NCBI RefSeq assembly: GCF_005222915.1
Contig: NZ_STFX01000040.1
Location: 1-64,000, forward strand
DNA length: 64,000 bases
Direction of reading: 5' to 3'
DNA from: Rhizobium sp. FKL33
GTDB taxonomy: Bacteria > Pseudomonadota > Alphaproteobacteria > Rhizobiales > Rhizobiaceae
The translations under genes were made by a program, and so were the position numbers. This document shows positions 1 through 64,000 of this stretch, one piece after another. Under the pieces are notes generated by a model. It was given only the letters and a program-made list of their open reading frames with translations. It did no database searches and was not told the origin of the DNA. How positions within the stretch are numbered: position 1 is the stretch's first letter; each line of letters opens with the position of its first letter.

Positions 1-170
1 CATACCGTCAATAACAAAATTCCAGGCAATCAGAGAAAAATGATAAATACCTGAAACTATTATGATATTTTCATGACGGTTGAGTGATTGGCTTTCGGTG
101 CGCGCAAAACAGGCGCCGGCTGACCTGTCTCCGTCAGTTCGGCGGGATGTTATGGCCTATCTTGAAAGTC

Positions 171-1442
171 CTAGCGTTCTGCCCGCGTCTGGATGCGCGC
201 AAGCAGGCCATTCAGCCAGCCGGGCCGGTCCACGAAACTGGCCGCAGACGCCACGCCGGTGAGGAACCACATCAATCCGCCCGTCTTCACCGAATAGAAC
301 GAATTGGAGATGATCATGATGAGCAGCAGATAGATGATCATCATCCCCCGGAACGTCCATCCGCGCGCGTGATTGACCGGCAGGAGAACGAAGGTCGTCC
401 AAAGGCCGATGAACCCGAACAGGCCGAATTTCGTCAGCGTATAGGCATAACCGGAATCTGCGGTGAAGACGTCCGTCGCTTCTGCGCCGAAAATGACCGA
501 GGGCGGTAGATTGGTGAGGATGATGGCCGTGACGGTGAAGCGACCGGCAATCCCGTTGTCGGTATCATCATAGCCCACGACCAGTCCATAAAGCGCAAAG
601 ATCGACAGAAACAGGAAGGGCGCAATGATCCAGATCTGTTTCGGCGTCAGGCTGAAGATGGGCCGCATGATGGTGACGACGATACAGGTGTAAAGACCGA
701 ACCGCGCATCCGCCATCGCGACCAGCGAAAGGGCGACGATCATCATCAGCCAGCGATATCGGCATTCCCAGCGGAACAGACCCCAAGAATAGAGGATAAC
801 CCCGAAGTTGCCCATGGACACCGGCTCCAGGAAAACCGATGAAACGCGATGCTGTCCGAGAAACGGAAGGATGGTGCGCGGCTCCGGCCGGGTGCCGGAA
901 ATGAACAGGCCCTTTGTCGCGCCGAAACTGTCCTGTAGCGTCACCGCGCCGCGCGAAATGTAGTAGCCCAGCACGTTGAACCAGTCGAGATAAGTCTCGA
1001 GCATGAAATACTCGAACAATGCGAAGGCGAGCGTCACGATACCCGCAGTGAGCGCCAGACGATCCGCCAGCCTGAGATCACGCAGCTTGTATCCAAGCGC
1101 GAAGAAGATCGCAGGGCTCGCGGCATCGCGTATCGCTTTCAGATCCGTCTGATGGCGGAGCGCAAACAGCAGCAGCATGTAGCTGACGAACATCGCCATG
1201 AAGAGCGGCAGGCCCGAACGACGATCCAGGGCTGCGAGAAACGCGCTGCCGGTAAGCGCCATTTCCATCAACATCACATGGCTGTCGGACATCGCCATGA
1301 CGCGGGTGTTGACGAAGCAGAGGAACAGATTGAAAGTCAACGTGCCCAGGACAGTGGCGATGGCGACGAACCGCACGAGTTGGGTTGGCGGCGAAAGCGC
1401 CGTCTCGTCCATCGCGATCTGGACTGTCTGAGCCGCCGGCAT
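171..1442 (-). CDS. O-antigen ligase/polymerase-like polysaccharide membrane protein
   Basis: A 423-aa, strongly hydrophobic protein with about ten predicted membrane segments and a central hydrophilic stretch (roughly residues 150-200, containing SGTRPEPR and FLGQHR), the layout of Wzy/ExoQ/WaaL-type inner-membrane polymerases or ligases. It starts 4 bp after the stop of the Wzz-like gene and surely shares its mRNA. That pairing of a chain-length protein with a polymerase is typical of Wzx/Wzy-dependent exopolysaccharide or unipolar-polysaccharide loci. No glycosyltransferases adjoin it here, so the polymer is unknown. Met11 is an alternative start. The family assignment rests on topology and context more than on a diagnostic motif. 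Confidence 0.7.
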   Translation of the reverse strand: MPAAQTVQIAMDETALSPPTQLVRFVAIATVLGTLTFNLFLCFVNTRVMAMSDSHVMLMEMALTGSAFLAALDRRSGLPLFMAMFVSYMLLLFALRHQTDLKAIRDAASPAIFFALGYKLRDLRLADRLALTAGIVTLAFALFEYFMLETYLDWFNVLGYYISRGAVTLQDSFGATKGLFISGTRPEPRTILPFLGQHRVSSVFLEPVSMGNFGVILYSWGLFRWECRYRWLMMIVALSLVAMADARFGLYTCIVVTIMRPIFSLTPKQIWIIAPFLFLSIFALYGLVVGYDDTDNGIAGRFTVTAIILTNLPPSVIFGAEATDVFTADSGYAYTLTKFGLFGFIGLWTTFVLLPVNHARGWTFRGMMIIYLLLIMIISNSFYSVKTGGLMWFLTGVASAASFVDRPGWLNGLLARIQTRAER

Positions 1443-1446
1443 GCCG

Positions 1447-3474
1447 TCAAGCCGCCCGATCGATCATAACCGCGCCGATCAGCCTGCTGTCACCGTCCGG
1501 CAGGTCGTCTATGAAACGCCTCAGACTGATTTCATCGAGCCCCTGCTCCGCCAGCACCAGAATGCCGTCGGCCTGGTTGATCAACGCCGCCTCATGGCGA
1601 CGCGCCACTGCGCCGCGTCCATCGACCAGGGTGACATGCGGTCGGCGCAGTCGATTGACGAAGTTTCGGAATGTCGGGGCTTGGCCGGCGAGAGACGGCG
1701 TCCGAGACAGACGTTCGTAGTGCAGGATATGCGACAGCGGCGCGTCTTCCTGATCGGCCTCATCGGCAAGATCGTCACCATCGGCATAGAGAATGTCGAG
1801 CCCCTCCGCATGCAAGCCTTCGGCAAGCTGGCGCACGAGACCGGCGGCGGGACGATCGCGCCCGGGCGATAGAAGGATCACCACATCGGTGACGCCGGCT
1901 GAAACTCGCTCGGCGATCTGGGCGACGATCAGCGTCACTCCCCGCCCCCCGACATCGGCGACGTCGGCGCGGGAGCGGAAGGATGCATTGGCCAAACGAC
2001 CAAGCACAGGCGACCGCTCCACGAGATGAGCAATGATGGGGAGGCCTGGGCGTGTCTCCTCTGCTGCTTCTGCAGACACGCTGATTGACGCGGATCGTTT
2101 CCTCTGTACGGACGGCGATAAAGCTTGTGCGTTCCGATCGGGGGCGACACGCGCCGGTTCGTTTTTTGCGCGCGGCAGGAAAGCGCCACCCAATTCCCGC
2201 AATACAGCCAGACCGCAGCCGGCAATCAGGCCGAACAGGCCTCCGGCAACCACGATCATGATCTTGGCAAGGCTCGAAGAGGACGACGCGCCGACCGCTT
2301 TCGAAATGATGCGGGAATTGTTGGTGTCGGCAAGATCACGCTGGCCGAGTTCTTGCGAGCGCGCAAGGAATGTCTTGTAAAGCGTGCGCAGGGTATCCAC
2401 CTGGCTCTGGAGCTCGCGCGCCTGGATGGCGGCGGCGCCGGCGTCGAAGCTTGCGCCAGTCAGATCGTTGAGGCGGCGTTCCAGGGCCGCGACATTGGCT
2501 TCGCCGCGCTCAACCGCACTCTTCAACGAAACGCGGATGCGCTCCAACTCCTGCTCGATCGACTGGCGCATGCCCGCCACCTGGCTCTGAATGGCCCGCA
2601 TCTGCGGATGATTGGCGCCGAGAGAAGACGAGCGCTCGTTCATCTGCGCCACGAGATCGGCGTAACGGGCGCGCATGGTTCCGAGCGGCACCGAGGCGAT
2701 GGCTTCCGGAATGGCGCCGTCCTGGACCGAGCCGATCGTCAGCGACTTGGCTTGCTCATAGCTTGCCCGCTTAGCGCCAAGATCGGCGCGTGCGGCGAGA
2801 AGCTGTTTGTTGACGCCCTCGACCTGCTGGTCGATCACAAGGCCCTGCTGGCCGGTCGAGACGATCCTGTTGGCCGCCTTGAAGGCTTCGAGCTCGTTTT
2901 CGGCCTTGCGCATTCGTTGTGCAAGCGCCTGAGCCTGCATCTGGAATGCGTCGGAAGCCCGTTCGGAAGCGTCGGTTTTCGCCTCGTGAATCTTCTTCAG
3001 GTAAACGGTTGCGATCGCATTTGCGATTTCCGCCGCCCGCGCGGCGTCGGGATGTTTGAAGGCGACCGCAACGACGAAGGACTGGCCCTGCTGTGTGACG
3101 AACAGGTTCTTCTGCATTGCGGCAATTGCCGCAGATCGGGCCATGTCCTTGTCGGCGGGTGTTTTCTTGACCAGGAACGCATCGGTGGTGAGATCGAGTT
3201 TGTCCACCACTTCGCCGAGGATTTCGGCCGACTGGATAAGGTAGATCTGACTCTCCAGCATTGCTGCGTCCTGGGCGGGACCCGCCACCTGCGGCGACAG
3301 CTCTGTCTGGACAGCGGAAAGACCCTGGGGATCGATGAGGATCTGCGCGATCGCCTGGATCGGCGTCTTCACCACCATGGCATAGGCCGCAGCAAGGACA
3401 AGACAAACCGCCGCCGTGGCGACCACATACAGCCACCGCCGCAACAGAATGCCCGGAAGTTCGAAAATGTCCAT
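1447..3474 (-). CDS. Wzz-type chain-length protein with degenerate BY-kinase domain
   Basis: A 675-aa protein. It begins MDIFELPGILLRRWLYVV, with a membrane helix near residues 15-36, then a Wzz-like periplasmic region rich in long coiled coils (about 150-380) and a second helix near 410-430 (IMIVVAGGLFGLIAGCGL). The cytoplasmic C-terminus resembles the BY-kinase (ExoP/Wzc) P-loop domain in order of strands. However, the Walker A position reads LLSPGRDRPAAG with no GKT/GKS, and there is no tyrosine-rich tail. I chose the ATG at 3474, preceded by AAGGCG, because the longer open frame (to 3948) runs through the RNA stem-loop array. It is the first gene of a two-gene operon with the polymerase. 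Its role is probably regulation of exopolysaccharide length or export, with kinase activity likely lost. Confidence 0.8.
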   Translation of the reverse strand: MDIFELPGILLRRWLYVVATAAVCLVLAAAYAMVVKTPIQAIAQILIDPQGLSAVQTELSPQVAGPAQDAAMLESQIYLIQSAEILGEVVDKLDLTTDAFLVKKTPADKDMARSAAIAAMQKNLFVTQQGQSFVVAVAFKHPDAARAAEIANAIATVYLKKIHEAKTDASERASDAFQMQAQALAQRMRKAENELEAFKAANRIVSTGQQGLVIDQQVEGVNKQLLAARADLGAKRASYEQAKSLTIGSVQDGAIPEAIASVPLGTMRARYADLVAQMNERSSSLGANHPQMRAIQSQVAGMRQSIEQELERIRVSLKSAVERGEANVAALERRLNDLTGASFDAGAAAIQARELQSQVDTLRTLYKTFLARSQELGQRDLADTNNSRIISKAVGASSSSSLAKIMIVVAGGLFGLIAGCGLAVLRELGGAFLPRAKNEPARVAPDRNAQALSPSVQRKRSASISVSAEAAEETRPGLPIIAHLVERSPVLGRLANASFRSRADVADVGGRGVTLIVAQIAERVSAGVTDVVILLSPGRDRPAAGLVRQLAEGLHAEGLDILYADGDDLADEADQEDAPLSHILHYERLSRTPSLAGQAPTFRNFVNRLRRPHVTLVDGRGAVARRHEAALINQADGILVLAEQGLDEISLRRFIDDLPDGDSRLIGAVMIDRAA

Positions 3475-3639
3475 GCTCACGCCTTGGTTCTGAAGCGGCT
3501 TTCGAATGGCTGAGTAGCGCCGTCCATATGTCCGCGAGTATCGCGACTTATGGTTAACAGAAGATAAATTTGAATGCGGTTTTGATGCCGCAACCCGGAG
3601 CGACACAGACCGGTATGCAGCTTTCTTCAGAGCTGAGCA

Positions 3640-3813
3640 TCGATGAAAACACAAAAGCCCGCCGCGGGAGGAGGAGCGGCGGGCTTTCGATAAACTCGAT
3701 GACGACTTGGGAGGAGGAGCGTCGTCATCCTGTGATGCACGGCCCTTGGGAGGAGGAGTGGACCGTACAATCCACAAGGCTTTGCGGGAGGAGGATGCAT
3801 TGCCTTGTTGGAA
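3640..3813 (-). ncRNA. Cuckoo/CcsR-like anti-SD RNA array 1 (four hairpins)
   Basis: Four consecutive stem-loops each present GGGAGGAGG on the + strand, which is CCUCCUCCC on the minus strand, a mimic of the 16S anti-Shine-Dalgarno. Stems (+ coordinates) are 3654-3665/3676-3687 (12 bp perfect), 3698-3706/3721-3729 (9 bp perfect), 3740-3746/3760-3766 and 3775-3785/3797-3807. Minus-strand transcription is favoured for three reasons: the strongest hairpin comes last and is followed by TTTTGTGTTTT like an intrinsic terminator; the third stem has a G-U wobble only on this strand; and the flanking genes are minus. The array lies between tal and the wzz-like gene. Loop motif and tandem layout match the cuckoo/CcsR sRNA family described in Rhodobacter and rhizobia. 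Ends are inferred from the -10-like box and the T-run. Confidence 0.8.
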
Positions 3814-3819
3814 GTAGGT

Positions 3820-3871
3820 ATAGCCGCATTCGCGAAATCCCGCCAGACGAATTGCTGCAGTGCAGCTATGC
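3820..3871 (-). promoter_or_regulatory. Promoter region of RNA array 1 with conserved upstream element
   Basis: On the minus strand GCATAGCTGCACTGC (3857-3871) is followed after exactly 31 nt by GGCTAT (3820-3825), a -10-like box about a dozen bases upstream of the first hairpin. The same two blocks with the same spacing occur upstream of array 2. The distal block would sit near -44 to -58, a position expected for an activator site. The sigma factor and regulator are unknown. Confidence 0.55.
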
Positions 3872-3895
3872 GGAATTCGCAAGCCACGAACGAGA

Positions 3896-3927
3896 AACCC
3901 CGCCGAAGCATTGCTTTCGACGGGGTT
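3896..3927 (-). terminator. Intrinsic terminator of tal
   Basis: Near-continuous inverted repeat (AACCCCG at 3896-3902 pairing with CGGGGTT at 3921-3927, with further pairing inside) located 25 bp past the tal stop. On the minus strand it ends in GGGGTTTCTCG, so the U-tract is short. Confidence 0.55.
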
Positions 3928-3951
3928 CAGCGGGGATAGAGATGGCAAGGC

Positions 3952-4911
3952 TCAGGCAGCCGCCAGTTCTTTCTTCACCATGGCGCGGAGCGCGACGAGG
4001 TCCTTCGCAAAGGCGCGGATGCCTTCAGCCACCTTCTCGGTGGCCATAGCGTCCTCGTTCATCATCCAGCGGAAGGTCTTTTCGTCGACAGCGATCTTGT
4101 CAACCGGCTTGGACTGCTCCGGCGACAGCTTCTTTTCAAGCACGCCCTGATCAGCGTCGAGCTGTTCGAGCAGAGCAGGGCTGATCGTCAGCCGATCGCA
4201 GCCAGCCAGCGCTTCGATTTCGCCGGTGTTGCGGAAGGATGCGCCCATGACGACCGTGTCGATGCCATGAACCTTGTAGTAATTGTAGATCTCGCGCACC
4301 GACACGACGCCCGGATCGTTTTCCGACGTGTAGGTCTGTCCGGTGGATTTGACGTACCAGTCGAGAATGCGACCGACGAAGGGGGAGATCAGGAAGACCT
4401 TGGCGTCGGCGCAGGCGACCGCTTGCGCCATGCTGAACAGCAGGGTCAGATTGCAGTCGATGCCTTCCCTCTGCAGGATCTCGGCGGCGCGGATGCCTTC
4501 CCAGGTGGAGGCGAGCTTGACCAGGATGCGGTCGCGCTCGATGCCGCGCTCCTTGTAGGCGGCGATGACGCCGCGCGCCTTTTCGACCGAGCCTTCGATA
4601 TCGAAGGACAAGTCCGCGTCGACTTCGGTCGACACGCGGCCCGGCACGAGCTTGGAGAGTTCGACGCCGACGGAAATGGCCAGACGATCAGCCACGGAGG
4701 CGATGACCGCCTCTTCCGAGCCGCTCTGCTTCTTGCCCCAAGCCACAGCTTCGGCGACCTGATCCTTGAACATCGGCGTACCCAATGCCTTGAGCACGAT
4801 TGTTGGGTTGGTGGTGCAATCGATCGGCTTTAGCTTTGCCACGGCTTCGATGTCGCCGGTATCAGCCACGACGGTGGTCATGGCGCGAAGTTGTTCCAGT
4901 TTGGATGTCAC
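3952..4911 (-). CDS. tal: Transaldolase (class I, TalB type)
   Basis: A 319-aa transaldolase of the pentose phosphate pathway, transferring dihydroxyacetone from sedoheptulose-7-phosphate to glyceraldehyde-3-phosphate in the cytosol. The Schiff-base lysine is K132 in ILVKLAST, the same number as in E. coli TalB, and the N-terminal acid D17 (ADTGDI) and the DCTTNPT signature (31-37) are present. Length is normal for the subfamily. It is a single-gene unit, divergent from the SorC-type regulator at 5.2 kb and closed by its own hairpin terminator. The divergent arrangement suggests, but does not prove, control by that regulator. Confidence 0.97.
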
Positions 4912-5152
4912 ATTGTCCTCCGTTCGAGCTACTCGGACCCGGCGCGCCGGAGAATCCGCGAGAGAAATATCTGACTTGTCTATTGCCGGATAATGCGACT
5001 TATGTCAAACAAAGAGCGCAAATGTTTCAGAAAAAATGCGCCTCGGTTTTTAAGCGCGACGACCTTGTCATCGGGTTCAACGTCGCGCGGCGTGCAAGGT
5101 TGCAGGGACTGGCGGCTGCGGACGCCGACGAGAGAATGGGAGACACACACGG

Positions 5153-6124
5153 TTGGCGAAACTCGAGCGACACAGTCACACGCATCTGATGGATTCGCGC
5201 GCGCTGCGGCTCAGAGCGGCCTGGCTCTATTACAACAGGGGCCTCACCCAGAAGGATATCGCCGAACATCTCGGCGTCAGCCGCTCCACAGTCATTCGCA
5301 TGCTCGACGAAGCGCTGAAACGCGCAGAGGTGCAGATCTGGATCAACGAACAGCCCGGCGATTGCACGGCGCTCGCGCTGCGCCTTGAGGAGACGCTCGG
5401 ACTGGATGAAGCGATCGTCGTGCCAGGCGAAGGCAATACCGACGAGACCGCGCGTGACGTCGGGGCGGCGCTTGGCCGTTTCCTCTCGGAGGTTATCGCC
5501 GACGATCATGCAGTCGGCGTCGGCTGGGGGCGCACATTGAATGCGTCGCTGCAATCGTTTCGCCCTCCCCGGCGCGAGAATGTGCAGATCGTTTCGCTGC
5601 TCGGCGGCATTCTGGAGACCAATGCGGTCATCAACCCGATCGATTATTCCTGGCGGCTCGCCAGCCAACTCGACGCCGACTGTCTCCTGCTGCTCGCGCC
5701 ACTCATCGTCGACTCTGCCGAAACCAAAAAGAGCCTGATCGAACGCTGCGGCCTCGGCAAGCTTTTCGAGCGGGCGAAAAGCCTGGATATCGCCGTTATC
5801 AGTTGCGGTGATTTCAGCCCGACCGGCACGTCGATGTCACATAACTTCATTTCGGCGGAAGATCATGCTTCGCTGCTGAAGACAGGCGCAGTCTGCGACA
5901 CGCTCTGTCACTTCCTAGATGCGGAGGGGCGTGATGTCAGTCACCCAATCCAGGATCGCGTCATGACCGTAGGTCTCGATGCCATCTCGCAGGCGAAGCA
6001 CATCGTGTTGGCCTCAGGCGGCAAACGGCGCGTGCCTGCGATCCGGGCCACCATCAGGCGCACGGGCTGCCATACGCTGGTGACGGACGAAGCTGCGGCG
6101 CGAGGGCTTCTCGGCCTGGATTGA
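5153..6124 (+). CDS. SorC/DeoR-family sugar-binding transcriptional regulator
   Basis: A 323-aa protein with an N-terminal helix-turn-helix (about residues 31-52, LTQKDIAEHLGVSRSTVIRM) followed by a SorC-type sugar-phosphate-sensing domain. Conserved features are VGVGWGRTL (about 122-130), the LLGG segment and a C-terminal SGGKRRVPAI. Such proteins bind a phosphorylated sugar and regulate adjacent sugar genes. The TTG at 5153 has GGGAG ten bases upstream; the in-frame ATG at 5189 is an alternative start that would shorten the protein by 12 residues. The only divergent neighbour is tal, about 240 bp away, making pentose-phosphate metabolism a plausible target. No operator could be singled out in that gap. 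Confidence 0.85.
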   Translation: MAKLERHSHTHLMDSRALRLRAAWLYYNRGLTQKDIAEHLGVSRSTVIRMLDEALKRAEVQIWINEQPGDCTALALRLEETLGLDEAIVVPGEGNTDETARDVGAALGRFLSEVIADDHAVGVGWGRTLNASLQSFRPPRRENVQIVSLLGGILETNAVINPIDYSWRLASQLDADCLLLLAPLIVDSAETKKSLIERCGLGKLFERAKSLDIAVISCGDFSPTGTSMSHNFISAEDHASLLKTGAVCDTLCHFLDAEGRDVSHPIQDRVMTVGLDAISQAKHIVLASGGKRRVPAIRATIRRTGCHTLVTDEAAARGLLGLD

Positions 6125-6181
6125 GATCAGGATAGCGTATTCACGCTACCGCTTCACCTGAAGCCAGCCCGTCTCGGACGA

Positions 6182-7432
6182 TCAGAACTCCACCTTTTCC
6201 AAGGGCCGGCGACCAGCCTCGAACTCGCGCAGTTTCGCCTCTCTTTGCCCGATGTAATTCCGGCTAAAAGGCACGACATCCTGATGCTTTGCGAGTTGCA
6301 ACTGCATGATGAAGAGTCGGTCATGTCTGAACGCCGTCTCGGACACCGCCAGATAAAACTCCCACATCCGGAAGAACCGTTCATCATAGAGAGCCACGGC
6401 CTCCGCCTTACGCGCCACGAAACGTTCACGCCACGCTCTCAGCGTATGGGCGTAATGCATTGGTAGAATTTCGATATCCTTGATCAACAGGCCAGCCGCC
6501 TCGACGGCCGGAAGCACCTCGGCGACCGAAGGCATGTAACCACCCGGGAAGATGTACTTTTCAATAAATGGATTGGTGGCGTAGTTCGGTTTGGTCCGGC
6601 AGATGGAATGCAGGACCATGACGCCCTTCTTGTCCAGGCAGCTCGACACCTTTTTGAAGAAGCGCCGGTAGTTGCCGACACCCACATGTTCGAACATGCC
6701 GACCGACACGATCCGATCGAACTTGTCCTCCACATCCTGATAGTCGGTGAGCTCGAAGCGAACGCGATTGGACAGCCCCCGGCGCGCGGCGCGATCGCGG
6801 GAGACCTTCAATTGCTCTTCGCTGAGCGTGACGCCGGTGACGTCGACCTCCTCCGCCTCCGCCAGATACATGGCCATCCCGCCCCAGCCCGAACCGATCT
6901 CGAGCACGCGATTACCCTTCTCGAGGAGAAGCTTGGCGGCGATATGTCGTTTCTTCGCCAATTGCGCCTCGTCCAGCGAAATGCCGGGCGGCTCGAAATA
7001 GGCGCAGGAATATTGCCAATCTTCATCCAGGAAGAGATCGAACAGCTTGGCGCTGAGATCGTAATGATGGGAAACATTCTGCAGGTTTCGGTTGATCGGA
7101 AAGCGGCTCCACAACTGTGTTGCAATCGCCCGGGCGAGCGTCTTGGCCGCAAGCTTCATATTGCCCGCCTTCCGGACGCCATTCCGCCGCAGCAGGGAAA
7201 GCAGATCGAAAATGTCGCCAGCCTCGATCAAGAGCCGACCATCCATATACATTTCGGCGAGCTTGAGCGCGGGATCGGCAACGATGGCGCGCTCCGCTTC
7301 CGCATCGGCAATGCGGACAACGATGGTTTCCTCCGATCCATCGCCGAAGAGGCGCTCTTCTCCAGACGCCAAGATGAGTTTGAGCGATCCGGTCTGAACG
7401 ATCTTGCCGATCATCTGCGCAACGTCCGGCAT
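6182..7432 (-). CDS. cfa: Cyclopropane-fatty-acyl-phospholipid synthase
   Basis: A 416-aa SAM-dependent methyltransferase that adds a methylene across double bonds of membrane phospholipid acyl chains at the inner leaflet. The SAM-binding motif is VLEIGSGWGGMA (176-187). The family's SHHYDLS (121-127) and YSCAYF (141-146) segments are intact, and length is close to that of proteobacterial Cfa. Rhizobia usually carry two such genes. The gene lies downstream of RNA array 2 in the same direction, 146 bp from the array's terminal hairpin, so it should have its own promoter. Cfa enzymes are typically stress or stationary-phase induced, which fits a stress-RNA neighbour, but co-regulation is only an inference. 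Confidence 0.95.
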   Translation of the reverse strand: MPDVAQMIGKIVQTGSLKLILASGEERLFGDGSEETIVVRIADAEAERAIVADPALKLAEMYMDGRLLIEAGDIFDLLSLLRRNGVRKAGNMKLAAKTLARAIATQLWSRFPINRNLQNVSHHYDLSAKLFDLFLDEDWQYSCAYFEPPGISLDEAQLAKKRHIAAKLLLEKGNRVLEIGSGWGGMAMYLAEAEEVDVTGVTLSEEQLKVSRDRAARRGLSNRVRFELTDYQDVEDKFDRIVSVGMFEHVGVGNYRRFFKKVSSCLDKKGVMVLHSICRTKPNYATNPFIEKYIFPGGYMPSVAEVLPAVEAAGLLIKDIEILPMHYAHTLRAWRERFVARKAEAVALYDERFFRMWEFYLAVSETAFRHDRLFIMQLQLAKHQDVVPFSRNYIGQREAKLREFEAGRRPLEKVEF

Positions 7433-7559
7433 TCAGTCCTCCATGCCCAGGGCATTCCTTACCAAAATCTAAATGAAAGAATGCGTTATGGCGCCGGGGA
7501 CCGCAAGTCGAAATCGAACAGCGCGACAGCCGAATCCAGATCGGAATGACGTGAGATTG

Positions 7560-7733
7560 CGGGAAAAACCAGGAATCGAAAAGGCCTGCCGTGGGAGGAG
7601 GATACGGCAGGCCTTCGAATGTTGGCTTGGCAACGGGAGGAGGTGTCGCCAATCCTGCGAAACAGCCTGGGAGGAGGAGTGGCTGTTTCAACGAAGAGCG
7701 GCGCTGGGAGGAGGATGCGCTGCTCTTGTGAAG
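7560..7733 (-). ncRNA. Cuckoo/CcsR-like anti-SD RNA array 2 (four hairpins)
   Basis: Four stem-loops with CCUCCUCCC loops on the minus strand. Stems (+ coordinates) are 7581-7592/7604-7615 (12 bp perfect), 7627-7634/7645-7652, 7660-7667/7681-7688 (8 bp perfect) and 7694-7704/7717-7727. As in array 1, the most stable hairpin is last in the minus direction and is followed by TT and then a TTTTT run, an intrinsic-terminator layout. The second stem pairs fully only on the minus strand (G-U instead of A-C), although the fourth favours the plus strand by one wobble. The array lies downstream of a DUF1127 gene, the context known for Rhodobacter CcsR1-4. Ends are inferred. Confidence 0.8.
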
Positions 7734-7739
7734 AGATAG

Positions 7740-7791
7740 ATAGCCCAGATGACGGGCGTCAGAAAGTCAGAATTTCGCAGCACAGCCATGC
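7740..7791 (-). promoter_or_regulatory. Promoter region of RNA array 2 with conserved upstream element
   Basis: Minus-strand GCATGGCTGTGCTGC (7777-7791), then 31 nt, then GGCTAT (7740-7745). Twelve of the 15 distal bases and the full spacing are shared with the region upstream of array 1, whereas the surrounding sequence differs. Because the DUF1127 gene upstream has its own strong terminator, this is the likely primary promoter of array 2. Confidence 0.55.
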
Positions 7792-7911
7792 ATTTTTGAG
7801 TTAGGTTGAGAGCGCAGACTCATATGTCATTGACATATTTATATTTTCTATCTTGATGCATCAGTTCTGCGCGAAAATTCATGTTCAAATATGACAGGAA
7901 CGTGGCAAAGC

Positions 7912-7951
7912 AAAACGGAAAAGCGCCCGCCTTCAGCGAGAAGGCAGGCGC
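7912..7951 (-). terminator. Intrinsic terminator of the DUF1127 gene
   Basis: Stem 7923-7934/7940-7951 (12 pairs with one G-U on the minus strand), loop of five bases, followed on the minus strand by TTTTCCGTTTT. It lies 32 bp past the DUF1127 stop and would separate that gene from RNA array 2 unless read through or processed. Confidence 0.8.
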
Positions 7952-7983
7952 ATCTTGATTTTAAACTGAGATCGGCAGCGCGA

Positions 7984-8130
7984 TTATGCGGCGATCGAGG
8001 CGCGGGCGATGCGGCGGATGTCTTCGCGGGCAATGCCCAGATCGTTGAGTTCGCGATTGGTCATACGGCCGAGTTCGTTGACGGTCTGACGATACTTGCG
8101 CCAAGCGTTGATGCTGCGTGCGACGTTCAT
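7984..8130 (-). CDS. DUF1127 small protein (YjiS/CcaF1-like)
   Basis: A 48-aa basic protein starting MNVARSINAWRKYRQTV with the DUF1127 core LGRMTNRELNDLGIARED and an arginine-rich tail (IRRIARASIAA). The ATG at 8130 is preceded by AGGAAAGG at a suitable distance. DUF1127 proteins of alphaproteobacteria include RNA-binding regulators such as Rhodobacter CcaF1, whose gene precedes the CcsR anti-SD sRNAs. The Agrobacterium members affect phosphate and carbon metabolism and RNA turnover. Here too a CCUCCUCCC stem-loop array lies just downstream on the same strand, although a strong terminator intervenes. An RNA-associated role is inferred from family and context. Confidence 0.88.
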   Translation of the reverse strand: MNVARSINAWRKYRQTVNELGRMTNRELNDLGIAREDIRRIARASIAA

Positions 8131-8210
8131 GATGATCCCTTTCCTGGGTCTTTGTGACGTCAGCTGCCCGGCTTTTTCTTGCTCGGCCCCGGCGTCGTTT
8201 CGATGATTGG

Positions 8211-8238
8211 AATATAGGCGCGGAACGAGTTTTGTAAC
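8211..8238 (-). promoter_or_regulatory. Possible promoter of the DUF1127 gene
   Basis: Minus-strand GTTACA (8233-8238), 16-nt spacer and TATATT (8211-8216), about 80 bp upstream of the start codon. It resembles a housekeeping promoter. A match to the heat-shock sigma consensus was looked for and is not convincing. Confidence 0.35.
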
Positions 8239-8385
8239 AGCGCAAAGCTCTCAACTCACCCATGCATCAACTGCATATCGACGACAGATGCTGCTGTTTC
8301 TGCCTCACCCGGACGCATCGAGACCACGAAAAGACGTCTCAAATTTGGAGCCTTGCAAAGCGGCGACATGACGGCTAATCCCGGA

Positions 8386-8399
8386 TGATACCGTTAACA
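8386..8399. promoter_or_regulatory. LacI-type operator, probably autoregulatory
   Basis: TGATACCGTTAACA is an imperfect palindrome with the central CG typical of LacI-family sites and resembles the GntR-type operator. It lies 16-29 bp before the chosen start of the LacI-family gene and overlaps the alternative upstream ATG (8385), which argues for the downstream start. Confidence 0.45.
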
Positions 8400-8414
8400 G
8401 GAGCCTCATACGGG

Positions 8415-9425
8415 ATGAGCGACAACCGCAAGCCGCCGACCATGGCCGACATAGCGCGTCTTGCGGGCGTGTCGCTGATGACGGTGTCCCGCGCCTTCAA
8501 ACCCGACAGCCTGATCAGCCGCGAGACGCGCGAAACGATCCTCAAGACAGCAGAAGATATCGGCTATGTCTTCGATTCAACCGCGTCCAATTTCCGCTCG
8601 CAGAAGTCCGATTTCGTCGCCGTCACCATTCCCGCCATCAGCAATCCCAACTTCGCCGATACGGTCGGCGGCCTGGCCGACGTCCTGGCCGCGCGCGGCC
8701 TGCAGATTCTTCTGGGCTACACCAACTATCATATGCAGAACGAAGAACGGCTGATCGAGCAGTTTCTCCGGCGCAAGCCGCAAGCGATCGTGGTCACCGG
8801 CGGCAAGCACACCGATCGGGCCCGGAAGCTGCTGAAGAACGCGCATATGCCTGTGATCGAGACATGGGACGCACCCAGCGAACCGATCGGCAACTATGTC
8901 GGCTTCTCCAATGCCGGAGCCGTCCGGCAGATGGTCGATCATTTCGTGATGGCGGGCTATCGCCGCATCGCCTTCATCGGCGGCGATGTCGGACGCGACA
9001 CGCGCGGCAGCGATCGGCGGATGGGCTTTGTCGCCTCCATGCTCGCGCATGGACTGGATGCGACGCGGCTGATCGCAGCTGGGCCGCCGCCGATTTCCGC
9101 ACTAGAGGGCGCCGCGGCGATGGCGCGGTTGTTGGAGGCCTATCCGGACACCGAGGCGGTGATCTGCGTGTCCGACCAGTCCGCTTTCGGCGCATTGACC
9201 GAATGCCAGCGGCGCGGACTGACGCCCCCTGCCGACATCGCCGTCGGCGGTTTCGGCAATTTCGAAATCGGCGCGGTGTCCAACCCGCGTCTGACCACGA
9301 TCGATCCTTCGTCACGGATGATCGGCGAGAAAACCGCCGCCCTCATCCTCGATATTCTCGACGGCGGGCCGGGAGCCAATGTCGAGATCACGCCGGCGCT
9401 CATCGTTCGCGAGAGCAGCCGCTAA
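8415..9425 (+). CDS. LacI-family transcriptional regulator (GntR-like)
   Basis: A 336-aa regulator with the LacI HTH at residues about 9-30 (MADIARLAGVSLMTVSRAF), the hinge helix after it and a periplasmic-binding-protein-like effector domain (VAVTIPAISNPNF onward). The whole resembles gluconate-type GntR regulators. I prefer the ATG at 8415 with GGAG upstream over 8385, because a LacI-type palindrome covers the latter. The stop overlaps by 3 bp the stop of the convergent glucose dehydrogenase. Gluconate is the direct product of that enzyme after lactone hydrolysis, so a gluconate sensor beside it is logical, but no gluconate kinase or transporter is in the window. Confidence 0.88.
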   Translation: MSDNRKPPTMADIARLAGVSLMTVSRAFKPDSLISRETRETILKTAEDIGYVFDSTASNFRSQKSDFVAVTIPAISNPNFADTVGGLADVLAARGLQILLGYTNYHMQNEERLIEQFLRRKPQAIVVTGGKHTDRARKLLKNAHMPVIETWDAPSEPIGNYVGFSNAGAVRQMVDHFVMAGYRRIAFIGGDVGRDTRGSDRRMGFVASMLAHGLDATRLIAAGPPPISALEGAAAMARLLEAYPDTEAVICVSDQSAFGALTECQRRGLTPPADIAVGGFGNFEIGAVSNPRLTTIDPSSRMIGEKTAALILDILDGGPGANVEITPALIVRESSR

Positions 9426-11758
9426 GGCTTCGGTTGGGCTGTCTTGGGCAGCCGATAGGCGATCACATAATCGCCGGGCGTCGTTTCGAGCGCGGCGTGA
9501 CCGCCGGCGACGATCACCACCACCTGATCGCCATGCGCGTCGAGATAGGTCATCGGCGTCGCCTGCCCACCCGCCGGCAACCGCGCGCGCCACAATTCCT
9601 CGCCGCTGTCCACATCGTAGCCGCGAATATAGTCGTCGAGCGTCGCCGCCAGAAAGGCGACGCCGCCGCGGGTGACGATCGGGCCGCCGATGCCCGGAAC
9701 CCCCATCTCGAAGGGCAAAGGGGCCGGCGCCAGGTCGCGCACCGTGCCGTTGACGCGCCTGTAGCGCAGCGCCCCTGTTTCGAGATCGGCGCTGGCGACA
9801 TAGCCCCAGGGCGGAGCCTGGCAGGGCAGACCGAGCGGCCCTACAAAAGGCCCGAGGCGAACGCTGTAGCGGAGCCCGGCATTGTCGATCAACACGCTTT
9901 TCATGCGTTTGGGCGGGGTTTCCTTCGGCTTTTCATGCGGCACGAGCCGCGCCACATAAGCGAGATAGGTCGGCATGCCGAACAGGATGCGCCGCTCGGG
10001 ATCCACCGCGATCCCGCCCCAGTTGAACACGCCGAAATTGCCGGGATAGACGATCGTGCCCTGCTGCGAGGGCGGCGTGTAACGTCCCATATAGCGACGT
10101 GAATGAAACCGGATTCGGCAGGAGAGCTGATCGAAGAGCGTGACACCCCACATATCCGTCTCCGTCAATGGCGGCGGCGCAAACGATAGCGACGACAAAG
10201 GCTGACTTGGGGCCGTCTTCTCACCCGGTATGAGGCTGGAGGGCGCCTCAGCCTCGCCAATCGGTAGCAGGGGCCCGCCGGTCCGCCGGTCCAGCACATA
10301 AATGTCGCCCTGTTTGGTGGGCGCGGCCAGCGCCGGAACGGACGCGCCCGACGCCATGTGGAAGGAAAAGAGGGAGGGTTGGGCTGGCACATCCATGTCC
10401 CAGAGATCATGCCGGACCGTCTGAAAAGACCATCTGACCTTCCCGGTTTCGATCTCCAGCGCCACGATGGCCGATGAGAATTTCTCCATCGCCGCGCTGC
10501 GCCCCTGCCCCAAATGATCGGGCGGGCGATTGCCCATCGGCGCATAGATCAGCCCGAGCTCCTCGTCGGCTGACGAAATCGACCAGCTGTTGGGAGATCC
10601 GGCTGTATAGAATTGGTCGTCGCCGATCGGCTGGGTCGCCTCGGGATTGCCGGAATCCCAGTTCCACAGAAGCCGGCCGGTGACGGCGTTATAGGCGCGG
10701 ATCACACCGGAAGGGGCATTCAGGCCGGCGCTGTCGCTCACCGCGCCGCCAACGATGACCTTTCCCCGGGCGATGACCGGCGGTGACGTATTGTAGAAGA
10801 AGCCGGTTTCCGCATGCGGCAGACCGCGGAGAAGATCGACGACGCCGTTGGTCCCGAAGCCCCGGCATAGGGCGCCGGTGTTGGCATCGACAGCCGTCAG
10901 GCGGCCGCCGGCCGCCGGAAGGAAGATCCGTTGACTGCATGGCGCGCCGGAGGCTGCCTTATCCCGAAAATAAGACACGCCGCGGCAGGTCTGACTGCGC
11001 GACGCTGCGCCCGCCTGTTTTACAGCATCGAAACGCCAGATCTCTCCGCCGGTCGTGGCGTCGAGCGCGATCACCTGGCTATGCGGCGTGCAGAGATAGA
11101 GACGATCGCCGACCTTGAGCGGCGTCGCCTGGTAGCTTGCTTCCACCACCTCCTTGCCGCGCTTCTTGTCGCCGGTCTGGTAGCGCCATGCTTCTTCGAG
11201 CGACCCGATATTGTCGGGGGTGATCTGCTCGAGCGTCGAGAAACGCTGTCCTGACAGAGCGCCGCCGTAATGCGGCCAGTCGGCGCCGGGCGCATCTCTT
11301 CCCGCCATGGCGGGGGCTTTTTCCTTCGGTCCAACGTCCGGGGCGAGATCGGGATCGGAAAATCCTCCGACGTTCACGGCCAGAGCAACCAAAGCCACGG
11401 GAAGACCGACGTAACCAAGGCGAGGCATTTTGAATGACGGCCGGTCGAGCCGTTTGCGGAGCCAGGGGGTTGCGAGCCACAGACCGGTCAGGACGACGAG
11501 GCCGATGCGCGGCAACAGCCCCCACCAATCGAACCCCGCCTCGGCGACAGCCCATCCGAGACTGGCCAGGATCCCCGCTCCGAAGACGGGCAAAACGACG
11601 GCGGCGCGCCGCCAAAGGAGAATCGCGGTCGCAAGATAAAGCGCCCCGATGGCCAGATAGGCGACGCTGCCGCCTAGCCAGGCAAGGGTCCATCCCTCGC
11701 GCGCCAGCACGATCCCGATCGCCGCGCAGGCAATGGCTGTCAGTTTTTCAATCAACAC
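9422..11758 (-). CDS. gcd: Membrane-bound PQQ-dependent glucose dehydrogenase
   Basis: A 778-aa quinoprotein that oxidises glucose to gluconolactone in the periplasm and passes electrons to ubiquinone. The N-terminal ~140 residues form about five membrane helices. The rest is the eight-bladed PQQ propeller, with family segments DWPHYGG, GQRFS, WRYQTGD, LIYAPMGNRPPDHLGQG and WDMDVPAQPSL. Start is taken as GTG at 11758, because an exceptional Shine-Dalgarno GGAGGAGGGG lies just upstream; the longer frame to 11821 lacks one. No pqq synthesis genes are in the window. The SD is almost exactly complementary to the CCUCCUCC loops of the nearby RNA arrays, making this mRNA an obvious candidate target. 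Its 3' end overlaps the LacI gene tail to tail. Confidence 0.95.
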   Translation of the reverse strand: MLIEKLTAIACAAIGIVLAREGWTLAWLGGSVAYLAIGALYLATAILLWRRAAVVLPVFGAGILASLGWAVAEAGFDWWGLLPRIGLVVLTGLWLATPWLRKRLDRPSFKMPRLGYVGLPVALVALAVNVGGFSDPDLAPDVGPKEKAPAMAGRDAPGADWPHYGGALSGQRFSTLEQITPDNIGSLEEAWRYQTGDKKRGKEVVEASYQATPLKVGDRLYLCTPHSQVIALDATTGGEIWRFDAVKQAGAASRSQTCRGVSYFRDKAASGAPCSQRIFLPAAGGRLTAVDANTGALCRGFGTNGVVDLLRGLPHAETGFFYNTSPPVIARGKVIVGGAVSDSAGLNAPSGVIRAYNAVTGRLLWNWDSGNPEATQPIGDDQFYTAGSPNSWSISSADEELGLIYAPMGNRPPDHLGQGRSAAMEKFSSAIVALEIETGKVRWSFQTVRHDLWDMDVPAQPSLFSFHMASGASVPALAAPTKQGDIYVLDRRTGGPLLPIGEAEAPSSLIPGEKTAPSQPLSSLSFAPPPLTETDMWGVTLFDQLSCRIRFHSRRYMGRYTPPSQQGTIVYPGNFGVFNWGGIAVDPERRILFGMPTYLAYVARLVPHEKPKETPPKRMKSVLIDNAGLRYSVRLGPFVGPLGLPCQAPPWGYVASADLETGALRYRRVNGTVRDLAPAPLPFEMGVPGIGGPIVTRGGVAFLAATLDDYIRGYDVDSGEELWRARLPAGGQATPMTYLDAHGDQVVVIVAGGHAALETTPGDYVIAYRLPKTAQPKP

Positions 11759-11902
11759 GGCCCCTCCTCCGCGGGCCGCGACTTTTAGCAGAAGAGCCCG
11801 CTGACAGAAAGGCGTTCGCACACCTCATCCCCTTGAGACGACAAGAAAATCCCAGACATAGATCACCTGAATTTCCTTGAAATTCAAAATCAACCTACAG
11901 AA

Positions 11903-11931
11903 TTGACTTCATTTTACATTTTCTATTATAT
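11903..11931 (+). promoter_or_regulatory. Promoter of the Rieske oxygenase gene
   Basis: TTGACT (11903-11908), a 17-nt AT-rich spacer, then TTATAT (11926-11931). The predicted transcription start near 11938 falls inside the BetI-like palindrome, the expected geometry for TetR-family repression. Confidence 0.6.
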
Positions 11932-11946
11932 TGAATGGACGTTCAG
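11931..11946. promoter_or_regulatory. BetI-like operator O1
   Basis: TTGAATGGACGTTCAG contains TGAAYG-NN-CRTTCA arms and closely resembles the known BetI site (TTGAACGTCCAATCAA). It overlaps the predicted start of transcription of the Rieske gene and also an upstream ATG at 11935, which therefore is not the translation start. Confidence 0.65.
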
Positions 11947-11964
11947 CAAATACGGAGCAGGTCG

Positions 11965-13179
11965 ATGACGATACAGACCCCGATTGCCGCGCCACCCCAG
12001 GGCTGGGATCGACGCGGACTGCCCGGCTGGACCTATCACAGCCCCGCTTTGCTGGAGCTCGAAAAGGAGCATGTTTTCCGACGCAGCTGGCAGCTCGCCT
12101 GCCATGTCTCCGACCTGCCCACGCCCGGCAACTACATCACGCTCGACATTGTCGGCGAACGCGCGCTGGTGCTGCGCGGGCAGGATGGCGTGATCAGGGC
12201 GTTCCACAATATCTGCAAGCATCGCGGCTCCAGGCTGGTCGCCGATGAAAAAGGCGCCTGCCGCAATGCGCTGGTCTGTCCGTTCCATGGCTGGGTGTAC
12301 AATTTGGATGGCGCCCTGCGCGGTCCGGCGCGACCGGATACGTTCCCGCCGCTCGACAAGCGCGAATTCGGTCTCAGCGAAATCGATTGCGAAGTCTGGC
12401 TCGGCTTCGTCTTCATCCGCTTCGCCGCCGGCGATCAACCCGCCGTCGAGGCGCTCATGGCGCCCTATCACGAGCAGCTCTCGCATTACCGGATGGATAC
12501 GGCCGTCCCGGTCGGGAAAATCTGGACGCAGACCTCGCCGGTCAACTGGAAATCGGTCCGCGACGTCGACAATGAGGGCTATCACGTCGCCATGGCGCAT
12601 CCGGCGCTGCAGGATCTCTACGGCTCGACCTATTATGACGAACCGTTCGTAGACGGCGTCTGCCGGTCCTTCGCGACCTACAATCCGCATGCCGGGCGGC
12701 GCTGGAGCGTGCGCAACTATGTGAAACTGTCGAAGAATTCGATAGGCCTGCCGGAGCCGCTGGAAAAGGCCTGGATTTACTACGGCCTGTTTCCCAACAA
12801 CGTCATCGCCGTCACTCCTGAGGCCATTCAGTTCTATCAGGAATTCCCGCTTTCGACCGGAGAGACGTTGCTGCGCGGCGCGGTCTATCGCTATCCCGAG
12901 GAAGACCGTCGCCAGCGGCTCGCCCGCTATCTCGCCGCCCGCATCGACCGCGACACGATGGCGGAGGATGTGCAACTGACCGTCTGGTCGAACGAGGCGA
13001 TGGCGTCGAAGAATTTTTCGAGCTTCTTTCTCTCCGATCTCGAATATGGCGTGCGCACCCATCACGACCATCTCCGCCGGACGCTGCCGGTGATGACGCT
13101 CGACGCCGCCCCGGCCGAGAGCGAGATGGAGGCCGTCAACGCCGCGCTTCGCCAAACTCCGCCCGCGCCCCTGCCGTGA
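11965..13179 (+). CDS. Rieske aromatic-ring-hydroxylating-type oxygenase, alpha subunit
   Basis: A 404-aa Rieske non-heme iron oxygenase. The [2Fe-2S] ligands are C84/H86 (CKHRG) and C105/H108 (CPFHGW). The mononuclear iron site shows DNEGYH with H207 and H212, plus a later EDVQL acid. Sequence style fits the subgroup acting on quaternary amines (glycine betaine GbcA, stachydrine, carnitine) rather than on aromatics. The start at 11965 has GGAGCAGG in front; the in-frame ATG at 11935 lies at the predicted transcription start. A BetI-like operator covers the promoter. No ferredoxin or reductase partner is encoded nearby, so electrons must come from elsewhere. Likely role: N-demethylation or hydroxylation of a methylated amine; substrate unknown. 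Confidence 0.88.
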   Translation: MTIQTPIAAPPQGWDRRGLPGWTYHSPALLELEKEHVFRRSWQLACHVSDLPTPGNYITLDIVGERALVLRGQDGVIRAFHNICKHRGSRLVADEKGACRNALVCPFHGWVYNLDGALRGPARPDTFPPLDKREFGLSEIDCEVWLGFVFIRFAAGDQPAVEALMAPYHEQLSHYRMDTAVPVGKIWTQTSPVNWKSVRDVDNEGYHVAMAHPALQDLYGSTYYDEPFVDGVCRSFATYNPHAGRRWSVRNYVKLSKNSIGLPEPLEKAWIYYGLFPNNVIAVTPEAIQFYQEFPLSTGETLLRGAVYRYPEEDRRQRLARYLAARIDRDTMAEDVQLTVWSNEAMASKNFSSFFLSDLEYGVRTHHDHLRRTLPVMTLDAAPAESEMEAVNAALRQTPPAPLP

Positions 13180-13279
13180 CGGCGCGTCCGCCGACCCCTT
13201 CAGCAAAATCACGCCCCCTCTCATCATCCGCGCCGATCGATGCTAGGAGGGGGGCGATCATCAAGCTGGAGATTCTTCC

Positions 13280-13525
13280 GTGAGCCCAACCTGGACCAAA
13301 CCCGTGACCCTGGCGCTCGAAGGCCCCGGCAAATTCACCACCATCCGCACGCTGCAGGAAGCCACCTGGGCGCTGATCGAAGACTGGCCGGTTGAGGACG
13401 GCCCTGCGCTGGACCGGGCGCTCACCGTGATCGAGGCCGCGCTCAAGGGCAAGAAAAAACCCGAAGACGCCCGCATGGCCTTCATCGCCGCCGCGCGCGA
13501 AGCGCAGATCGAAATGCGGGAGTGA
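13280..13525 (+). CDS. DUF982 domain protein
   Basis: An 81-aa protein of the DUF982 family, typical of Hyphomicrobiales. It shows W-x-K-P-V near the N-terminus, TIRTLQEATWALIEDWP in the middle and a C-terminal helix (ARMAFIAAAREAQIEM). The start is a GTG preceded by GGAG. It follows the Rieske gene by 100 bp in the same direction but probably has its own expression. Function of the family is unknown; members are numerous in rhizobia. Confidence 0.8.
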   Translation: MSPTWTKPVTLALEGPGKFTTIRTLQEATWALIEDWPVEDGPALDRALTVIEAALKGKKKPEDARMAFIAAAREAQIEMRE

Positions 13526-13612
13526 CGAGGCTCTCCACTGCGTCAACATGGCGGATGTCGCAAGACCCCGTTTGGGCGTAGGGCTCCCTTACTGAACAAG
13601 GGTCAAAATCAT

Positions 13613-13735
13613 ATGCAGTCGTCCGACATCTGGGATTGGTTCCCGATCGTGTTTTTCCCGCTCAAGATCGCCGTGCTGGGGGTTGGCATGTTCTATGCGA
13701 TTAAATGGCATCGCGATCAGGATAAGAAGGGGTAG
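13613..13735 (+). CDS. Small single-pass membrane protein (40 aa)
   Basis: A 40-aa open frame, MQSSDIWDWFPIVFFPL onward, with one hydrophobic helix (about residues 10-30) and a charged C-terminus (KWHRDQDKKG), the composition of a small inner-membrane protein. AAGGG lies about 10 bases before the ATG. It follows the DUF982 gene on the same strand. I do not recognise the family; the clean N-in helix plus basic tail is better than expected for a chance frame, but it needs comparative support. Confidence 0.5.
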   Translation: MQSSDIWDWFPIVFFPLKIAVLGVGMFYAIKWHRDQDKKG

Positions 13736-13982
13736 AAGGGGAAAGGGAGTAGCTGTCTTGTCCGCTTTGCGCCAATAGCGGTCATATCACGAAGCGTTCG
13801 CGAAGGTCCGCTACCGACCTCATTGTGGTCGTTCAAACCTAACCGTCAATTCCCCAAAAACCATCGCTCTTGGAGCGTCAAGCTGCCTCCATCATCCGCG
13901 CCCCCCGGCTCGAGCGCGCGGCCTGACTATCCTGAGCAAACGTCGCCGACGGCGATGGCGAGATGTTCAGCGAACGCGTTCT

Positions 13983-15191
13983 TCATGCAGCCCGTTCCGA
14001 AATCGCTGTGCCCGCCGCCCAGCCGGACGACCACGCCCACTGGAAATTGTAGCCGCCGAGCCAGCCGGTGACATCGGCCACCTCGCCGATGAAATAGAGC
14101 CCGTCGACGGTTTTGGCCTCCATCGTCCGCGAGTTCAGACCGTCCGTGTCGACTCCGCCAAGCGTCACCTCGGCTGTACGGTAGCCTTCCGAGCCGATCG
14201 GAAAAACCTCCCAGTTCTGAAGAGTCGCGGCGATGGCGGTGAGCTTTCTGTCGCTCGCCTCGCCGATCGGTCCGGTCCAGCCATGGATCTCGGCGAGATA
14301 GGCGGCCAAGCGTTTGGGCAGGATGTCGCTGAGCACGGTCGAGATCGCACGGCGTCCGTTTTCTCGCTTGGCCGAGGCAAGCGAGGCAATGACGTTGTCG
14401 CCGGGCAAAAAAGCGATGCGGATCGGCTGCCTTTCGCGCCAGTAGGACGAGATTTGCAGGACCGCCGGCCCGGAAAGGCCTCGATGCGTGAAGAGCAATG
14501 CTTCCTCGAAGGCCGTTTTACCGCAGGACACGCGCGCGTTGACCGCTACGCCCGCCATCTCTCTAAATCCGGCGAGGACGTCCTCGCCGAAGGTGAGCGG
14601 AACGAGCGCAGGGCGCGTTTCGGTGACGGCGAGTGCGAATTTTTCCGCGATCTGGTAGCCAAGACCGGTCGCGCCCATTTTTGGAATAGACTTGCCGCCG
14701 CAGGCGACGACGAAATGCCTGCTGCGGATTATCGCTGCCCGATCGCCGCCGAGCGTGACGGTAAAGCCGCTAACGTCGCGCTCGATTGATTCGAGTATGG
14801 CGCCCAAGCGCAATTCGCAACCGACCTGGTTCATCTCGTCTAGAAGCATCGAAATAATCTGTGTCGCCGAAGTGTCGCAGAAGAGCTGGCCGAGCGTCTT
14901 CTCGTGCCAGGCGATGCCGTGTTTTTCGACGAGCGCGATGAAATCGTGCTGCGTGTAGCGACCCAGGGCCGACTTGGCGAAATGCGGGTTATTAGAGATG
15001 AAATTCTTCGCGCTCGCGCCGATATTGGTGAAATTGCAACGACCGCCGCCGGAGATGCGAATCTTTTCGCCCGGCGCCTTCGCATGATCCACGACCAGCA
15101 CGCGGCCGCCGCGGGCAGCGGCATAGATCGCGCACATCATGCCTGCCGCGCCCGCGCCGAGGATAACGGTGTCGAAGGTTTCACACCGCAT
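13983..15191 (-). CDS. BaiN/YhiN-family NAD(P)/FAD-dependent oxidoreductase
   Basis: A 402-aa HI0933-like flavoprotein. The N-terminal FAD-binding motif is ILGAGAAGMMCAIYAA, followed by the family hallmark GEKIRISGGGRCNFTN. The C-terminal segment contains GLYFIGEVADVTGWLGGYN and an AWSSG motif near the end. Family members are cytosolic flavoproteins whose physiological substrate is mostly unknown. The ATG at 15191 is chosen; a GTG at 15209 would add six residues. It stands alone, with a non-coding stretch of about 370 bp upstream and 250 bp downstream. Confidence 0.9.
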   Translation of the reverse strand: MRCETFDTVILGAGAAGMMCAIYAAARGGRVLVVDHAKAPGEKIRISGGGRCNFTNIGASAKNFISNNPHFAKSALGRYTQHDFIALVEKHGIAWHEKTLGQLFCDTSATQIISMLLDEMNQVGCELRLGAILESIERDVSGFTVTLGGDRAAIIRSRHFVVACGGKSIPKMGATGLGYQIAEKFALAVTETRPALVPLTFGEDVLAGFREMAGVAVNARVSCGKTAFEEALLFTHRGLSGPAVLQISSYWRERQPIRIAFLPGDNVIASLASAKRENGRRAISTVLSDILPKRLAAYLAEIHGWTGPIGEASDRKLTAIAATLQNWEVFPIGSEGYRTAEVTLGGVDTDGLNSRTMEAKTVDGLYFIGEVADVTGWLGGYNFQWAWSSGWAAGTAISERAA

Positions 15192-15560
15192 GGGATGCAG
15201 CTCTTGCACGTGCAGGGCAGCTTACCAATAAGGCAAGCCTCGTAGTTACTTGGAACATCGCAGTTTAGTCTCGCTGGCGCTCGGATCGAAGAGAAACATG
15301 AACAGAAGACGGTTATGGCACGCAGTAGCCAGCGATAACAATCCTAACCGGATCATGGCAAATCCAATCATTTTGCGCATAGGGGCGAAAGCGGTCTCCA
15401 AGGCGCCGCCGCTGGGCGCGCCTTGCTGACTCGTCCCATTCGCCTGCTGAAGGCTGCTCTCGCAGTTGAGCCGCCCGAAACCTCCCTGTCCGCTACCGGC
15501 CCCAATTCATCCATAGGTCGATCTGATCTCATATGTCCGCAATGGGCCAAAACCCTCCCC
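15192..15560. other. Intergenic stretch without recognisable feature
   Basis: Between the BaiN-like gene and the 3' end of the aminotransferase gene. Short frames exist but show no ribosome site or recognisable protein, and no convincing hairpin or repeat was seen. Confidence 0.4.
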
Positions 15561-16964
15561 TCACCCCCGCCAAAGCCCTTCCCTGACCAACTCATCCTGC
15601 GTCAACCTGATCGCCTTGTCCAAAATCTCCCGCATCCGGTCGATCTCGCCGCGCTCGATCACCAGCGGCGGGCTCATCACGCACATATGGATCAGCGGCC
15701 GCACGAGCAGGCCGAGGTCCTGGCAGTGGCGGTCAATGCGTTTGCCGACTTCGAGATCGAGCGCCAGCGGGTTGTTGCTGACGTGATCGGCCACGCATTC
15801 GACGCAGGCCATCAGGCCAAGCCCGCGCACTTCGCCGACCAGCGGCAGCGCTTCCAGCGTCTTCAGGCTTTGCTGGAAATAGGACGCCACTGCGCGGGCA
15901 TGGTCGAGAATGCCGCCTTCGAGCAGGTCGAGATTGGTGTTGGCGACGGCGCAACCGATCGGGTGGCTGGAATAGGTCAGGCCATGGGCGAACATGGCGT
16001 CCGAATGGTTGGAGCGGCGCAGTTCTTCGAACAGGCGCTCGGCGATCATCACCCCGCCGAGCGGGAAATAGCCTGAGGTCACGCCCTTGGCGAAGGTGAT
16101 CATGTCGGGGGTTATGCCAAACACCTGTTCGGAAGCGAAGACATGGCCGAGCCGGCCGAAGGCGGTGACCACCTCGTCGGCGATGAACAGGATGTCATGC
16201 TCCGCGCAAATGGCGCGCATGCCGGTGAGATAGCCGTCCGGCGGCACGATCACCCCGCCCGAGGCCATGATCGGCTCGGCGATGAAGGCGCCGATCGTGT
16301 CTGAGTCTTCCCGGGCGATGAGATCGCGGAATTCCTGCAGCAGATGCGCGCAGAACGCCTCGACCGTCATGTCGGCGGGACGGCGGAAGGGATTGGGGCA
16401 CGAGAGTTTCAACACCTGCTCGCTGGCGCTATCCATCCAGTCATGGTCGCGCGGACGGCCATTGAGCGAGGCCGAGAGATAGGTCGAGCCGTGATAGGCG
16501 CCCTCTCTGGAGACGATCCGCTTTTTGCCCGGCCGACCCAAAACATTGTTGCGGAACTGCATGAAGCGCAGCGCCGTCTCGACGGCTGAGGAGCCGCCGG
16601 TGGTGTAGAACACGTGCCGCAGGCCCTCCGGCGCATGACCCGCCAATCGCGCGGCGAGCTCCGCCGAGGGATCATTGGTGGTGTACCAGGGCGAATTGTA
16701 GGACAGCGCAATGGCCTGCTCGGCCATGGCGTCGACGATCTCGCGCCGGCGATGGCCGACATTGACGCACCACATGCCGGCGGGGCCATCAATCAGGCGG
16801 CGGCCGGCGTGATCCGTCACATAGATGCCGTCGCCTTCGAGAATGCGCCCGCGCGCCTCGGCGCCAATCGAGCCAGACACCGGCCAGGGCTGCACGAGAT
16901 GATCCCGGGCCAGGCGATCGGCCGGATCTTCCGCCGCATACGCATCTTTCACGACCGCCGCCAT
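15561..16964 (-). CDS. Class III PLP-dependent aminotransferase
   Basis: A 467-aa omega-amino-acid-type aminotransferase. The PLP lysine is K293 (TFAKGVTSGYFPLGG), the cofactor-nitrogen aspartate is D263 (FIADEVVTAFGR), and TGGSSAVETALRF (122-134) binds phosphate. The ATG at 16964 has GGGAGGT seven bases upstream; the open frame to 17195 runs through the control region. It is divergent from a Pot-type importer operon, with a BetI-like palindrome in the 200-bp gap. Class III enzymes here usually transaminate polyamines, beta-alanine or gamma-aminobutyrate-like compounds, so a role in degrading an imported amine is likely. Confidence 0.92.
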   Translation of the reverse strand: MAAVVKDAYAAEDPADRLARDHLVQPWPVSGSIGAEARGRILEGDGIYVTDHAGRRLIDGPAGMWCVNVGHRRREIVDAMAEQAIALSYNSPWYTTNDPSAELAARLAGHAPEGLRHVFYTTGGSSAVETALRFMQFRNNVLGRPGKKRIVSREGAYHGSTYLSASLNGRPRDHDWMDSASEQVLKLSCPNPFRRPADMTVEAFCAHLLQEFRDLIAREDSDTIGAFIAEPIMASGGVIVPPDGYLTGMRAICAEHDILFIADEVVTAFGRLGHVFASEQVFGITPDMITFAKGVTSGYFPLGGVMIAERLFEELRRSNHSDAMFAHGLTYSSHPIGCAVANTNLDLLEGGILDHARAVASYFQQSLKTLEALPLVGEVRGLGLMACVECVADHVSNNPLALDLEVGKRIDRHCQDLGLLVRPLIHMCVMSPPLVIERGEIDRMREILDKAIRLTQDELVREGLWRG

Positions 16965-17016
16965 ATCAGCACCTCCCAGGTTAAGCCTCTCTGAGCACGG
17001 CGCAATTCCGATTATT

Positions 17017-17032
17017 TTGAATGTCCGTTCAA
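17017..17032. promoter_or_regulatory. BetI-like operator O2
   Basis: TTGAATGTCCGTTCAA, arms TTGAAYG/CRTTCAA around TC. It lies 53 bp upstream of the aminotransferase start and 133 bp upstream of the divergent permease operon, so it could control both. Confidence 0.7.
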
Positions 17033-17164
17033 TCAATATTTCAGATTTTCCGCTTGATTTCAATCCTGATTCCGGCATTGTTGACGACAACATGCCACGA
17101 GACACAAAAGGCATAGGGGAACTGTGAATGGGAATGACACATCTCCGCCGCGGGAGCGCGGACG

Positions 17165-18064
17165 ATGCCGGCTGAACCGCGCGCGCACTCCGCAAAGGGC
17201 GGAGACTGGCAATTGTCGAGCCGCGCGGCCGGCCTTCTGCTGATCTCGCCGACCGTTCTCTACGCGCTGGCGCTTCTGGCGCTGCCGATCCTTATCGTCC
17301 TGCTCTACAGCGCCTGGAGCCAGGATTACCTGACCATCGACAAGACTTTCACGCTCGCCAATTACACGACGGCGCTGACCGATCCGATCTATCGCGATCT
17401 GCTTTCCCGCTCGCTGGTCATCTCGCTCGCCACCAGCGCGATCACCGTGGCGATGTCCTATCCGATCGCCTGGTACATTTCCTTCCATGGCGGCTATCGC
17501 AAGAACCTGCTGCTGTTTCTCGTCACCATCCCCTGCTGGACCAGCTACCTGCTGCGCGTCATGGCCTGGAAGGTGATCCTCGGCTATAAGGGCGTGCTGA
17601 ATGGCGGGCTGCTCAGCCTCGGCCTGATCGACCAGCCGCTGACCTCGCTGCTCTACAACGCCAATTCGGTGCTGATCGCGCTCGTTCATTCCTGGGCCGC
17701 TTTCGCCATCATCCCGATCTTCGTGTCGCTGGAAAAGATCGATCGTTCCTTGCTCGAAGCCTCGCGCGATCTCGGCGACAGCCGCTTCAGGAGCTTCCTG
17801 CGCGTTGCGCTGCCGCTCTCCATGCCCGGCGTGATCTCAGCCTTCCTGATCGTGATGATCCCGACAGTGGGCGATTACGTGACGCCAAAACTGGTGGGTG
17901 GCAAGGAAGGCGTGATGATCGCCGCCGCGATCGAGGCGCAATTCGGCAAGGGCAACAACTGGCCGCTTGGCGCGGCGCTGTCGGTCACCACCATGATCAC
18001 CGTGTCGCTGAGCGCCGCAGTCGTCGTTCTCTTGCTGAAATTGCTGGCGCGGAGGATCCGATGA
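17165..18064 (+). CDS. ABC transporter permease, PotB type
   Basis: A 299-aa inner-membrane permease with six or so helices and the EAA loop near residues 195-215 (EASRDLGDSRFRSFLRVALP) that docks the ATPase. This and the next two genes form a spermidine/putrescine-class importer. GGGAG precedes the ATG. Its stop overlaps the start of the second permease by 4 bp (ATGA), indicating translational coupling. The matching binding protein is encoded 8 kb away with the TetR regulator. The divergent aminotransferase and BetI-like site suggest it imports the amine substrate of the catabolic set. Confidence 0.92.
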   Translation: MPAEPRAHSAKGGDWQLSSRAAGLLLISPTVLYALALLALPILIVLLYSAWSQDYLTIDKTFTLANYTTALTDPIYRDLLSRSLVISLATSAITVAMSYPIAWYISFHGGYRKNLLLFLVTIPCWTSYLLRVMAWKVILGYKGVLNGGLLSLGLIDQPLTSLLYNANSVLIALVHSWAAFAIIPIFVSLEKIDRSLLEASRDLGDSRFRSFLRVALPLSMPGVISAFLIVMIPTVGDYVTPKLVGGKEGVMIAAAIEAQFGKGNNWPLGAALSVTTMITVSLSAAVVVLLLKLLARRIR

Positions 18065-18867
18065 AGAGCGTCAGGCTGCCTTTCCTGTCGATCTATCTGG
18101 TCGTCTATCTCGTCTTTCTCTATGCGCCGATCCTGGTCATCCCGGTGTTTTCCTTCAACGCCGCCGCCGCCCCCACCCTGCCGCTCAGCGGTTTCACGCT
18201 GAAATGGCACGAAATGGTCTGGGGGAACGCGCAGATGTTGCGCGCCGCCCTCAACAGCCTGATCGTCGGCCTGTCGGTGTCGCTTCTCACCACCACGCTC
18301 GGCGTTCTCGCCGCCCGGGCTCTCTCCCGCCATCGCTTTCCGGGCCAGAAGGCGGCGAGCGGGCTGATCATGGCGCCGCTGTTTCTGCCTGAAATCATCG
18401 TCGCCGTATCGCTGCTGACGATCATCCTGTCGCTCGGCTTTTCCGCCTCGCTGATTGCGGTGATCCTCGGCCACACCGTCTTCTGTCTGCCCTACGCCAT
18501 GTCCGTGCTGACCGCCGGCTTCCAAAATCTCGATCCGTCGCTCGAGGAGGCGTCGCGCGATCTCGGCGAAACGGCGTTCGGCACATTCCGGCGGGTGATC
18601 CTGCCGGTGGTGTCGCCGGCGATCGTCTCCAGCCTGCTGGTGTCCTTCACCATTTCCTTCGACGAGTTCATCCTGGCCTTCTTCCTGTCCGGCTCCGAGC
18701 CGACCTTGCCCGTCTATATCTGGGGCCAGCTTCGTTTCGCCGCGCGCCTGCCGGCCGTGCTGGCGCTGGGCTCCATCATCCTCGTCCTGTCGATCGCGCT
18801 GCTCGCGATCGCCGAAATCCTGCGCAAGCGAGCCGAAGACCGACTGACCGCCATGGGAGCGCCCTGA
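18061..18867 (+). CDS. ABC transporter permease, PotC type
   Basis: A 268-aa permease with the EAA motif near residues 160-180 (LEEASRDLGETAFGTF) and the helix pattern of PotC-like subunits. It is the second gene of the operon, overlapping both neighbours, so stoichiometric synthesis with the first permease and ATPase is expected. Confidence 0.92.
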   Translation: MKSVRLPFLSIYLVVYLVFLYAPILVIPVFSFNAAAAPTLPLSGFTLKWHEMVWGNAQMLRAALNSLIVGLSVSLLTTTLGVLAARALSRHRFPGQKAASGLIMAPLFLPEIIVAVSLLTIILSLGFSASLIAVILGHTVFCLPYAMSVLTAGFQNLDPSLEEASRDLGETAFGTFRRVILPVVSPAIVSSLLVSFTISFDEFILAFFLSGSEPTLPVYIWGQLRFAARLPAVLALGSIILVLSIALLAIAEILRKRAEDRLTAMGAP

Positions 18868-19970
18868 TGCAGACTGACATGATCGAGATCCGGCAGGTCA
18901 ACAAAAGCTACGGCATATACAAGGCGTTGACCGACATCGATCTCACCATCGCCAGCGGCGAATTCTTCTCGCTGCTCGGCCCGTCCGGCTGCGGCAAGAC
19001 CACGCTTCTGCGCTCCATCGCCGGTTTCGAGCATCCCTCATCCGGCGAGATCCGCATCGACGGCGAGGAGGTGAGCGCGCGACCGCCCAATCACCGCCCG
19101 GTTAATATGGTGTTCCAGAATTACGCCATCTTTCCGCATCTCGATGTCGCCGACAATGTCGCCTATGGCCTCAAGCGCCTGCGGCTCGATCCCCAGGAGG
19201 AAAAGCGGCGGATCGGCGAGGCGCTGGAACAGGTCCGGCTCGGCCCGCTCGGCAAGCGAAAATCGCATGAACTCTCCGGCGGCCAGCGCCAGCGCGTGGC
19301 GCTCGCCCGGGCGCTGGCGCTTCGCCCCAAGGTGCTGCTGCTCGACGAGCCGCTGTCGGCGCTCGACAAGAAGCTGCGCGAGGAAATGCAGTTCGAACTC
19401 CGGCAATTGCAGAAAACCGTCGGCATCACCTTCGTGCTGGTCACCCATGACCAATATGAGGCTTTGGCGATGTCGGACCGCATCGCGGTGATGTTCGATG
19501 GCCGCATCGCCCAGGTCGCCACGCCCAAGGAAATCTATCAGCGCCCCCTTACCCGCCGCATCGCCGCCTTTCTCGGCGGCATGAATTTTCTCGCCGCCGA
19601 CATCATCGCCGATCATGGCGCGGAGCTCGTGGTGCGCACAGGCAAGTTCGGCGAGACAAAGTTGGAAAAGCCCCGCGGCTTCCAGGCTGACGGCGGTCAG
19701 GCCACGATCGGCATTCGTCCGGAACGGCTGCGCATCCTGTGGGAGAGCGACACAGACGCCCATAGCCTTTCGGCGCGGGTGATCAATCGCGCCTATTTCG
19801 GCGAAGTCACCCATCTCGACGTCGCCATCGAGGGCTTGGAGCAACCTGTCACGCTGATCGAGACCAATGCGTTCGGCGCCGACGATCTGCCAGTCGGCGC
19901 AGAGGTGCGGGTCGCTTACGACCCCGAGGGCTTTGTGCTGTTGGGCGATGAGGCGGCGCAGCCACGCTGA
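18867..19970 (+). CDS. ABC transporter ATP-binding protein, PotA type
   Basis: A 367-aa ATPase with intact Walker A (GPSGCGKTT), signature (LSGGQRQRVALARAL), Walker B (VLLLDEPLSALD) and H-loop (VLVTHDQYEAL), followed by a C-terminal TOBE-like domain from about residue 240. It energises the permeases encoded immediately upstream, with start and stop codons overlapping (TGATG). It ends 16 bp from the convergent small gene of the opposite operon. Confidence 0.94.
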   Translation: MQTDMIEIRQVNKSYGIYKALTDIDLTIASGEFFSLLGPSGCGKTTLLRSIAGFEHPSSGEIRIDGEEVSARPPNHRPVNMVFQNYAIFPHLDVADNVAYGLKRLRLDPQEEKRRIGEALEQVRLGPLGKRKSHELSGGQRQRVALARALALRPKVLLLDEPLSALDKKLREEMQFELRQLQKTVGITFVLVTHDQYEALAMSDRIAVMFDGRIAQVATPKEIYQRPLTRRIAAFLGGMNFLAADIIADHGAELVVRTGKFGETKLEKPRGFQADGGQATIGIRPERLRILWESDTDAHSLSARVINRAYFGEVTHLDVAIEGLEQPVTLIETNAFGADDLPVGAEVRVAYDPEGFVLLGDEAAQPR

Positions 19971-19985
19971 GAAGATCTTGAAAGA

Positions 19986-20237
19986 TCAGCGGTGAAAACG
20001 CTTTCGCATCGCTTCTGCGGTTGCGATCCAGTCCGCGCCCATGTGATAGGCCCGGAGAGCGTCGAGCGGATCTTCATTATCGAGCCGGGAACAGATCCTG
20101 TAGATCTCCAGCACCTCGTCCGGCATCTCGCCTTGAAGATGAAATTGCATCGCCGCCGCATAACGCGCCCGCCCCGACCATTCCACGCCGGTCGGGGTCA
20201 GGATCTGACGCCAGAAGTCGAGATCATCCTCCGCCAT
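19986..20237 (-). CDS. Conserved-looking 83-aa protein of the amine operon
   Basis: A soluble 83-aa protein (MAEDDLDFWRQILTPTGVEW...). It is rich in W, D and R, has no signal peptide or membrane segment, and is predicted mostly helical. It is the last gene of a four-gene minus operon and starts 8 bp after the GcvT-like gene. I do not recognise the family. Its fixed place behind a folate-type enzyme and two flavoproteins suggests an accessory or small subunit role, possibly analogous to small subunits of sarcosine-oxidase complexes, though I see no sequence resemblance to those. Confidence 0.65.
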   Translation of the reverse strand: MAEDDLDFWRQILTPTGVEWSGRARYAAAMQFHLQGEMPDEVLEIYRICSRLDNEDPLDALRAYHMGADWIATAEAMRKRFHR

Positions 20238-20245
20238 CGCCGATC

Positions 20246-21472
20246 CTAGGTCAGCAAGGGCGGGGTGGCGGAGCGGCGGGGCAGCTTGATGAAGGGACGC
20301 GGCGCGATCTTCACGCGCTTCATCATCTTGGTGTAGCCGAGCTCATTCAGCGCATAGATTTCCGCCCAGAGATCGCCGGTGATTTCGGTTCCGAAGGGGC
20401 GGCGCAGACTGGCGATCGCGATGGTCTTCTTGAGAAGCGGCGACCAGACCGAGGCGGTGATCAGGCCCGCCTCCTTCTTCTTGCGGTGATAGATGAGCGC
20501 GAGCGGCGCCGGCGTATTGCCGTCGATTTCCAGTCCCACCAGCACATGCTTGAGCGTTCTATCACGGCGCGCGGCGAGAATAGCGCGGCGGCCGTTGAAA
20601 TTGGGCTTGTCCAGATCGACCATCCAGTCCAGGCCGATCTCGTCGGGCAGGCGCAGCCGGTCTTCGCGCAACGCCGTCTCCGCCGTCACGAAATCGGCAT
20701 TGGCGACGATGAAGCCCGCCTCGATGCGGGTGCGGTTGAGCGCGTGATAGCCGATGGCGCGCAGCCGATGGCGATCCGCCTGTTCCCAGAGCCGGTCCCA
20801 GAGCGACAGAGCAAGATCTGAAGGACAAAACAGCTCATAGCCGAGATCGCCAGTGAAGCCCGTGCGGGATATCAGCACATCGCGGCCAGCATGGGGAAAA
20901 CTGCCGATTTCGAAGGGCTTCAACCGCTCGACGCCTGAAAAACCGGCGTCGGACAGCAGTGCGAACGACGTCGGACCCTGCAGCGCGAGGCCCGCCATAG
21001 CAGTGGTTTCATCCTCGATCACGACATCGAAGCCGACAGCGCTGTCGAGCAGCCAGGGAAGATGCCGTTCCTGCGAACACAGGCGGAAATCCTGGTCTCC
21101 CAGCCGAAACAGCGTGCCGTCATCCAGCACATGGCCAAAATCATCGCACCAGGCGGTGTAGTGAACCCGCCCCGGCTTGAGCTTGCGCACGTCGCGCAGG
21201 GTCAGACGGTTGAGAAAAGCCTCGGCCTCGCGCCCGCGAATGCGGTATTTGGTCATCGGCGAGATGTCGAACAGCGCGACCGTCGACCGGATTGCGAAAT
21301 ATTCCAGTTCTTCGTCGTCGATCGACCCGGGCGCCTTGAAGCCGGACCATGAATACCAGTCATTCTCCATCGACAGGGCTTCAAGCCTGGGCAGGAAAGG
21401 CGTCGGCTCCAGATTGACGAGCGCATGGCCACGGCTGCGCGCCAAAGCGTTCTGCGAAAGCGCCTGTGTCAT
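20246..21472 (-). CDS. GcvT-like folate-dependent aminomethyltransferase/demethylase
   Basis: A 408-aa member of the GcvT/DmdA/DMGDH-C fold. Features are ALFDISPMTKYRIRG in the N-terminal third, ALQGP (family QGP motif), RTGFTGDLGYELFC (tetrahydrofolate-binding signature) and a C-terminal barrel with GLITASVWSPLLKK. Such proteins move a methyl or methylene unit from a substrate to tetrahydrofolate. The start overlaps the stop of the preceding flavoprotein gene by 4 bp. In this operon it probably captures a one-carbon unit released from an N-methyl compound. It is longer than glycine-cleavage T protein, and no GcvH/GcvP partners are present. Confidence 0.85.
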   Translation of the reverse strand: MTQALSQNALARSRGHALVNLEPTPFLPRLEALSMENDWYSWSGFKAPGSIDDEELEYFAIRSTVALFDISPMTKYRIRGREAEAFLNRLTLRDVRKLKPGRVHYTAWCDDFGHVLDDGTLFRLGDQDFRLCSQERHLPWLLDSAVGFDVVIEDETTAMAGLALQGPTSFALLSDAGFSGVERLKPFEIGSFPHAGRDVLISRTGFTGDLGYELFCPSDLALSLWDRLWEQADRHRLRAIGYHALNRTRIEAGFIVANADFVTAETALREDRLRLPDEIGLDWMVDLDKPNFNGRRAILAARRDRTLKHVLVGLEIDGNTPAPLALIYHRKKKEAGLITASVWSPLLKKTIAIASLRRPFGTEITGDLWAEIYALNELGYTKMMKRVKIAPRPFIKLPRRSATPPLLT

Positions 21473-23031
21473 CGTCCGCCTCCTCTGGATAGAATATGCC
21501 GGGCAGCATTATAGCCGGGAAGACCGGAAATCCCGCCGCCGGGATGCGATCCCGCGCTGGCCAGGAACAGACCCGAGACCGGCGTGTCGTAACCGGAAGC
21601 GCCGTAAGCCGGTCGGTTGAACAGCATCTGATCCACCTGCAATTCCCCATGATGCCAATGCCCGCCGGGCATGGCATAGATCTGTTCGATATCGGGCGGA
21701 ACGAGAAGCTCCGCAGCGAGTACGGAGGATTTGAGCCCGGGCGCATAAGCCTCCAGCCGATCGAGGACACAGTCGAGAAACGCCGCGCGCCCGGTTTCCC
21801 AACCCTGCTTGAGCGCATAGGGCGCGAACTGGATGACAGCCGATAAACTGGCCTTGCCCTCCGGCGCCATGGAGGGATCGCTGACGCTGGGCAGCACGAT
21901 TTCCATGACAGGTTCGGGGGAGAACTCGCCATATTTGGCCGGATTGAACGCCCGTTCCACCTGATTGATCGATGGCGCGATCACCAGCCGCCCCGACAGA
22001 TCCTGTCGCGCCACGCCGTGGAAATCCGGACTACGATCGAGCGCGAGATTCAATTTGGCGGCATCGCCTTTGCTGCGGATCTTGCGGATCGCGGTGGACA
22101 GGCCCGTGTCGACCTCTCCGGGCGGCAGCAGGCAGCCGAACGTCACGCCGGGATGAATGGCCGAGACGACAACAGGCGCGACAAGCCTTGCGCCGTCGGC
22201 AAGTTCGACGCCGGTCACGCCGTCCGAACTGGTCAGAATGCGGCTGACCCGCGCCCCGCTTCGCAGATCTGCTCCATGTGACTTCGCCGCCGCGATGAGC
22301 AGATCCGTCACCGCGCCCATCCCGCCCTTCGGCACGATCTGGCCGCCGGCCGCGCCCAGGCTTTCGCCGGCCAGCCGGTAATAGAGCCCCATCAGCGAGG
22401 TCGGTGATCTCGGACCGAGATGAACGCCGAGCGTGGCGTCGAAGGCGAGCAGACCTTTCAGCCGGTCGTCTGTCAGATGCTCGTCGAGGACATCGGCGAC
22501 ATTCATCAGAAGCATCCGCGCGAAGTCGCGCCCGAAATCGCGGCCATGCCGGATGAGCGACAATCCCGCCAATCCGAAATCAACGAGATCGCCGACCGCG
22601 AACTTGCCCGGCATCGGCGGCCGGCGCGCCTGAAAGCGCTTGAGAATTCCCGACTGCGACAGCAACAGCGCCCGCAATTCTGCGAATTTTCCTGCCTCTG
22701 CGTCGCTCACGCCTCGCAACCGTTCGCCATAGGCGCCGTCGAGCATGACAGCCTCGCCATCGGCGCCCAAGGCGACCGTCGACGCCAGCCGATTTCCTAG
22801 CCGCGAGAGATCGAGACCCAGCGCCCGCTCGACTTCGGGCGCAAGCCGGTTGAGAAGATGCGCGAGGCCGCTGACCCGAAAGCCTGGATGGAACTCGCGG
22901 GTGACGGCCCCGCCGCCGAACCGGTCGGAGGCCTCAATGCAGACGGTGCTGCGTCCTGATTTCGCCAGCATGGCCGCAGCGACCAGGCCGTTATGGCCGC
23001 CGCCGATGATGATTGCGTCATAGGATGTCAT
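21469..23031 (-). CDS. PYROXD2-like FAD-dependent oxidoreductase (copy B)
   Basis: A 520-aa flavoprotein of the phytoene-desaturase/PYROXD2 type. It has an N-terminal Rossmann motif (AIIIGGGHNGLVAAAMLAKSG) and the C-terminal FAD-contact segment GLFLASAGSHPGGGISGLPG. It overlaps the upstream copy A by 14 bp and the downstream GcvT-like gene by 4 bp. The two flavoproteins are clearly homologous but far from identical, suggesting subunits or successive oxidations rather than a recent duplication. Likely an amine or desaturating oxidase; substrate unknown. Confidence 0.85.
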   Translation of the reverse strand: MTSYDAIIIGGGHNGLVAAAMLAKSGRSTVCIEASDRFGGGAVTREFHPGFRVSGLAHLLNRLAPEVERALGLDLSRLGNRLASTVALGADGEAVMLDGAYGERLRGVSDAEAGKFAELRALLLSQSGILKRFQARRPPMPGKFAVGDLVDFGLAGLSLIRHGRDFGRDFARMLLMNVADVLDEHLTDDRLKGLLAFDATLGVHLGPRSPTSLMGLYYRLAGESLGAAGGQIVPKGGMGAVTDLLIAAAKSHGADLRSGARVSRILTSSDGVTGVELADGARLVAPVVVSAIHPGVTFGCLLPPGEVDTGLSTAIRKIRSKGDAAKLNLALDRSPDFHGVARQDLSGRLVIAPSINQVERAFNPAKYGEFSPEPVMEIVLPSVSDPSMAPEGKASLSAVIQFAPYALKQGWETGRAAFLDCVLDRLEAYAPGLKSSVLAAELLVPPDIEQIYAMPGGHWHHGELQVDQMLFNRPAYGASGYDTPVSGLFLASAGSHPGGGISGLPGYNAARHILSRGGGR

Positions 23032-24637
23032 GGGCCGGGCTCATATGGGTGCGGGGCAGTTTGAGATCGCGCAGCACTTCGGCCGCGGCATTGTAGCCGG
23101 GCGCGCCCATCACGCCGCCGCCGGGATGGGTGGAGGAGCCGCAGAGATAGAGCCCTTTCACCGGACTGCGATACTGCGCGTATCCGGGCACCGGGCGGTT
23201 GAACAACAACTGGTCGAAGGTCAGTTCGCCCTGAAAGATATTGCCTTCCGTCAGGCCGACTTCGGCTTCGAGTTCCCGAGGCGTGCGCACCTCCATATGC
23301 AGGATACGGTCGCGGAATCCCGGCGAATAGTCGGCGATCTGAGAGATCACGGTTTCGGCGAAAGCGTCGCGGTCGGCGTCGGTCCAGTCGCGCCCTTCCA
23401 CCTTGGGTGGGCAATATTGCACGAAACAGCTCATGAAATGCTTGCCGGGCGGCGCCATGGTCGGATCGAGCGTCGTCGGGATCATCGCGTCGAGGAAGGG
23501 ATCAGCCGACCAGCGCCCGTCTTTCCAGTCGTCATAGGCGCGCTCGATGCGCTCGACCGTATCGGTGAAATGCAGATCGCCCTTGATGGCATGGCAGCCA
23601 GGAGGCAGCGCGGGAAAGTCCGGCAGGCCGTCGAGCGCGATATTCACCTTGCCAGAGGAACCGCGCATCTTGAAATGCTTGACGCGATGGACAAAGCGCT
23701 CCGGAAGCTCCTTCTCGTCCACGAGCTTCAGGAATGTCCGCTTGACGTCGGCGTTGGAGAGAACCAGCCGGCCCCTCACCTCGTCGCCATTGGCGAGCGC
23801 CACGCCTTCCGCTTCGCCATTGCGGATGATGACCTTGTCGACTTCCGCGCCGGTGCGGATATCGCCGCCGGCAGCCTGGAAGGAGGCCGAAAGCGCCTGG
23901 GTGATCGCGCCCATGCCGCCGCGCGCATAACCCCAGGCGCCGACGGAGCCGTCGACTTCGCCCATATAGTGGTGCAGCAGCACATAGGCCGTGCCCGGCG
24001 ACATCGGCCCGAGGGCCGTGCCGATGATGCCGGAGATCGCCAGATAGGCTTTGACGACCTCGGTCTCAAAATATTCGTCGAGAAAATCGGAGATCGACAT
24101 GGTCCAGAAACGCGTCGTCCGAGCAAATTCCGCGGCGCTCATATCGCCTACCTTGCGGGCGAGAAACAGCAATTCGCCAATATCGCGTGGCCGGAACGAG
24201 AAGGGATCGGGCGCCGTCCGCATCAACAACGGCTGGATGAAACGGCACTGCCGGGTCACATCACGGGCGTAGCGGTCATAGGCTTCCGCGTCGCGGGCGG
24301 AATAGCGGGCGAATTCCCGCCGATGGCGGTGATGATCGCGATAGGAGGAGAGATAGCCGCCGTCCCGCGTCAGCACAGCGCCGCCTTCATAGGCGACGAT
24401 CTGCAGGCCGAAGCGCGGCAGTTCGAGATCGCGCATGATCTCGGGCCTGAACAGCGAGCAGACATAGGAACAATTCGAGTAGAACACCTCGTCGGCGAGC
24501 TTGCGCGACGTGGCCGCGCCGCCCACCCAGTCATTCTTCTCGACAACCGCGACCTGAAGCCCCGCCCGCTGCAGATAGCAGGCTGCGACAAGGCCGTTAT
24601 GGCCGCCGCCGATCACCACGACATCATATTTCTTCAT
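23018..24637 (-). CDS. PYROXD2-like FAD-dependent oxidoreductase (copy A)
   Basis: A 539-aa flavoprotein starting MKKYDVVVIGGGHNGLVAA, with GGAATS after the second strand and a C-terminal GLYLCGSSTHPGGGVMGAPG, the signature of the CrtI/PYROXD2 family. The ATG at 24637 has GGTGGGG six bases upstream; ATG 24643 is closer to that SD than is usual. It is the first gene of the minus operon (copy A, copy B, GcvT-like, 83-aa protein), and a BetI-like palindrome lies 61 bp upstream. Probably oxidises an amine or unsaturates its carbon chain. Confidence 0.86.
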   Translation of the reverse strand: MKKYDVVVIGGGHNGLVAACYLQRAGLQVAVVEKNDWVGGAATSRKLADEVFYSNCSYVCSLFRPEIMRDLELPRFGLQIVAYEGGAVLTRDGGYLSSYRDHHRHRREFARYSARDAEAYDRYARDVTRQCRFIQPLLMRTAPDPFSFRPRDIGELLFLARKVGDMSAAEFARTTRFWTMSISDFLDEYFETEVVKAYLAISGIIGTALGPMSPGTAYVLLHHYMGEVDGSVGAWGYARGGMGAITQALSASFQAAGGDIRTGAEVDKVIIRNGEAEGVALANGDEVRGRLVLSNADVKRTFLKLVDEKELPERFVHRVKHFKMRGSSGKVNIALDGLPDFPALPPGCHAIKGDLHFTDTVERIERAYDDWKDGRWSADPFLDAMIPTTLDPTMAPPGKHFMSCFVQYCPPKVEGRDWTDADRDAFAETVISQIADYSPGFRDRILHMEVRTPRELEAEVGLTEGNIFQGELTFDQLLFNRPVPGYAQYRSPVKGLYLCGSSTHPGGGVMGAPGYNAAAEVLRDLKLPRTHMSPAHDIL

Positions 24638-24697
24638 CAGCATCCCCACCGAAGTGATCAAAAAGATGCATGAACGCCATAGGCTTGTCCATGTATT

Positions 24698-24713
24698 TTG
24701 AATGATCATTCAG
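24698..24713. promoter_or_regulatory. BetI-like operator O3
   Basis: TTGAATGATCATTCAG with a perfect 14-bp palindrome TGAATGATCATTCA (24699-24712). It is placed between the flavoprotein operon and the divergent TetR gene and shares the TGAATG half-site with O1 and O2. Confidence 0.7.
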
Positions 24714-24779
24714 CAAGCATCTTGCAAAGCCATGAAATCGCGCTAAGATTTTTGACAGAAGACAGAACGGCGATGGGAC

Positions 24780-24960
24780 CTGGAATGAGCCGCTCGGCGC
24801 ATGCGCAACATCCAAGCTTCGGCGGAGCGCCCACACTGCGGCGCGCGGCGATCCGCGCCGCCTTCGCACATCAGCTTGACAGGAGCCCCGCTTTTGCGCC
24901 TCAGATGGAGGGATACGAAAGAGCGGGGCGCGCCATGCGCTCGGCGGGCGCAACGCGGGC
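24780..24960. repeat. Possible palindromic intergenic unit upstream of the TetR gene
   Basis: The 330-bp gap before the TetR gene contains nested inverted segments, for instance GCCCCGCTTT (about 24886-24896) facing AAAGAGCGGGGC (about 24919-24930), in sequence more GC-rich than the operator region. It looks like a REP-like dispersed unit, but only one copy is in this window. Confidence 0.3.
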
Positions 24961-24967
24961 GAAGAGA

Positions 24968-25621
24968 ATGGATACTGCCGAGCCGATGGCGGGCGAAAAG
25001 AAGAGCCGCAAGGCTTCCAAGGAAATACGCAAGCAGCAGTTGATCGAGGCGACGATCGATTCGCTCGCCAAGCGCGGCTATGCAGAGACGACGCTCGCCA
25101 ATGTCGCAGACGGCGCGAAACTGTCGCGCGGCATCGTCAACTTCCATTTTGAGAGTAAGGAAAACCTGCTGATCGCCACGCTGCAATTCATGGCGGACGA
25201 ATATGCCCAGCATTGGTCGACAGCTTTGGAGAAGGCCGGACCCAGCGCCGCCGAGCGGATGTGGGCGCTGGTGGCGGCGGATTTCGACCGGCGGATGACC
25301 ACCAAGCGCAAACTCGCCGCCTGGTGCGCTTTCTGGGGCGAGGCAAAGTCGCGGCCGACCTATCAGGCGCTCTGCGGCGCCCGCGATCTTAATTATCAAC
25401 GCACCTTCGAAGATCTGTGCGCCGAAATGAGGATCGAAGGCGGCTACGCCTATGACGCGGAATCCGCGGCGCTCGCCATCTGCTCGTCGATGGAAGGCCT
25501 GTGGCTGCGCCTGATGATGAGCGACGGCCTCACCCGCGAGGCGGCGCACAAGGCGGCGATCGAATGCATTATCGGCTTCTTCCCCAAGCATATCGGCAGG
25601 GAAGGCCCCATCAAGACATAG
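24968..25621 (+). CDS. BetI-like TetR-family regulator
   Basis: A 217-aa TetR regulator. The HTH lies near residues 40-60 (ETTLANVADGAKLSRGIVNFHF) and is very like BetI, including the FHFESKENLL continuation. The C-terminal domain also has the BetI tone (AAWCAFWGEAKSRPTYQ; SSMEGLWLRLMM). The open frame extends to 24698, but the region before 24968 lacks protein character. ATG 24986 is another possible start. It is divergent from the flavoprotein operon and 31 bp upstream of the binding-protein gene, with which it likely forms an operon. Three BetI-like palindromes in the window mark its probable regulon; the effector is presumably a quaternary or methylated amine or its oxidation product. Confidence 0.85.
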   Translation: MDTAEPMAGEKKSRKASKEIRKQQLIEATIDSLAKRGYAETTLANVADGAKLSRGIVNFHFESKENLLIATLQFMADEYAQHWSTALEKAGPSAAERMWALVAADFDRRMTTKRKLAAWCAFWGEAKSRPTYQALCGARDLNYQRTFEDLCAEMRIEGGYAYDAESAALAICSSMEGLWLRLMMSDGLTREAAHKAAIECIIGFFPKHIGREGPIKT

Positions 25622-25652
25622 ACGTCAAACCAAAGAGGAAAGGCGGAAGAGC

Positions 25653-26726
25653 ATGCTGACTTCACTTCGCAGATACGGGCTCATCGCCCTCGCATCATCC
25701 GCCGCCCTCCTGTTCGCCCTGCCGGCGTCCGCAGCCAATCTCACCGTGTTCGACTGGTCGGGTTACGAGGATCCTGCCTTCCATCCTGCCTATACCGCCA
25801 AGCATGGCGACGAACCTGATTTCACCTATTTCGGAGACGAGGAGGAAGCCTTCCAGAAGCTTCGTTCCGGCTTCAAGGCCGATCTCGCCCATCCCTGTTC
25901 GCAAAGCGTGGCGAAATGGCGCGACGCCGGTCTTTTGGAACCCTTGGACACCTCCAAGCTTGCCAACTGGAACGATGTCCTGCCCGGAATCGCGGCCATG
26001 AAGGATCTGATGACATCGTCAGACGGCAAGGCATGGTTCCTGCCCTTCGAATGGGGCAATTCGCTGATGATCTACCGCACCGACACAGTGAAACCGGAAG
26101 AGGTGACCACGCTCAAGGCCTTCGCCGATCCCAAGTTCAAGGATCGGATCTCGATCGGCGACAATGTCGACGACGCCTATGCACTCGCCAGCCTCGCCAT
26201 CGGCCTCAAGGACTGGTCCAAGATGACCGACGCGCAGTTCACGCAGGCGTCCGCCTTCCTGCGCGAGGTGCATAAAAACGTGCGTCTTTACTGGACGGAG
26301 AATACCGATCTGAGCCAGGCCATGGCGAGCGGCGAAGTCGATCTCGCCTGGGGCTGGAACGAGACCGCCACGACGCTGGAGAAAGACGGCCAGCCGGTGG
26401 CGACCAACGCCAACCCTGCCGAGGGCCACTCCACCTGGGTCTGCGGTTATGTAAAGCTGAAGGGCAGCGAGGCTCCCGCGGAAAACGCCTATGATTTCCT
26501 CAACGCCGTCAGCAATCCTGACATCGCCGCCTATCTGGTCGATTCCTGGGGCTATGGTCACGCCAACGCCAAGGGCATGGCGGCGGTCGATCCGGCCATT
26601 CTCAAGGCGAAGGGCTATGCCGACGTCGGCAATTTCGTCGCCAACACGCTGTTTCAGTCGCCCTTGCCGATCGCGTTGCGCGAGAAGATGATCGCCGAAT
26701 TCGAGAAGATCAAGGCAGGGTACTGA
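25653..26726 (+). CDS. Periplasmic binding protein of the Pot-type importer
   Basis: A 357-aa extracellular solute-binding protein (spermidine/putrescine class). It has a Sec signal peptide of about 27 residues ending ALPASA and the class features LTVFDWSGYEDP, AHPCSQSVAKW, FEWGNSLMIYRTD and DLAWGWNETATT. It lies directly behind the BetI-like regulator and has no permease of its own nearby. It most likely serves the PotBCA-like genes at 17.2-20 kb, making a split transporter under one regulator. The ligand is unknown; an N-methylated or quaternary amine fits the neighbours. Confidence 0.9.
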   Translation: MLTSLRRYGLIALASSAALLFALPASAANLTVFDWSGYEDPAFHPAYTAKHGDEPDFTYFGDEEEAFQKLRSGFKADLAHPCSQSVAKWRDAGLLEPLDTSKLANWNDVLPGIAAMKDLMTSSDGKAWFLPFEWGNSLMIYRTDTVKPEEVTTLKAFADPKFKDRISIGDNVDDAYALASLAIGLKDWSKMTDAQFTQASAFLREVHKNVRLYWTENTDLSQAMASGEVDLAWGWNETATTLEKDGQPVATNANPAEGHSTWVCGYVKLKGSEAPAENAYDFLNAVSNPDIAAYLVDSWGYGHANAKGMAAVDPAILKAKGYADVGNFVANTLFQSPLPIALREKMIAEFEKIKAGY

Positions 26727-26752
26727 ACGGCGACGCCCTGAGGTGCCAACTC

Positions 26753-27757
26753 CTATCTTGGTTGGTCTGAGCCCGTCGTCATGTCGCCGGAGTGGAATCT
26801 CCGCCTGTAGTCCGCGGGCGTCAGCCCGACGATCCGCAGAAAGATCTTGCGGAACGACGCCGGGTCGCGATAGCCGCATTCCCAGCCGATCTGGTCGATG
26901 CTGGCGGCGCTGGTCTCCAGCCGTCGCCGCGCCTCGGCGACACGCATCTGTTGACAATATTCGATCGGCTTCAGGCCCAGCGCTTTCTGAAAGCGCCGGA
27001 GGAAAGTCCTCTGCTCAAGCCCGGCGACGCCAGCCATTTCCTCTACGGAAACCTCGCGTGAAAGCCTGCTCTCAAACCATTGCTGCGCCTTCAGAATATT
27101 CGGGTCGCCATGATCCCGGCTCGGCCTGAAATCGCTGTAATAGCGCTGCTCCCGACCCGGCGGGTCGATGAGCAGGAAGCGCGCTGTCTCGATCATCGCT
27201 TCGGCGCCGAACAGCCGCTCGACGATGAGCAGACCGAGATCCGTCCACGCCATCAGGCCGCCTGCCGTGATGATGTCGCCTGCCGTCACCAGCAGCCGGT
27301 CCGGCTGGAGCGCGATATCGGGAAACATGGCGCGGAAGTCGTCGACCAGCGCCCAATGCGTGGTTGCCGGCTTGCCCTCAAGCAGGCCTGCGCGCGCCAG
27401 AAGGAATGCGCCGGCACAGACCGACGCCAGGATCGCCCCCTCCTCGCGTTGAGCCCGAAGCCATGGCAACAGTGGCGCGAATTCGTCGCCGACCGGCGGC
27501 TCTCCCCGGCTGGGCGGCAAGAGGATCGCCGTCAGCGGCGCTTTTGCGAACGTCTCCTCCGCTCCTTCCGTCAGCATAACGCCGGTCGCGACATCGAAGA
27601 GGAGACGGCTGACCACCAGCTGCGGCGACGCTTCCGGGCGACGCGCGGCCAACAACTCCTCAGCCACGTCGAAAAGATCGGCAAGCCCAAGGGCTGCCGA
27701 CAACTGCGCCCCTCTATAGGTGACGATGCCGATATGCGCCGCGCCATGCCGTCTCAT
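26753..27757 (-). CDS. GlxA-family AraC-type regulator with DJ-1/PfpI domain
   Basis: A 334-aa protein. An N-terminal DJ-1/PfpI-like domain (about 8-170, with SVCAGAFLLARAGLLEG around the nucleophile-elbow cysteine) is joined to a C-terminal AraC-type double helix-turn-helix (about 225-325; EEMAGVAGLEQRTFLRRFQ and QIGWECGYRDPASFRKIF). Members such as ArgR, CdhR, GbdR and GlxA control amino-acid and quaternary-amine catabolism. It is divergent from the cysteine hydrolase at 27.85 kb, the expected target. Being next to the amine regulon, it might also act there, but no evidence shows it. Confidence 0.92.
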   Translation of the reverse strand: MRRHGAAHIGIVTYRGAQLSAALGLADLFDVAEELLAARRPEASPQLVVSRLLFDVATGVMLTEGAEETFAKAPLTAILLPPSRGEPPVGDEFAPLLPWLRAQREEGAILASVCAGAFLLARAGLLEGKPATTHWALVDDFRAMFPDIALQPDRLLVTAGDIITAGGLMAWTDLGLLIVERLFGAEAMIETARFLLIDPPGREQRYYSDFRPSRDHGDPNILKAQQWFESRLSREVSVEEMAGVAGLEQRTFLRRFQKALGLKPIEYCQQMRVAEARRRLETSAASIDQIGWECGYRDPASFRKIFLRIVGLTPADYRRRFHSGDMTTGSDQPR

Positions 27758-27851
27758 CTGTCCGAATTGCCCCTTGGATTGTCAGTTCCGCCAATGGCAA
27801 TCTGCTCCGTCGCAGCTACATTCGCAAGCGGAACAGCATAAGGAGACTTCC

Positions 27852-28400
27852 ATGAGCAAGACCGCGCTGATCGTGATCGATCTTCAGAACGACTATTTCG
27901 AAGGCGGAAAATTCCCGCTCCACCAGACGGACGCCGCCGCCGCCAATGCGGCGCGCCTGCTCGACGCAGCGCGGCGAAAAGGCGATCTCGTGGTGCACGT
28001 CCAGCATGTTTCCGGAGAAGCCGACGCGCCTTTCTTCGCTCCCGGCACGGTGGGCGCCGAGATCCATGCAACCGTCGCGCCGAAAGAAGGTGAGCTCAAG
28101 ATCATCAAGCAGCAGATCAACGCATTTCTTGGCACCGATCTCAAGGCCAAGCTCGATGAAGCGAGCGTGGACGCGGTCACGATCGCCGGCGCCATGAGCC
28201 ATATGTGCGTCGACGCCGCCACCCGCGCCGCTTCCGACTACGGCTATTCGGTCACCGTGATCCATGACGCGACAGCCACCCTCGATCTCGAATTCAACGG
28301 CGAGATCACGCCGGCCGAAAAGGTGCAGACGGCGATGATGTCGGCGCTCGCCTTCGGCTATGCTCAGGTGGTGTCGACCGACGCCTATCTCGCCGCCTGA
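27852..28400 (+). CDS. Isochorismatase-family cysteine hydrolase
   Basis: A 182-aa hydrolase with the catalytic triad D10 (LIVIDLQND), K86 (IIKQQINAF) and C119 (SHMCVDAATRAA), as in nicotinamidase/N-carbamoylsarcosine-amidase relatives. AGGAGA lies six bases before the ATG; the longer frame from 27720 crosses the divergent regulator start. The substrate cannot be told from sequence; an amide or carbamoyl compound is likely. It is divergent from a GlxA-type regulator and closed by a bidirectional hairpin. Confidence 0.9.
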   Translation: MSKTALIVIDLQNDYFEGGKFPLHQTDAAAANAARLLDAARRKGDLVVHVQHVSGEADAPFFAPGTVGAEIHATVAPKEGELKIIKQQINAFLGTDLKAKLDEASVDAVTIAGAMSHMCVDAATRAASDYGYSVTVIHDATATLDLEFNGEITPAEKVQTAMMSALAFGYAQVVSTDAYLAA

Positions 28401-28407
28401 CGCCAAA

Positions 28408-28438
28408 GCGCGGGACCCAAGTTTCCTCGGGCCCGCGC
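28408..28438. terminator. Bidirectional hairpin between hydrolase and reductase genes
   Basis: GCGCGGG-A-CCC (28408-28418) pairs with GGGCCCGCGC (28429-28438). On the minus strand it is followed by TTT, on the plus strand by ATCTTT. It sits in the 43-bp convergent gap. Confidence 0.6.
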
Positions 28439-28443
28439 ATCTT

Positions 28444-29457
28444 TCAGAAGCCCTCGAGAACGATCTTGCCCTTGGAACGACCGCTTTCGATGCGCGCATG
28501 CGCAGTCTTGAGATTGGCGGCGTTGATGGGCGACAAGACCTCGGTGACCGTGGTGCGGATGCGCCCCTCATCGACGAGGCGGGCGACCTCGGTCAACAAT
28601 TCCCCCTGCCGCGCCATATCAGGCGTCTGAAACAGCGAACGGGTGAACATCAGTTCCCAGTGAACCGATACGGACTTCCGCTTGAAGCCCATGATGTCGA
28701 GCGCTTCGGGATCGTCGATCAGGCCGAACCGCCCCTGAGGCGCAATCAGCTCCACCACATCCTTGACATGCCGATGCGTCTCCGTGGTCGAGAACACGTA
28801 AGACGGCGCGCCAAGTCCCAATGCCGCGAGTTGCGGCGCAAGAGGCCGGCTGTGATCTACGACGTGATGGGCGCCGAGTTCCTCTGTCCAGGCGCGGGTC
28901 TCCGGCCGGGAGGCCGTCGCAATCACGGTGAGATCGGTCAAGGCGCGAACCAGCTGGATTGCGATCGACCCCACGCCGCCGGCGCCGCCGATGATCAGGA
29001 TCGCGGGCGCGCCGCCCGGGACGCGCTTGCGGATGTCGAGACGGTCGAACAGCATTTCCCAGGCGGTAATCGCCGTCAGCGGCAGTGCGGCGGCCTCGGC
29101 GTTGCTGAGCGTTGCAGGCTTGCGGCCGACGATGCGTTCGTCGACGAGATGAAATTCGCTGTTGGCGCCCGCTCGGGCGATCGAACCGGCATAGTAGACG
29201 GTGTCGCCGATCTCGAAATTCGTCACGTCGTCGCCCTTTGCTGCGACGCGACCCACGGCGTCCCAGCCCAGCACTTTCCACTGACCTGTTTCCGGCGTCG
29301 CCGAACGCCGCACCTTGGCGTCGACGGGATTGATGGAAACCGCCGCGACTTCGACCAGCAGATCCCGCCCCTTGGGGACAGGATTGGGGAGTTCGATATC
29401 GACCAGAGCATCCTCCCGATCGATGGGGCCGGCCTGCTGATATCCGATGGCTTTCAT
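28444..29457 (-). CDS. Zinc-type alcohol dehydrogenase/quinone oxidoreductase (MDR) family protein
   Basis: A 337-aa medium-chain dehydrogenase/reductase of the ZADH/quinone-reductase branch. It has an N-terminal GroES-like domain (EVAAVSINPVDAKVR) and an NADPH-binding motif IIGGAGGVGSIAIQL (around residue 155). The structural-zinc cysteines are absent, typical of quinone reductases. AGGAGAAGA precedes the start. It is divergent from an HxlR regulator, a pairing like qorA-qorR in other bacteria, so detoxification of quinones or reactive carbonyls is likely. Confidence 0.9.
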   Translation of the reverse strand: MKAIGYQQAGPIDREDALVDIELPNPVPKGRDLLVEVAAVSINPVDAKVRRSATPETGQWKVLGWDAVGRVAAKGDDVTNFEIGDTVYYAGSIARAGANSEFHLVDERIVGRKPATLSNAEAAALPLTAITAWEMLFDRLDIRKRVPGGAPAILIIGGAGGVGSIAIQLVRALTDLTVIATASRPETRAWTEELGAHHVVDHSRPLAPQLAALGLGAPSYVFSTTETHRHVKDVVELIAPQGRFGLIDDPEALDIMGFKRKSVSVHWELMFTRSLFQTPDMARQGELLTEVARLVDEGRIRTTVTEVLSPINAANLKTAHARIESGRSKGKIVLEGF

Positions 29458-29560
29458 GTTCTTCTCCTGAACCTTGGTTGAATGATCTCGTATATGCGGC
29501 TAACCTCTTAGAAGGAGAATACATACAAAATTCGCCTATAGTGTCGAAAAGGATACCGTC

Positions 29561-29941
29561 ATGGCCAAGGCTCGCCATTCGCGCTTCGACTGCAGTCCCG
29601 GATGTTCCGTAGAGGCGGCGATCGCCTTGATAGACGGCAAGTGGAAATCGGTGATCCTGTTTCACCTGATGAACGGGACCCTGCGCTTCAATGCGCTGAA
29701 ACGGCATATTCCCGATGTCACGCAGAGAATGCTGACCAACCAGCTGCGTGAACTCGAAGAGGACGGTCTGATCATCCGCACCGTCTATGCCGTTGTGCCG
29801 CCCAAGGTGGAATATTCGCTGTCGCCGCTCGGCGAGAGCATGATCCCCATTCTCCTGGCGCTGAAGGCCTGGGGCGACGCCAATATCGGCCGCTTCGGCA
29901 AACCGAAGCCTGCCGAGATTACTCAAGAGCAGGCAGCATGA
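29561..29941 (+). CDS. HxlR-family transcriptional regulator
   Basis: A 126-aa winged-helix regulator ([22 protein letters not shown], then [23 protein letters not shown]). C15, preceding the first helix ([15 protein letters not shown]), occupies the place of the redox cysteine of YodB/QorR. C11 is a second possible thiol. Divergent from the quinone-reductase-like gene across a 103-bp gap, it is probably its redox- or electrophile-responsive repressor. Confidence 0.92.
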
Positions 29942-29990
29942 CGGACAGGGTCTGCTTGACCATCAGAAGGAGCGGCCCTAGATCCGAAGC

Positions 29991-31082
29991 ATGAAGATCG
30001 CCTTCTATGCGCCGCTGAAGCCCGTCGATCATCCTGTGCCCTCCGGCGACAGGCTGATGGCGCGGCTATTGCTGGCGGCGCTGGCGGCTCTCGGCCATGA
30101 CGTCTTCGTCGCCTCTTCTCTTCGCGCCTACCTCAAGGAGCCGGATGCGGCAGCCTATGCGGAACTGCTTCGACAGGCGTCGGCGGAGCGTGCGCGTCTT
30201 GCGGACATATGGCGCCAGGAGGGGACGCCCGATCTCATTTTCTGCTATCACCCCTATTACAAATCGCCTGACCTCCTCGGCCCGGAACTCTGCCGCGCAT
30301 TCGACATCCCGTACATGACGGCGGAATGCTCCTATTCGGCGCGGCGCAATATCGGTGTTTGGGCCGACAGCCAGGCGCGAGTGAAGGAAGGCATCGATCT
30401 CGCCGCCGTCAATATCTGCTTCACCGACCGGGACCGGCAGGGTTTGAAAGAAACGTCTCCCGTATCCGTCACGGCGATGTTGCCCCCCTTTCTCGACCCG
30501 CGCCCGCCAATCGAGACGCAACCGACGCCGGAGCGCGGGCGGCTCATCACCGCGGCAATGATGCGCGACGGCAACAAGCTCGATAGCTATCTGATGCTGG
30601 CCAAGGCGCTCGACCAACTCGGCGATCTCAATTGGCGGCTCGACATTGTCGGCGACGGCCCGATGCGTTCAGTCGTCGAGGCGGCATTCGCGCATTTCTC
30701 CCCGAAGCGAGTCGCTTTTCATGGGTTGAAGAGCCGGGAAGAGCTGACAACGATGATGCTGCGCGCATCCGTCTTCCTCTGGCCGGGTTGCCGCGAGGCC
30801 TATGGGCTGACCTATCTCGAAGCCCAGGCGGCTGGTCTGCCGGTCGTCGCCCAGAGGGACGGCGGCGTGCCGGAAGTGGTGATCGCAGACCGGACAGGAA
30901 TTCTGACCGATGCAGGCGATCTTGGCGCCTATGCTCAGGCTATCCGCTCCCTCCTGACCGATGAGCGACGCCGCGCAACGCTTGCCGAGGAGGCCGCCCG
31001 GTTCGCGCGCGAAGAACGCTCCTTCGACGCGTCGACGACGCGCCTCGGCAAAATTCTCGAAACCCATATCCGCAAGGCTTGA
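29991..31082 (+). CDS. Glycosyltransferase family 4 protein
   Basis: A 363-aa GT-B retaining glycosyltransferase. The C-terminal donor domain shows LDIVGDGPMRSVVE, VAFHGLKSREELTTMM and the EX7E motif (EAYGLTYLEAQAAGLPVVA) with GGVPEVV. The N-terminal half has an unusual acceptor region (PSGDRLMARLLLAAL). It is the first gene of a two-gene plus-strand unit with the deacetylase-like gene 3 bp downstream. Donor and acceptor are unknown; the island suggests a glycolipid or capsule-like surface glycan. Confidence 0.9.
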   Translation: MKIAFYAPLKPVDHPVPSGDRLMARLLLAALAALGHDVFVASSLRAYLKEPDAAAYAELLRQASAERARLADIWRQEGTPDLIFCYHPYYKSPDLLGPELCRAFDIPYMTAECSYSARRNIGVWADSQARVKEGIDLAAVNICFTDRDRQGLKETSPVSVTAMLPPFLDPRPPIETQPTPERGRLITAAMMRDGNKLDSYLMLAKALDQLGDLNWRLDIVGDGPMRSVVEAAFAHFSPKRVAFHGLKSREELTTMMLRASVFLWPGCREAYGLTYLEAQAAGLPVVAQRDGGVPEVVIADRTGILTDAGDLGAYAQAIRSLLTDERRRATLAEEAARFAREERSFDASTTRLGKILETHIRKA

Positions 31083-31085
31083 TCG

Positions 31086-31814
31086 ATGAGCACCTGGACC
31101 GCGCTGAACGATGAACTTTCCGTCTGGGCCGATGCGGGTCGCGTTGCGCCTTTCTGGCTGCGGGACGACGACGCGGTCGAGCCCACGCCGGCACTGGAGC
31201 AATTGATCGCGCTCACAGCCGATCGCGGCGTCCCGGCCACGCTGGCGGTTATTCCTGAACATACGGGCGAGGCCCTCGCTGAGTCGCTTTCTGGAGCTCC
31301 CGTCCTTTCGGTCGCGGTCCATGGCTGGTCACACCGCAGCTACGCACTTTCGGGCGAAAAGAACCAGGAATTGGGTTCGCACCGACCGCTCAGCAATGTG
31401 CTCGGCGAACTTTCCGCAGGGCTCGACAAACTTCGGATCCTCTATCCCGAACGCAACGTGTCGATGCTCGTGCCGCCCTGGAACCGCATCTCGCCAGAGA
31501 TTGTCACCGAACTGGGCCGTCTGGGTTTTGAATCCCTCAGCGTCTTCGGTCCCGAGAAAAGCGCCGCCGTCAGGCTGATCAACACCCATGTCGATCTCAT
31601 GGATTGGCATGGAACGCGGGGCGGCCGCGAGGATGCGCCGCTGCTTGCGGAGATCATTGCCCGGCTGAAAACGATCCGAGACGGTGATGGTGTGATGGGC
31701 TTCCTGAGCCATCACCTCGTGCATGACGAAAAGGCGTGGTCTTTTCTCGCTCGGCTCATCGAAACCGTCGACCGGCATGCCGGAGCAGCCTGGATCGATC
31801 CCGCAACGCGCTAA
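31086..31814 (+). CDS. Polysaccharide-deacetylase-like protein (divergent NodB fold)
   Basis: A 242-aa cytosolic protein. FWLRDDDAVEPT (about 23-34) stands where carbohydrate esterase family 4 has TFDDG, and HGWSHRSY supplies the H-x3-H metal ligands. Later segments (LVPPWNRIS, MGFLSHHLVHD) fit motifs 3-5 of the family. It has no signal peptide, so it would act on a cytosolic precursor such as a nucleotide- or lipid-linked sugar. It starts 3 bp after the glycosyltransferase stop and should be co-translated. It could be an N-deacetylase; activity is not proven. Confidence 0.82.
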   Translation: MSTWTALNDELSVWADAGRVAPFWLRDDDAVEPTPALEQLIALTADRGVPATLAVIPEHTGEALAESLSGAPVLSVAVHGWSHRSYALSGEKNQELGSHRPLSNVLGELSAGLDKLRILYPERNVSMLVPPWNRISPEIVTELGRLGFESLSVFGPEKSAAVRLINTHVDLMDWHGTRGGREDAPLLAEIIARLKTIRDGDGVMGFLSHHLVHDEKAWSFLARLIETVDRHAGAAWIDPATR

Positions 31815-31826
31815 GCGGCAGACGCC

Positions 31827-32732
31827 TCAGACGTCGATGACCTGACCTTCCCAGACCGAGAAGGCTCCTGGGAAATTCTCCGACGCCATGTGATCGATGG
31901 CCCTCAGAGCCTTATCCGTGCGCAGGGGAGAGTGATGAATGAAGCCGACCCTCTGCGCGCCCGCGGCGCGGGCGAGGCGAATGCCGTGTTGCCAGGACGA
32001 ATGGCCGTAACCGACATAGGTCGGCATTTCCTCGTCGGTATAGCTGGTGTCGTAGAGGAAGAGATCCGCGCCTTCGATCAGCGCCAGCACTTCCGGATCG
32101 AGCACACCTGGCACATGCTCCGTATCGGTGATGATCGCCACCACGCGCCCCTGCCATTCCACACGATAGCCGATCGAACCGCCGGGATGATTGAGCATGC
32201 CGGTTCGGATCGTCACGCCCGGATAGGGCTGCAGAACGTCATGCGGCATGAAATCACGACAGTTCAGATTGGCGCGGCACGCCTTCACTTCGATAGGAAA
32301 CCACGGCGGCCGAATGAATTCGGTGATAATCTCACGGGTGGTCATTTTCCCGCTGGTGTGGCCCGACCACACCGTCACCGAGGACCGAGGATCGTAGATC
32401 GGCGAGAAATAGGGTAGCCCGATGATGTGATCGTAATGGCAGTGGCTGAAAAAAAGTTGGCATTCGGACGCGCCTTCCGCCAGGAGCGCTTTTCCCGCCG
32501 GCAGGATGCCGGAACCGGCGTCGAACATCAGCCTGTGATCGCCGCACTGCAATTCGATACAGATCGTGTTGCCGCCGTAATGCTGGAATTCCGGGCCAGA
32601 CACAGGCAAACTGCCCCGAACGCCCCAAGCGCGCAGTCTAAACTTTGTGTCCGCAGCTCCGCGTCGAACGTCGTCAAGGCTGCCGCCCGGCCGACAATCC
32701 AGTTTTCTGCCAACGAAATTCGCTACTGCCAT
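31827..32732 (-). CDS. MBL-fold metallohydrolase
   Basis: A 301-aa metallo-beta-lactamase-fold protein. The metal motif is HCHYDH (H97, H99, D101, H102), then further ligands in MLNHPGGS, IITDTEH and VGFIHHSP. It resembles the PhnP/cyclic-phosphodiesterase and RNase Z-like branch. The start ATG 32732 has AAGGA ten bases before it; TTG 32738 is an alternative. It is last in a minus-strand set behind the pseudo-ABC and cyclic-nucleotide-binding genes. A conserved GGGAGGCTARCGCAT element directly upstream suggests its own promoter. A cyclic-nucleotide phosphodiesterase role beside a cyclic-nucleotide-binding protein would make sense, but is inference. Confidence 0.85.
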   Translation of the reverse strand: MAVANFVGRKLDCRPGGSLDDVRRGAADTKFRLRAWGVRGSLPVSGPEFQHYGGNTICIELQCGDHRLMFDAGSGILPAGKALLAEGASECQLFFSHCHYDHIIGLPYFSPIYDPRSSVTVWSGHTSGKMTTREIITEFIRPPWFPIEVKACRANLNCRDFMPHDVLQPYPGVTIRTGMLNHPGGSIGYRVEWQGRVVAIITDTEHVPGVLDPEVLALIEGADLFLYDTSYTDEEMPTYVGYGHSSWQHGIRLARAAGAQRVGFIHHSPLRTDKALRAIDHMASENFPGAFSVWEGQVIDV

Positions 32733-32760
32733 TCGCAAGCATTCCTTTTTCCCGATTTTT

Positions 32761-32791
32761 GGGAGGCTAGCGCATTAAAAAGGCGAATGCG
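32761..32791 (-). promoter_or_regulatory. Shared element copy 1, upstream of the MBL gene
   Basis: On the + strand GGGAGGCTAGCGCATT (32761-32776) followed by AAAAAGGCG and AATGCG; CGCATT and AATGCG form an inverted repeat. A second copy with the same order lies upstream of the importer operon at 46.78 kb. It is 29 bp from the start codon of the MBL gene. Confidence 0.5.
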
Positions 32792-32837
32792 AGCAAAGTT
32801 CATCTTGTTCCGCCCGCCTTACGATAAATTCATGCGG

Positions 32838-33299
32838 TTAATGAACGCTTTTAATCTGGCTACGAGCTTCGGTCAGTTCGGTGGTGGTCCGGTTCAAACG
32901 ATCCGCAAGCACGCGCATGATCTCGATCGCCATATCCGGATAATCCGCGATCAGCTTGAGGAACACATCCTTACGGATCCGCAGCGCCTCCAGCGGCGCA
33001 GATGCGCGCACGGTCGCCGTTCGGGTGATATCGCAGAGAATGGCGATTTCGCCGACGATCGTATTGTAAGGGAGCTCCGCGACCTTGATTTCTCCATTCG
33101 GAGAATCGGTCAGAATATCGGCCCGCCCAGACAGGATGACATAGGCGGCGTCGCCCGCGTCTCCCTGGTGAAAGACTTCCTCGCCCGCGCGGTACGTCAC
33201 ACGATCGGATGCAAACGCCAACAGTTTCAGCTTCGAAGGAGCAACCCTCGAAAACAGTGGAACTTGCCTCAAACTCTGTACTTCGTCCTGTAACATCAT
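32838..33299 (-). CDS. Cyclic-nucleotide-binding protein (single CNB domain)
   Basis: A 153-aa protein that is one Crp-type cyclic-nucleotide-binding domain and nothing else; no DNA-binding domain follows. The phosphate-binding cassette is VGEIAILCDITRTATVRA (82-99), with E84 and R93 at the places that contact ribose and cyclic phosphate. AAGGGAG precedes the ATG. It lies 45 bp downstream of the pseudo-ABC gene and 105 bp upstream of the MBL gene on the same strand. It is likely a cAMP/cGMP-sensing partner of the ABC-like membrane protein. Confidence 0.92.
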   Translation of the reverse strand: MMLQDEVQSLRQVPLFSRVAPSKLKLLAFASDRVTYRAGEEVFHQGDAGDAAYVILSGRADILTDSPNGEIKVAELPYNTIVGEIAILCDITRTATVRASAPLEALRIRKDVFLKLIADYPDMAIEIMRVLADRLNRTTTELTEARSQIKSVH

Positions 33300-33344
33300 G
33301 GCTCCCTTCGCGGACGCGCGGTTAGCATCAGAGCATGAACAGTT

Positions 33345-36059
33345 TTATGACACAAGCTCCTTGAAAACGCCGTTGCTCCGCATAAGCGCGTCATGGGTCC
33401 CCTCCTCCACAAGCTTACCCCTGTCAAACACCAGAATCCGATCGAAGAACGTCGCCATCGACGTGTCGGACAGCACCCAGATCACCGTCGGCTTGTCGCC
33501 CCGCTCATCGAACAACTTGAGCACATTGCGCAGAATCTGGTTTTTTAGCCGCGCGTCGAGGCTGGCGAGCGGCGCGTTCAGCACATAGCAGCTCGACCGG
33601 CGGATCACGGCGCGGGCAAGATTGAGCTTCTGGCGCTGCACCATGGTCAACCTGCGTCCCCCTGCGCCGACATTGTAGTCGAGCCCGATCGACAGGACCT
33701 GCTCGTAGAGACCCAGCGAATGCAGGAGTTCCGCGAGGATCTTGCGGATGCGTTCGGCTCCGTCGGGATGCTGATGGCTGATGCGGCCGACCAGCACATT
33801 GTCCATTAGATTGGCGGCGAGCATGAACTTATGCGGGTCGTAACGCTCGAGCGCGCCCGTCAGTTCGGGGGGAAGACCAGCGTAGAATTCGTGACGCGCC
33901 TCCACGATCCGCGTCATCAGATCACGGGTCAGGAGGCCGAAACGATGCCGCGGCTCGATGTAGAAGAAGCTCAACCTGATGATCTGGACGCGGTCGTCAT
34001 CGGCGATATCTTCAAAACGCTTACCCCGAAGTCGCTGCAGAAGCTGTTGATATTCCGGGACCTCGTCGGCGGTCATGAAGGTCAATTGCTGGAAGAAGGG
34101 GTGGTCCGGCGGCAGATCGCCGAACAGATCCACGGCGTTCTCCGCGATCGCAAAGCCCATCTTGTAGAAGGTCAGATCGAGGCCGGTGCTGCGCATGAAA
34201 GACAGGAAGTACTTGTTCTTTCTGAGCGCCGGCCCGGTCATCTCCGGTCCGACGGCGGTCCCGAACAGCAGATTTTCACCCACCGTCGCCTCTGTGTTGT
34301 AGCTGTCAGGCTCGAAATAGACGACCAGATCCTTGAGCCCGTTGTGTTCGAGTTCCTGTCGCAAGGCGCGGCGGATATCGACGATGCGTTCGGCGACGTC
34401 AGGATATCGCGCCGGATCCACCGTCGTGCGTATGGCGAGATCGAGAATGTCCCGCGATAGCTGCACAGCGTCGAGGATCTCCGAGATCTGCCGGGAGAGA
34501 TCCTCGGGCCCGCTCGCGCCGGCGGCGCGATAATCGACCCAGTCGCTATTGATGTCGTAAAGCGGGTTCCCCGCCTGCTTGGCCTCGGCCAGCGCCCATT
34601 TGCGATACTTCGTCGCCTCTTCGTCATAGACGGCTTCGGCAAGTGGCGCATGCTTCAATCCGTAAAGCAGGTTGTCGCGCAGCGTGCCCTGGAACATATA
34701 GGCGTCCGACGCCGCATAGGTGATGTGGCGGCCCGTCACCGATTCGGGCAGAATCCGAATATCCTCGCCGCCGAACAGGATGCGACCGGAGGTCGGCCAG
34801 AGGATGCGGCCGAGCGCTTCGGCGAGAGCTTCGCCGCCCGCCGCGGCAGAACCGACCAAGGCTACGGTTTCGCCGGCATGAATGGTTGCCGAAACGCCTG
34901 TCAGCAATTGCGCGCCGCTGTCGTCGGCGAGCGACAGATTGGCCGCCGCGATCGAAGCGTCGGCGACCGGTTCCGTGGTGAGAGCGAGCTTCTGAATGTC
35001 GGGCTCGAGCATGTCCTCAACGGAAAACTGCTCGACCACCTGCACATATTTCACCTGCACGTCCTGCCGCGTCTGGTCCCAGTCGATCAGATCCTTGAGC
35101 GGGCCGGGAAGGTCCTTGTAGGCGCTGATGACGGCGACCAACTGACCGACGTCGAGTTGGCCTTTCAGCGCCAGATATCCGCCGATCGAGTAGAACAGGA
35201 ACGGCGTGACCGAGGCGAGGAAATTGTTGATGAACTTGACCAGAAATTTCCACTGATAGAGGTCGTAGCGGATCTTGAAGATCTTGCCGAGCCGTTCGGC
35301 CACATCGGCGCGCTCATAATTCGACGTGTCATACGACCGGATCGTGTGAATGCCGTCGAAGATTTCGCTGACGCGACCCGACAATTCCCGGGCGGTCAAT
35401 TGCCGCTCGCGGCCGAGAACCAGAAGCCTGCGGCGCATGCGCGGAATGATGAAGCCCTGAATGCCGACCATCAGCGCGGCGACGATGCCCAGCCAGAGAT
35501 TCTGCACCAGGATGAAGACGAGGGCCGTCAGCGCCTGGCCGCCCAGCATGGCGGGCGACACGAAGGCGTCGCCGGTGAACCCGCCGAGGGGCTCCACCTC
35601 GTCCTTGATCATGCTGGCGACTTCCGCGCCCTTGACGCGCTTGAACTGCCCGGGCGGGAACCTCAGGACCTTGTCGACCAGATCGAAGCGGATGCGGCGC
35701 AGCAACCTTTCGCCGAGCCGGCCCTTATAGGTGTTTATATAGAGCTTGAAGAGGCCGTTGATCACCACGAGCAGCAGGAAGACGAGGCTGAGCGCGAACA
35801 GCATCGACATCCGGTCCAGCTCGACGCCCGGAAACAGCGTGACTTCGCCGATATAGGGCAGGTCGAAGGAAATGTGCATGAACAGTTGAGTGGCGCCGGC
35901 GCCCTCGAAACCGTCTCCCTGGATCGGCCCGTTTACGATCTGCTTCGGCAGATCGAAGGACAGGAAATAGGGCACCATCGACACCGCGACGACCAGCAGG
36001 ATCCAGAGTTGCTGTTTGCGCGTATTGTTCCAGATGTAAGCGAGCAAGCCTTTTTCCAT
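33345..36059 (-). CDS. ABC exporter-like membrane protein with degenerate ATPase
   Basis: A 904-aa protein with an ABC-exporter type 1 membrane domain (helices near 18-35, 86-102, 175-200, 280-300). It is followed by a nucleotide-binding-like domain whose catalytic motifs are all changed. Walker A is GSAAAGGEA (403-411) with no lysine or serine/threonine. The signature is LTMVQ (804-808). Walker B is YVLNAPLASLD (825-835), with N and A for the Asp-Glu pair. The H-loop reads VLSDTS. About 270 residues are inserted between the Q-loop (456-467) and the signature. AGGAG precedes the ATG. It heads the unit with the cyclic-nucleotide-binding and MBL genes. A non-hydrolysing sensor or scaffold is more likely than an active exporter. 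Confidence 0.88.
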   Translation of the reverse strand: MEKGLLAYIWNNTRKQQLWILLVVAVSMVPYFLSFDLPKQIVNGPIQGDGFEGAGATQLFMHISFDLPYIGEVTLFPGVELDRMSMLFALSLVFLLLVVINGLFKLYINTYKGRLGERLLRRIRFDLVDKVLRFPPGQFKRVKGAEVASMIKDEVEPLGGFTGDAFVSPAMLGGQALTALVFILVQNLWLGIVAALMVGIQGFIIPRMRRRLLVLGRERQLTARELSGRVSEIFDGIHTIRSYDTSNYERADVAERLGKIFKIRYDLYQWKFLVKFINNFLASVTPFLFYSIGGYLALKGQLDVGQLVAVISAYKDLPGPLKDLIDWDQTRQDVQVKYVQVVEQFSVEDMLEPDIQKLALTTEPVADASIAAANLSLADDSGAQLLTGVSATIHAGETVALVGSAAAGGEALAEALGRILWPTSGRILFGGEDIRILPESVTGRHITYAASDAYMFQGTLRDNLLYGLKHAPLAEAVYDEEATKYRKWALAEAKQAGNPLYDINSDWVDYRAAGASGPEDLSRQISEILDAVQLSRDILDLAIRTTVDPARYPDVAERIVDIRRALRQELEHNGLKDLVVYFEPDSYNTEATVGENLLFGTAVGPEMTGPALRKNKYFLSFMRSTGLDLTFYKMGFAIAENAVDLFGDLPPDHPFFQQLTFMTADEVPEYQQLLQRLRGKRFEDIADDDRVQIIRLSFFYIEPRHRFGLLTRDLMTRIVEARHEFYAGLPPELTGALERYDPHKFMLAANLMDNVLVGRISHQHPDGAERIRKILAELLHSLGLYEQVLSIGLDYNVGAGGRRLTMVQRQKLNLARAVIRRSSCYVLNAPLASLDARLKNQILRNVLKLFDERGDKPTVIWVLSDTSMATFFDRILVFDRGKLVEEGTHDALMRSNGVFKELVS

Positions 36060-36351
36060 GGATGCTCCTTATCGCGCCAGGGACAATGATAGGTCTAGGA
36101 GACTGAAAAACAGCCGGTCCGATTTATGCGAGACGGTGTCGGCGAGGCCAAATCGCTGTCGTCGCGCTCGTCTGCCGCCGCAAAGGCCGAGTTCGATCGT
36201 GGATCCATCACGCGCCGGACCCGTGTCTCCGCCTGGTCTCAACGCCGCCCCTCCATAATATCCTGCCCGGCCACTAGCGAAGCGCATCCTGAAGCCTATC
36301 TATTCATAAGACGCAAAACAGCAACTTGCACCACGAAATTTTTTGAGCCCC

Positions 36352-37017
36352 ATGACAAGTCAGCATTCCGACGCTTCGTTCTCCCGCGAAGCTGCATTCG
36401 ATCTTTTGCGCGGCGTGAGCGCCTTTACGCATAGCCCCCTCATCAAAGGCCTCGCCGAAGTCGTCGCCCGCCATCCCGACGCCGAGATCGGCGTTGCGTT
36501 CAATCACAAACAGATAGCCTGCAAGATGTGGGCGCGAGACGCAGTCTATGAAACGATCGGCGGCGAAATCGGCACGATCCTCGTGCTCGGCGGCTGGTAT
36601 GGCGTGCTGGCGGGCATCCTGTTCGACGATGCGCGCTTCACGATCGGCAAGATCGTCAGCGTCGACATCGACGAGACGGTGGCGTCAGTGGCTCGCACCC
36701 TCAACGGCGCATGGATCGACCGTTTCAACGCCCTTTCCGAAGACATGTACGCCCTGCCCTATCAGGATCATAAGGCCGATCTGGTCGTCAACACGAGTTG
36801 CGAGCACATCGCCGATCTCCGCGGTTGGCTCGACTTGCTGCCGAAGGGAACGCGCGTCGTTCTCCAGTCGAACGACTATTTCAGCGAACCGACGCATATC
36901 AATTGCGTGGCCTCTCTCGACGCGTTCAAGGAGCAGGCGAAGCTCTCCAGGCTCCTCTACGGCGGATCGCTGCCGCAGAAGAAATATACGCGCTTCATGC
37001 TGATCGGCGAGGTCTGA
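36352..37017 (+). CDS. Class I SAM-dependent methyltransferase-like protein
   Basis: A 221-aa protein with a Rossmann methyltransferase core. Motif I is ILVLGGWYGVLAGI, the acidic end of strand 2 is IVSVDIDE, and ADLVVNTSCEHIADL is motif-IV like. It is divergent from the pseudo-ABC gene (292-bp gap with no clear features) and convergent, 8 bp apart, with a glycosyltransferase gene. TTG 36343 would extend it by three residues. Acceptor unknown; in this island a sugar or small metabolite is plausible. Confidence 0.8.
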   Translation: MTSQHSDASFSREAAFDLLRGVSAFTHSPLIKGLAEVVARHPDAEIGVAFNHKQIACKMWARDAVYETIGGEIGTILVLGGWYGVLAGILFDDARFTIGKIVSVDIDETVASVARTLNGAWIDRFNALSEDMYALPYQDHKADLVVNTSCEHIADLRGWLDLLPKGTRVVLQSNDYFSEPTHINCVASLDAFKEQAKLSRLLYGGSLPQKKYTRFMLIGEV

Positions 37018-37025
37018 GGCCGCCC

Positions 37026-38189
37026 TCAGACCCGCCTCTGCAGGAGATCACGGATGATGGCGCCGGTCTTGTGCGCGCCGTCGAGATCGAGATCAGGCAA
37101 ATCGCCCGCCGGCGCGGCGAGCGCCTTCTCGATCGACGCGCGCATCGTGTCCACGCCGAGCTCCGCTTCGGTCAGCATCAGTGCGCGACCGCGCTCCTGA
37201 AGGCGCATGGCGCGCGCGGTCTGCTCCGTCTCGCCGCCGGCGGTGAACGGAATGAGCAGCGAACGGACCCCGGCGCGCAGCACATCGCAGACCGTGTTGT
37301 AACCGGCTTGCGACACCGACAGTCTCGCTCCCGTCAGAAGGCTCGGGAAATCCTTGCGGAACCTGAAGACCTCGACATTCACGGAAGCGCGTCCGGACAA
37401 CTCCCTGAAATCGGCATCGGGAAGATTGGGGCCGGCGATGATGCACCAGCGGAGATCCTTGGGCAGCAGGTCGCTCGCCCCGGCGGCCGCCCTGACGAGG
37501 TCCATTCCGACTGCGCCGCCGCCGGCGGAGACCACGATGTCGAAGATTTCCGAAGCGGGCGCCGGGGGTGGCGCGGCGACGAGGCCGGTATAAACGATCT
37601 TGTCGGCGATCTCGCCTTGCAGCGGAAAACTGTCTTCCAGCTTCGCGAAGCGCGCGTCGCCGTGAACGAGAACCGCATCGAAATAGGTTTCGACCAGCCC
37701 GACCGTTTCTTCATTGGCGCCCGGCTTGGACCGTTCCTGCAGGAGATCGCGGATCGAGGCGAGAACAAGCGGCCGTTTGACCGACGCGATTGCTTCCTTG
37801 AGCAGGGGCAGAAGCTCGAACCGAACCTGACGGCGTCCGAACGGGAATGCTTCGGTGATGAGCACATCCGGCGCGAAATCGCGGAAAGCGCTCAGCAAGA
37901 GATCGCGACGCCGAGTCTTGAAGTCGCCATCGACAGGGTGACCGTCGATGTCGACCAGCCCCGAGAAACCCTTGTCGCCCGTGGCGATCGCGGGCAGCGC
38001 GACGTGGCGTATCTCCGGGGGCGGGAAGCCGGGCACGGGCAAGCCGCCGGTGACGATGGCGACCTCGAATCCATCCGCAGCCAAGGCGCTGGCGATGCGG
38101 CTCGCGCGCGCCAGATGCCCGATTCCCAGGAGATGCTGCACATAAAACATCACCTTGAGGCGATCGGCGGGAGCTGGAGCCTGTGTCAT
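37026..38189 (-). CDS. MurG/GT28-like glycosyltransferase
   Basis: A 387-aa GT-B protein of the MurG/MJ1255-like group. The N-terminal segment VMFYVQHLLGIGHLARASRIA is characteristic, followed by a donor domain with IVVSAGGGAVGMDLV, LSVSQAGYNTVCDVLRAG and LLIPFTAGGETEQTARA. The start overlaps the preceding glycosyltransferase stop by 4 bp (ATGA). It is a paralogue in style of the gene at 39.5-40.7 kb (both open with a GLGHL/GIGHL segment). It probably acts on a membrane-lipid-linked acceptor. Confidence 0.87.
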   Translation of the reverse strand: MTQAPAPADRLKVMFYVQHLLGIGHLARASRIASALAADGFEVAIVTGGLPVPGFPPPEIRHVALPAIATGDKGFSGLVDIDGHPVDGDFKTRRRDLLLSAFRDFAPDVLITEAFPFGRRQVRFELLPLLKEAIASVKRPLVLASIRDLLQERSKPGANEETVGLVETYFDAVLVHGDARFAKLEDSFPLQGEIADKIVYTGLVAAPPPAPASEIFDIVVSAGGGAVGMDLVRAAAGASDLLPKDLRWCIIAGPNLPDADFRELSGRASVNVEVFRFRKDFPSLLTGARLSVSQAGYNTVCDVLRAGVRSLLIPFTAGGETEQTARAMRLQERGRALMLTEAELGVDTMRASIEKALAAPAGDLPDLDLDGAHKTGAIIRDLLQRRV

Positions 38190-39430
38190 GAGGAGGCCTT
38201 CCAAGCGCTCTCGAACAGCGCCGAGAGCTGGGTTATGCTGGTGTGAAAATCGAAGCGGCTGCGAACTTTATGCTCGGCTTCGGCGCCCAACCGATGCCGC
38301 AGGGCAGGATTTCGAATGGCCTGCTCCAGGGCCTTCGCGAGAGCGTCGGGATCTTCAGGCGGCGTCACGAAGCCGTTTTCGCCATCGGTCAACAATTCGG
38401 GCACGCCGGAAATCGCGGTCGACACGCATACCAGTCCCTGGCTCGAGGCCTCCACAAGCACATTGGGAAGACCATCGCGGTCGCCATCCTCGGTGATGCG
38501 GCAAGCGAGAGCGAAGATATCCGAGGTCCGGTAGGCGGAAAGCACGTCTTTCTGGTCGAGCGCGCCGCGCCAGTTCATGCGATCGGCAATCCCCGCCCGC
38601 GCCGCCTGCTCCTTGAGGCCGGGCAGTTTCTCGCCGTCGCCGATATGATCGAAGCGCCAATGCAGATCCTTCGGCAGGCGGCTCAGAGCCTCGATCAGAA
38701 TGTCGAAGCCCTTCTTTCCCACGGCGCGGCCGACGCTCAGGATGCGAACCGGATCGGCCGGATCAGAACCGTCCCTCGCCGGCCTAGGCGTCTCGTTCGG
38801 CCCGAACCGGGCGAGATCCAGCCCGTGATAGCTCAGATGCACATCGCCCTGCGGGCCCGCGAGCCGGCTGAGATGGGTATGCCCGCTCTCGGTGCAGGTG
38901 ACTGTCCAGCGGTTTGCGACCAGTTTTTCCTTGAGCTCCCAATCCGGAGAGGTCCAGATGTCCTTGGCATGCGCCGAACAGGTCCAGGGAATGCCGGTGA
39001 TCAGGCTGGCGTAGTGGGCCACTGAAGCGGGCGTGTGGATGAAATGCGCATGCAGCCAGGAAAAACCCGTCGGCCATTCGGCGGCGAGAACCGCGGCTTG
39101 ACCGAAGCGGCGAAAGCGGTTGCGGCTGATGTCGCGCGGCAGATCACGCAGGAATGCGCGCAACGCCTGGGAAAAGCCGGGTTTACGGAAGCTGGCGTAC
39201 AGGCCCTTCAACACGCGGACCGGTTCTTCATGCAGATATTCCGGCAGATAGAAGACTGGCGCGCGGATTTCATCATGCACCGGATGGCGCTTCTTGTCGG
39301 TCGGACGGCGCATGGCTACGAGCGCCAGCTCAAATCCCGCCTGTTCGAGACCCAGGAGTTCCTGCGCGATGAATGTCTCCGAAAGACGCGGATAGCCTTT
39401 CAGGATAACGACGATTTTCCGACGGTCCAT
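38186..39430 (-). CDS. Glycosyltransferase family 4 protein
   Basis: A 414-aa retaining GT-B enzyme. Features are KGYPRLSETFIAQELLGLE at the N-terminus (typical of exopolysaccharide GT4 enzymes), HAHFIHTPASVAHYA, and a donor domain with ILSVGRAVGKKGFDILI and the EX-E motif in RDGLPNVLVEASSQGLVCV. The ATG at 39430 has GAGG five bases upstream. It sits between two MurG-like genes with overlap downstream and a 58-bp gap upstream, in one minus-strand operon. Confidence 0.92.
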   Translation of the reverse strand: MDRRKIVVILKGYPRLSETFIAQELLGLEQAGFELALVAMRRPTDKKRHPVHDEIRAPVFYLPEYLHEEPVRVLKGLYASFRKPGFSQALRAFLRDLPRDISRNRFRRFGQAAVLAAEWPTGFSWLHAHFIHTPASVAHYASLITGIPWTCSAHAKDIWTSPDWELKEKLVANRWTVTCTESGHTHLSRLAGPQGDVHLSYHGLDLARFGPNETPRPARDGSDPADPVRILSVGRAVGKKGFDILIEALSRLPKDLHWRFDHIGDGEKLPGLKEQAARAGIADRMNWRGALDQKDVLSAYRTSDIFALACRITEDGDRDGLPNVLVEASSQGLVCVSTAISGVPELLTDGENGFVTPPEDPDALAKALEQAIRNPALRHRLGAEAEHKVRSRFDFHTSITQLSALFESAWKASS

Positions 39431-39488
39431 GACGCCTCGATGTTTTCGCAAGCCTTGCCGGAGCCCTTAAACCATCGCGGCGCCCACG

Positions 39489-40700
39489 TCACCCTTTCAC
39501 CAGCATCAGCCGGTTTGGTTGGCGACGATCGTAGATCCTCCCGACGAGTTCGGATATGCGCGGCAGACCTTCGAGCCGGAGGCCCGCCTGGGCGCGTTTC
39601 GACGGCGCGGGTTGGGTCGGCAGCATCTTGAGCTTGGCGGCGAGCAGCAGCGGGTCTTCCGCCTGCTCCGGCAACAGCATGTCGACGAGACCGAGTTCGG
39701 TGGCCCGTTGAGCGCGGATCAACTGTTCCTCGCGCGGCTGCACGCGCGGCACGATCAGAGCCGGCTTGTCGAAGGACAGTATCTCGCAATAGGTGTTGTA
39801 GCCGCCCATCGCCACGACAGCCGTTGCGCCCGCCACGAGCTCTTCCATGCGATTGTCGAATTCGATGACCTCGAGATAGGGCACCGAGCGGCCCTTGCGG
39901 ATCAGCTTCCGACGCTTCTTGGCCGGCATATAGGGGCCCAGCACCATCAGCGCGCGATGGGTCAGTTCCGGATCCTGCTGATAGGCGTGAATGACATTGT
40001 GAACGAGCTCGGCGCCGTCGCCGCCGCCGCCGGTGGTCACCAGAATATAGTCGCCTTCGGGCTTGTGGCCCGGAAGCTCTTCCCTAGGCACGTTGCGCTG
40101 CAGAAAACCGACGAAGTTCATCCGCTTGCGCACCGTCTCCGGCACATCGAGATCGACCAGCGGATCGTAGAAGTCCGGCGGCCCATAGACCCAGATCTCG
40201 TCGTAATATTTGGCGATCTTCGGCACCGCCTGCTTGCGCTCCCATTCGGCCTGCAACAGCCGGGGCGAGTCCATGACTTCGCGGAGACCGAGCACAAGGG
40301 TTGTTCCACGGGATTTCAGGAGCGCCAGCGTTTCCTCGACCTCGCCCTCGAGCCCCATCGGCTCCTTGTCGACGATGAAGATGTCTGGCTGGAAGGTCTC
40401 GGCCGTGTGGCGAATGATCGATTTGCGCATCTGCAGCGTGTCGTGCAGATCCATGTGCTGATCCATGGATTCGTACTGGCCATTGCGCAGCTTGATCACG
40501 CTGGGGATTTTCACGAAGTCGACGCGGGCGCGATAGTCGAAAGCGCCGGCGATGGTCGCGCCGGAGATGATCAGCACCTGCAGGCCGCGATAATCCTCGA
40601 CCAGCGAATGAGCGATCGTCCGGCATCGCCTCAGGTGACCGAGACCGAACGTGTCATGGCTGTACATCAGGATGCGGGCGTCTTCGAGGCGGCGGGTCAT
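39489..40700 (-). CDS. MurG/GT28-like glycosyltransferase
   Basis: A 403-aa protein that opens ILMYSHDTFGLGHLRRCRT, the signature of a MurG-related group often annotated simply as glycosyltransferase. It has VTTGGGGDGAELV and AVVAMGGYNTYCEILS followed by PALIVPR in the donor domain. It follows the importer permease gene by 68 bp and precedes the GT4 gene by 58 bp on the same strand. The three genes likely build one glycan. Confidence 0.86.
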   Translation of the reverse strand: MTRRLEDARILMYSHDTFGLGHLRRCRTIAHSLVEDYRGLQVLIISGATIAGAFDYRARVDFVKIPSVIKLRNGQYESMDQHMDLHDTLQMRKSIIRHTAETFQPDIFIVDKEPMGLEGEVEETLALLKSRGTTLVLGLREVMDSPRLLQAEWERKQAVPKIAKYYDEIWVYGPPDFYDPLVDLDVPETVRKRMNFVGFLQRNVPREELPGHKPEGDYILVTTGGGGDGAELVHNVIHAYQQDPELTHRALMVLGPYMPAKKRRKLIRKGRSVPYLEVIEFDNRMEELVAGATAVVAMGGYNTYCEILSFDKPALIVPRVQPREEQLIRAQRATELGLVDMLLPEQAEDPLLLAAKLKMLPTQPAPSKRAQAGLRLEGLPRISELVGRIYDRRQPNRLMLVKG

Positions 40701-40768
40701 GCTGCGGCGCCCAATCCGGCAAACACGACTATTCTGCGGGCGTCACTCTTCCACATGTCGAACTCACC

Positions 40769-41944
40769 TCATTTATAGGGATCAGCGGCGTCTCGCAGAC
40801 CGTCGCCAAGGAAGTTGAACGCCAGTATCACCAGCATGACGGGGATAATAGGAAATAGCAGCCACGGATAAAAGGCTATGACGCTCACACTTTTCGCTTC
40901 TGTGAGCAGAATTCCCCAACTTGTGATCGGAGGACGCAGACCCAGACCCAGGAAACTCAGCGCCGTCTCCCCGAGAATCATGCCCGGCACCGACATCGTC
41001 GCGGTGGCGATCAGATGCGACATAAAGCCCGGCACCAGATGCCGCCCGATGATCCGGCTGCTTTTCGCGCCCATCAATTGGGCCGCGAGCACGTAATCCT
41101 CTTCGCGCAGCGACAGGAGTTTCGAACGGACGGCGCGGGCAAGCCCTGTCCAGTCGAGAAGGCCCAATATGGCCGTGATGCCGAGATAGATCAGCATGGG
41201 GCTCCAGGTCACCGGCATGATGGCCGCGAGCGCCATCCACAAGGGTATGCTAGGGATGGATTGCAACACTTCGATGATGCGCTGCACCACGAGATCGAAA
41301 ATCCCGCCGAGATAGCCCGCCCAACCGCCGATGATCACGCCGAGGCTGAAGCTAATGGCGATGCCGATCAGGCCGATGGTCAACGAGATCCGCGCGCCGT
41401 AGATGATGCGCGACAGCACATCCCGGCCGAGGCGGTCCGTTCCCAACAGGAACATTTGCCCGCCTTCGGAAGGACAGACGAGATGCACATTGCTCTCGAA
41501 CAGGCCCCAGAACCGGTAGGAATCGCTTCGGCAGAAGAAGCGCAGCGGCTGCACCTGGTCGGTCTGCTCGGTGTAGATACGCCTGAGCGTATCCATATCC
41601 AGCGTCATCTTCCGCCCATAGACGAAGGGCCCGACGAAAGAGCCTTCGTGGAACAGATGAATGGCCTGCGGCGGCGCGTGGATGAAATCAGGATGCCGGG
41701 AATGAAGATTATAGGGCGAAAGAAATTCCGCGATCATGATGATGAAATAGAGGATCATCAGGAACACGCCCGAAATCACCGCCAGCCGGTGACGGCGGAA
41801 TTTCCACCACATCAGCTGCAGTTGCGAGGCCTTGTTGTAACGGCTCTGCTCGGCCGTGTCCTTTTCGATCGAATAGGGATCGAAGTGAGCGTCGGACACA
41901 TAGTGGCGGAGCGGCGCGCCGGGTTCGGGTAGATAGGACGTCAT
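40769..41944 (-). CDS. ABC importer permease, OppC/YejE type
   Basis: A 391-aa permease with an N-terminal extension (about 60 residues before the first helix), one helix, then a large periplasmic loop (about 85-170). The BPD core carries the EAA-like motif (DYVLAAQLMGAKSSRIIGRHLVP). The start overlaps the OppB-type gene by 4 bp. Subunit of a peptide/opine/oligosaccharide-class importer; the long loop is typical of YejE-like permeases. Confidence 0.9.
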   Translation of the reverse strand: MTSYLPEPGAPLRHYVSDAHFDPYSIEKDTAEQSRYNKASQLQLMWWKFRRHRLAVISGVFLMILYFIIMIAEFLSPYNLHSRHPDFIHAPPQAIHLFHEGSFVGPFVYGRKMTLDMDTLRRIYTEQTDQVQPLRFFCRSDSYRFWGLFESNVHLVCPSEGGQMFLLGTDRLGRDVLSRIIYGARISLTIGLIGIAISFSLGVIIGGWAGYLGGIFDLVVQRIIEVLQSIPSIPLWMALAAIMPVTWSPMLIYLGITAILGLLDWTGLARAVRSKLLSLREEDYVLAAQLMGAKSSRIIGRHLVPGFMSHLIATATMSVPGMILGETALSFLGLGLRPPITSWGILLTEAKSVSVIAFYPWLLFPIIPVMLVILAFNFLGDGLRDAADPYK

Positions 41945-42939
41945 TTGGTGCTCCCGCCCTGAAGACGAATGCGCGGGTCGAGGAAGGCGAGCGCGATGTC
42001 GGAGATAAGAACGCCGATCACCGTTAGAAAGGCGAGGAACATCAGGAAGGAGCCGGCGAGATACATGTCCTGGCTCTGCAGCGCCTTGATCAGCATCGGG
42101 CCGGTGGTTTCAAGCGACAGCACGATGGCCGTGATCTCTGCGCCGGAAATGATCGCCGGCAGGATCGAGCCGATGTCGGAAATGAAGAAATTCAGCGCCA
42201 TGCGCAGCGGATATTTCACCAGCGCCTTGAACGGATGCATGCCCTTGGCGCGCGCCGTCACCACATATTGCTTCTGCAGCTCATCCAGCAGATTGGCGCG
42301 CAGTTTGCGGATCATGCTCGCCGTGCCAGCCGTGCCGATGATCAGCACGGGGATCCAGAGATGCTCCAGCACCGAGGTGAACTTCTCCCAACTCATCGGT
42401 TCGCCAAGATATTTCTGGTCCATCAGGTGGCCGACCGAAGTGCCGAACCAGATATTGGCGAAATACATCAGGATCAGCGCCAGCATGAAATTCGGGATCG
42501 CAAGCCCCAGAAGCCCGAGAAAGGTCAGACCATAGTCCGACCAGCTATACTGATGGGTCGCGGAATAGATGCCGATCGGAAAGGCGATCAGCCAGGTCAG
42601 GAGAATGGTGCAGAACGACACCAGCACGGTCAACCACAGACGGTCGCCTACAACGTCGGACACCGGCAGCTGATACTCGAAGGAATAGCCGAAATCGCCT
42701 TGCAGCATGCCGGCGACCCAGTGAAAATAGCGCAGCACCGGCGGCTGGTCGAAGCCGTATTCGTGGCGCAGTTCCTCGATCTCCTGCATGTCCACGGCTT
42801 CGCCCTGGGCCTGGATCTCTGCGACGTAGCTCTCGAAGTAATCGCCGGGCGGCAGTTCGATAATGGTGAAGATCAGCGCGGAAATGATCACCAGCGTCGG
42901 GATCATCACAAGGAAGCGCCAGGCGATGTAACGCAGCAT
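41941..42939 (-). CDS. ABC importer permease, OppB/YejB type
   Basis: A 332-aa permease starting MLRYIAWRFLVMIPTLVIISALIF, with the EAA motif in YVVTARAKGMHPFKALVKYPLR and a C-terminal half ending in LAFLDPRIRLQGGS. It starts 2 bp after the binding-protein stop. Pairs with the OppC-type subunit to form the channel. Confidence 0.92.
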   Translation of the reverse strand: MLRYIAWRFLVMIPTLVIISALIFTIIELPPGDYFESYVAEIQAQGEAVDMQEIEELRHEYGFDQPPVLRYFHWVAGMLQGDFGYSFEYQLPVSDVVGDRLWLTVLVSFCTILLTWLIAFPIGIYSATHQYSWSDYGLTFLGLLGLAIPNFMLALILMYFANIWFGTSVGHLMDQKYLGEPMSWEKFTSVLEHLWIPVLIIGTAGTASMIRKLRANLLDELQKQYVVTARAKGMHPFKALVKYPLRMALNFFISDIGSILPAIISGAEITAIVLSLETTGPMLIKALQSQDMYLAGSFLMFLAFLTVIGVLISDIALAFLDPRIRLQGGSTK

Positions 42940-42941
42940 GG

Positions 42942-44843
42942 TCAGGCTTCCTCCTGGTACCAGAACGTGTCCGGCATGTAGACGCCGAGATAGCAGGTCG
43001 GGTCAAACCCGAACAAACCCTTGTCCGGCATGTTCTGCAGCCGGGCGGCGCGCATCATCGGCTGCAGCGCCGAATTGACGATGCCGATGGAAAACACCTG
43101 ATCGGAATAGATCGACAGCATCTCGTCCCAGATGCGCCGGCGCTCCTCAGTGGCGCTTGCATGCCGCCACTGGCCGAGGAGATCGACGAGCTTCTGCGGC
43201 TCGGGCATCTCAGGCGCTTTGCCCTCCATCCCGTTCGACAGGTAATAGCTGCCCCAGAGCGGCCATTGCAGCTGTTCGTCGGAGGTCGGAGCCAGCTGTC
43301 CTGGGTTCATGTCGGCCGTCGGCACGCCATTGTCGAGCCCGGTCCACATCGACATCATGATCGTGCCGCTGATGGCGCGGCTGCGAAACACGTCGCGCTG
43401 GGACGTCTTGATGAACAGCGACACGCCGATTTCGCGCCAGTGATCGGTGATCAGTTCGAGGAGATCGGTTTCCAGCGTGCTTTCGCCCGCGGTCTCCACG
43501 ATGATCTGCAAGGAGCGACCATCGGGCAACAGGCGAAGGCCGTCATCGTCGCGCTCCGTCAAGCCGATCTCGTCGAGGAGCTTGTTGGCGGCTGCAGGAT
43601 CGAACGTCGCCCAGGCCGTCTTGAGTTCGGGCTTGAACAAGGGGCTTTCCGGCAGCACCGTGTCGGCGCTTTCGGCGGCAAGCCCGTAGAACACCACTTT
43701 GTTGATCTCGCTGCGATCGATGGCCAGCGACAGCGCCCGCCGGAACCTGACATCGCGCATCAGCGTCTGCCAGACCGGATCGGCCGTGTTGAGATTGGGC
43801 AACAGCGCCGCCTGCGAGCCCGTTGTCCGCTTCCATAGCGACACTTTCACAGGATAGCGCTTCTCCGCGTCCTTCATGAAGGCGTAATCAGTGAAGTCGA
43901 GCCCGCGGAACTGCAGATCCGCCTCGCCGGCGCCGGTCTTGGCCGCGATGATGTCGTTGGCGCTGACGCTCAACAGGATCCGGTCGATATAGGGCAGCTG
44001 CAATCCGTTTTCGTCGACGCGATGGAAGAAAGGGTTGCGTTCGAAGACGAATTGTTCCGACGGCGGCGCGGTGGTGTTGCGCCACGGGTCGAGCGTCGGA
44101 AGATCAGGGTTCTCGGGTCGATAGCTGCGCGACATCTTGATGTGCAGATCGACCCACTTCTTGGCCTTGTATTCCTTCATCAGCGAACTCAGGCGAAACT
44201 CGTCCTGATAGCGCTTGTGGAACTGTTTCATATAGGCCGCCGGCATCACCATCACCAAGGGCTGCGGCGCGGCGATGCGTGGCAAGAAATCGGGATTGGG
44301 CGATTTCCACGTATAGCGGACGGTATAGGCGTCCAGCACTTCGAAACCTGGGCCCTCGCCATCGACAAGCAACTCGCGCGGCAGGCCGCCGCGCTTGAGA
44401 TCCTTGTCCATATAGACGTCTTCCCAGGTATAGCGGAAATCCTCCGAGGTCAGCAGCGAACCATCCGACCAGCGATGCCCCTCGCGAATCTTGAAGGTGA
44501 AGACGCGATCTTCGATCGACTCGAAGCTCTCCAGGATATCGGGCTGCAGCGCCAGATTCTCGTCATAGCCGACCAGTCGGGCATAGCCGTTGATCGTCAT
44601 CAGGCGGATGTCTTTCTGGCTGCCGATGATGCTGCGCACCGTGCCGCCATAGACGCCGGGCTTGCGGCCCATATCCCCGAGATTGACCACCCGGGGATGG
44701 CGGGGGAGCCGCATCTCGATCGGATCGAGCGAGCCGGCGAGAAGCCGCTCTTCAAAAAACTTGGGTTCGCGGCCAGCCGCGCGCACGCCAACCGGAAGAA
44801 GCGTCGCCGCCATCGCGCCGAGAAAGGTTCGCCTGTCCATCAT
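42942..44843 (-). CDS. Family 5 extracellular solute-binding protein
   Basis: A 633-aa periplasmic binding protein (peptide/opine/oligosaccharide class). The N-terminus carries a twin-arginine-like signal (MMDRRTFLGAMAATLLPVG), hinting at Tat export. Family 5 hallmarks are FKIREGHRWSDGSLLTSEDF and RRALSLAIDRSEINKVVF. It is larger than typical OppA (about 540 aa). ATGA overlap with the upstream ATPase gene. Lying in one operon with three glycosyltransferases and next to a polysaccharide lyase, it may import an oligosaccharide rather than a peptide. Confidence 0.92.
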   Translation of the reverse strand: MMDRRTFLGAMAATLLPVGVRAAGREPKFFEERLLAGSLDPIEMRLPRHPRVVNLGDMGRKPGVYGGTVRSIIGSQKDIRLMTINGYARLVGYDENLALQPDILESFESIEDRVFTFKIREGHRWSDGSLLTSEDFRYTWEDVYMDKDLKRGGLPRELLVDGEGPGFEVLDAYTVRYTWKSPNPDFLPRIAAPQPLVMVMPAAYMKQFHKRYQDEFRLSSLMKEYKAKKWVDLHIKMSRSYRPENPDLPTLDPWRNTTAPPSEQFVFERNPFFHRVDENGLQLPYIDRILLSVSANDIIAAKTGAGEADLQFRGLDFTDYAFMKDAEKRYPVKVSLWKRTTGSQAALLPNLNTADPVWQTLMRDVRFRRALSLAIDRSEINKVVFYGLAAESADTVLPESPLFKPELKTAWATFDPAAANKLLDEIGLTERDDDGLRLLPDGRSLQIIVETAGESTLETDLLELITDHWREIGVSLFIKTSQRDVFRSRAISGTIMMSMWTGLDNGVPTADMNPGQLAPTSDEQLQWPLWGSYYLSNGMEGKAPEMPEPQKLVDLLGQWRHASATEERRRIWDEMLSIYSDQVFSIGIVNSALQPMMRAARLQNMPDKGLFGFDPTCYLGVYMPDTFWYQEEA

Positions 44844-46735
44844 GAGCGCAACTCCCGCGCATCTACGGTCTGTCTCGCCAGAACGAAATGCCCGTCGCCG
44901 AGATCCGCCGGCGCCAGCGCATATTCATCGACTTCCTCGCGGAATTGCGGGCTCCAGCTCTTCTGGTCGGAGGCCCCGTTGGCGAGCAGCGTGTTGAAAT
45001 CCAGCGGGCGATCGAGATCGGGAAAGGGCACCGCGGCCAGAAGCGACTTGGTGTAGGGATGCACGGGCTCCCGCATAAGCTTGTGCCGCGGCGCGATCTC
45101 GACGAGACGCCCCCGGCACATCACCGCGATGCGATCCGCCATGTAATCGATCACCGCGAGATTATGCGAGATGAAGATGTAGGTGAGCGAAAGCTCCGAC
45201 TGCAGATCCTTGAGAAGATTGAGGATCTGCGCCTGCACCGACACGTCGAGCGCCGACACCGGCTCGTCGCAGATCACCAGTTCGGGCCGAAGCGCGAGGG
45301 CGCGGGCGATGCCGACACGCTGTCGCTGGCCGCCGGACAGACCGTGCGGATAGCGGTTGAGGTGGCGCTTCTCCAGGCCCACGGCTTCGATCAGAGCCGC
45401 GACCTTTTCTGCCCGCTTGGCCGCGTCGCCACGACCGTGGATTTCCAGGGGCTCGGCGACCACATTCTGGATCGTCATGCGCGGCGACAGCGACGACACC
45501 GGGTCCTGAAACACCATCTGGATCTTGGTCCGCAGATCGCTGAGGCCCGCGCCCTCGGCGGTGAGAACGTCGATATCGCGGCCATCGGCGCCGTTGAAGG
45601 TCACGGCGCCCGCATCGGGCGTCACGGCGCGCATCAGGATCTTGCTGAGCGTGGTCTTGCCGCAACCGCTTTCGCCCACCAGACCGAGGCATTCGCCGCG
45701 CCGAACGTCGAAGCTCACATCGCGGACGGCGGGCGTCTTGTTCGTATCAGCCTTGCGGGACCAGATCGACTTGCCCTTGCTGAAAGTCTTGGAAATGTTG
45801 CGCACGCTCAGGATCACGTCGGACGCTTTGGCGGACACCGCTTCGCCCTGACCGACCAGCGAGTGGACATTGACCTTGGCCTCGCGCAGAGATTTCAGCC
45901 GCTCCCCCGGTCCCATATCGAAATGCGGCACAGCAGCCAGCAACGCCTTGAGATAAGGATGAGAGGGCGCGCGGAAGATCTCGTCGACCGGTCCTGCTTC
46001 CATGATCTCGCCGTGATAGATCACCACCACTTCATCGGCGACATTGGCGACGACGCCGAGATCGTGGGTGATCAGCAGAATCGCCATGCCGAGCTTGGCC
46101 TGCAAATCCTTGAGCAGTTTGAGGATCTGGGCCTGAATGGTGACGTCGAGCGCCGTGGTCGGCTCATCGGCGATCAAAAGCGAAGGACGGCAGATCAACG
46201 CCATGGCGATCATCGCGCGCTGGCGCATGCCGCCGGAGAGTTCGAACGGATACATGCCGAAAGCGCGCGCAGGATCGACAAAGCCGACCAGTCCAAGCAT
46301 CTCCTCGGTGCGGCGGCGGCGCTCATCGGCAGAGATGTCCTCGTGTATAGCGAGAACCTCGGAAATCTGGTTGCCGATCGTGTGCAGCGGCGACAGCGAG
46401 GTCATCGGCTCCTGAAAGATCATCGCCATGCGATTGCCGCGCAGCGCGCGGATATCACGCCCGTCACGCTGCAGGCCGACAATGTCGATCGGTCCCTTCG
46501 AACAGAGATCGTCATTGAAAAGGATGCGGCCGGAGGCGCGGGCGATCGACGGAAGAATACCCATCACAGCTTGGCTGATGACCGACTTTCCGGATCCCGA
46601 TTCGCCCACCAACGCGGTAATCTTGCCCGGAGACACACGTAACGACGCCTTTTTCACGACATCGATCTTCCCTCCCAGCAAAGAGAAGGAGATGCTCAGG
46701 TCTTCGATCCTGAGGAGATCCCGTCCAAGGCTCAT
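44840..46735 (-). CDS. Fused dual ABC ATPase, OppDF/YejF type
   Basis: A 631-aa protein with two complete ATPase halves. Half 1 has Walker A GESGSGKSV, signature LSGGMRQRA and LLIADEPTTALD; half 2 has GESGCGKTT, LSGGQRQRVGIARAL and ELVICDEPVSALD. Both carry the oligopeptide-type C-terminal extension. It is the first gene of a minus-strand run that continues through the binding protein, two permeases and three glycosyltransferases. The copy-2 shared element lies 48 bp upstream. Confidence 0.94.
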   Translation of the reverse strand: MSLGRDLLRIEDLSISFSLLGGKIDVVKKASLRVSPGKITALVGESGSGKSVISQAVMGILPSIARASGRILFNDDLCSKGPIDIVGLQRDGRDIRALRGNRMAMIFQEPMTSLSPLHTIGNQISEVLAIHEDISADERRRRTEEMLGLVGFVDPARAFGMYPFELSGGMRQRAMIAMALICRPSLLIADEPTTALDVTIQAQILKLLKDLQAKLGMAILLITHDLGVVANVADEVVVIYHGEIMEAGPVDEIFRAPSHPYLKALLAAVPHFDMGPGERLKSLREAKVNVHSLVGQGEAVSAKASDVILSVRNISKTFSKGKSIWSRKADTNKTPAVRDVSFDVRRGECLGLVGESGCGKTTLSKILMRAVTPDAGAVTFNGADGRDIDVLTAEGAGLSDLRTKIQMVFQDPVSSLSPRMTIQNVVAEPLEIHGRGDAAKRAEKVAALIEAVGLEKRHLNRYPHGLSGGQRQRVGIARALALRPELVICDEPVSALDVSVQAQILNLLKDLQSELSLTYIFISHNLAVIDYMADRIAVMCRGRLVEIAPRHKLMREPVHPYTKSLLAAVPFPDLDRPLDFNTLLANGASDQKSWSPQFREEVDEYALAPADLGDGHFVLARQTVDARELRS

Positions 46736-46782
46736 TCCACTATTTCCCTATCGCGCCCAAGACGCTCCATTTTCTTTTTTCC

Positions 46783-46810
46783 GGGAGGCTAACGCATGAC
46801 CGGGAATGCG
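46783..46810 (-). promoter_or_regulatory. Shared element copy 2, upstream of the importer operon
   Basis: + strand GGGAGGCTAACGCAT (46783-46797) followed by GACCGGGA and ATGCG, again an inverted CGCAT/ATGCG pair. Fourteen of the first 15 bases equal copy 1 at 32.76 kb, and a T-rich run flanks both on the gene side. Confidence 0.5.
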
Positions 46811-46854
46811 TCTATGCGCCGTTCACAATATTTTTATGAACATTGTCCCATTCG

Positions 46855-47817
46855 TTACTTGATGGCCGCGCAGAGCGCTTCGTCGCGCAACACGTCGCGA
46901 CAATCCGCCGATCGGCGGAAATCATCGTAGTAGAGCGACCACACGCCATCACGCGCGGCGCGATAGGGGCCGAACTTGAAATACTGATTGGGCCCGAGAC
47001 CTTTTCCCTGATGCCCGATCCGTCCCTTGACCGTCGCCACCCAGCTCTTGTTGGCGAAAATCTCGATATGGCCGTCTCCATTTGGCCCCGGCTTGCTCAG
47101 GACCGCGAAGTCGATCCAGCCGGACGACGGCTTCGGCAATTCGCCGCGTTCAGTCACCTGAATGGCCGAGGTGCAGCTTGTAAATTCACCGCCGTCCTGA
47201 GGCGTCCACGATTTATCGCCGGCCACAAAGGCGCGCATCTGATTGACCTTCGGCCGCAACCAGACAGGCGTTCCGCCGGCTGCGCAGGCGTTCTGGACAT
47301 TGTCCGCGCCGGTCGTCGCGCCCTCATCGAAGAGGTCGGTCTCAACGGTGATGAACAGTTTGCCGTTGCGCATCCGAAACGCCAGGAAAGGGCTGTAGTC
47401 ACCCTCGGCATCCGCTTCGATCTCGCGCTTCCATTGGGCGATCAGATAGCGGTGATCGTCATCGGGAATGGGTTCTGCGAATTTGACCGCGAAACCGAAC
47501 CAGACGGGGCTCTCATAGGGCACGCGAAGTTCGGGCTTCTCCCAGATCTCAGCGCGTTCGCTGCAGCCGTCCTCCTGCGCATTGCAGAGCGGACGCACCG
47601 AAAGCTTCAACGCGCCCTTGCCTTCGAAGACATCGGCGCCCTGAAACTCGACAGAACCGGCTCGCTGCTCGGCATTGTCCTTGTAATAGAGGCCGCCTTG
47701 CGGGGCAAAATCCTGTCCTTCGAAAAGATCCTCAAGATGCGTATTCAGGGGATCGGACAGCACAGGCGCAGCGGCCAGTAAGGACATCAACACCCCCGAC
47801 ATCAGGACACGGATCAT
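46855..47817 (-). CDS. Secreted polysaccharide lyase (heparin-lyase-I-like fold)
   Basis: A 320-aa protein with a Sec signal of about 21 residues (ending APVLS) and a beta-jelly-roll lyase domain of the Polysacc_lyase (PF14099-like) type. Features are RAEIWEKPELRVPYESPVWFG, LIAQWKRE, then GWIDFAV and GLGPNQYFKFGPYR. Cysteines (C78, C84 and others) suggest disulfides in the periplasm. It is 120 bp upstream of, and codirectional with, the importer operon. The simplest reading is that it cleaves an acidic glycan whose fragments the importer takes up or recycles. Confidence 0.85.
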   Translation of the reverse strand: MIRVLMSGVLMSLLAAAPVLSDPLNTHLEDLFEGQDFAPQGGLYYKDNAEQRAGSVEFQGADVFEGKGALKLSVRPLCNAQEDGCSERAEIWEKPELRVPYESPVWFGFAVKFAEPIPDDDHRYLIAQWKREIEADAEGDYSPFLAFRMRNGKLFITVETDLFDEGATTGADNVQNACAAGGTPVWLRPKVNQMRAFVAGDKSWTPQDGGEFTSCTSAIQVTERGELPKPSSGWIDFAVLSKPGPNGDGHIEIFANKSWVATVKGRIGHQGKGLGPNQYFKFGPYRAARDGVWSLYYDDFRRSADCRDVLRDEALCAAIK

Positions 47818-47991
47818 TTCACAACTCTCACGCTAAAGTCTCGGCGCAACGGCCGCGCCACGGTTTTCGGCAGACACTATAATCGGAAACCGAAGCAGCG
47901 CCAGATCCACCGTCTCACTTCGCCGGCATACAAATGTGAGCGCCCGCGCAACGTTCCCTGTTCGAATCGACGGGGCATCGTGACGCGGCCT

Positions 47992-49203
47992 TCAGCGGCC
48001 GGCCGCTTCCTTGAGGATGGCGGCGAAGCGCGGCTCGAAAGCGCGGCCGATGGGTTCTGCGGCCGCGCCGAGCGCGACGGCCCAGGGATCGAACATTCCG
48101 GCTTTCAGGCGCGGCGCCGTCCGATCGCGGCGCTCGGCGTTTGACGGCAGCAGCGGCTCGATGGCGGCGATCAACCGGTTCGCGAGCGCTGGCGGCGCGC
48201 CGCCGGAGATGACGATCGACTGTGGGTCGAACACCGTCTCGATCAGATGCACTGCCCAGCGAAGGTCGCGCGCGGCGGCGTCGATCCAGGCCAGCAGGGC
48301 CGGGTCATCCACTTCGACCAATCGCGTGATGATGTCGTGTAAATCGCCGGCAGCGGGATCGAGGCCGAGGGCCTGATAGAGCGAGGCGAGCGACGCCTTG
48401 TGTTCGAGCGGCGTCAGGCGCCCTCCGTCCGAGAACAGCGCCATGCCGATTTCGCCGGCATTGCCATGGGCTCCACTGTAGAGTTCGCCGCCCAGAATGA
48501 GACCAGCGCCGATGCCGTAGCCGAGATAAAGACAGACGGCGTGATCGAGGCCATGGGCGGCTCCGACCATCCGTTCGGCGGTGGCGCAGGCCGCCGCGTC
48601 GTTCTGCAGCGCCACGTCGAGCCCGGTTCCGGCGGCGAGCGTCTCCAAGAGCGGAAAGGCCTGCCAGGCCCCCATCATCCAGGGATCGTCGGCGGCAGGC
48701 TCAAGTCCAAAAGGGCCTGGCATCGCCACGCCGAGACCCGCCAGCCGGCTTTCGGCCTCGGGTCGGAGCGCCTTGAGCTCGCGCCGCGTCTGCTCAATGA
48801 GGTCGAGGATGACGCGCACGCCGCGCGCCGGCCCGTCCGGCGGCAGCGCCGCCTCGGATCGCACCAAAACATTGCCGACGAGGTCAACGGCGATCGCCCG
48901 CGTCATATGCCGGTCGATTTGCAGGCCGATGGCGAAAGCGCCCTCCGGCACCAGGCGATAGGGCGTCGAAGGCTGGCCGCGCCCCTTGCGCACCACGTCC
49001 TCCGACATCACCAGGCCATCCAGTTCAAGCGCTTCGATCAGGTTGGAGATCGTCTGCTTGGTCAGCCGCGTCGCCCGGGCCAGATCGGCGCGCGACAATT
49101 GCCCGTTCAGCCGGAGCGCGTCGATGATGACGCGTTTGTTATGCGCGCCTGCGCCTTCCTGATTGGTGCCGCTCTTGGCGCGGATGGTTCTGACATCATG
49201 CAT
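47992..49203 (-). CDS. ROK-family transcriptional repressor (NagC/XylR type)
   Basis: A 403-aa ROK regulator with an N-terminal winged helix (LSRADLARATRLTKQTISNLIE) and a sugar-kinase-fold sensor domain (VCLYLGYGIGAGLILGG, HGNAGEIGMALF). The ROK zinc motif (CxCGxxGCxE) is absent; its place reads FSDGGRLTPLEH. It is divergent from the sugar-import operon at 49.4 kb, and a perfect 10-bp inverted repeat lies 40 bp before its start. Presumed to repress that operon until its sugar or sugar phosphate appears. Confidence 0.92.
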   Translation of the reverse strand: MHDVRTIRAKSGTNQEGAGAHNKRVIIDALRLNGQLSRADLARATRLTKQTISNLIEALELDGLVMSEDVVRKGRGQPSTPYRLVPEGAFAIGLQIDRHMTRAIAVDLVGNVLVRSEAALPPDGPARGVRVILDLIEQTRRELKALRPEAESRLAGLGVAMPGPFGLEPAADDPWMMGAWQAFPLLETLAAGTGLDVALQNDAAACATAERMVGAAHGLDHAVCLYLGYGIGAGLILGGELYSGAHGNAGEIGMALFSDGGRLTPLEHKASLASLYQALGLDPAAGDLHDIITRLVEVDDPALLAWIDAAARDLRWAVHLIETVFDPQSIVISGGAPPALANRLIAAIEPLLPSNAERRDRTAPRLKAGMFDPWAVALGAAAEPIGRAFEPRFAAILKEAAGR

Positions 49204-49228
49204 GCGAAATACCCTCTTGACACCAATA

Positions 49229-49268
49229 GAATATTCTACAAGGATTAAGTCAATATGTTTGACTTAAT
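49229..49268. promoter_or_regulatory. ROK operator: perfect inverted repeat
   Basis: ATTAAGTCAA (49244-49253), five bases, TTGACTTAAT (49259-49268). Next to it lies a smaller palindrome, AGAATATTCT (49229-49238). Both sit in the divergent gap between the ROK gene and the binding-protein gene. Confidence 0.75.
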
Positions 49269-49415
49269 AAGGAACCGAAGAGTTCCGGGAAACGCGAAGG
49301 CGCAAGGCATGCGCTGCGACGCTCCACATCCGACGGGTTTTCGGACCCTTTCGAACACCGCTTCGACCTCCGGGCCGCGGCGGACATCAAGCGTAGCCAC
49401 TCACTGGAGGCAGAC

Positions 49416-50654
49416 ATGTTGAAATCCCTGACAATGACCCTTATGGGCGCAGCCGCCATCGGCGCGGCCTTCGCCTCGCAGGCGTTCGCCGAAACCAAGA
49501 TCAATGCGCTGTTCATGGCGCAGGCCGCCTATAGCGAAGCCGATGTGCGCGCGATGACCGAGGCCTTCACCAAGGCCAATCCCGACATTTCGGTCAATCT
49601 CGAATTCGTCCCCTATGAAGGCCTTCACGACAAGACCGTGCTCGCCCAGGGCTCGGGCGGCGGCTATGACGTCGTGCTGTTCGATGTGATCTGGCCGGCC
49701 GAATACGCGTCCAACACTGTGTTGGTCGACGTCTCCTCCCGCATTACCGACGACATGAAGAAGGGCGTGCTGCCGGGCGCCTGGACCACCGTGCAGTATG
49801 ACGGCAAGTCCTACGGCATGCCCTGGATCCTCGACACCAAATATCTGTTCTACAACAAGGAAATCCTGGAAAAGGCTGGCATCAAGACCCCGCCGAAGAC
49901 CTGGGACGAATTGAAGGAACAGGCCAAGATCATCCAGGACAAAGGTCTTTTGAAGACCCCGATCGCCTGGTCCTGGTCGCAGGCCGAAGCCGCGATCTGC
50001 GATTACACGACGCTGGTGAGCGCCTATAAGGGCGACTTCATCAAGGACGGCAAGCCGGTCTTCGATCAGGGCGGAGCTCTCGATGCGCTGAAATATATGG
50101 TCGACAGCTATACGTCTGGCCTCACCAATCCGAACTCCAAGGAATTCCTCGAAGAGGATGTCCGCAAGGTGTTCCAGAACGGCGACGCGGCCTTCGCGCT
50201 GAACTGGACCTATATGTACAACATGGCCAACGACCCCAAGGACAGCAAGGTCGCGGGCAAGGTCGGCGTCGTGCCGGCCCCAGGCGTTGCGGGCAAGAGC
50301 GACGTCTCCGCCGTCAACGGCTCGATGGGTCTCGGCGTCACCACCGCCAGCAAGCATCCGGACGAAGCCTGGAAATACATCGAGTTCATGACCTCGCAGC
50401 AGGTGCAGAACCAGTACGCCAAACTGAGCCTGCCGATCTGGGCTTCCTCATACGCAGATCCGGCCGTCACCAAGGGCCAGGAGGAGCTGATCGCGGCTGC
50501 GAAACTCGGTCTCGCCGCCATGTATCCGCGTCCGACCACGCCGAAATATCAGGAAATGTCGACCGCGCTGCAACAGGCGATCCAGGAAGCGCTGCTCGGT
50601 CAGTCTTCCCCCGAAGATGCGCTGAAGACTGCCGTCGAAAATTCCGGGCTCTGA
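49416..50654 (+). CDS. Family 1 sugar-binding protein of an ABC importer
   Basis: A 412-aa periplasmic binding protein with a 25-residue Sec signal (ending SQAFA) and family 1 features: FTKANPDISVNLEFVPYEG, GGYDVVLFDVIWPAEYA, GMPWILDTKYLFYNKEIL. GGAGG precedes the ATG. First gene of a six-gene operon (binding protein, two permeases, SIS protein, PfkB kinase, ATPase) facing a ROK regulator. The ligand is a sugar or amino-sugar conjugate judged by the downstream enzymes. Confidence 0.93.
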   Translation: MLKSLTMTLMGAAAIGAAFASQAFAETKINALFMAQAAYSEADVRAMTEAFTKANPDISVNLEFVPYEGLHDKTVLAQGSGGGYDVVLFDVIWPAEYASNTVLVDVSSRITDDMKKGVLPGAWTTVQYDGKSYGMPWILDTKYLFYNKEILEKAGIKTPPKTWDELKEQAKIIQDKGLLKTPIAWSWSQAEAAICDYTTLVSAYKGDFIKDGKPVFDQGGALDALKYMVDSYTSGLTNPNSKEFLEEDVRKVFQNGDAAFALNWTYMYNMANDPKDSKVAGKVGVVPAPGVAGKSDVSAVNGSMGLGVTTASKHPDEAWKYIEFMTSQQVQNQYAKLSLPIWASSYADPAVTKGQEELIAAAKLGLAAMYPRPTTPKYQEMSTALQQAIQEALLGQSSPEDALKTAVENSGL

Positions 50655-50726
50655 GCCCCGCCGCGGGCGGCGATGCGCCGCCCGCCTTTTCGACCATCCC
50701 AATCCCAACAATTTGAAGAGGACGGT

Positions 50727-51611
50727 ATGTCCAGCACCTGGCTCACGACCCGGGCGTGGCTTCTCATGCTCCCGCTGCTCGCGGTGATGATCGCCGTGAT
50801 CGGCTGGCCGATGATCGATACGGTCAGGCTGTCCTTCACCGACGCCAAACTCGTGGGCACGCCGGGCCATTTCGTCGGCCTCGACAATTACGTGAAGATG
50901 CTCTCGGGCTCCAACTTCCGCCGGACGCTGATCACCACCACCTGGTTTGCGGTGATCTCGGTGACGGCGGAAATGGTGCTCGGCGTGCTCGCCGCTCTCC
51001 TTCTCAATCAGCAATTCTACGGCCGCACGCTGCTGCGCGCGCTGATGATCCTGCCCTGGGCGCTGCCGACCATCGTCAACGCCACGCTGTGGCGGTTGAT
51101 CTACAATCCCGAATATGGCGCGCTCAACGCCGCCCTCACCCAGATCGGCCTGATCTCGGACTATCGCTCCTGGCTCGGCGAACCGGGCGCGGCCATGGCG
51201 GCGCTGATCGTCGCCGATTGCTGGAAGAATTTTCCGCTCGTCGCGCTCATCGCGCTGGCCGCACTCCAGGCCGTGCCGCGCGACATCGTCTCCGCCTCGC
51301 TGGTGGATGGCGCGAGCGCCTGGAAGCGCTTCCGCTTCGTGATCCTGCCCTATCTCGCCGGCCCCTTGATGGTGGCGCTGGTGCTGCGGACGATCGAGGC
51401 CTTCAAGGTGTTCGACATCATCTGGGTCATGACCCGCGGCGGTCCGGCCAACTCCACCCGCACGCTGTCGATCCTCGTCTATCAGGAAGCCTTCTCCTTC
51501 CAGCGCGCGGGATCCGGCGCCTCTCTCGCCCTCATCGTCACATTGATCGTCACCCTGCTTGCGCTCGCCTATGGCGCGCTGGTGCGTAAGACCGCCGGGA
51601 GCGCCGCGTGA
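50727..51611 (+). CDS. Sugar ABC transporter permease (MalF/UgpA type)
   Basis: A 294-aa permease of the carbohydrate class, with the EAA motif in SASLVDGASAWKRFRFVILP and IIWVMTRGGPANSTRTLSI. GAAGAGGA lies just before ATG 50727; the longer frame from 50673 lacks a ribosome site. The stop overlaps the next permease start by 4 bp. Confidence 0.93.
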   Translation: MSSTWLTTRAWLLMLPLLAVMIAVIGWPMIDTVRLSFTDAKLVGTPGHFVGLDNYVKMLSGSNFRRTLITTTWFAVISVTAEMVLGVLAALLLNQQFYGRTLLRALMILPWALPTIVNATLWRLIYNPEYGALNAALTQIGLISDYRSWLGEPGAAMAALIVADCWKNFPLVALIALAALQAVPRDIVSASLVDGASAWKRFRFVILPYLAGPLMVALVLRTIEAFKVFDIIWVMTRGGPANSTRTLSILVYQEAFSFQRAGSGASLALIVTLIVTLLALAYGALVRKTAGSAA

Positions 51612-52456
51612 TGGAACGTCAAAGCCCCCTCTTCTCGATCTTCATCCACCTCGCCGCGCTGCTGCTCGCGCTGATCATCCTCGCGCCGCTCGTCTGGCTG
51701 TTCATCATGAGCATCGCGCCCGCCGCCGATCTCGCCGCCAAGCCTCTGAAATGGTGGCCGTCGGAGATGGATTTTTCGCGCTACGCCACCCTTCTGTCGA
51801 CCATCGAGAACAGCGCCGGCGCGGCCTTCACCTCGTCGCTGCGCAACAGCCTGATGGTCTCAGGCATGGCGACGGTCGCCGCCATCCTGCTCGCCATTCC
51901 CGCCGGTTGGGCCGTGTCGCGCACGCCCTCGGTCGGCTGGTCGCTGACGCTGGTGATCGGCACCTACATGCTGCCGCCAGTGGCGCTCGCAGTGCCGCTC
52001 TATATGGCGCTCGCCCATTTCGGCATGCTCAACAATGTCTTCGGCCTGGCGCTGGTTTATCTGACCATCCTCGCGCCCTTCACCACCTGGCTGATGAAAT
52101 CCGGCTTCGACGGCATTCCGCGCGAACTGGAATCGGCGGCGATGATCGATGGCGCGAGCCTGTTTCAGACCCTGCGCATCGTCACCCTCCCTCTAGCCTT
52201 GCCGGTGATGGCAACCTCGGCGCTGTTCGCCTTCCTGCTCGCCTGGGACGAATTCTTCTATGCGCTGCTGTTCACCTCCGACCAGCGCGCCAAGACGCTC
52301 ACCGTGGCCATCGCCGATCTCGCCGGCGGCCGCGTCTCCGATTACGGGCTCATTGCCGCAGCCGGCGTGCTCGCCGCTTTGCCGCCGGTCGCCGTGGGTC
52401 TTCTGATGCAAAGGGCGCTGATATCAGGCCTCACCAATGGCGGCGTGAAGGGATGA
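51608..52456 (+). CDS. Sugar ABC transporter permease (MalG/UgpE type)
   Basis: A 282-aa permease with six helices and EAA motif (ESAAMIDGASLFQTLRIVTLPLA), followed by AWDEFFYALLFT typical of MalG-like subunits. Overlaps the upstream permease gene and, at its stop, a potential start of the SIS gene. Confidence 0.93.
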   Translation: MMERQSPLFSIFIHLAALLLALIILAPLVWLFIMSIAPAADLAAKPLKWWPSEMDFSRYATLLSTIENSAGAAFTSSLRNSLMVSGMATVAAILLAIPAGWAVSRTPSVGWSLTLVIGTYMLPPVALAVPLYMALAHFGMLNNVFGLALVYLTILAPFTTWLMKSGFDGIPRELESAAMIDGASLFQTLRIVTLPLALPVMATSALFAFLLAWDEFFYALLFTSDQRAKTLTVAIADLAGGRVSDYGLIAAAGVLAALPPVAVGLLMQRALISGLTNGGVKG

Positions 52457-52458
52457 TC

Positions 52459-53475
52459 ATGACCGAGAAAAATACGCGTCCGGACGGACTTTTGGCCATC
52501 GACCGCGAAATGGCCCGCCAGCATGCGGACGCCATCGCTTCCTACGAGGCCGCCCGTGACGGCGCGGTCGCAATTGCCGCTTCATTGAGAAAAACCGGCA
52601 AGCTTCTGCTGCTCGGCATGGGCGGCTCCCATGCCGTCAGCCGCGCGGTCGAGCCACTTTACCGCGCCCTCGGCATCGACGCCCTGGCCATTCCGCTGTC
52701 CGAGCAACTCGGCGCGCCGCTGTCGCTCAATGGCAAGACGGTCATCGTCACCTCGCAATCCGGCGAAAGCGCCGAAGTCGTCCGCTGGTTCAAGGAAACG
52801 GGCGCGACGGCCGAGACGTTCGGGCTGACGCTGGAGGCCGGCTCCTTCCTCGCCGACGCGGCGCCGAGCCTGATCGGCGCCGGCGGCACCGAGCGCGCCT
52901 TCGCCGCGACGCGGAGTCTGACCATCACTTTCGCCCTGCATCTTGCGGTGTTCGAGGCCTTGGGCGAAGATCCCTCCGCCGCACTCGTCGCGCTCAATGC
53001 GCCCGAAAATCCGGACATAACGCCTGCGCTCGCCGCTTTTTCGAACGTGAAGACCGTAGTGACCTCGGGTCGCAGGCTGCAGGGCGTCGCCGAGGCGTTG
53101 GCTCTCGGTCTCACCGAACTGTCGCGCCTGCCCTGTTTCTCGCTCGAAGGCGGTCAATTGCGCCACGGCCCGATGGAAATGCTGTCGCCCGATATCGGCG
53201 TCGCGCTGTTCCGTGGTCGGGACGCCACATCCGATCTGGTGACGGCGATGGCGACATCAGTGGTCGCCATCGGCGCGCCGCTGGTCATTTTCGACGCCTC
53301 GGGCGAAGCTCCGGTCGACGGCGCTGTCACCATTCCCTTCAAGCCGGCGAGCGGCATGGCCGCCATTTTTGCGATGCTGCCGACGGCGCAGCGCCTGATG
53401 GTCGCCTTTGCCGAGGCGCGCGTGCCCGACGCCGGCACGCCTGTCCGCTCGTCCAAGATCACGCGGAGCGAATGA
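52459..53475 (+). CDS. SIS-domain sugar isomerase/deglycase (GlmS-C/AgaS/FrlB-like)
   Basis: A 338-aa protein of two SIS domains. The first has LLLLGMGGSHAVSRAVEP and VIVTSQSGESAEVVRW (phosphosugar loop); the second has LEGGQLRHGPMEML, the counterpart of the E-x-K-H-G-P catalytic segment of GlmS-type isomerases. AAGGG lies seven bases before ATG 52459; ATG 52453 is possible. Its operon with a PfkB kinase is the pattern of fructosamine (frlB/frlD) or aminosugar pathways, where the kinase phosphorylates the sugar and the SIS enzyme releases the amine. Substrate unproven. Confidence 0.88.
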   Translation: MTEKNTRPDGLLAIDREMARQHADAIASYEAARDGAVAIAASLRKTGKLLLLGMGGSHAVSRAVEPLYRALGIDALAIPLSEQLGAPLSLNGKTVIVTSQSGESAEVVRWFKETGATAETFGLTLEAGSFLADAAPSLIGAGGTERAFAATRSLTITFALHLAVFEALGEDPSAALVALNAPENPDITPALAAFSNVKTVVTSGRRLQGVAEALALGLTELSRLPCFSLEGGQLRHGPMEMLSPDIGVALFRGRDATSDLVTAMATSVVAIGAPLVIFDASGEAPVDGAVTIPFKPASGMAAIFAMLPTAQRLMVAFAEARVPDAGTPVRSSKITRSE

Positions 53476-54399
53476 ATGAAGCCGCTTGCCGTCATCGGTA
53501 ACGTCAATGTTGATCTGATCATGGGTCCCGCCGCGCCCTGGCCGCAGCCGGGAACCGAGATCATCGTCGACCACAACGAATTGCGCGTCGGCGGCGCCGC
53601 GGGCAACACCGCGCTCGCATGGATGGCTTTGGACACGCCGTTCACCATCGCCGCCAATATCGGCGACGACCAATTCGGCCGCTGGCTACAAGGCGAATTC
53701 GGCGCGCGCGGCGCCGCCTGGCCCGCCCGACCGGAGGGCACGACGATCTCGGTCGGCATCACCCATCCCGACGGCGAACGCACCTTCTTCACCACCAAGG
53801 GCCATCTCCCTCATTTCAACCTCGCCGATACACAGACGATGCTGGAGACTTCGACGCTCAACGGCGGCTATGCCCTGCTCTGCGGCTCCTTCCTCACCGA
53901 TGCCTTGACCCGCGACTACGACGCGCTGTTCGACTGGCTGGACGCGCAAGGCGCATCGGCCGCGCTCGACACCGGCTGGCCGCTCGACGGCTGGACGGAG
54001 GCCAATTGCGCCGCGACGCGCGCCTGGCTTGGCCGCTGCCGTCTGGCGCTGATGAACGAGATCGAGACCACAACGCTGACGGGCGCCGCCGATCCGATTG
54101 AGGCGGCGCGCGCGCTGAAAGCGATCATGCCGGAGGGCGCGATCGTCGTAGTCAAGCGCGGCCCTGAAGGAGCGATCGCCATTGATGCGGATGGAGCGCT
54201 TCACATCGCATCCGCCCCGAAAGTCGAGGTCATCGACACGATCGGCGCCGGCGACGTCTTCAACGCCGGCTTCCTCGATGCGCTCGCCAGGGATAAATCG
54301 CTGACCGCCTGCCTCGAAGCCGGAGTCACCATTGCCTCGCGCGCGGTTTCGACGTTTCCGCGCCGCTACGACATTATCCAGCAAGGAGACGCCGCATGA
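53476..54399 (+). CDS. PfkB-family carbohydrate kinase
   Basis: A 307-aa ribokinase-type kinase. The N-terminal sugar-binding segment is IGNVNVDLIMGP and GGAAGNTALAWMALDTP; the C-terminal PfkB signature is DTIGAGDVFNAGFLDAL with the catalytic aspartate of GAGD. It starts directly after the SIS stop codon and overlaps the ATPase start by 4 bp. It probably phosphorylates the imported sugar conjugate to the substrate of the SIS enzyme. Confidence 0.93.
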   Translation: MKPLAVIGNVNVDLIMGPAAPWPQPGTEIIVDHNELRVGGAAGNTALAWMALDTPFTIAANIGDDQFGRWLQGEFGARGAAWPARPEGTTISVGITHPDGERTFFTTKGHLPHFNLADTQTMLETSTLNGGYALLCGSFLTDALTRDYDALFDWLDAQGASAALDTGWPLDGWTEANCAATRAWLGRCRLALMNEIETTTLTGAADPIEAARALKAIMPEGAIVVVKRGPEGAIAIDADGALHIASAPKVEVIDTIGAGDVFNAGFLDALARDKSLTACLEAGVTIASRAVSTFPRRYDIIQQGDAA

Positions 54400-55463
54400 G
54401 CGCGCTCACCATCGACAAGATCCGCAAGAATTATGGCGATGTCGAAACGCTGAAGGGCATCGACATCGCGCTGGAGAGCGGCGAGTTCCTCGTTCTCCTC
54501 GGCTCTTCCGGCTGCGGAAAATCGACGCTGCTGAACATCATCGCAGGCTTGGCTGAGCCGACCAGCGGCGATGTGCGTATTGGCGAGCGCTCGGTGGTCG
54601 GCGTGCATCCCAAGGATCGCGACATCGCCATGGTGTTCCAGTCCTATGCGCTCTATCCCAATCTGACCGTGGCGCGGAACATCGGCTTCGGGCTGGAAAT
54701 GCGCAAGGTCCCTGCCGCTGAACGCGACAAGGCGGTGCGCGACGCCGCCCGTCTCCTCCAGATCGAAAACCTGCTCGACCGCAAGCCAAGCCAGTTGTCG
54801 GGCGGGCAACGCCAGCGCGTGGCCATCGGCCGCGCGCTGGTTCGCCACCCCAAGGTCTTCCTGTTCGACGAACCCCTATCCAATCTCGACGCCAAGCTGC
54901 GCATGGAGATGCGCACCGAGCTCAAGCGCCTGCACCAGATGATGAAGACCACCGTCGTCTATGTGACGCATGACCAGATCGAGGCGATGACGCTCGCCAC
55001 CCGCATCGCGGTGATGCGCAACGGCCGGATCGAACAGCTCGACACGCCCGAAGCGATCTACAACCGCCCCGCCACGCTCTATGTCGCAACCTTCGTCGGC
55101 GCGCCGCCGATGAATTTGCTCAACGCAAAGCGTAGCGAAAGCGGCCTGATGATCGAAGGCTCGGATATCGAAATCCCGCTGTCCGAAGGCGCCGAAGCCC
55201 TCCCTCTCGGCAAATCGGTCATCGTCGGCGTCAGGCCGGAAGCGCTGAAGCCGGGCGGCGAAGGCGTCCGGCTTCCTGTAGAGGTGGAGGTGACGGAATT
55301 GACGGGGCCAGAGATCATTCTGACCGGGAAGGTCGGCTCACAACGCGTTCTCGCTTCCGCCCCGCCCTATAGCCGCGTCCAGCCTGGCGACGTGGTGGAA
55401 CTCACGGCGCCGCTCGCCGCCTTGCATCTGTTTGATCCGAAAAAGGGGTTGCGGCTGAACTGA
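54396..55463 (+). CDS. Sugar ABC transporter ATPase (UgpC/MalK type)
   Basis: A 355-aa ATPase with Walker A GSSGCGKSTLL, signature LSGGQRQRVAIGRAL, Walker B VFLFDEPLSNLD, H-loop VYVTHDQIEAMT and a C-terminal regulatory TOBE region ending PLAALHLFDPKKGLRL. Last gene of the ROK-controlled operon. Confidence 0.95.
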   Translation: MSALTIDKIRKNYGDVETLKGIDIALESGEFLVLLGSSGCGKSTLLNIIAGLAEPTSGDVRIGERSVVGVHPKDRDIAMVFQSYALYPNLTVARNIGFGLEMRKVPAAERDKAVRDAARLLQIENLLDRKPSQLSGGQRQRVAIGRALVRHPKVFLFDEPLSNLDAKLRMEMRTELKRLHQMMKTTVVYVTHDQIEAMTLATRIAVMRNGRIEQLDTPEAIYNRPATLYVATFVGAPPMNLLNAKRSESGLMIEGSDIEIPLSEGAEALPLGKSVIVGVRPEALKPGGEGVRLPVEVEVTELTGPEIILTGKVGSQRVLASAPPYSRVQPGDVVELTAPLAALHLFDPKKGLRLN

Positions 55464-55499
55464 TCGATTGGGCGGGACCCGCGTTCAATCAAGCATTGA

Positions 55500-55532
55500 G
55501 GGGGCTGGCTGCAGGACCGCCCCCTTTTCTTT
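55500..55532 (+). terminator. Intrinsic terminator of the sugar operon
   Basis: GGGGGC (55500-55505) pairs with GCCCCC (55519-55524), followed by TTTTCTTT. Located 37 bp after the ATPase stop and just before the convergent RTX gene end. Confidence 0.85.
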
Positions 55533-55551
55533 GTCGGCAAAACTGTACCCG

Positions 55552-58500
55552 TCAGAGATCGAAATCGGACTTCACCAGTTTGGTCGTCGAGTGGATTTCG
55601 ATGATGAAGTCGTCCTTGCCGTCGCCATTGATGTCGCCATGGAGATAGTAACCGGATTTGTCGCCGTCGACGCGCAACTCGCCGGCCGTCTTGGAATATT
55701 TGTCCGTGCCGATGAAGTCGAAATCCTGATTCCCGCTGCGCTTGGAGTTGGCGTCGAGGTCGGAGAGATCGATCACGTCCTTTTGGGAATGACGGAAGTC
55801 CATGATCTCGTCGGCCTTGGCCTTGGTCTTGTCTAGCTCCGACAGTTTCGAGAAGACGAAGACGTCGGCTCCGCCGCCGCCATAGAGATCGTCCGCGCCC
55901 GCGCCGCCGGTCAACCGGTCGCTGTCGTCCTCTCCCTTCAGCACATCATTGCCGGCGTCGCCGAAGAGGCGGTCTTTGCCGGCGCCCCCATAGATCTTGT
56001 CGGCCCCGCCGCCGCCGCGAAGGACATCGGCGCCGGCCAACCCCTTGATCACTTCGCTCAACGAGGCGCCGGTCAGCGTATCGGCCTTCGCTGAGCCGAC
56101 CAGAGGTTCAGTCACCGCCGTGAAGGTCACCGTCAAGGTCGATTGCGCAGTTTCGACGCCGTCAGTCGCCGTATAGGTCACCGTCACCGTGGCTTTCTTG
56201 GAGCCATCGATGTCTGCTCCCGTATAGCTGACTGACAGGGAGTCGTCGTCGGTGATGGTCACGACCCCATCTCCCGATGTCACGGTCGCGCTGGTGATCA
56301 ACAAGTCATAGTCGTCGAAGACCGCATCATTGGCGAGCACGGCGACCGTGGCCGTCTTGCTCTCCGCCACCGTGGCGACATCGGCTGCCAGTTGCGGAGC
56401 CGCATGTTCGCTGACTGCGTCATCGTTAGAAAAGGAGATACCTGCTGAAGAAAGAGCGTTGACCTGAGAGGCCGTCAACAAAACGGCGTCATCCGAGAGA
56501 TCGATCACGCTGACGCCGCTGGCGGCCAGGGCGACGATCTGGTCCTCGGTCAGCGCCTTCGCCTCCGCCCCGGTCATCGCCGCTTCGATCGTATCGACAC
56601 TGCCCTCAAGCAGAGCCGACCCTGCACTTGCGGTCAAAGAGATTGCCTCGTCGTAGCTGAGCGAAACCCTCACGGCATCCGCAGACGTCAAAGCAATATC
56701 GGCATTCACGAACGCCTGCGCCGTCGTCAGCGAAAGCGACAGGACATCATCCGATGCGTTGACCGAGGTCACGCCGAGATCGGCATAGGCCGTGATTTCA
56801 GAGGAGGTCAGCGCCGCGATGTTGGTGCCCGTATCCACCAACGTCAGGGCATCAGGAGAGACCAGAGAAACATCGCCATCAATCAGCGCCTCGATCTGCG
56901 CCGCCGTCAGCGAGGCGGCGTTGTCGGAGAGATCGATAACGTTGATCCCCTTGGCGGCCAGCGCTGCGATGGAGGTCGCAGAAAGAGCCTCAAGCTGAGC
57001 ACCCGTCATCGTCGCCTTGAGCGTGTCGACATGAGCGGCGAGAAGGGCGGCGGCTTCGCTCGCCGTCAGCGCGGAAGCCTCGGCATGGCTGAGGCTCACG
57101 GTTATCGCATCCGCAGACGTCAGTGCGACGCCGGCGTTGACCAGCGCCTGCGCCGTTGTCAGCGAAAGCGACAGGACGTCATCCGATGCGTTGACCGAGG
57201 TCACGCCGAGATCGGCATAGGTCGTGATTTCAGAGGCGGTCAGCGCCGCGATGTTGGCGCCCGTATCCACCAGCGCCAGCGCGTCCGGCGACACCAGCGA
57301 GATGATGCCGTCCACAAGCGCCTCGATATGCGCCGCCGTCAACGAGGCGGTGTCGTCGGACAGGTCGAAGATGGTGATGCCCTTATTTGCGAGAGCGGTA
57401 ATGGAGGTCGCAGAAAGAGCCGCAAGCTGGACGCCCGTCATCGTCGCTTCGAGCGAGTCGACATTGGCGGTGAGAAGCGCAGCGCCCACCGTGCTGGTCA
57501 ACGCAATGGCCTGGGCATATGTCAGCGTCACCGTCACGTCGTCGGCTGATGTGAAGCCGATGCCGGCGTCGACATAGGTCTTCGCGGCGGCATAGCCGAA
57601 CGAAATCACGTCGTCGGAAACGTCGATACGGTCGACATTGATGGCGGCCAGGCCGGACAGATCGAGCGTATCGGGATCGGCGAAGGTGGAGGCCGACGCG
57701 GACACGGCCACGTCGTCGTCGCCGTCGAAGCTGATATCGGCCAGCGCCAGCGCATTGGCCTTGACCAGACTGATGGTGATTGCGCCGTCGGTGGCGTCGA
57801 TGCTGTCGACGCCGAGCGTGCTCAGTTTGCTGATATTGGCGGTTGTGATCGTCGCGATCGTTGCGCCCGTGTCGGCGACCCGCACAGTGTCGATGCCGAG
57901 CGCGGTGTAATCGGAGAGATCGCTGCTCGACAGGGCGACGATGCGGCTGAGCGTATCCGAGAGACGCGCGGTCAGGGCGTCGTCGAAGGTTAGACCCGCC
58001 GTCTGCATGGCCGCAACCTGCGCCACAGTCGCGTCGAGAGTGGACGAAGTCGAGGTGATCTTGGAAGCGCCATAGGCCCCCGCCGCTGCGATGTCGGTCG
58101 CCGAAAGGGCGGCGAATTCGGCGGCCGTGGCCAGAAGCGAGATCTTGTCGTCGAAGGTGAATTCGATCGCCAAGGACGACAGCGTCTCGATCTGATCCAA
58201 GGTCAGCGACACGGCGTCGTCGGTGACGTTGAAGTATTCGACGCCCAAACTGGCCAAGGCGCTGATCTCGGCTGTTTCCAGCGCCGCGATCGCCGCGCCG
58301 CTGTCCCAGACGATCACCGTTCCATCGGTGGTTTGCAGGGCGACGCTATTGGCGATCAAGGCCTGAGCCTTCTCGACCGACAAATTCAGCCCCCCGACAA
58401 ATTCGAAGACGGAGACGCCGATTCCTGCGATCGACGCGATGTCGGCGACGCTGAGCGCGATCATCTCAGAAGCGGACAAGGACACGGTCAGCGCGTCGCC

Positions 58501-61500
58501 GCTGGCGAATTCGAGGCCGGCGCTCGAAAAGGCGAGCGCGGCGGAGACGGACAGCGTGACCGCATCGTCGGTCAGATCGACGCTGTCCACGCCCCAGGCG
58601 GCGAGCGACGCGATGTCGGCGGTCGAGAGCGCCTCGACCGTGTCCCCGGAAGCGGCGAGCGTAACGGCGTCGTCTGCGGCAATGTCGAAACCCGCCGTCT
58701 GCAGAACGAGAATGCGGGCATAGGTCAGGGACACGGCGTCGGTCAGGTCGAACACGCTCGCGCCGATCCCGGCAAGATCGCTGAGCGCATCGGCGTCGAG
58801 ACCAGCGAGATCCGTCCCAGACAGCGTGATGGTCACGGTGTAACCAGACGCAAAGACCAAACCGGCGGAAACCACCGCCTGAGCCTCGGCCAGCGTCACC
58901 GACACGGCCGAACCGCTGGCATCGGAAAGTTTCAGGCTGTCGCCGCTGCTGAAGCCAATACCCTGCGTGGAGAAAGTTTCGACCTGATCGATCGTCAGCG
59001 ACACGACATCGTCGCTGGCGTCGATCTGGTCGATGCCAAGCGAAGCGATCGTGGCGATATCGGCGGATGACAGCGCCTGGATCTCGGCGCCGGTCGCAAC
59101 GACAAGAACGTCCCCGGACGAGGCCGAGACGGCCACATCTTGGGCGCCGAGGGCGAGCGCCAGCTCGACGCTGAGGGAGAGGTCGCCTGCATCCGACAAG
59201 ACGAGGCTGGAAACGCCGGCGTCCGCGATCGCGGCGATATCGCTTGCACCGAGCGCGGCGATCTCCGCCGCCGTGGCCGACACGGTGACCACGTCGCTGC
59301 TGTCGAACGACAGTCCGGCGCTCTCCAGCGCCAGCGCGGCAGCCACCGAGATGCTTGCCGCATTGTCTGTCAGATCAACGAAATCGACGCCCCAGGCGCC
59401 GAAAGCGGCAATGTCGGAGGTCGAAAGTCCCTCGATGGTTGCAGCCGTGTCCGAGAGCGTCACCACATCGCCGCTGGCGATGCCGAACCCAGCCGATTGC
59501 AGCGCGAGGATGCGCGCATAGGTCAGGGACGCGGCGTCCGAGAGATCGAATCCGCCGGCGCCGACGCCGGCGAGGTCATCGAGATCGTCGGCGTCGAGGC
59601 CGGCGAGCTCCGAGGCCGAAAGCGACACCGTCACCGTATCGTCGGACGCAAAGGTCAGTCCGGCCGAGGCGAGCGCCTGGGCCTGGGCGAGCGACACGGT
59701 CACGGCGTCGTCTGTCGCATCCAGTTTCGATACGCCGAGACTGTCGAGGGCTGCGATGTTGGACACCGAAATGTCGGCAAGCGCAGCCCCGGTGTCGCTG
59801 ACCTCTATGGAGGCTGCTCCATCAATGCTGATGCCGGAAATGGCGGCCAGCCCCACCGCCGCCGCCTTGGTCAGGGTTACGGCGCCGCCATTCGACACTG
59901 TGATCGCCGAAATGCCCATCTCGACCAGATCGGCCGCATCCGACGCCGTCAGCGCCGAGATGGCGGATGCCGTGCCGCTCAGCGACGCCACATCTGTGTC
60001 ATTGTGATAGATACGGGTATAATATTTGGCGGCGCCGTCATCGTACCAGGTAATAGCGAAGCCACCGTCCGCGAGGGCGGTGATTTTCTGGTAGCGCTGG
60101 TTGCCGCTTTCACTGACGTTTACAGCGAATTCATCGCCAATTTTGTTGCCGTCGGCGTCGAACACTTGGCCGCTGATATCGTATCCCGTGCTTGCGCTAT
60201 AGTCGTTCCACACGATGACATAGCCGCCGCCGGTCAGCGCCACGACCGTCGGGCTGTATTCGATTTTGTCGGTCGTCGTGTTGACCACCGAGATCGCGGT
60301 CACAGCGTTGCCGCTGGCGTCGAAAACCTGCGAATAAATATCCCTGCCCGATGTATACCAATTCCATGTGACGACGAAGCGGCCGTCTTCAAGTGCGGTG
60401 ATGCCGATATTGAGCTGAAAGGAACTGCTTTCATTGACGGCAATTGCCGCCGTGACAGCATTCCCCTCCCCATCATATATCCTCATATAGACGGAGGTGC
60501 GGTCGACCGCCCAGGCGACTGCGAATGCGCCATTGCTCAATTGCGTGACTGCGGCCAGGATTGCATCGCCCTCCGAATCGGAGGTGACGGCGAAGGCGTC
60601 GCCAACGGCAGCGCCTGAACTATCGATAATCTGCCCATAGACACCGTAGCCGTCACTGTCCGTCGCTGAATAGAAGATAGCGACGCTGCCATCGGCAAGC
60701 TCGACCGTCTGCGTATAGACAACTCCTTCATCCCAAGGATTTTGACCGTTGAGCATGGCGCCCGAGGTTGTCAGGGTTACGACGCTGCCGACCGCGCCTC
60801 CATCGGCGTCATAACGCTGGGCGACAATCGTGGAAGAGCCCGTATAGGTCGTAATAACATAGCCCCCATCCGAGAGGGCCGTCACCTGCGGCGCCAGAGA
60901 CTCTGACGACGTGGAATCCAGGTCAAGCGAGGCTACGGCGCCTGTCGCATTCCCATCTTCGTCATAGCGCTGAAAATACAGCGTGAGAAAGTCCGCCCAG
61001 ACGATCAGGTAGCCGCCATCGGCGAGCACGGTCATGCTGGCCTGAATTGCGTCACTCGTAGTGCTGACCTGTGTCGCATCATCGATCTTGTTGCCGTCGG
61101 CATCGAAGCGCTGCGCATAGATGACGCCGCTTGCGTTGAACACGACGATGTATGACCCGTCCGCCAGTGCGACAGTCTGACCGCTTTGCCCATCAGTAAC
61201 GCTGCCCACCTCGATATCGGCCGTCGTGGTGGGGCTCATCGTTTCATATTCGCTTGAGGCGGCGATATCGGCGGCGGCAAAGGCGTTGATCTGGCTGATG
61301 CTCAGCGCCAGCGCCCTGTCGTTCGCCAGGACCTCCGAAACGCCCAGCGTCCCAAGATTGGCGATCTCGGTCGCGGTCAGCGCTTCGATCGTGGTCGCAG
61401 CGTCCGCAATGGTCACCTTGTCGGTGGCGGCGAAAACGACGCCGAGCGCGGCGAGAGCCTGCGCCTCCGCGACCGTCAGCGACGCCTCATTGTCGGAGAG

Positions 61501-61557
61501 ATCAACCGCGGCGCCGGAAGAAGAAACGAGGGAAAGGATTGCGGCGTAACTGGTCAT
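55552..61557 (-). CDS. Giant repetitive RTX protein, predicted type I secretion substrate
   Basis: A 2001-aa acidic protein with no Sec signal and essentially no cysteine, as usual for type I secretion. After about 100 residues of the short repeat comes a region (about 107-522) of seven or more propeller-like repeats with the theme LADGGYxIVW...QRFDADGN. About 1,200 residues of degenerate ~60-residue repeats follow (theme: ALxxxGxxFxxxDxVTVS...ALxxxDIAxLAxxGVxxIDxSD). Then come one cadherin/VCBS-like domain (about 1720-1815), glycine-aspartate RTX nonapeptides (GGAGKDRLFGDAGNDVLKG) and a serralysin-type tail ending KSDFDL. GGAG precedes ATG 61557. No secretion ABC/MFP genes adjoin. Probably a surface adhesin or matrix protein. 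Confidence 0.85.
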   Translation of the reverse strand: MTSYAAILSLVSSSGAAVDLSDNEASLTVAEAQALAALGVVFAATDKVTIADAATTIEALTATEIANLGTLGVSEVLANDRALALSISQINAFAAADIAASSEYETMSPTTTADIEVGSVTDGQSGQTVALADGSYIVVFNASGVIYAQRFDADGNKIDDATQVSTTSDAIQASMTVLADGGYLIVWADFLTLYFQRYDEDGNATGAVASLDLDSTSSESLAPQVTALSDGGYVITTYTGSSTIVAQRYDADGGAVGSVVTLTTSGAMLNGQNPWDEGVVYTQTVELADGSVAIFYSATDSDGYGVYGQIIDSSGAAVGDAFAVTSDSEGDAILAAVTQLSNGAFAVAWAVDRTSVYMRIYDGEGNAVTAAIAVNESSSFQLNIGITALEDGRFVVTWNWYTSGRDIYSQVFDASGNAVTAISVVNTTTDKIEYSPTVVALTGGGYVIVWNDYSASTGYDISGQVFDADGNKIGDEFAVNVSESGNQRYQKITALADGGFAITWYDDGAAKYYTRIYHNDTDVASLSGTASAISALTASDAADLVEMGISAITVSNGGAVTLTKAAAVGLAAISGISIDGAASIEVSDTGAALADISVSNIAALDSLGVSKLDATDDAVTVSLAQAQALASAGLTFASDDTVTVSLSASELAGLDADDLDDLAGVGAGGFDLSDAASLTYARILALQSAGFGIASGDVVTLSDTAATIEGLSTSDIAAFGAWGVDFVDLTDNAASISVAAALALESAGLSFDSSDVVTVSATAAEIAALGASDIAAIADAGVSSLVLSDAGDLSLSVELALALGAQDVAVSASSGDVLVVATGAEIQALSSADIATIASLGIDQIDASDDVVSLTIDQVETFSTQGIGFSSGDSLKLSDASGSAVSVTLAEAQAVVSAGLVFASGYTVTITLSGTDLAGLDADALSDLAGIGASVFDLTDAVSLTYARILVLQTAGFDIAADDAVTLAASGDTVEALSTADIASLAAWGVDSVDLTDDAVTLSVSAALAFSSAGLEFASGDALTVSLSASEMIALSVADIASIAGIGVSVFEFVGGLNLSVEKAQALIANSVALQTTDGTVIVWDSGAAIAALETAEISALASLGVEYFNVTDDAVSLTLDQIETLSSLAIEFTFDDKISLLATAAEFAALSATDIAAAGAYGASKITSTSSTLDATVAQVAAMQTAGLTFDDALTARLSDTLSRIVALSSSDLSDYTALGIDTVRVADTGATIATITTANISKLSTLGVDSIDATDGAITISLVKANALALADISFDGDDDVAVSASASTFADPDTLDLSGLAAINVDRIDVSDDVISFGYAAAKTYVDAGIGFTSADDVTVTLTYAQAIALTSTVGAALLTANVDSLEATMTGVQLAALSATSITALANKGITIFDLSDDTASLTAAHIEALVDGIISLVSPDALALVDTGANIAALTASEITTYADLGVTSVNASDDVLSLSLTTAQALVNAGVALTSADAITVSLSHAEASALTASEAAALLAAHVDTLKATMTGAQLEALSATSIAALAAKGINVIDLSDNAASLTAAQIEALIDGDVSLVSPDALTLVDTGTNIAALTSSEITAYADLGVTSVNASDDVLSLSLTTAQAFVNADIALTSADAVRVSLSYDEAISLTASAGSALLEGSVDTIEAAMTGAEAKALTEDQIVALAASGVSVIDLSDDAVLLTASQVNALSSAGISFSNDDAVSEHAAPQLAADVATVAESKTATVAVLANDAVFDDYDLLITSATVTSGDGVVTITDDDSLSVSYTGADIDGSKKATVTVTYTATDGVETAQSTLTVTFTAVTEPLVGSAKADTLTGASLSEVIKGLAGADVLRGGGGADKIYGGAGKDRLFGDAGNDVLKGEDDSDRLTGGAGADDLYGGGGADVFVFSKLSELDKTKAKADEIMDFRHSQKDVIDLSDLDANSKRSGNQDFDFIGTDKYSKTAGELRVDGDKSGYYLHGDINGDGKDDFIIEIHSTTKLVKSDFDL
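56400..57480. repeat. 420-bp tandem repeats inside the RTX gene
   Basis: Near-identical blocks recur at a spacing of 420 bp (140 codons). For example, the segment at about 56700-57000 recurs at about 57120-57420, with long stretches identical at the DNA level, and partly degenerate units lie on both sides. This argues for recent duplication and gives room for length variation by recombination. Confidence 0.75.
58560..59640. repeat. About 800-bp higher-order repeat inside the RTX gene
   Basis: The segment around CGGCGTCGAG at 58791 recurs at 59589, an offset of 798 bp (266 codons). The encoded block begins near LDADxLxDLAGxGA and includes SLTYARIL; copies are clearly diverged compared with the 420-bp units. 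Confidence 0.6.
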
Positions 61558-61931
61558 GACGGCTCCGTTGCCGCCTGGCCAGGCAGCTCGCACAAATTAA
61601 AACACCGTCATTATTTGCCTTTCCGGACCCGGGCAAAGCGCGCAAAGCTATGAAAAAGATAACAAAACTATGAAAGGAACCGCACTGGCGAAATTTCAGG
61701 CGACGACGACGGCAACAGCTGGACCGGACGACAGCCAATCAAGACTGCGCGTCCAGGCATCGGGCGGCTGGGTTGAGGCGATCCCCAAATATGAACGCTC
61801 CTATGCTGCAGACCCTGCCCGCAGCGACCGGCTTGTCCGCCAACTCGATTGAGGAATTCCTACGGTTTTGCCCGTTTCGACGCAGTTCTGACTGTTCCGG
61901 CCTGCGGGCGTCTTGACGGCCAACGGCGACG
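61558..61931. other. Intergenic gap upstream of the RTX gene
   Basis: Holds the RTX gene promoter region (AT-rich AATAATGACGGTGTTTTAATTTG on the minus strand spans about 61595-61617) and, near 61.67-61.85 kb, a 60-codon plus frame without a ribosome site that I do not accept as a gene. Confidence 0.4.
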
Positions 61932-61939
61932 TCAAGACG
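61909..61939 (-). terminator. Perfect hairpin at the SDR gene end
   Basis: CGTCTTGACG (61909-61918) and CGTCAAGACG (61930-61939) form a perfect 10-bp stem with an 11-nt loop. It overlaps the SDR stop codon (61932-61934). No U-tract follows, so it may protect the 3' end or act with Rho. Confidence 0.5.
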
Positions 61940-62711
61940 GATGATGGAGAATGCTGAGACCGCCATCCACCGTCAGGCAGGCCCCGGTCATGAAGCGGCA
62001 TTCGTCGGAGATCATGAACACCGCCGCCATGGCGATTTCCTCGGGGTCAGCGATGCGGCCGCCGGGATGCAGCTTCATCGTCTCCGCCCTGGCGGCGTCG
62101 GGATCGGGAAAGCTGTTCCAGTAGTCGATCACTTTCTGGGTCGCGACATAGCCGGGAGCCAGCGCATTCACCCGCACTTGGCGCGGCGCATATTCGATGG
62201 CGAGCGACTTGGTGAGCCCCATCAACGCATGCTTGGCGAGCGGATAGGGAAAGGTGTGCGGAATGATGGTGAAGGCGTGGGTGGAGGCGATGTTGAGGAT
62301 CGCGCCCTCTCCTGCCGCAAGCATATCCGGCAACACTACGCGGCAGCAGTTCCAGGCACCCTTGAGATTGATGTCGAAGCAGCGCGACCAGTCTTCGTCT
62401 GTGGAGGCCAAGGGTTCGGAAAAGACATTGACGCCGGCATTGTTGACCAGCGCGTTGATCGCCCCGATCTCCTCTTTCGCCTGCTCCACGGCGTGGGCGA
62501 TCGCGGCGGCGTCGGTAATGTCGGCGACAGAGTTCGTCACGCGCGCGCCCTGCCCCCGTAAAGTTTCGACCGAAGAACCCAGCAGATCGCCGTCACGGTC
62601 GATCAAGAGCAGAGAGGCCCCTTCCCGTGCAGCGGCGTCCGCGATGGCGAGGCCAATGCCCTGGGCGGCCCCGGTGATCATGATCCTCTTGCCGTTGAGC
62701 CTGTCAACCAA
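61932..62711 (-). CDS. Short-chain dehydrogenase/reductase (sugar dehydrogenase-like)
   Basis: A 259-aa classical SDR. It has the coenzyme motif TGAAQGIG (13-20), with D38 suggesting NAD preference, NNAG (90-93) and catalytic S143, Y156 and K160 (YPLAK). The C-terminal ACLTVDGGLS is typical of sugar and polyol dehydrogenases. The start is TTG at 62711 with GGAGAGA seven bases upstream. It overlaps the aldose-epimerase gene end by 8 bp and belongs to the same sugar operon. Likely oxidises the imported aldose. Confidence 0.9.
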   Translation of the reverse strand: MVDRLNGKRIMITGAAQGIGLAIADAAAREGASLLLIDRDGDLLGSSVETLRGQGARVTNSVADITDAAAIAHAVEQAKEEIGAINALVNNAGVNVFSEPLASTDEDWSRCFDINLKGAWNCCRVVLPDMLAAGEGAILNIASTHAFTIIPHTFPYPLAKHALMGLTKSLAIEYAPRQVRVNALAPGYVATQKVIDYWNSFPDPDAARAETMKLHPGGRIADPEEIAMAAVFMISDECRFMTGACLTVDGGLSILHHPS

Positions 62712-63567
62712 GATCGTCTCTCCTGAAATCTATCGTCACTGTCGATCGCATCGCCTCGCCCGGCTCCAACAGTCGCAGGCCGCCGAATTCAGGCTGATGA
62801 TGCCCATTCGGCAGATGCGTCATCGGCTCCCAGCAGAAGAAGCCTGCCTCCGCACCCGGCGCGTAGAACATGGCAACCGGATGGTTTGGCGCAGTCATGA
62901 TGGCGGAAACGCCGAGTTCGGACCAGAGGATGCGGCCGACGCCGTCCCAGCCATCGAAGGCGTTGTTGATGAAGCGGTCGGGAAGAACCGTTCCCGCTGG
63001 AAGATCGAGATCATGGGGAAGCGCGGTTCGCGCATCCGGCAAATGTTCCGCCCGCTCCGTCCAATAGCCGGACACCTGCGCCTCGACGCGAACCTGCGGT
63101 GTGCGGAGAAAAAACGGATGTTGTCCGAGACCGAACGGCAAAGCTTCGTCGCCTTCATTTTGGACCGACAGGGACAGCGACAGGCGGGCGCCGGAGACGG
63201 ACAGCGTCTGTTCGGCGGAATAGGCGTAGGGTGTCCCATCGCCGGGAGGTCGCCGCAGAGACAGCGTGATCCGGTCGCCCTCCATCTCTCGAACTTCCCA
63301 AGTCCCCAACCAGCCATCACCGTGAAGATAGAGCGGATCGCTGCTGTTCGGGGTGAAACGGTAGGTCTTGCCAAGGCGCTCGAACTGGTTGAATTCGACG
63401 CGATTGCCGAAAGGAACAAGCGGAAAGCAACTGAGATCCCCCTTGACCCCGCCGACCGCCGGCATGATCTCCAAACCGTCAAACCACACTGCGCCCAGCC
63501 CGCCTCCCCGAAGCAAGACCGAGGTCTCGATCCGATCGGAGGCGAGCCTGAGCAGCGCCGTCGTCAC
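62704..63567 (-). CDS. Aldose 1-epimerase family protein
   Basis: A 287-aa mutarotase-fold protein. Features are CFPLVPFGNRVEF (substrate-site arginine), LYLHGDGWLGTWEV (catalytic histidine region), PFGLGQHPFFLRTP and a late MTAPNHPVAMFYAP. The start is GTG 63567, overlapping the permease stop as GTGA. The open frame extends to 63861 but then overlaps the permease entirely. It interconverts sugar anomers for the SDR enzyme in the same operon. Confidence 0.9.
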   Translation of the reverse strand: MTTALLRLASDRIETSVLLRGGGLGAVWFDGLEIMPAVGGVKGDLSCFPLVPFGNRVEFNQFERLGKTYRFTPNSSDPLYLHGDGWLGTWEVREMEGDRITLSLRRPPGDGTPYAYSAEQTLSVSGARLSLSLSVQNEGDEALPFGLGQHPFFLRTPQVRVEAQVSGYWTERAEHLPDARTALPHDLDLPAGTVLPDRFINNAFDGWDGVGRILWSELGVSAIMTAPNHPVAMFYAPGAEAGFFCWEPMTHLPNGHHQPEFGGLRLLEPGEAMRSTVTIDFRRDDLG

Positions 63568-64000
63568 TTCTGCCGGCCCGCCGCCGACATGCGGAGATTG
63601 TCGAGCAGCACGGCGATCAGCAGGATCAGGCCGCGCACCAGATACTGGTAAAAGGCCTGGATGTTCAGGAGGTTCATGACGTTTTCGGCGATGCCCATGA
63701 TCATCACGCCGATAAAGACGCCCGTCATCGTGGCGCGCCCGCCGGCCAGCGACACGCCGCCGAGCACGCAGGCCGAGATGACCGAGAGTTCGAGGCCGGT
63801 CGCTGCGTTCGGCTGGCCCGAGGTGATGCGCGAGGCGAGCAGCACGCCCGCCACGCCGCACACCAGACCCTGCAGCGCGAAGATCCAGATGCGCATGCGC
63901 ACGACATTGACGCCTGCGAGCCTGGAGGCCTCGGGATTGCCGCCGATCGCCAGCGTGTTCTTGCCGAAGACGGTACGGTTGAGCAGGAAGCCGAAGACGA
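63564..64000 (-). CDS. RbsC/AraH-type sugar ABC permease (partial, runs off the edge)
   Basis: The C-terminal 145 or so residues of a monosaccharide ABC permease (BPD_transp_2). The frame enters at 64000 with VFGKNTLAIGGNPEASRLAG, the family's cytoplasmic hallmark, and continues through GGVSLAGGRATMTGVFIGV to the stop at 63564. The 5' part lies beyond the window. It heads the visible part of a sugar uptake and oxidation operon with the epimerase and SDR. Confidence 0.93.
   Translation of the reverse strand, partial: VFGFLLNRTVFGKNTLAIGGNPEASRLAGVNVVRMRIWIFALQGLVCGVAGVLLASRITSGQPNAATGLELSVISACVLGGVSLAGGRATMTGVFIGVMIMGIAENVMNLLNIQAFYQYLVRGLILLIAVLLDNLRMSAAGRQK

Follow-up and report, generated by a model that had tools for sequence, protein, structure and literature searches.

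Two clusters of stem-loops with the same loop motif lie about 4 kb apart on one strand of a contig of Rhizobium sp. FKL33. The question is whether they are separately controlled regulators of distant messages, two doses of one RNA, a general sponge for ribosome-binding sites or local elements serving the genes beside them.

Structure of the two arrays

In the window, that is, the whole stretch of 64,000 nucleotides analysed, the exact 9-mer GGGAGGAGG occurs eight times, always on the plus strand and always within the two arrays, A and B; it therefore reads CCUCCUCCC on the minus strand. CCTCCTCCC was absent from the plus strand of the window. With one mismatch allowed, the 9-mer was not enriched in the window (21 observed, 19.5 expected), and the motif matches that stand out are the exact copies in clusters alone. 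In the predicted folds each copy of CCUCCUCCC lies in the loop of its own hairpin, eight copies in eight hairpins, so the count and the strand given in the preliminary description were borne out. Array A folds at -75.0 kcal/mol (shuffle mean -44.4) and array B at -68.5 kcal/mol (shuffle mean -40.1); for both, z was about -8.4 and none of 200 dinucleotide shuffles reached so low an energy. The clustered exact copies and this folding rule out a chance motif. A reading from the plus strand, as tandem Shine-Dalgarno (SD) sites, was set aside because transcription from the minus strand agrees with both the U-rich tail and a conserved element upstream. The parts of the arrays are as follows.

3652..3811, minus strand: array A, four-hairpin ar14-family small RNA gene (Rfam RF02344, model R1, folding)
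3772..3811, minus strand: A hairpin 1, the 5'-most, beyond the Rfam ar14 match (fold; paired changes in 27 arrays)
3736..3769, minus strand: A hairpin 2 (fold)
3698..3729, minus strand: A hairpin 3 (fold)
3652..3689, minus strand: A hairpin 4, terminator-like, loop with CCUCCUCCC (-26.4 kcal/mol, 14 pairs, U-rich tail)
7577..7730, minus strand: array B, four-hairpin ar14-family small RNA gene (Rfam RF02344, model R1, folding)
7692..7730, minus strand: B hairpin 1, the 5'-most, beyond the Rfam ar14 match (fold)
7659..7689, minus strand: B hairpin 2 (fold)
7624..7655, minus strand: B hairpin 3 (fold)
7577..7617, minus strand: B hairpin 4, terminator-like, loop with CCUCCUCCC (-23.6 kcal/mol, 13 pairs, U-rich tail)

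Hairpin 4 is the most stable of each array and runs into UUUUGUGUUUU in A and into UUUUCGAUU, a weaker U-rich tail, in B. The preliminary description was right that the most stable hairpin closes each array and that a U-rich run follows it, but the length of 12 bp that it gave did not hold. Each array would yield about 170 nt of minus-strand RNA, starting just before hairpin 1 and stopping at hairpin 4; for array A the predicted 5' end is near 3812 and the 3' end near 3645.

Relation to known RNA families

Both arrays had been assigned to the cuckoo/CcsR type, and this assignment is upheld by the Rfam model RF02344 (ar14), which scores 97 bits on A and 87.1 bits on B, each over three hairpins and above the gathering cut-off of 58.8 bits. 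The CcsR1 model (RF02791) matched both below its cut-off of 65.3 bits (B 36.5, A 27.6). The ar14 or alpha-r14 family includes Smr14C2, SmelC397 and NfeR1 of Sinorhizobium meliloti, NfeR1 being the member studied most. Like its members, the arrays carry CCUCCUCCC in every hairpin loop, have variable, covarying stems and a loop-bearing terminator hairpin, occur in several copies per genome and have an upstream box that is similar in A and partly so in B. The three hairpins modelled by RF02344, with unpaired CCUCCUCCC loops and variable stems, are all present in both arrays, but a fourth is added at the 5' end, outside the Rfam match. Our four-hairpin model R1 gave 155 bits for A and 120 bits for B, both being among the 27 rows from which it was built.

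A four-hairpin form, RFMSmelA099, was described in 2011 by Reinkensmeier et al., with members in several Rhizobiales families (PMC3927594). It likewise has four consecutive hairpins, each loop with CCUCCUCCC, and multiple copies per genome; compared by description, no difference from our arrays was found. PmaR (PMC6234868) is unrelated. The RNA type is thus already described, and the side-by-side pair alone is new.

Conservation and distribution

Changes occurred on both sides in 25 of the 34 predicted pairs when 27 four-hairpin arrays were aligned. Three related genomes, one small clade, share the locus, in which the arrays lie 4 kb apart next to tal, SorC and cfa. Free drift of the loops, which the preliminary description had named as evidence against its reading, was not seen there: none of 72 aligned loop-motif positions varied (a single base differs in one of the 24 loops once a gap column is counted), compared with 28 of 190 in stems, 18 of 65 at unpaired positions outside the motif and 75 of 92 in the downstream flank. 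In the two relatives, six base-pair cells (three each) were broken out of 96 for A and 94 for B. In the tree covering the three genomes, A and B fall into separate clades, each with 100% support, and deeper branches were poorly supported; a recent duplication is therefore unsupported.

By model score, four-hairpin copies are present in 26 of 199 sampled genomes of the family, and 16 of these 26 have at least two, so that a pair per genome is not odd. The view that two four-hairpin arrays are unusual must accordingly be narrowed: such members are already in print (PMC3927594) and most scoring genomes have several, but the 4-kb spacing was seen in a single small clade. The present genome has 17 exact motifs in five loci, eight of them in A and B. 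Among the relatives examined, a locus holds three to 21 loop motifs; one (L160) has 11 contiguous motifs and another (L162) seven three-hairpin units with 21 motifs.

The data do not support the locus as an old syntenic feature. Arrays, taken as at least two clustered CCTCCTCC, were found in the fetched flanks (up to 6 kb, several loci being cut by contig ends) of two of 67 SorC loci, those of Rhizobium sp. G21 and SG_E_25_P2, and the pair with tal, SorC and cfa in three of nine genomes of the genus.

Upstream regions

A generic promoter scan found the promoter of neither array, and the -35-like hexamers are poor. The regions below came from comparing 27 upstream regions.

3818..3881, minus strand: putative promoter-like region of array A (from aligning the 27 upstream regions)
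7738..7791, minus strand: putative promoter-like region of array B, its placing inferred (upstream comparison)

Upstream of A are CTATAC (3818-3823), a 17-nt spacer, CTGGCG (3841-3846), GCATAGCTGCACTGCAGCAAT (3851-3871) and an LsrB-box-like TGCG-N6-GCA (3869-3881). Upstream of B are CTATCT (7738-7743), CTTTCT (7761-7766) and GCATGGCTGTGCTGCGAAAT (7772-7791). The element GCATAGCTGCACTGCA is nearly invariant in the 27 arrays and a left TGC half-site is in their majority consensus; the two combined agree with TGCA-N6-GCAT, which is the LsrB motif of NfeR1 and is described as backed by EMSA and reporters (PMC10746234). On sequence comparison, the box of A, TGCG-N6-GCAT, is a near match to this motif, whereas B has the right half only, its left half not being conserved.

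By analogy with NfeR1, the box suggests that LsrB may activate the arrays, with partly different promoters for A and B. Because B has only half of the box, the two are probably not expressed alike. Their upstream regions differ and the difference is kept across the three genomes, so that a split between conditions, as raised in the preliminary description, is a live idea. Northern blots in S. meliloti are reported to have detected only one of the six copies reliably (PMC7143759), and therefore either array, or both, could be silent under common conditions.

Loop pairing and candidate targets

The loop pairs with GGGAGGA at -12.3 kcal/mol, compared with -9.8 for the 16S tail, and with AAGGAGGU at -9.9 kcal/mol, compared with -11.6; it thus favours GGGAGGA-type sites. 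The pattern GGGAGGA-N4-11-ATG occurs 155 times in the genome and its reversed form nine times. A search of the draft assembly for the 16S anti-SD pattern found no match, perhaps because the rRNA operon is absent from it.

The first 90 of the 155 sites gave 73 usable genes, of which 13 encode ABC-transport-like proteins by phmmer, against two of the 73 control genes, which have AAAGGAG sites. Loci that were duplicates or had an ORF shorter than 60 aa had been removed, 17 of 90 among the targets and 14 of 87 among the controls. This comparison is biased and weak, as eight of the ten sequences that seeded phmmer were drawn from the target genes and the control genes were shorter. An initial batch, classed by Pfam, had given 8/25 against 2/24 (P 0.043). 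Restricted to genes of at least 200 aa, the counts were 13/65 and 2/32 (one-sided P 0.067, not significant), and with four control members taken from Pfam counts (lengths unchecked) P was 0.27. One of the 13 matches (L255) resembles a LacI-type regulator. The excess could also reflect the use of ribosome-binding sites by gene class without any small RNA.

We consider it likely that A and B are paralogous members of the ar14 (NfeR1/SmelA099, "cuckoo") family, each transcribed on its own as a small RNA that acts in trans by blocking the SD sites of chosen mRNAs. The four loops would present CCUCCUCCC as a seed for GGGAGGA-type sites and serve as redundant binding sites on a structural scaffold. 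Pairing would keep the ribosome off the targets, which by analogy with NfeR1 may chiefly be nutrient-uptake genes; three redundant CCUCCUCCC loops of NfeR1 are reported to silence ntrB and two ABC-transporter mRNAs (PMC10746234).

Neighbouring genes and alternative explanations

The following features adjoin the arrays.

3955..4911, minus strand: tal, transaldolase (PF00923, TAL_FSA, 2.5e-91), same strand as array A and upstream of it
5153..6124, plus strand: SorC-type sugar-binding regulator (PF04198, Sugar-bind, 5.5e-55)
6182..7432, minus strand: cfa, cyclopropane fatty acid synthase family (PF02353, CMAS, 7.8e-92), downstream of array B
7923..7951, minus strand: terminator-like hairpin separating array B from the DUF1127 gene (12 pairs, T-rich tail)
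7984..8130, minus strand: DUF1127 small protein, 48 aa (PF06568 at 7987-8130, 1.3e-16, translation), same strand as array B and upstream of it

Pfam confirms tal, SorC and cfa as first named; the DUF1127 gene, about 250 bp upstream of B, had been overlooked. The arrays might regulate tal, cfa or the DUF1127 gene in cis, or B might be the processed 3' part of a DUF1127 transcript. Rhodobacter offers a precedent: its "cuckoo" RNAs CcsR1-4 (RF02791), with the same loop motif but two hairpins, are described as co-transcribed with the DUF1127 gene ccaF1 from an RpoHI/RpoHII promoter, an association named CIN1 (PMC10253847). A DUF1127 gene adjoins the RNA gene on the same strand for array B only. 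Unlike in Rhodobacter, the two are parted by the terminator-like hairpin, which argues against co-transcription, and by the putative separate promoter region. As the terminator scan gave six such sites in the stretch and 4.9 in shuffles, this hairpin is a match and not proof of a terminator. GGAGGA is present in the start regions of tal and cfa, and the loop pairs with that of cfa better than the 16S tail does; however, GGAGGA is an ordinary SD sequence. Tal or SorC of this locus lay beside none of 27 ar14 regions fetched from six other genomes of the genus (seven weaker ar14 places of these genomes being left out), so related arrays live without such neighbours. We regard a local role as improbable.

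The 17 motifs in five loci, the identical loop motifs of A and B and the several copies usual per genome (also PMC3927594) would suit a pure dosage effect, in which the two RNAs are functionally identical and the second only adds seed loops (eight here). We hold this possible though the weaker reading, because the stems are long diverged, the arrays form separate clades and the lasting upstream difference suggests separate control instead. A translational sponge or ribosome mimic, also put forward in the preliminary description, would either titrate SD sites on a global scale or be in competition with the 3' end of 16S rRNA. It could draw on four sites per molecule and on the loop core CCUCC, which is that of the 16S anti-SD. 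The preference for GGGAGGA over AAGGAGGU does not support it, nor does the action of NfeR1 on individual named mRNAs with three motifs redundant in silencing (PMC10746234), and we think it very unlikely.

Implications

For the window itself, the small RNAs proposed here would be a known type of regulator. Because the Rfam ar14 match omits the 5' hairpin, automatic annotation can clip four-hairpin genes. We also entertain, as a rather doubtful idea, that evolution in Rhizobiaceae can tune, as with a dial, how many anti-SD hairpins a transcript and a locus carry. Copying would multiply three- and four-hairpin forms singly or in close pairs like A and B, and some lineages would grow very long arrays behind a DUF1127 gene, such as L160 and L162, which would buffer GGGAGGA mRNAs under stress with high capacity. 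On this view A and B would mark an early step of expansion, in which promoter divergence leads to separate triggers. The question of dosage is testable because of the span of motif numbers among the loci of relatives. A and B, sibling four-hairpin ar14 RNAs whose upstream regions diverge, form a clean natural pair within one locus and are useful for asking why several RNAs that share a seed are kept in these genomes.

Structure and family of the arrays

As the preliminary description had it, arrays A and B both lie on the minus strand, with four hairpins, the motif in each loop, and the most stable hairpin last, followed by a U-rich tail. The tail of B is the weaker one. CCUCCUCCC is exact in every loop of both arrays and has no other exact copy in the 64-kb window. 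Both fold with z of about -8.4 against dinucleotide shuffles, none of 200 shuffles being as low. Between them lie tal (minus), a SorC-type regulator gene (plus) and cfa (minus).

3652-3811, minus strand: array A, four hairpins (loop motif and folding)
7577-7730, minus strand: array B, four hairpins (loop motif and folding)
7951-7923, minus strand: terminator-like hairpin of 12 pairs, separating the DUF1127 gene from array B
7987-8130, minus strand: DUF1127 gene, 48 aa, upstream of B, missed in the preliminary description

The arrays had been assigned to the cuckoo/CcsR type. In a covariance search with curated cut-offs (cmscan), ar14 (RF02344) matched them at 97 and 87.1 bits (cut-off 58.8), whereas the CcsR1 model gave 36.5 bits (B) and 27.6 bits (A), below its cut-off of 65.3. 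The RF02344 match spans three hairpins, and hairpin 1 (the 5'-most) of A and of B falls outside it. The four-hairpin form has already been described: RFMSmelA075 has three hairpins and RFMSmelA099, like A and B, has four, with CCUCCUCCC in each loop; both families have multiple copies per genome, and RBS blocking is presumed as their action (PMC3927594, section 2.7). NfeR1 of S. meliloti, the best-studied ar14 RNA, has LsrB as activator and NtrC as repressor, and ntrB and two ABC-transporter mRNAs are targets silenced by its three redundant loops (PMC10746234, PMC7143759).

Conservation of loops, stems and putative promoters

We aligned each array across three genomes sharing the locus, our own and those taken as Rhizobium sp. 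G21 and Rhizobium sp. SG_E_25_P2. No loop-motif position varies in A (0/36) or in B (0/36, omitting one gap column); with the gap column counted, 23 of 24 loops are exact, and the third loop of B in SG_E_25_P2 is one base off the motif. The loops are thus not drifting freely, the behavior that the preliminary description had named as evidence against its reading. Variation affects 18/96 stem positions in A and 10/94 in B, 10/35 and 8/30 unpaired non-motif positions, 63/148 and 90/168 positions of the upstream region including the promoter, and 38/46 and 37/46 of the downstream flank. Relative to the window, 77 base-pair cells of A are the same, 12 changed on one side, 4 on both sides and 3 broken; the numbers for B are 82, 7, 2 and 3. 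Among the 34 predicted pairs compared over 27 four-hairpin arrays of the genus and family, 25 show at least one sequence in which both sides differ and pairing is kept; hairpin 2 aligns poorly there, with three pairs only recovered.

Upstream of these 27 arrays, GCATAGCTGCACTGCA is almost invariant and a -10-like TAT element is shared; a TGC half-site precedes GCATAGCTGCACTGCA in the majority, giving TGCn-N6-GCAT. For NfeR1 the LsrB motif is given as TGCA-N6-GCAT (PMC10746234). Array A has a near match, TGCG-N6-GCAT (TGCT in one relative), whereas B has the right half alone, in all three genomes. From this box difference, our sole evidence, A and B may be under different control, and the condition-split first proposed for them is possible. 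A 19-nt block upstream of B, TCCTGTCATATTTGAACAT (7881-7899, minus strand), is unchanged in the three genomes while its surroundings differ.

Copy number, spacing and genomic context

Our genome has four ar14 matches above the cut-off and one just below. Two of these five loci are four-hairpin arrays, both in the window, and three have three motifs. The genome has 51 exact CCTCCTCCC, of which 17 fall in these loci, against 44 occurrences of the reversed control. The locus below the cut-off (G000:C52:109241-109371, 58.6 bits) is a three-motif subtype with wide spacing of 51-55 nt, a spacing read in 7 of 9 genus genomes. At another (L120, on contig G000:C55), two DUF1127-like matches lie downstream of a three-hairpin ar14 gene and on its strand; this CIN1-like layout recurs in other genus genomes.

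Of the 199 family genomes sampled, 146 contain a three-motif pattern and none contains its reverse. R1, a covariance model for four-hairpin arrays built from 27 rows including A and B, found 56 loci in 26 of the 199 genomes at 112 bits or more, a line that we chose after the scores were known; 23 of these loci were read and used in the model and 33 rest on score alone, and two four-motif arrays identified by reading (L158, L159) fall below the line. The pair had been called unusual. This holds for its 3.9-kb spacing, seen in the sample only in our genome and SG_E_25_P2, and also in G21, by a count blind to pairs divided between contigs; it does not hold for possession of several arrays, since 16 of the 26 genomes have at least two R1 loci. 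Three other genomes (G101, G175, G099) have same-strand pairs 13-17 kb apart. A third locus in the genome taken as G21 (G003:C4:97137-97307) scores as four-hairpin at 138.9 bits; its first hairpin is odd, and it adjoins an ORF whose start looks LysR-type by eye.

A protein search gave 67 SorC loci, and the fetched flanks of 2 contain arrays. Tal or SorC of the A/B locus is absent from all 27 ar14 regions fetched from six other genus genomes. One of these regions has a distant Cfa-like gene (43%). Arrays thus occupy many genomic contexts, in agreement with the fragmented microsynteny reported for RFMSmelA075 and RFMSmelA099. In a tree of promoter and RNA columns, A across the three genomes forms one 100% clade and B another; the deeper branches, on which a sister relation of A and B would rest, are poorly supported.

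Much longer arrays were found in some relatives. One (G199:C54:17773-18206; L160:5774-6207) has 11 contiguous CCUCCUCCC with repeated spacing of about 34/45/50. Another (L162, G183:C1:878340-879319) has seven tandem three-hairpin units with 21 motifs, most units near-identical, directly after an ORF that is DUF1127-like by eye; a strong U-tract follows only the last unit, as if for one long precursor. A third (G163:C1:3405235-3406130) has five exact three-hairpin units and one variant in tandem, and a fourth (G072:C1:4345190-4345977) three such units 352 bp apart. Our literature search, whose scope excluded the dedicated cuckoo paper, met no description of these arrays, and we do not claim novelty.

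Predicted targets and proposed mode of action

Loop pairing is strongest with GGGAGGA-type Shine-Dalgarno sequences; with AAGGAGGU the loop pairs worse than the 16S tail. The genome has 155 copies of GGGAGGA-N4-11-ATG (9 reversed) and 87 of the control AAAGGAG-N4-11-ATG (21 reversed). Several solute-binding proteins and sugar-catabolic enzymes are among the genes behind GGGAGGA sites; the 25 of 76 control families shown include no solute-binding family, three BPD_transp_1 and one ABC_tran. By phmmer, 13/73 target genes (one a LacI-like regulator) and 2/73 control genes are ABC-transport-like, with seeds (8 target, 2 control proteins) that bias toward the target set. Control genes are also shorter; among genes of at least 200 aa the counts are 13/65 and 2/32 (P 0.067), and counting four control members instead gives P 0.27. 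The excess of ABC transport among GGGAGGA genes is suggestive, in line with NfeR1 and short of proof.

The earlier idea of a sponge or ribosome mimic is unsupported. Structure, conservation, family and conservation of the upstream box are the observed parts of the mechanism that we propose; in its further steps, each array would be transcribed as its own RNA, LsrB would provide an input, and the loops would block their sites in the predicted target classes. Most likely, A and B are separate trans-acting sRNA genes, each with four redundant loops that mask RBSs of the GGGAGGA type.
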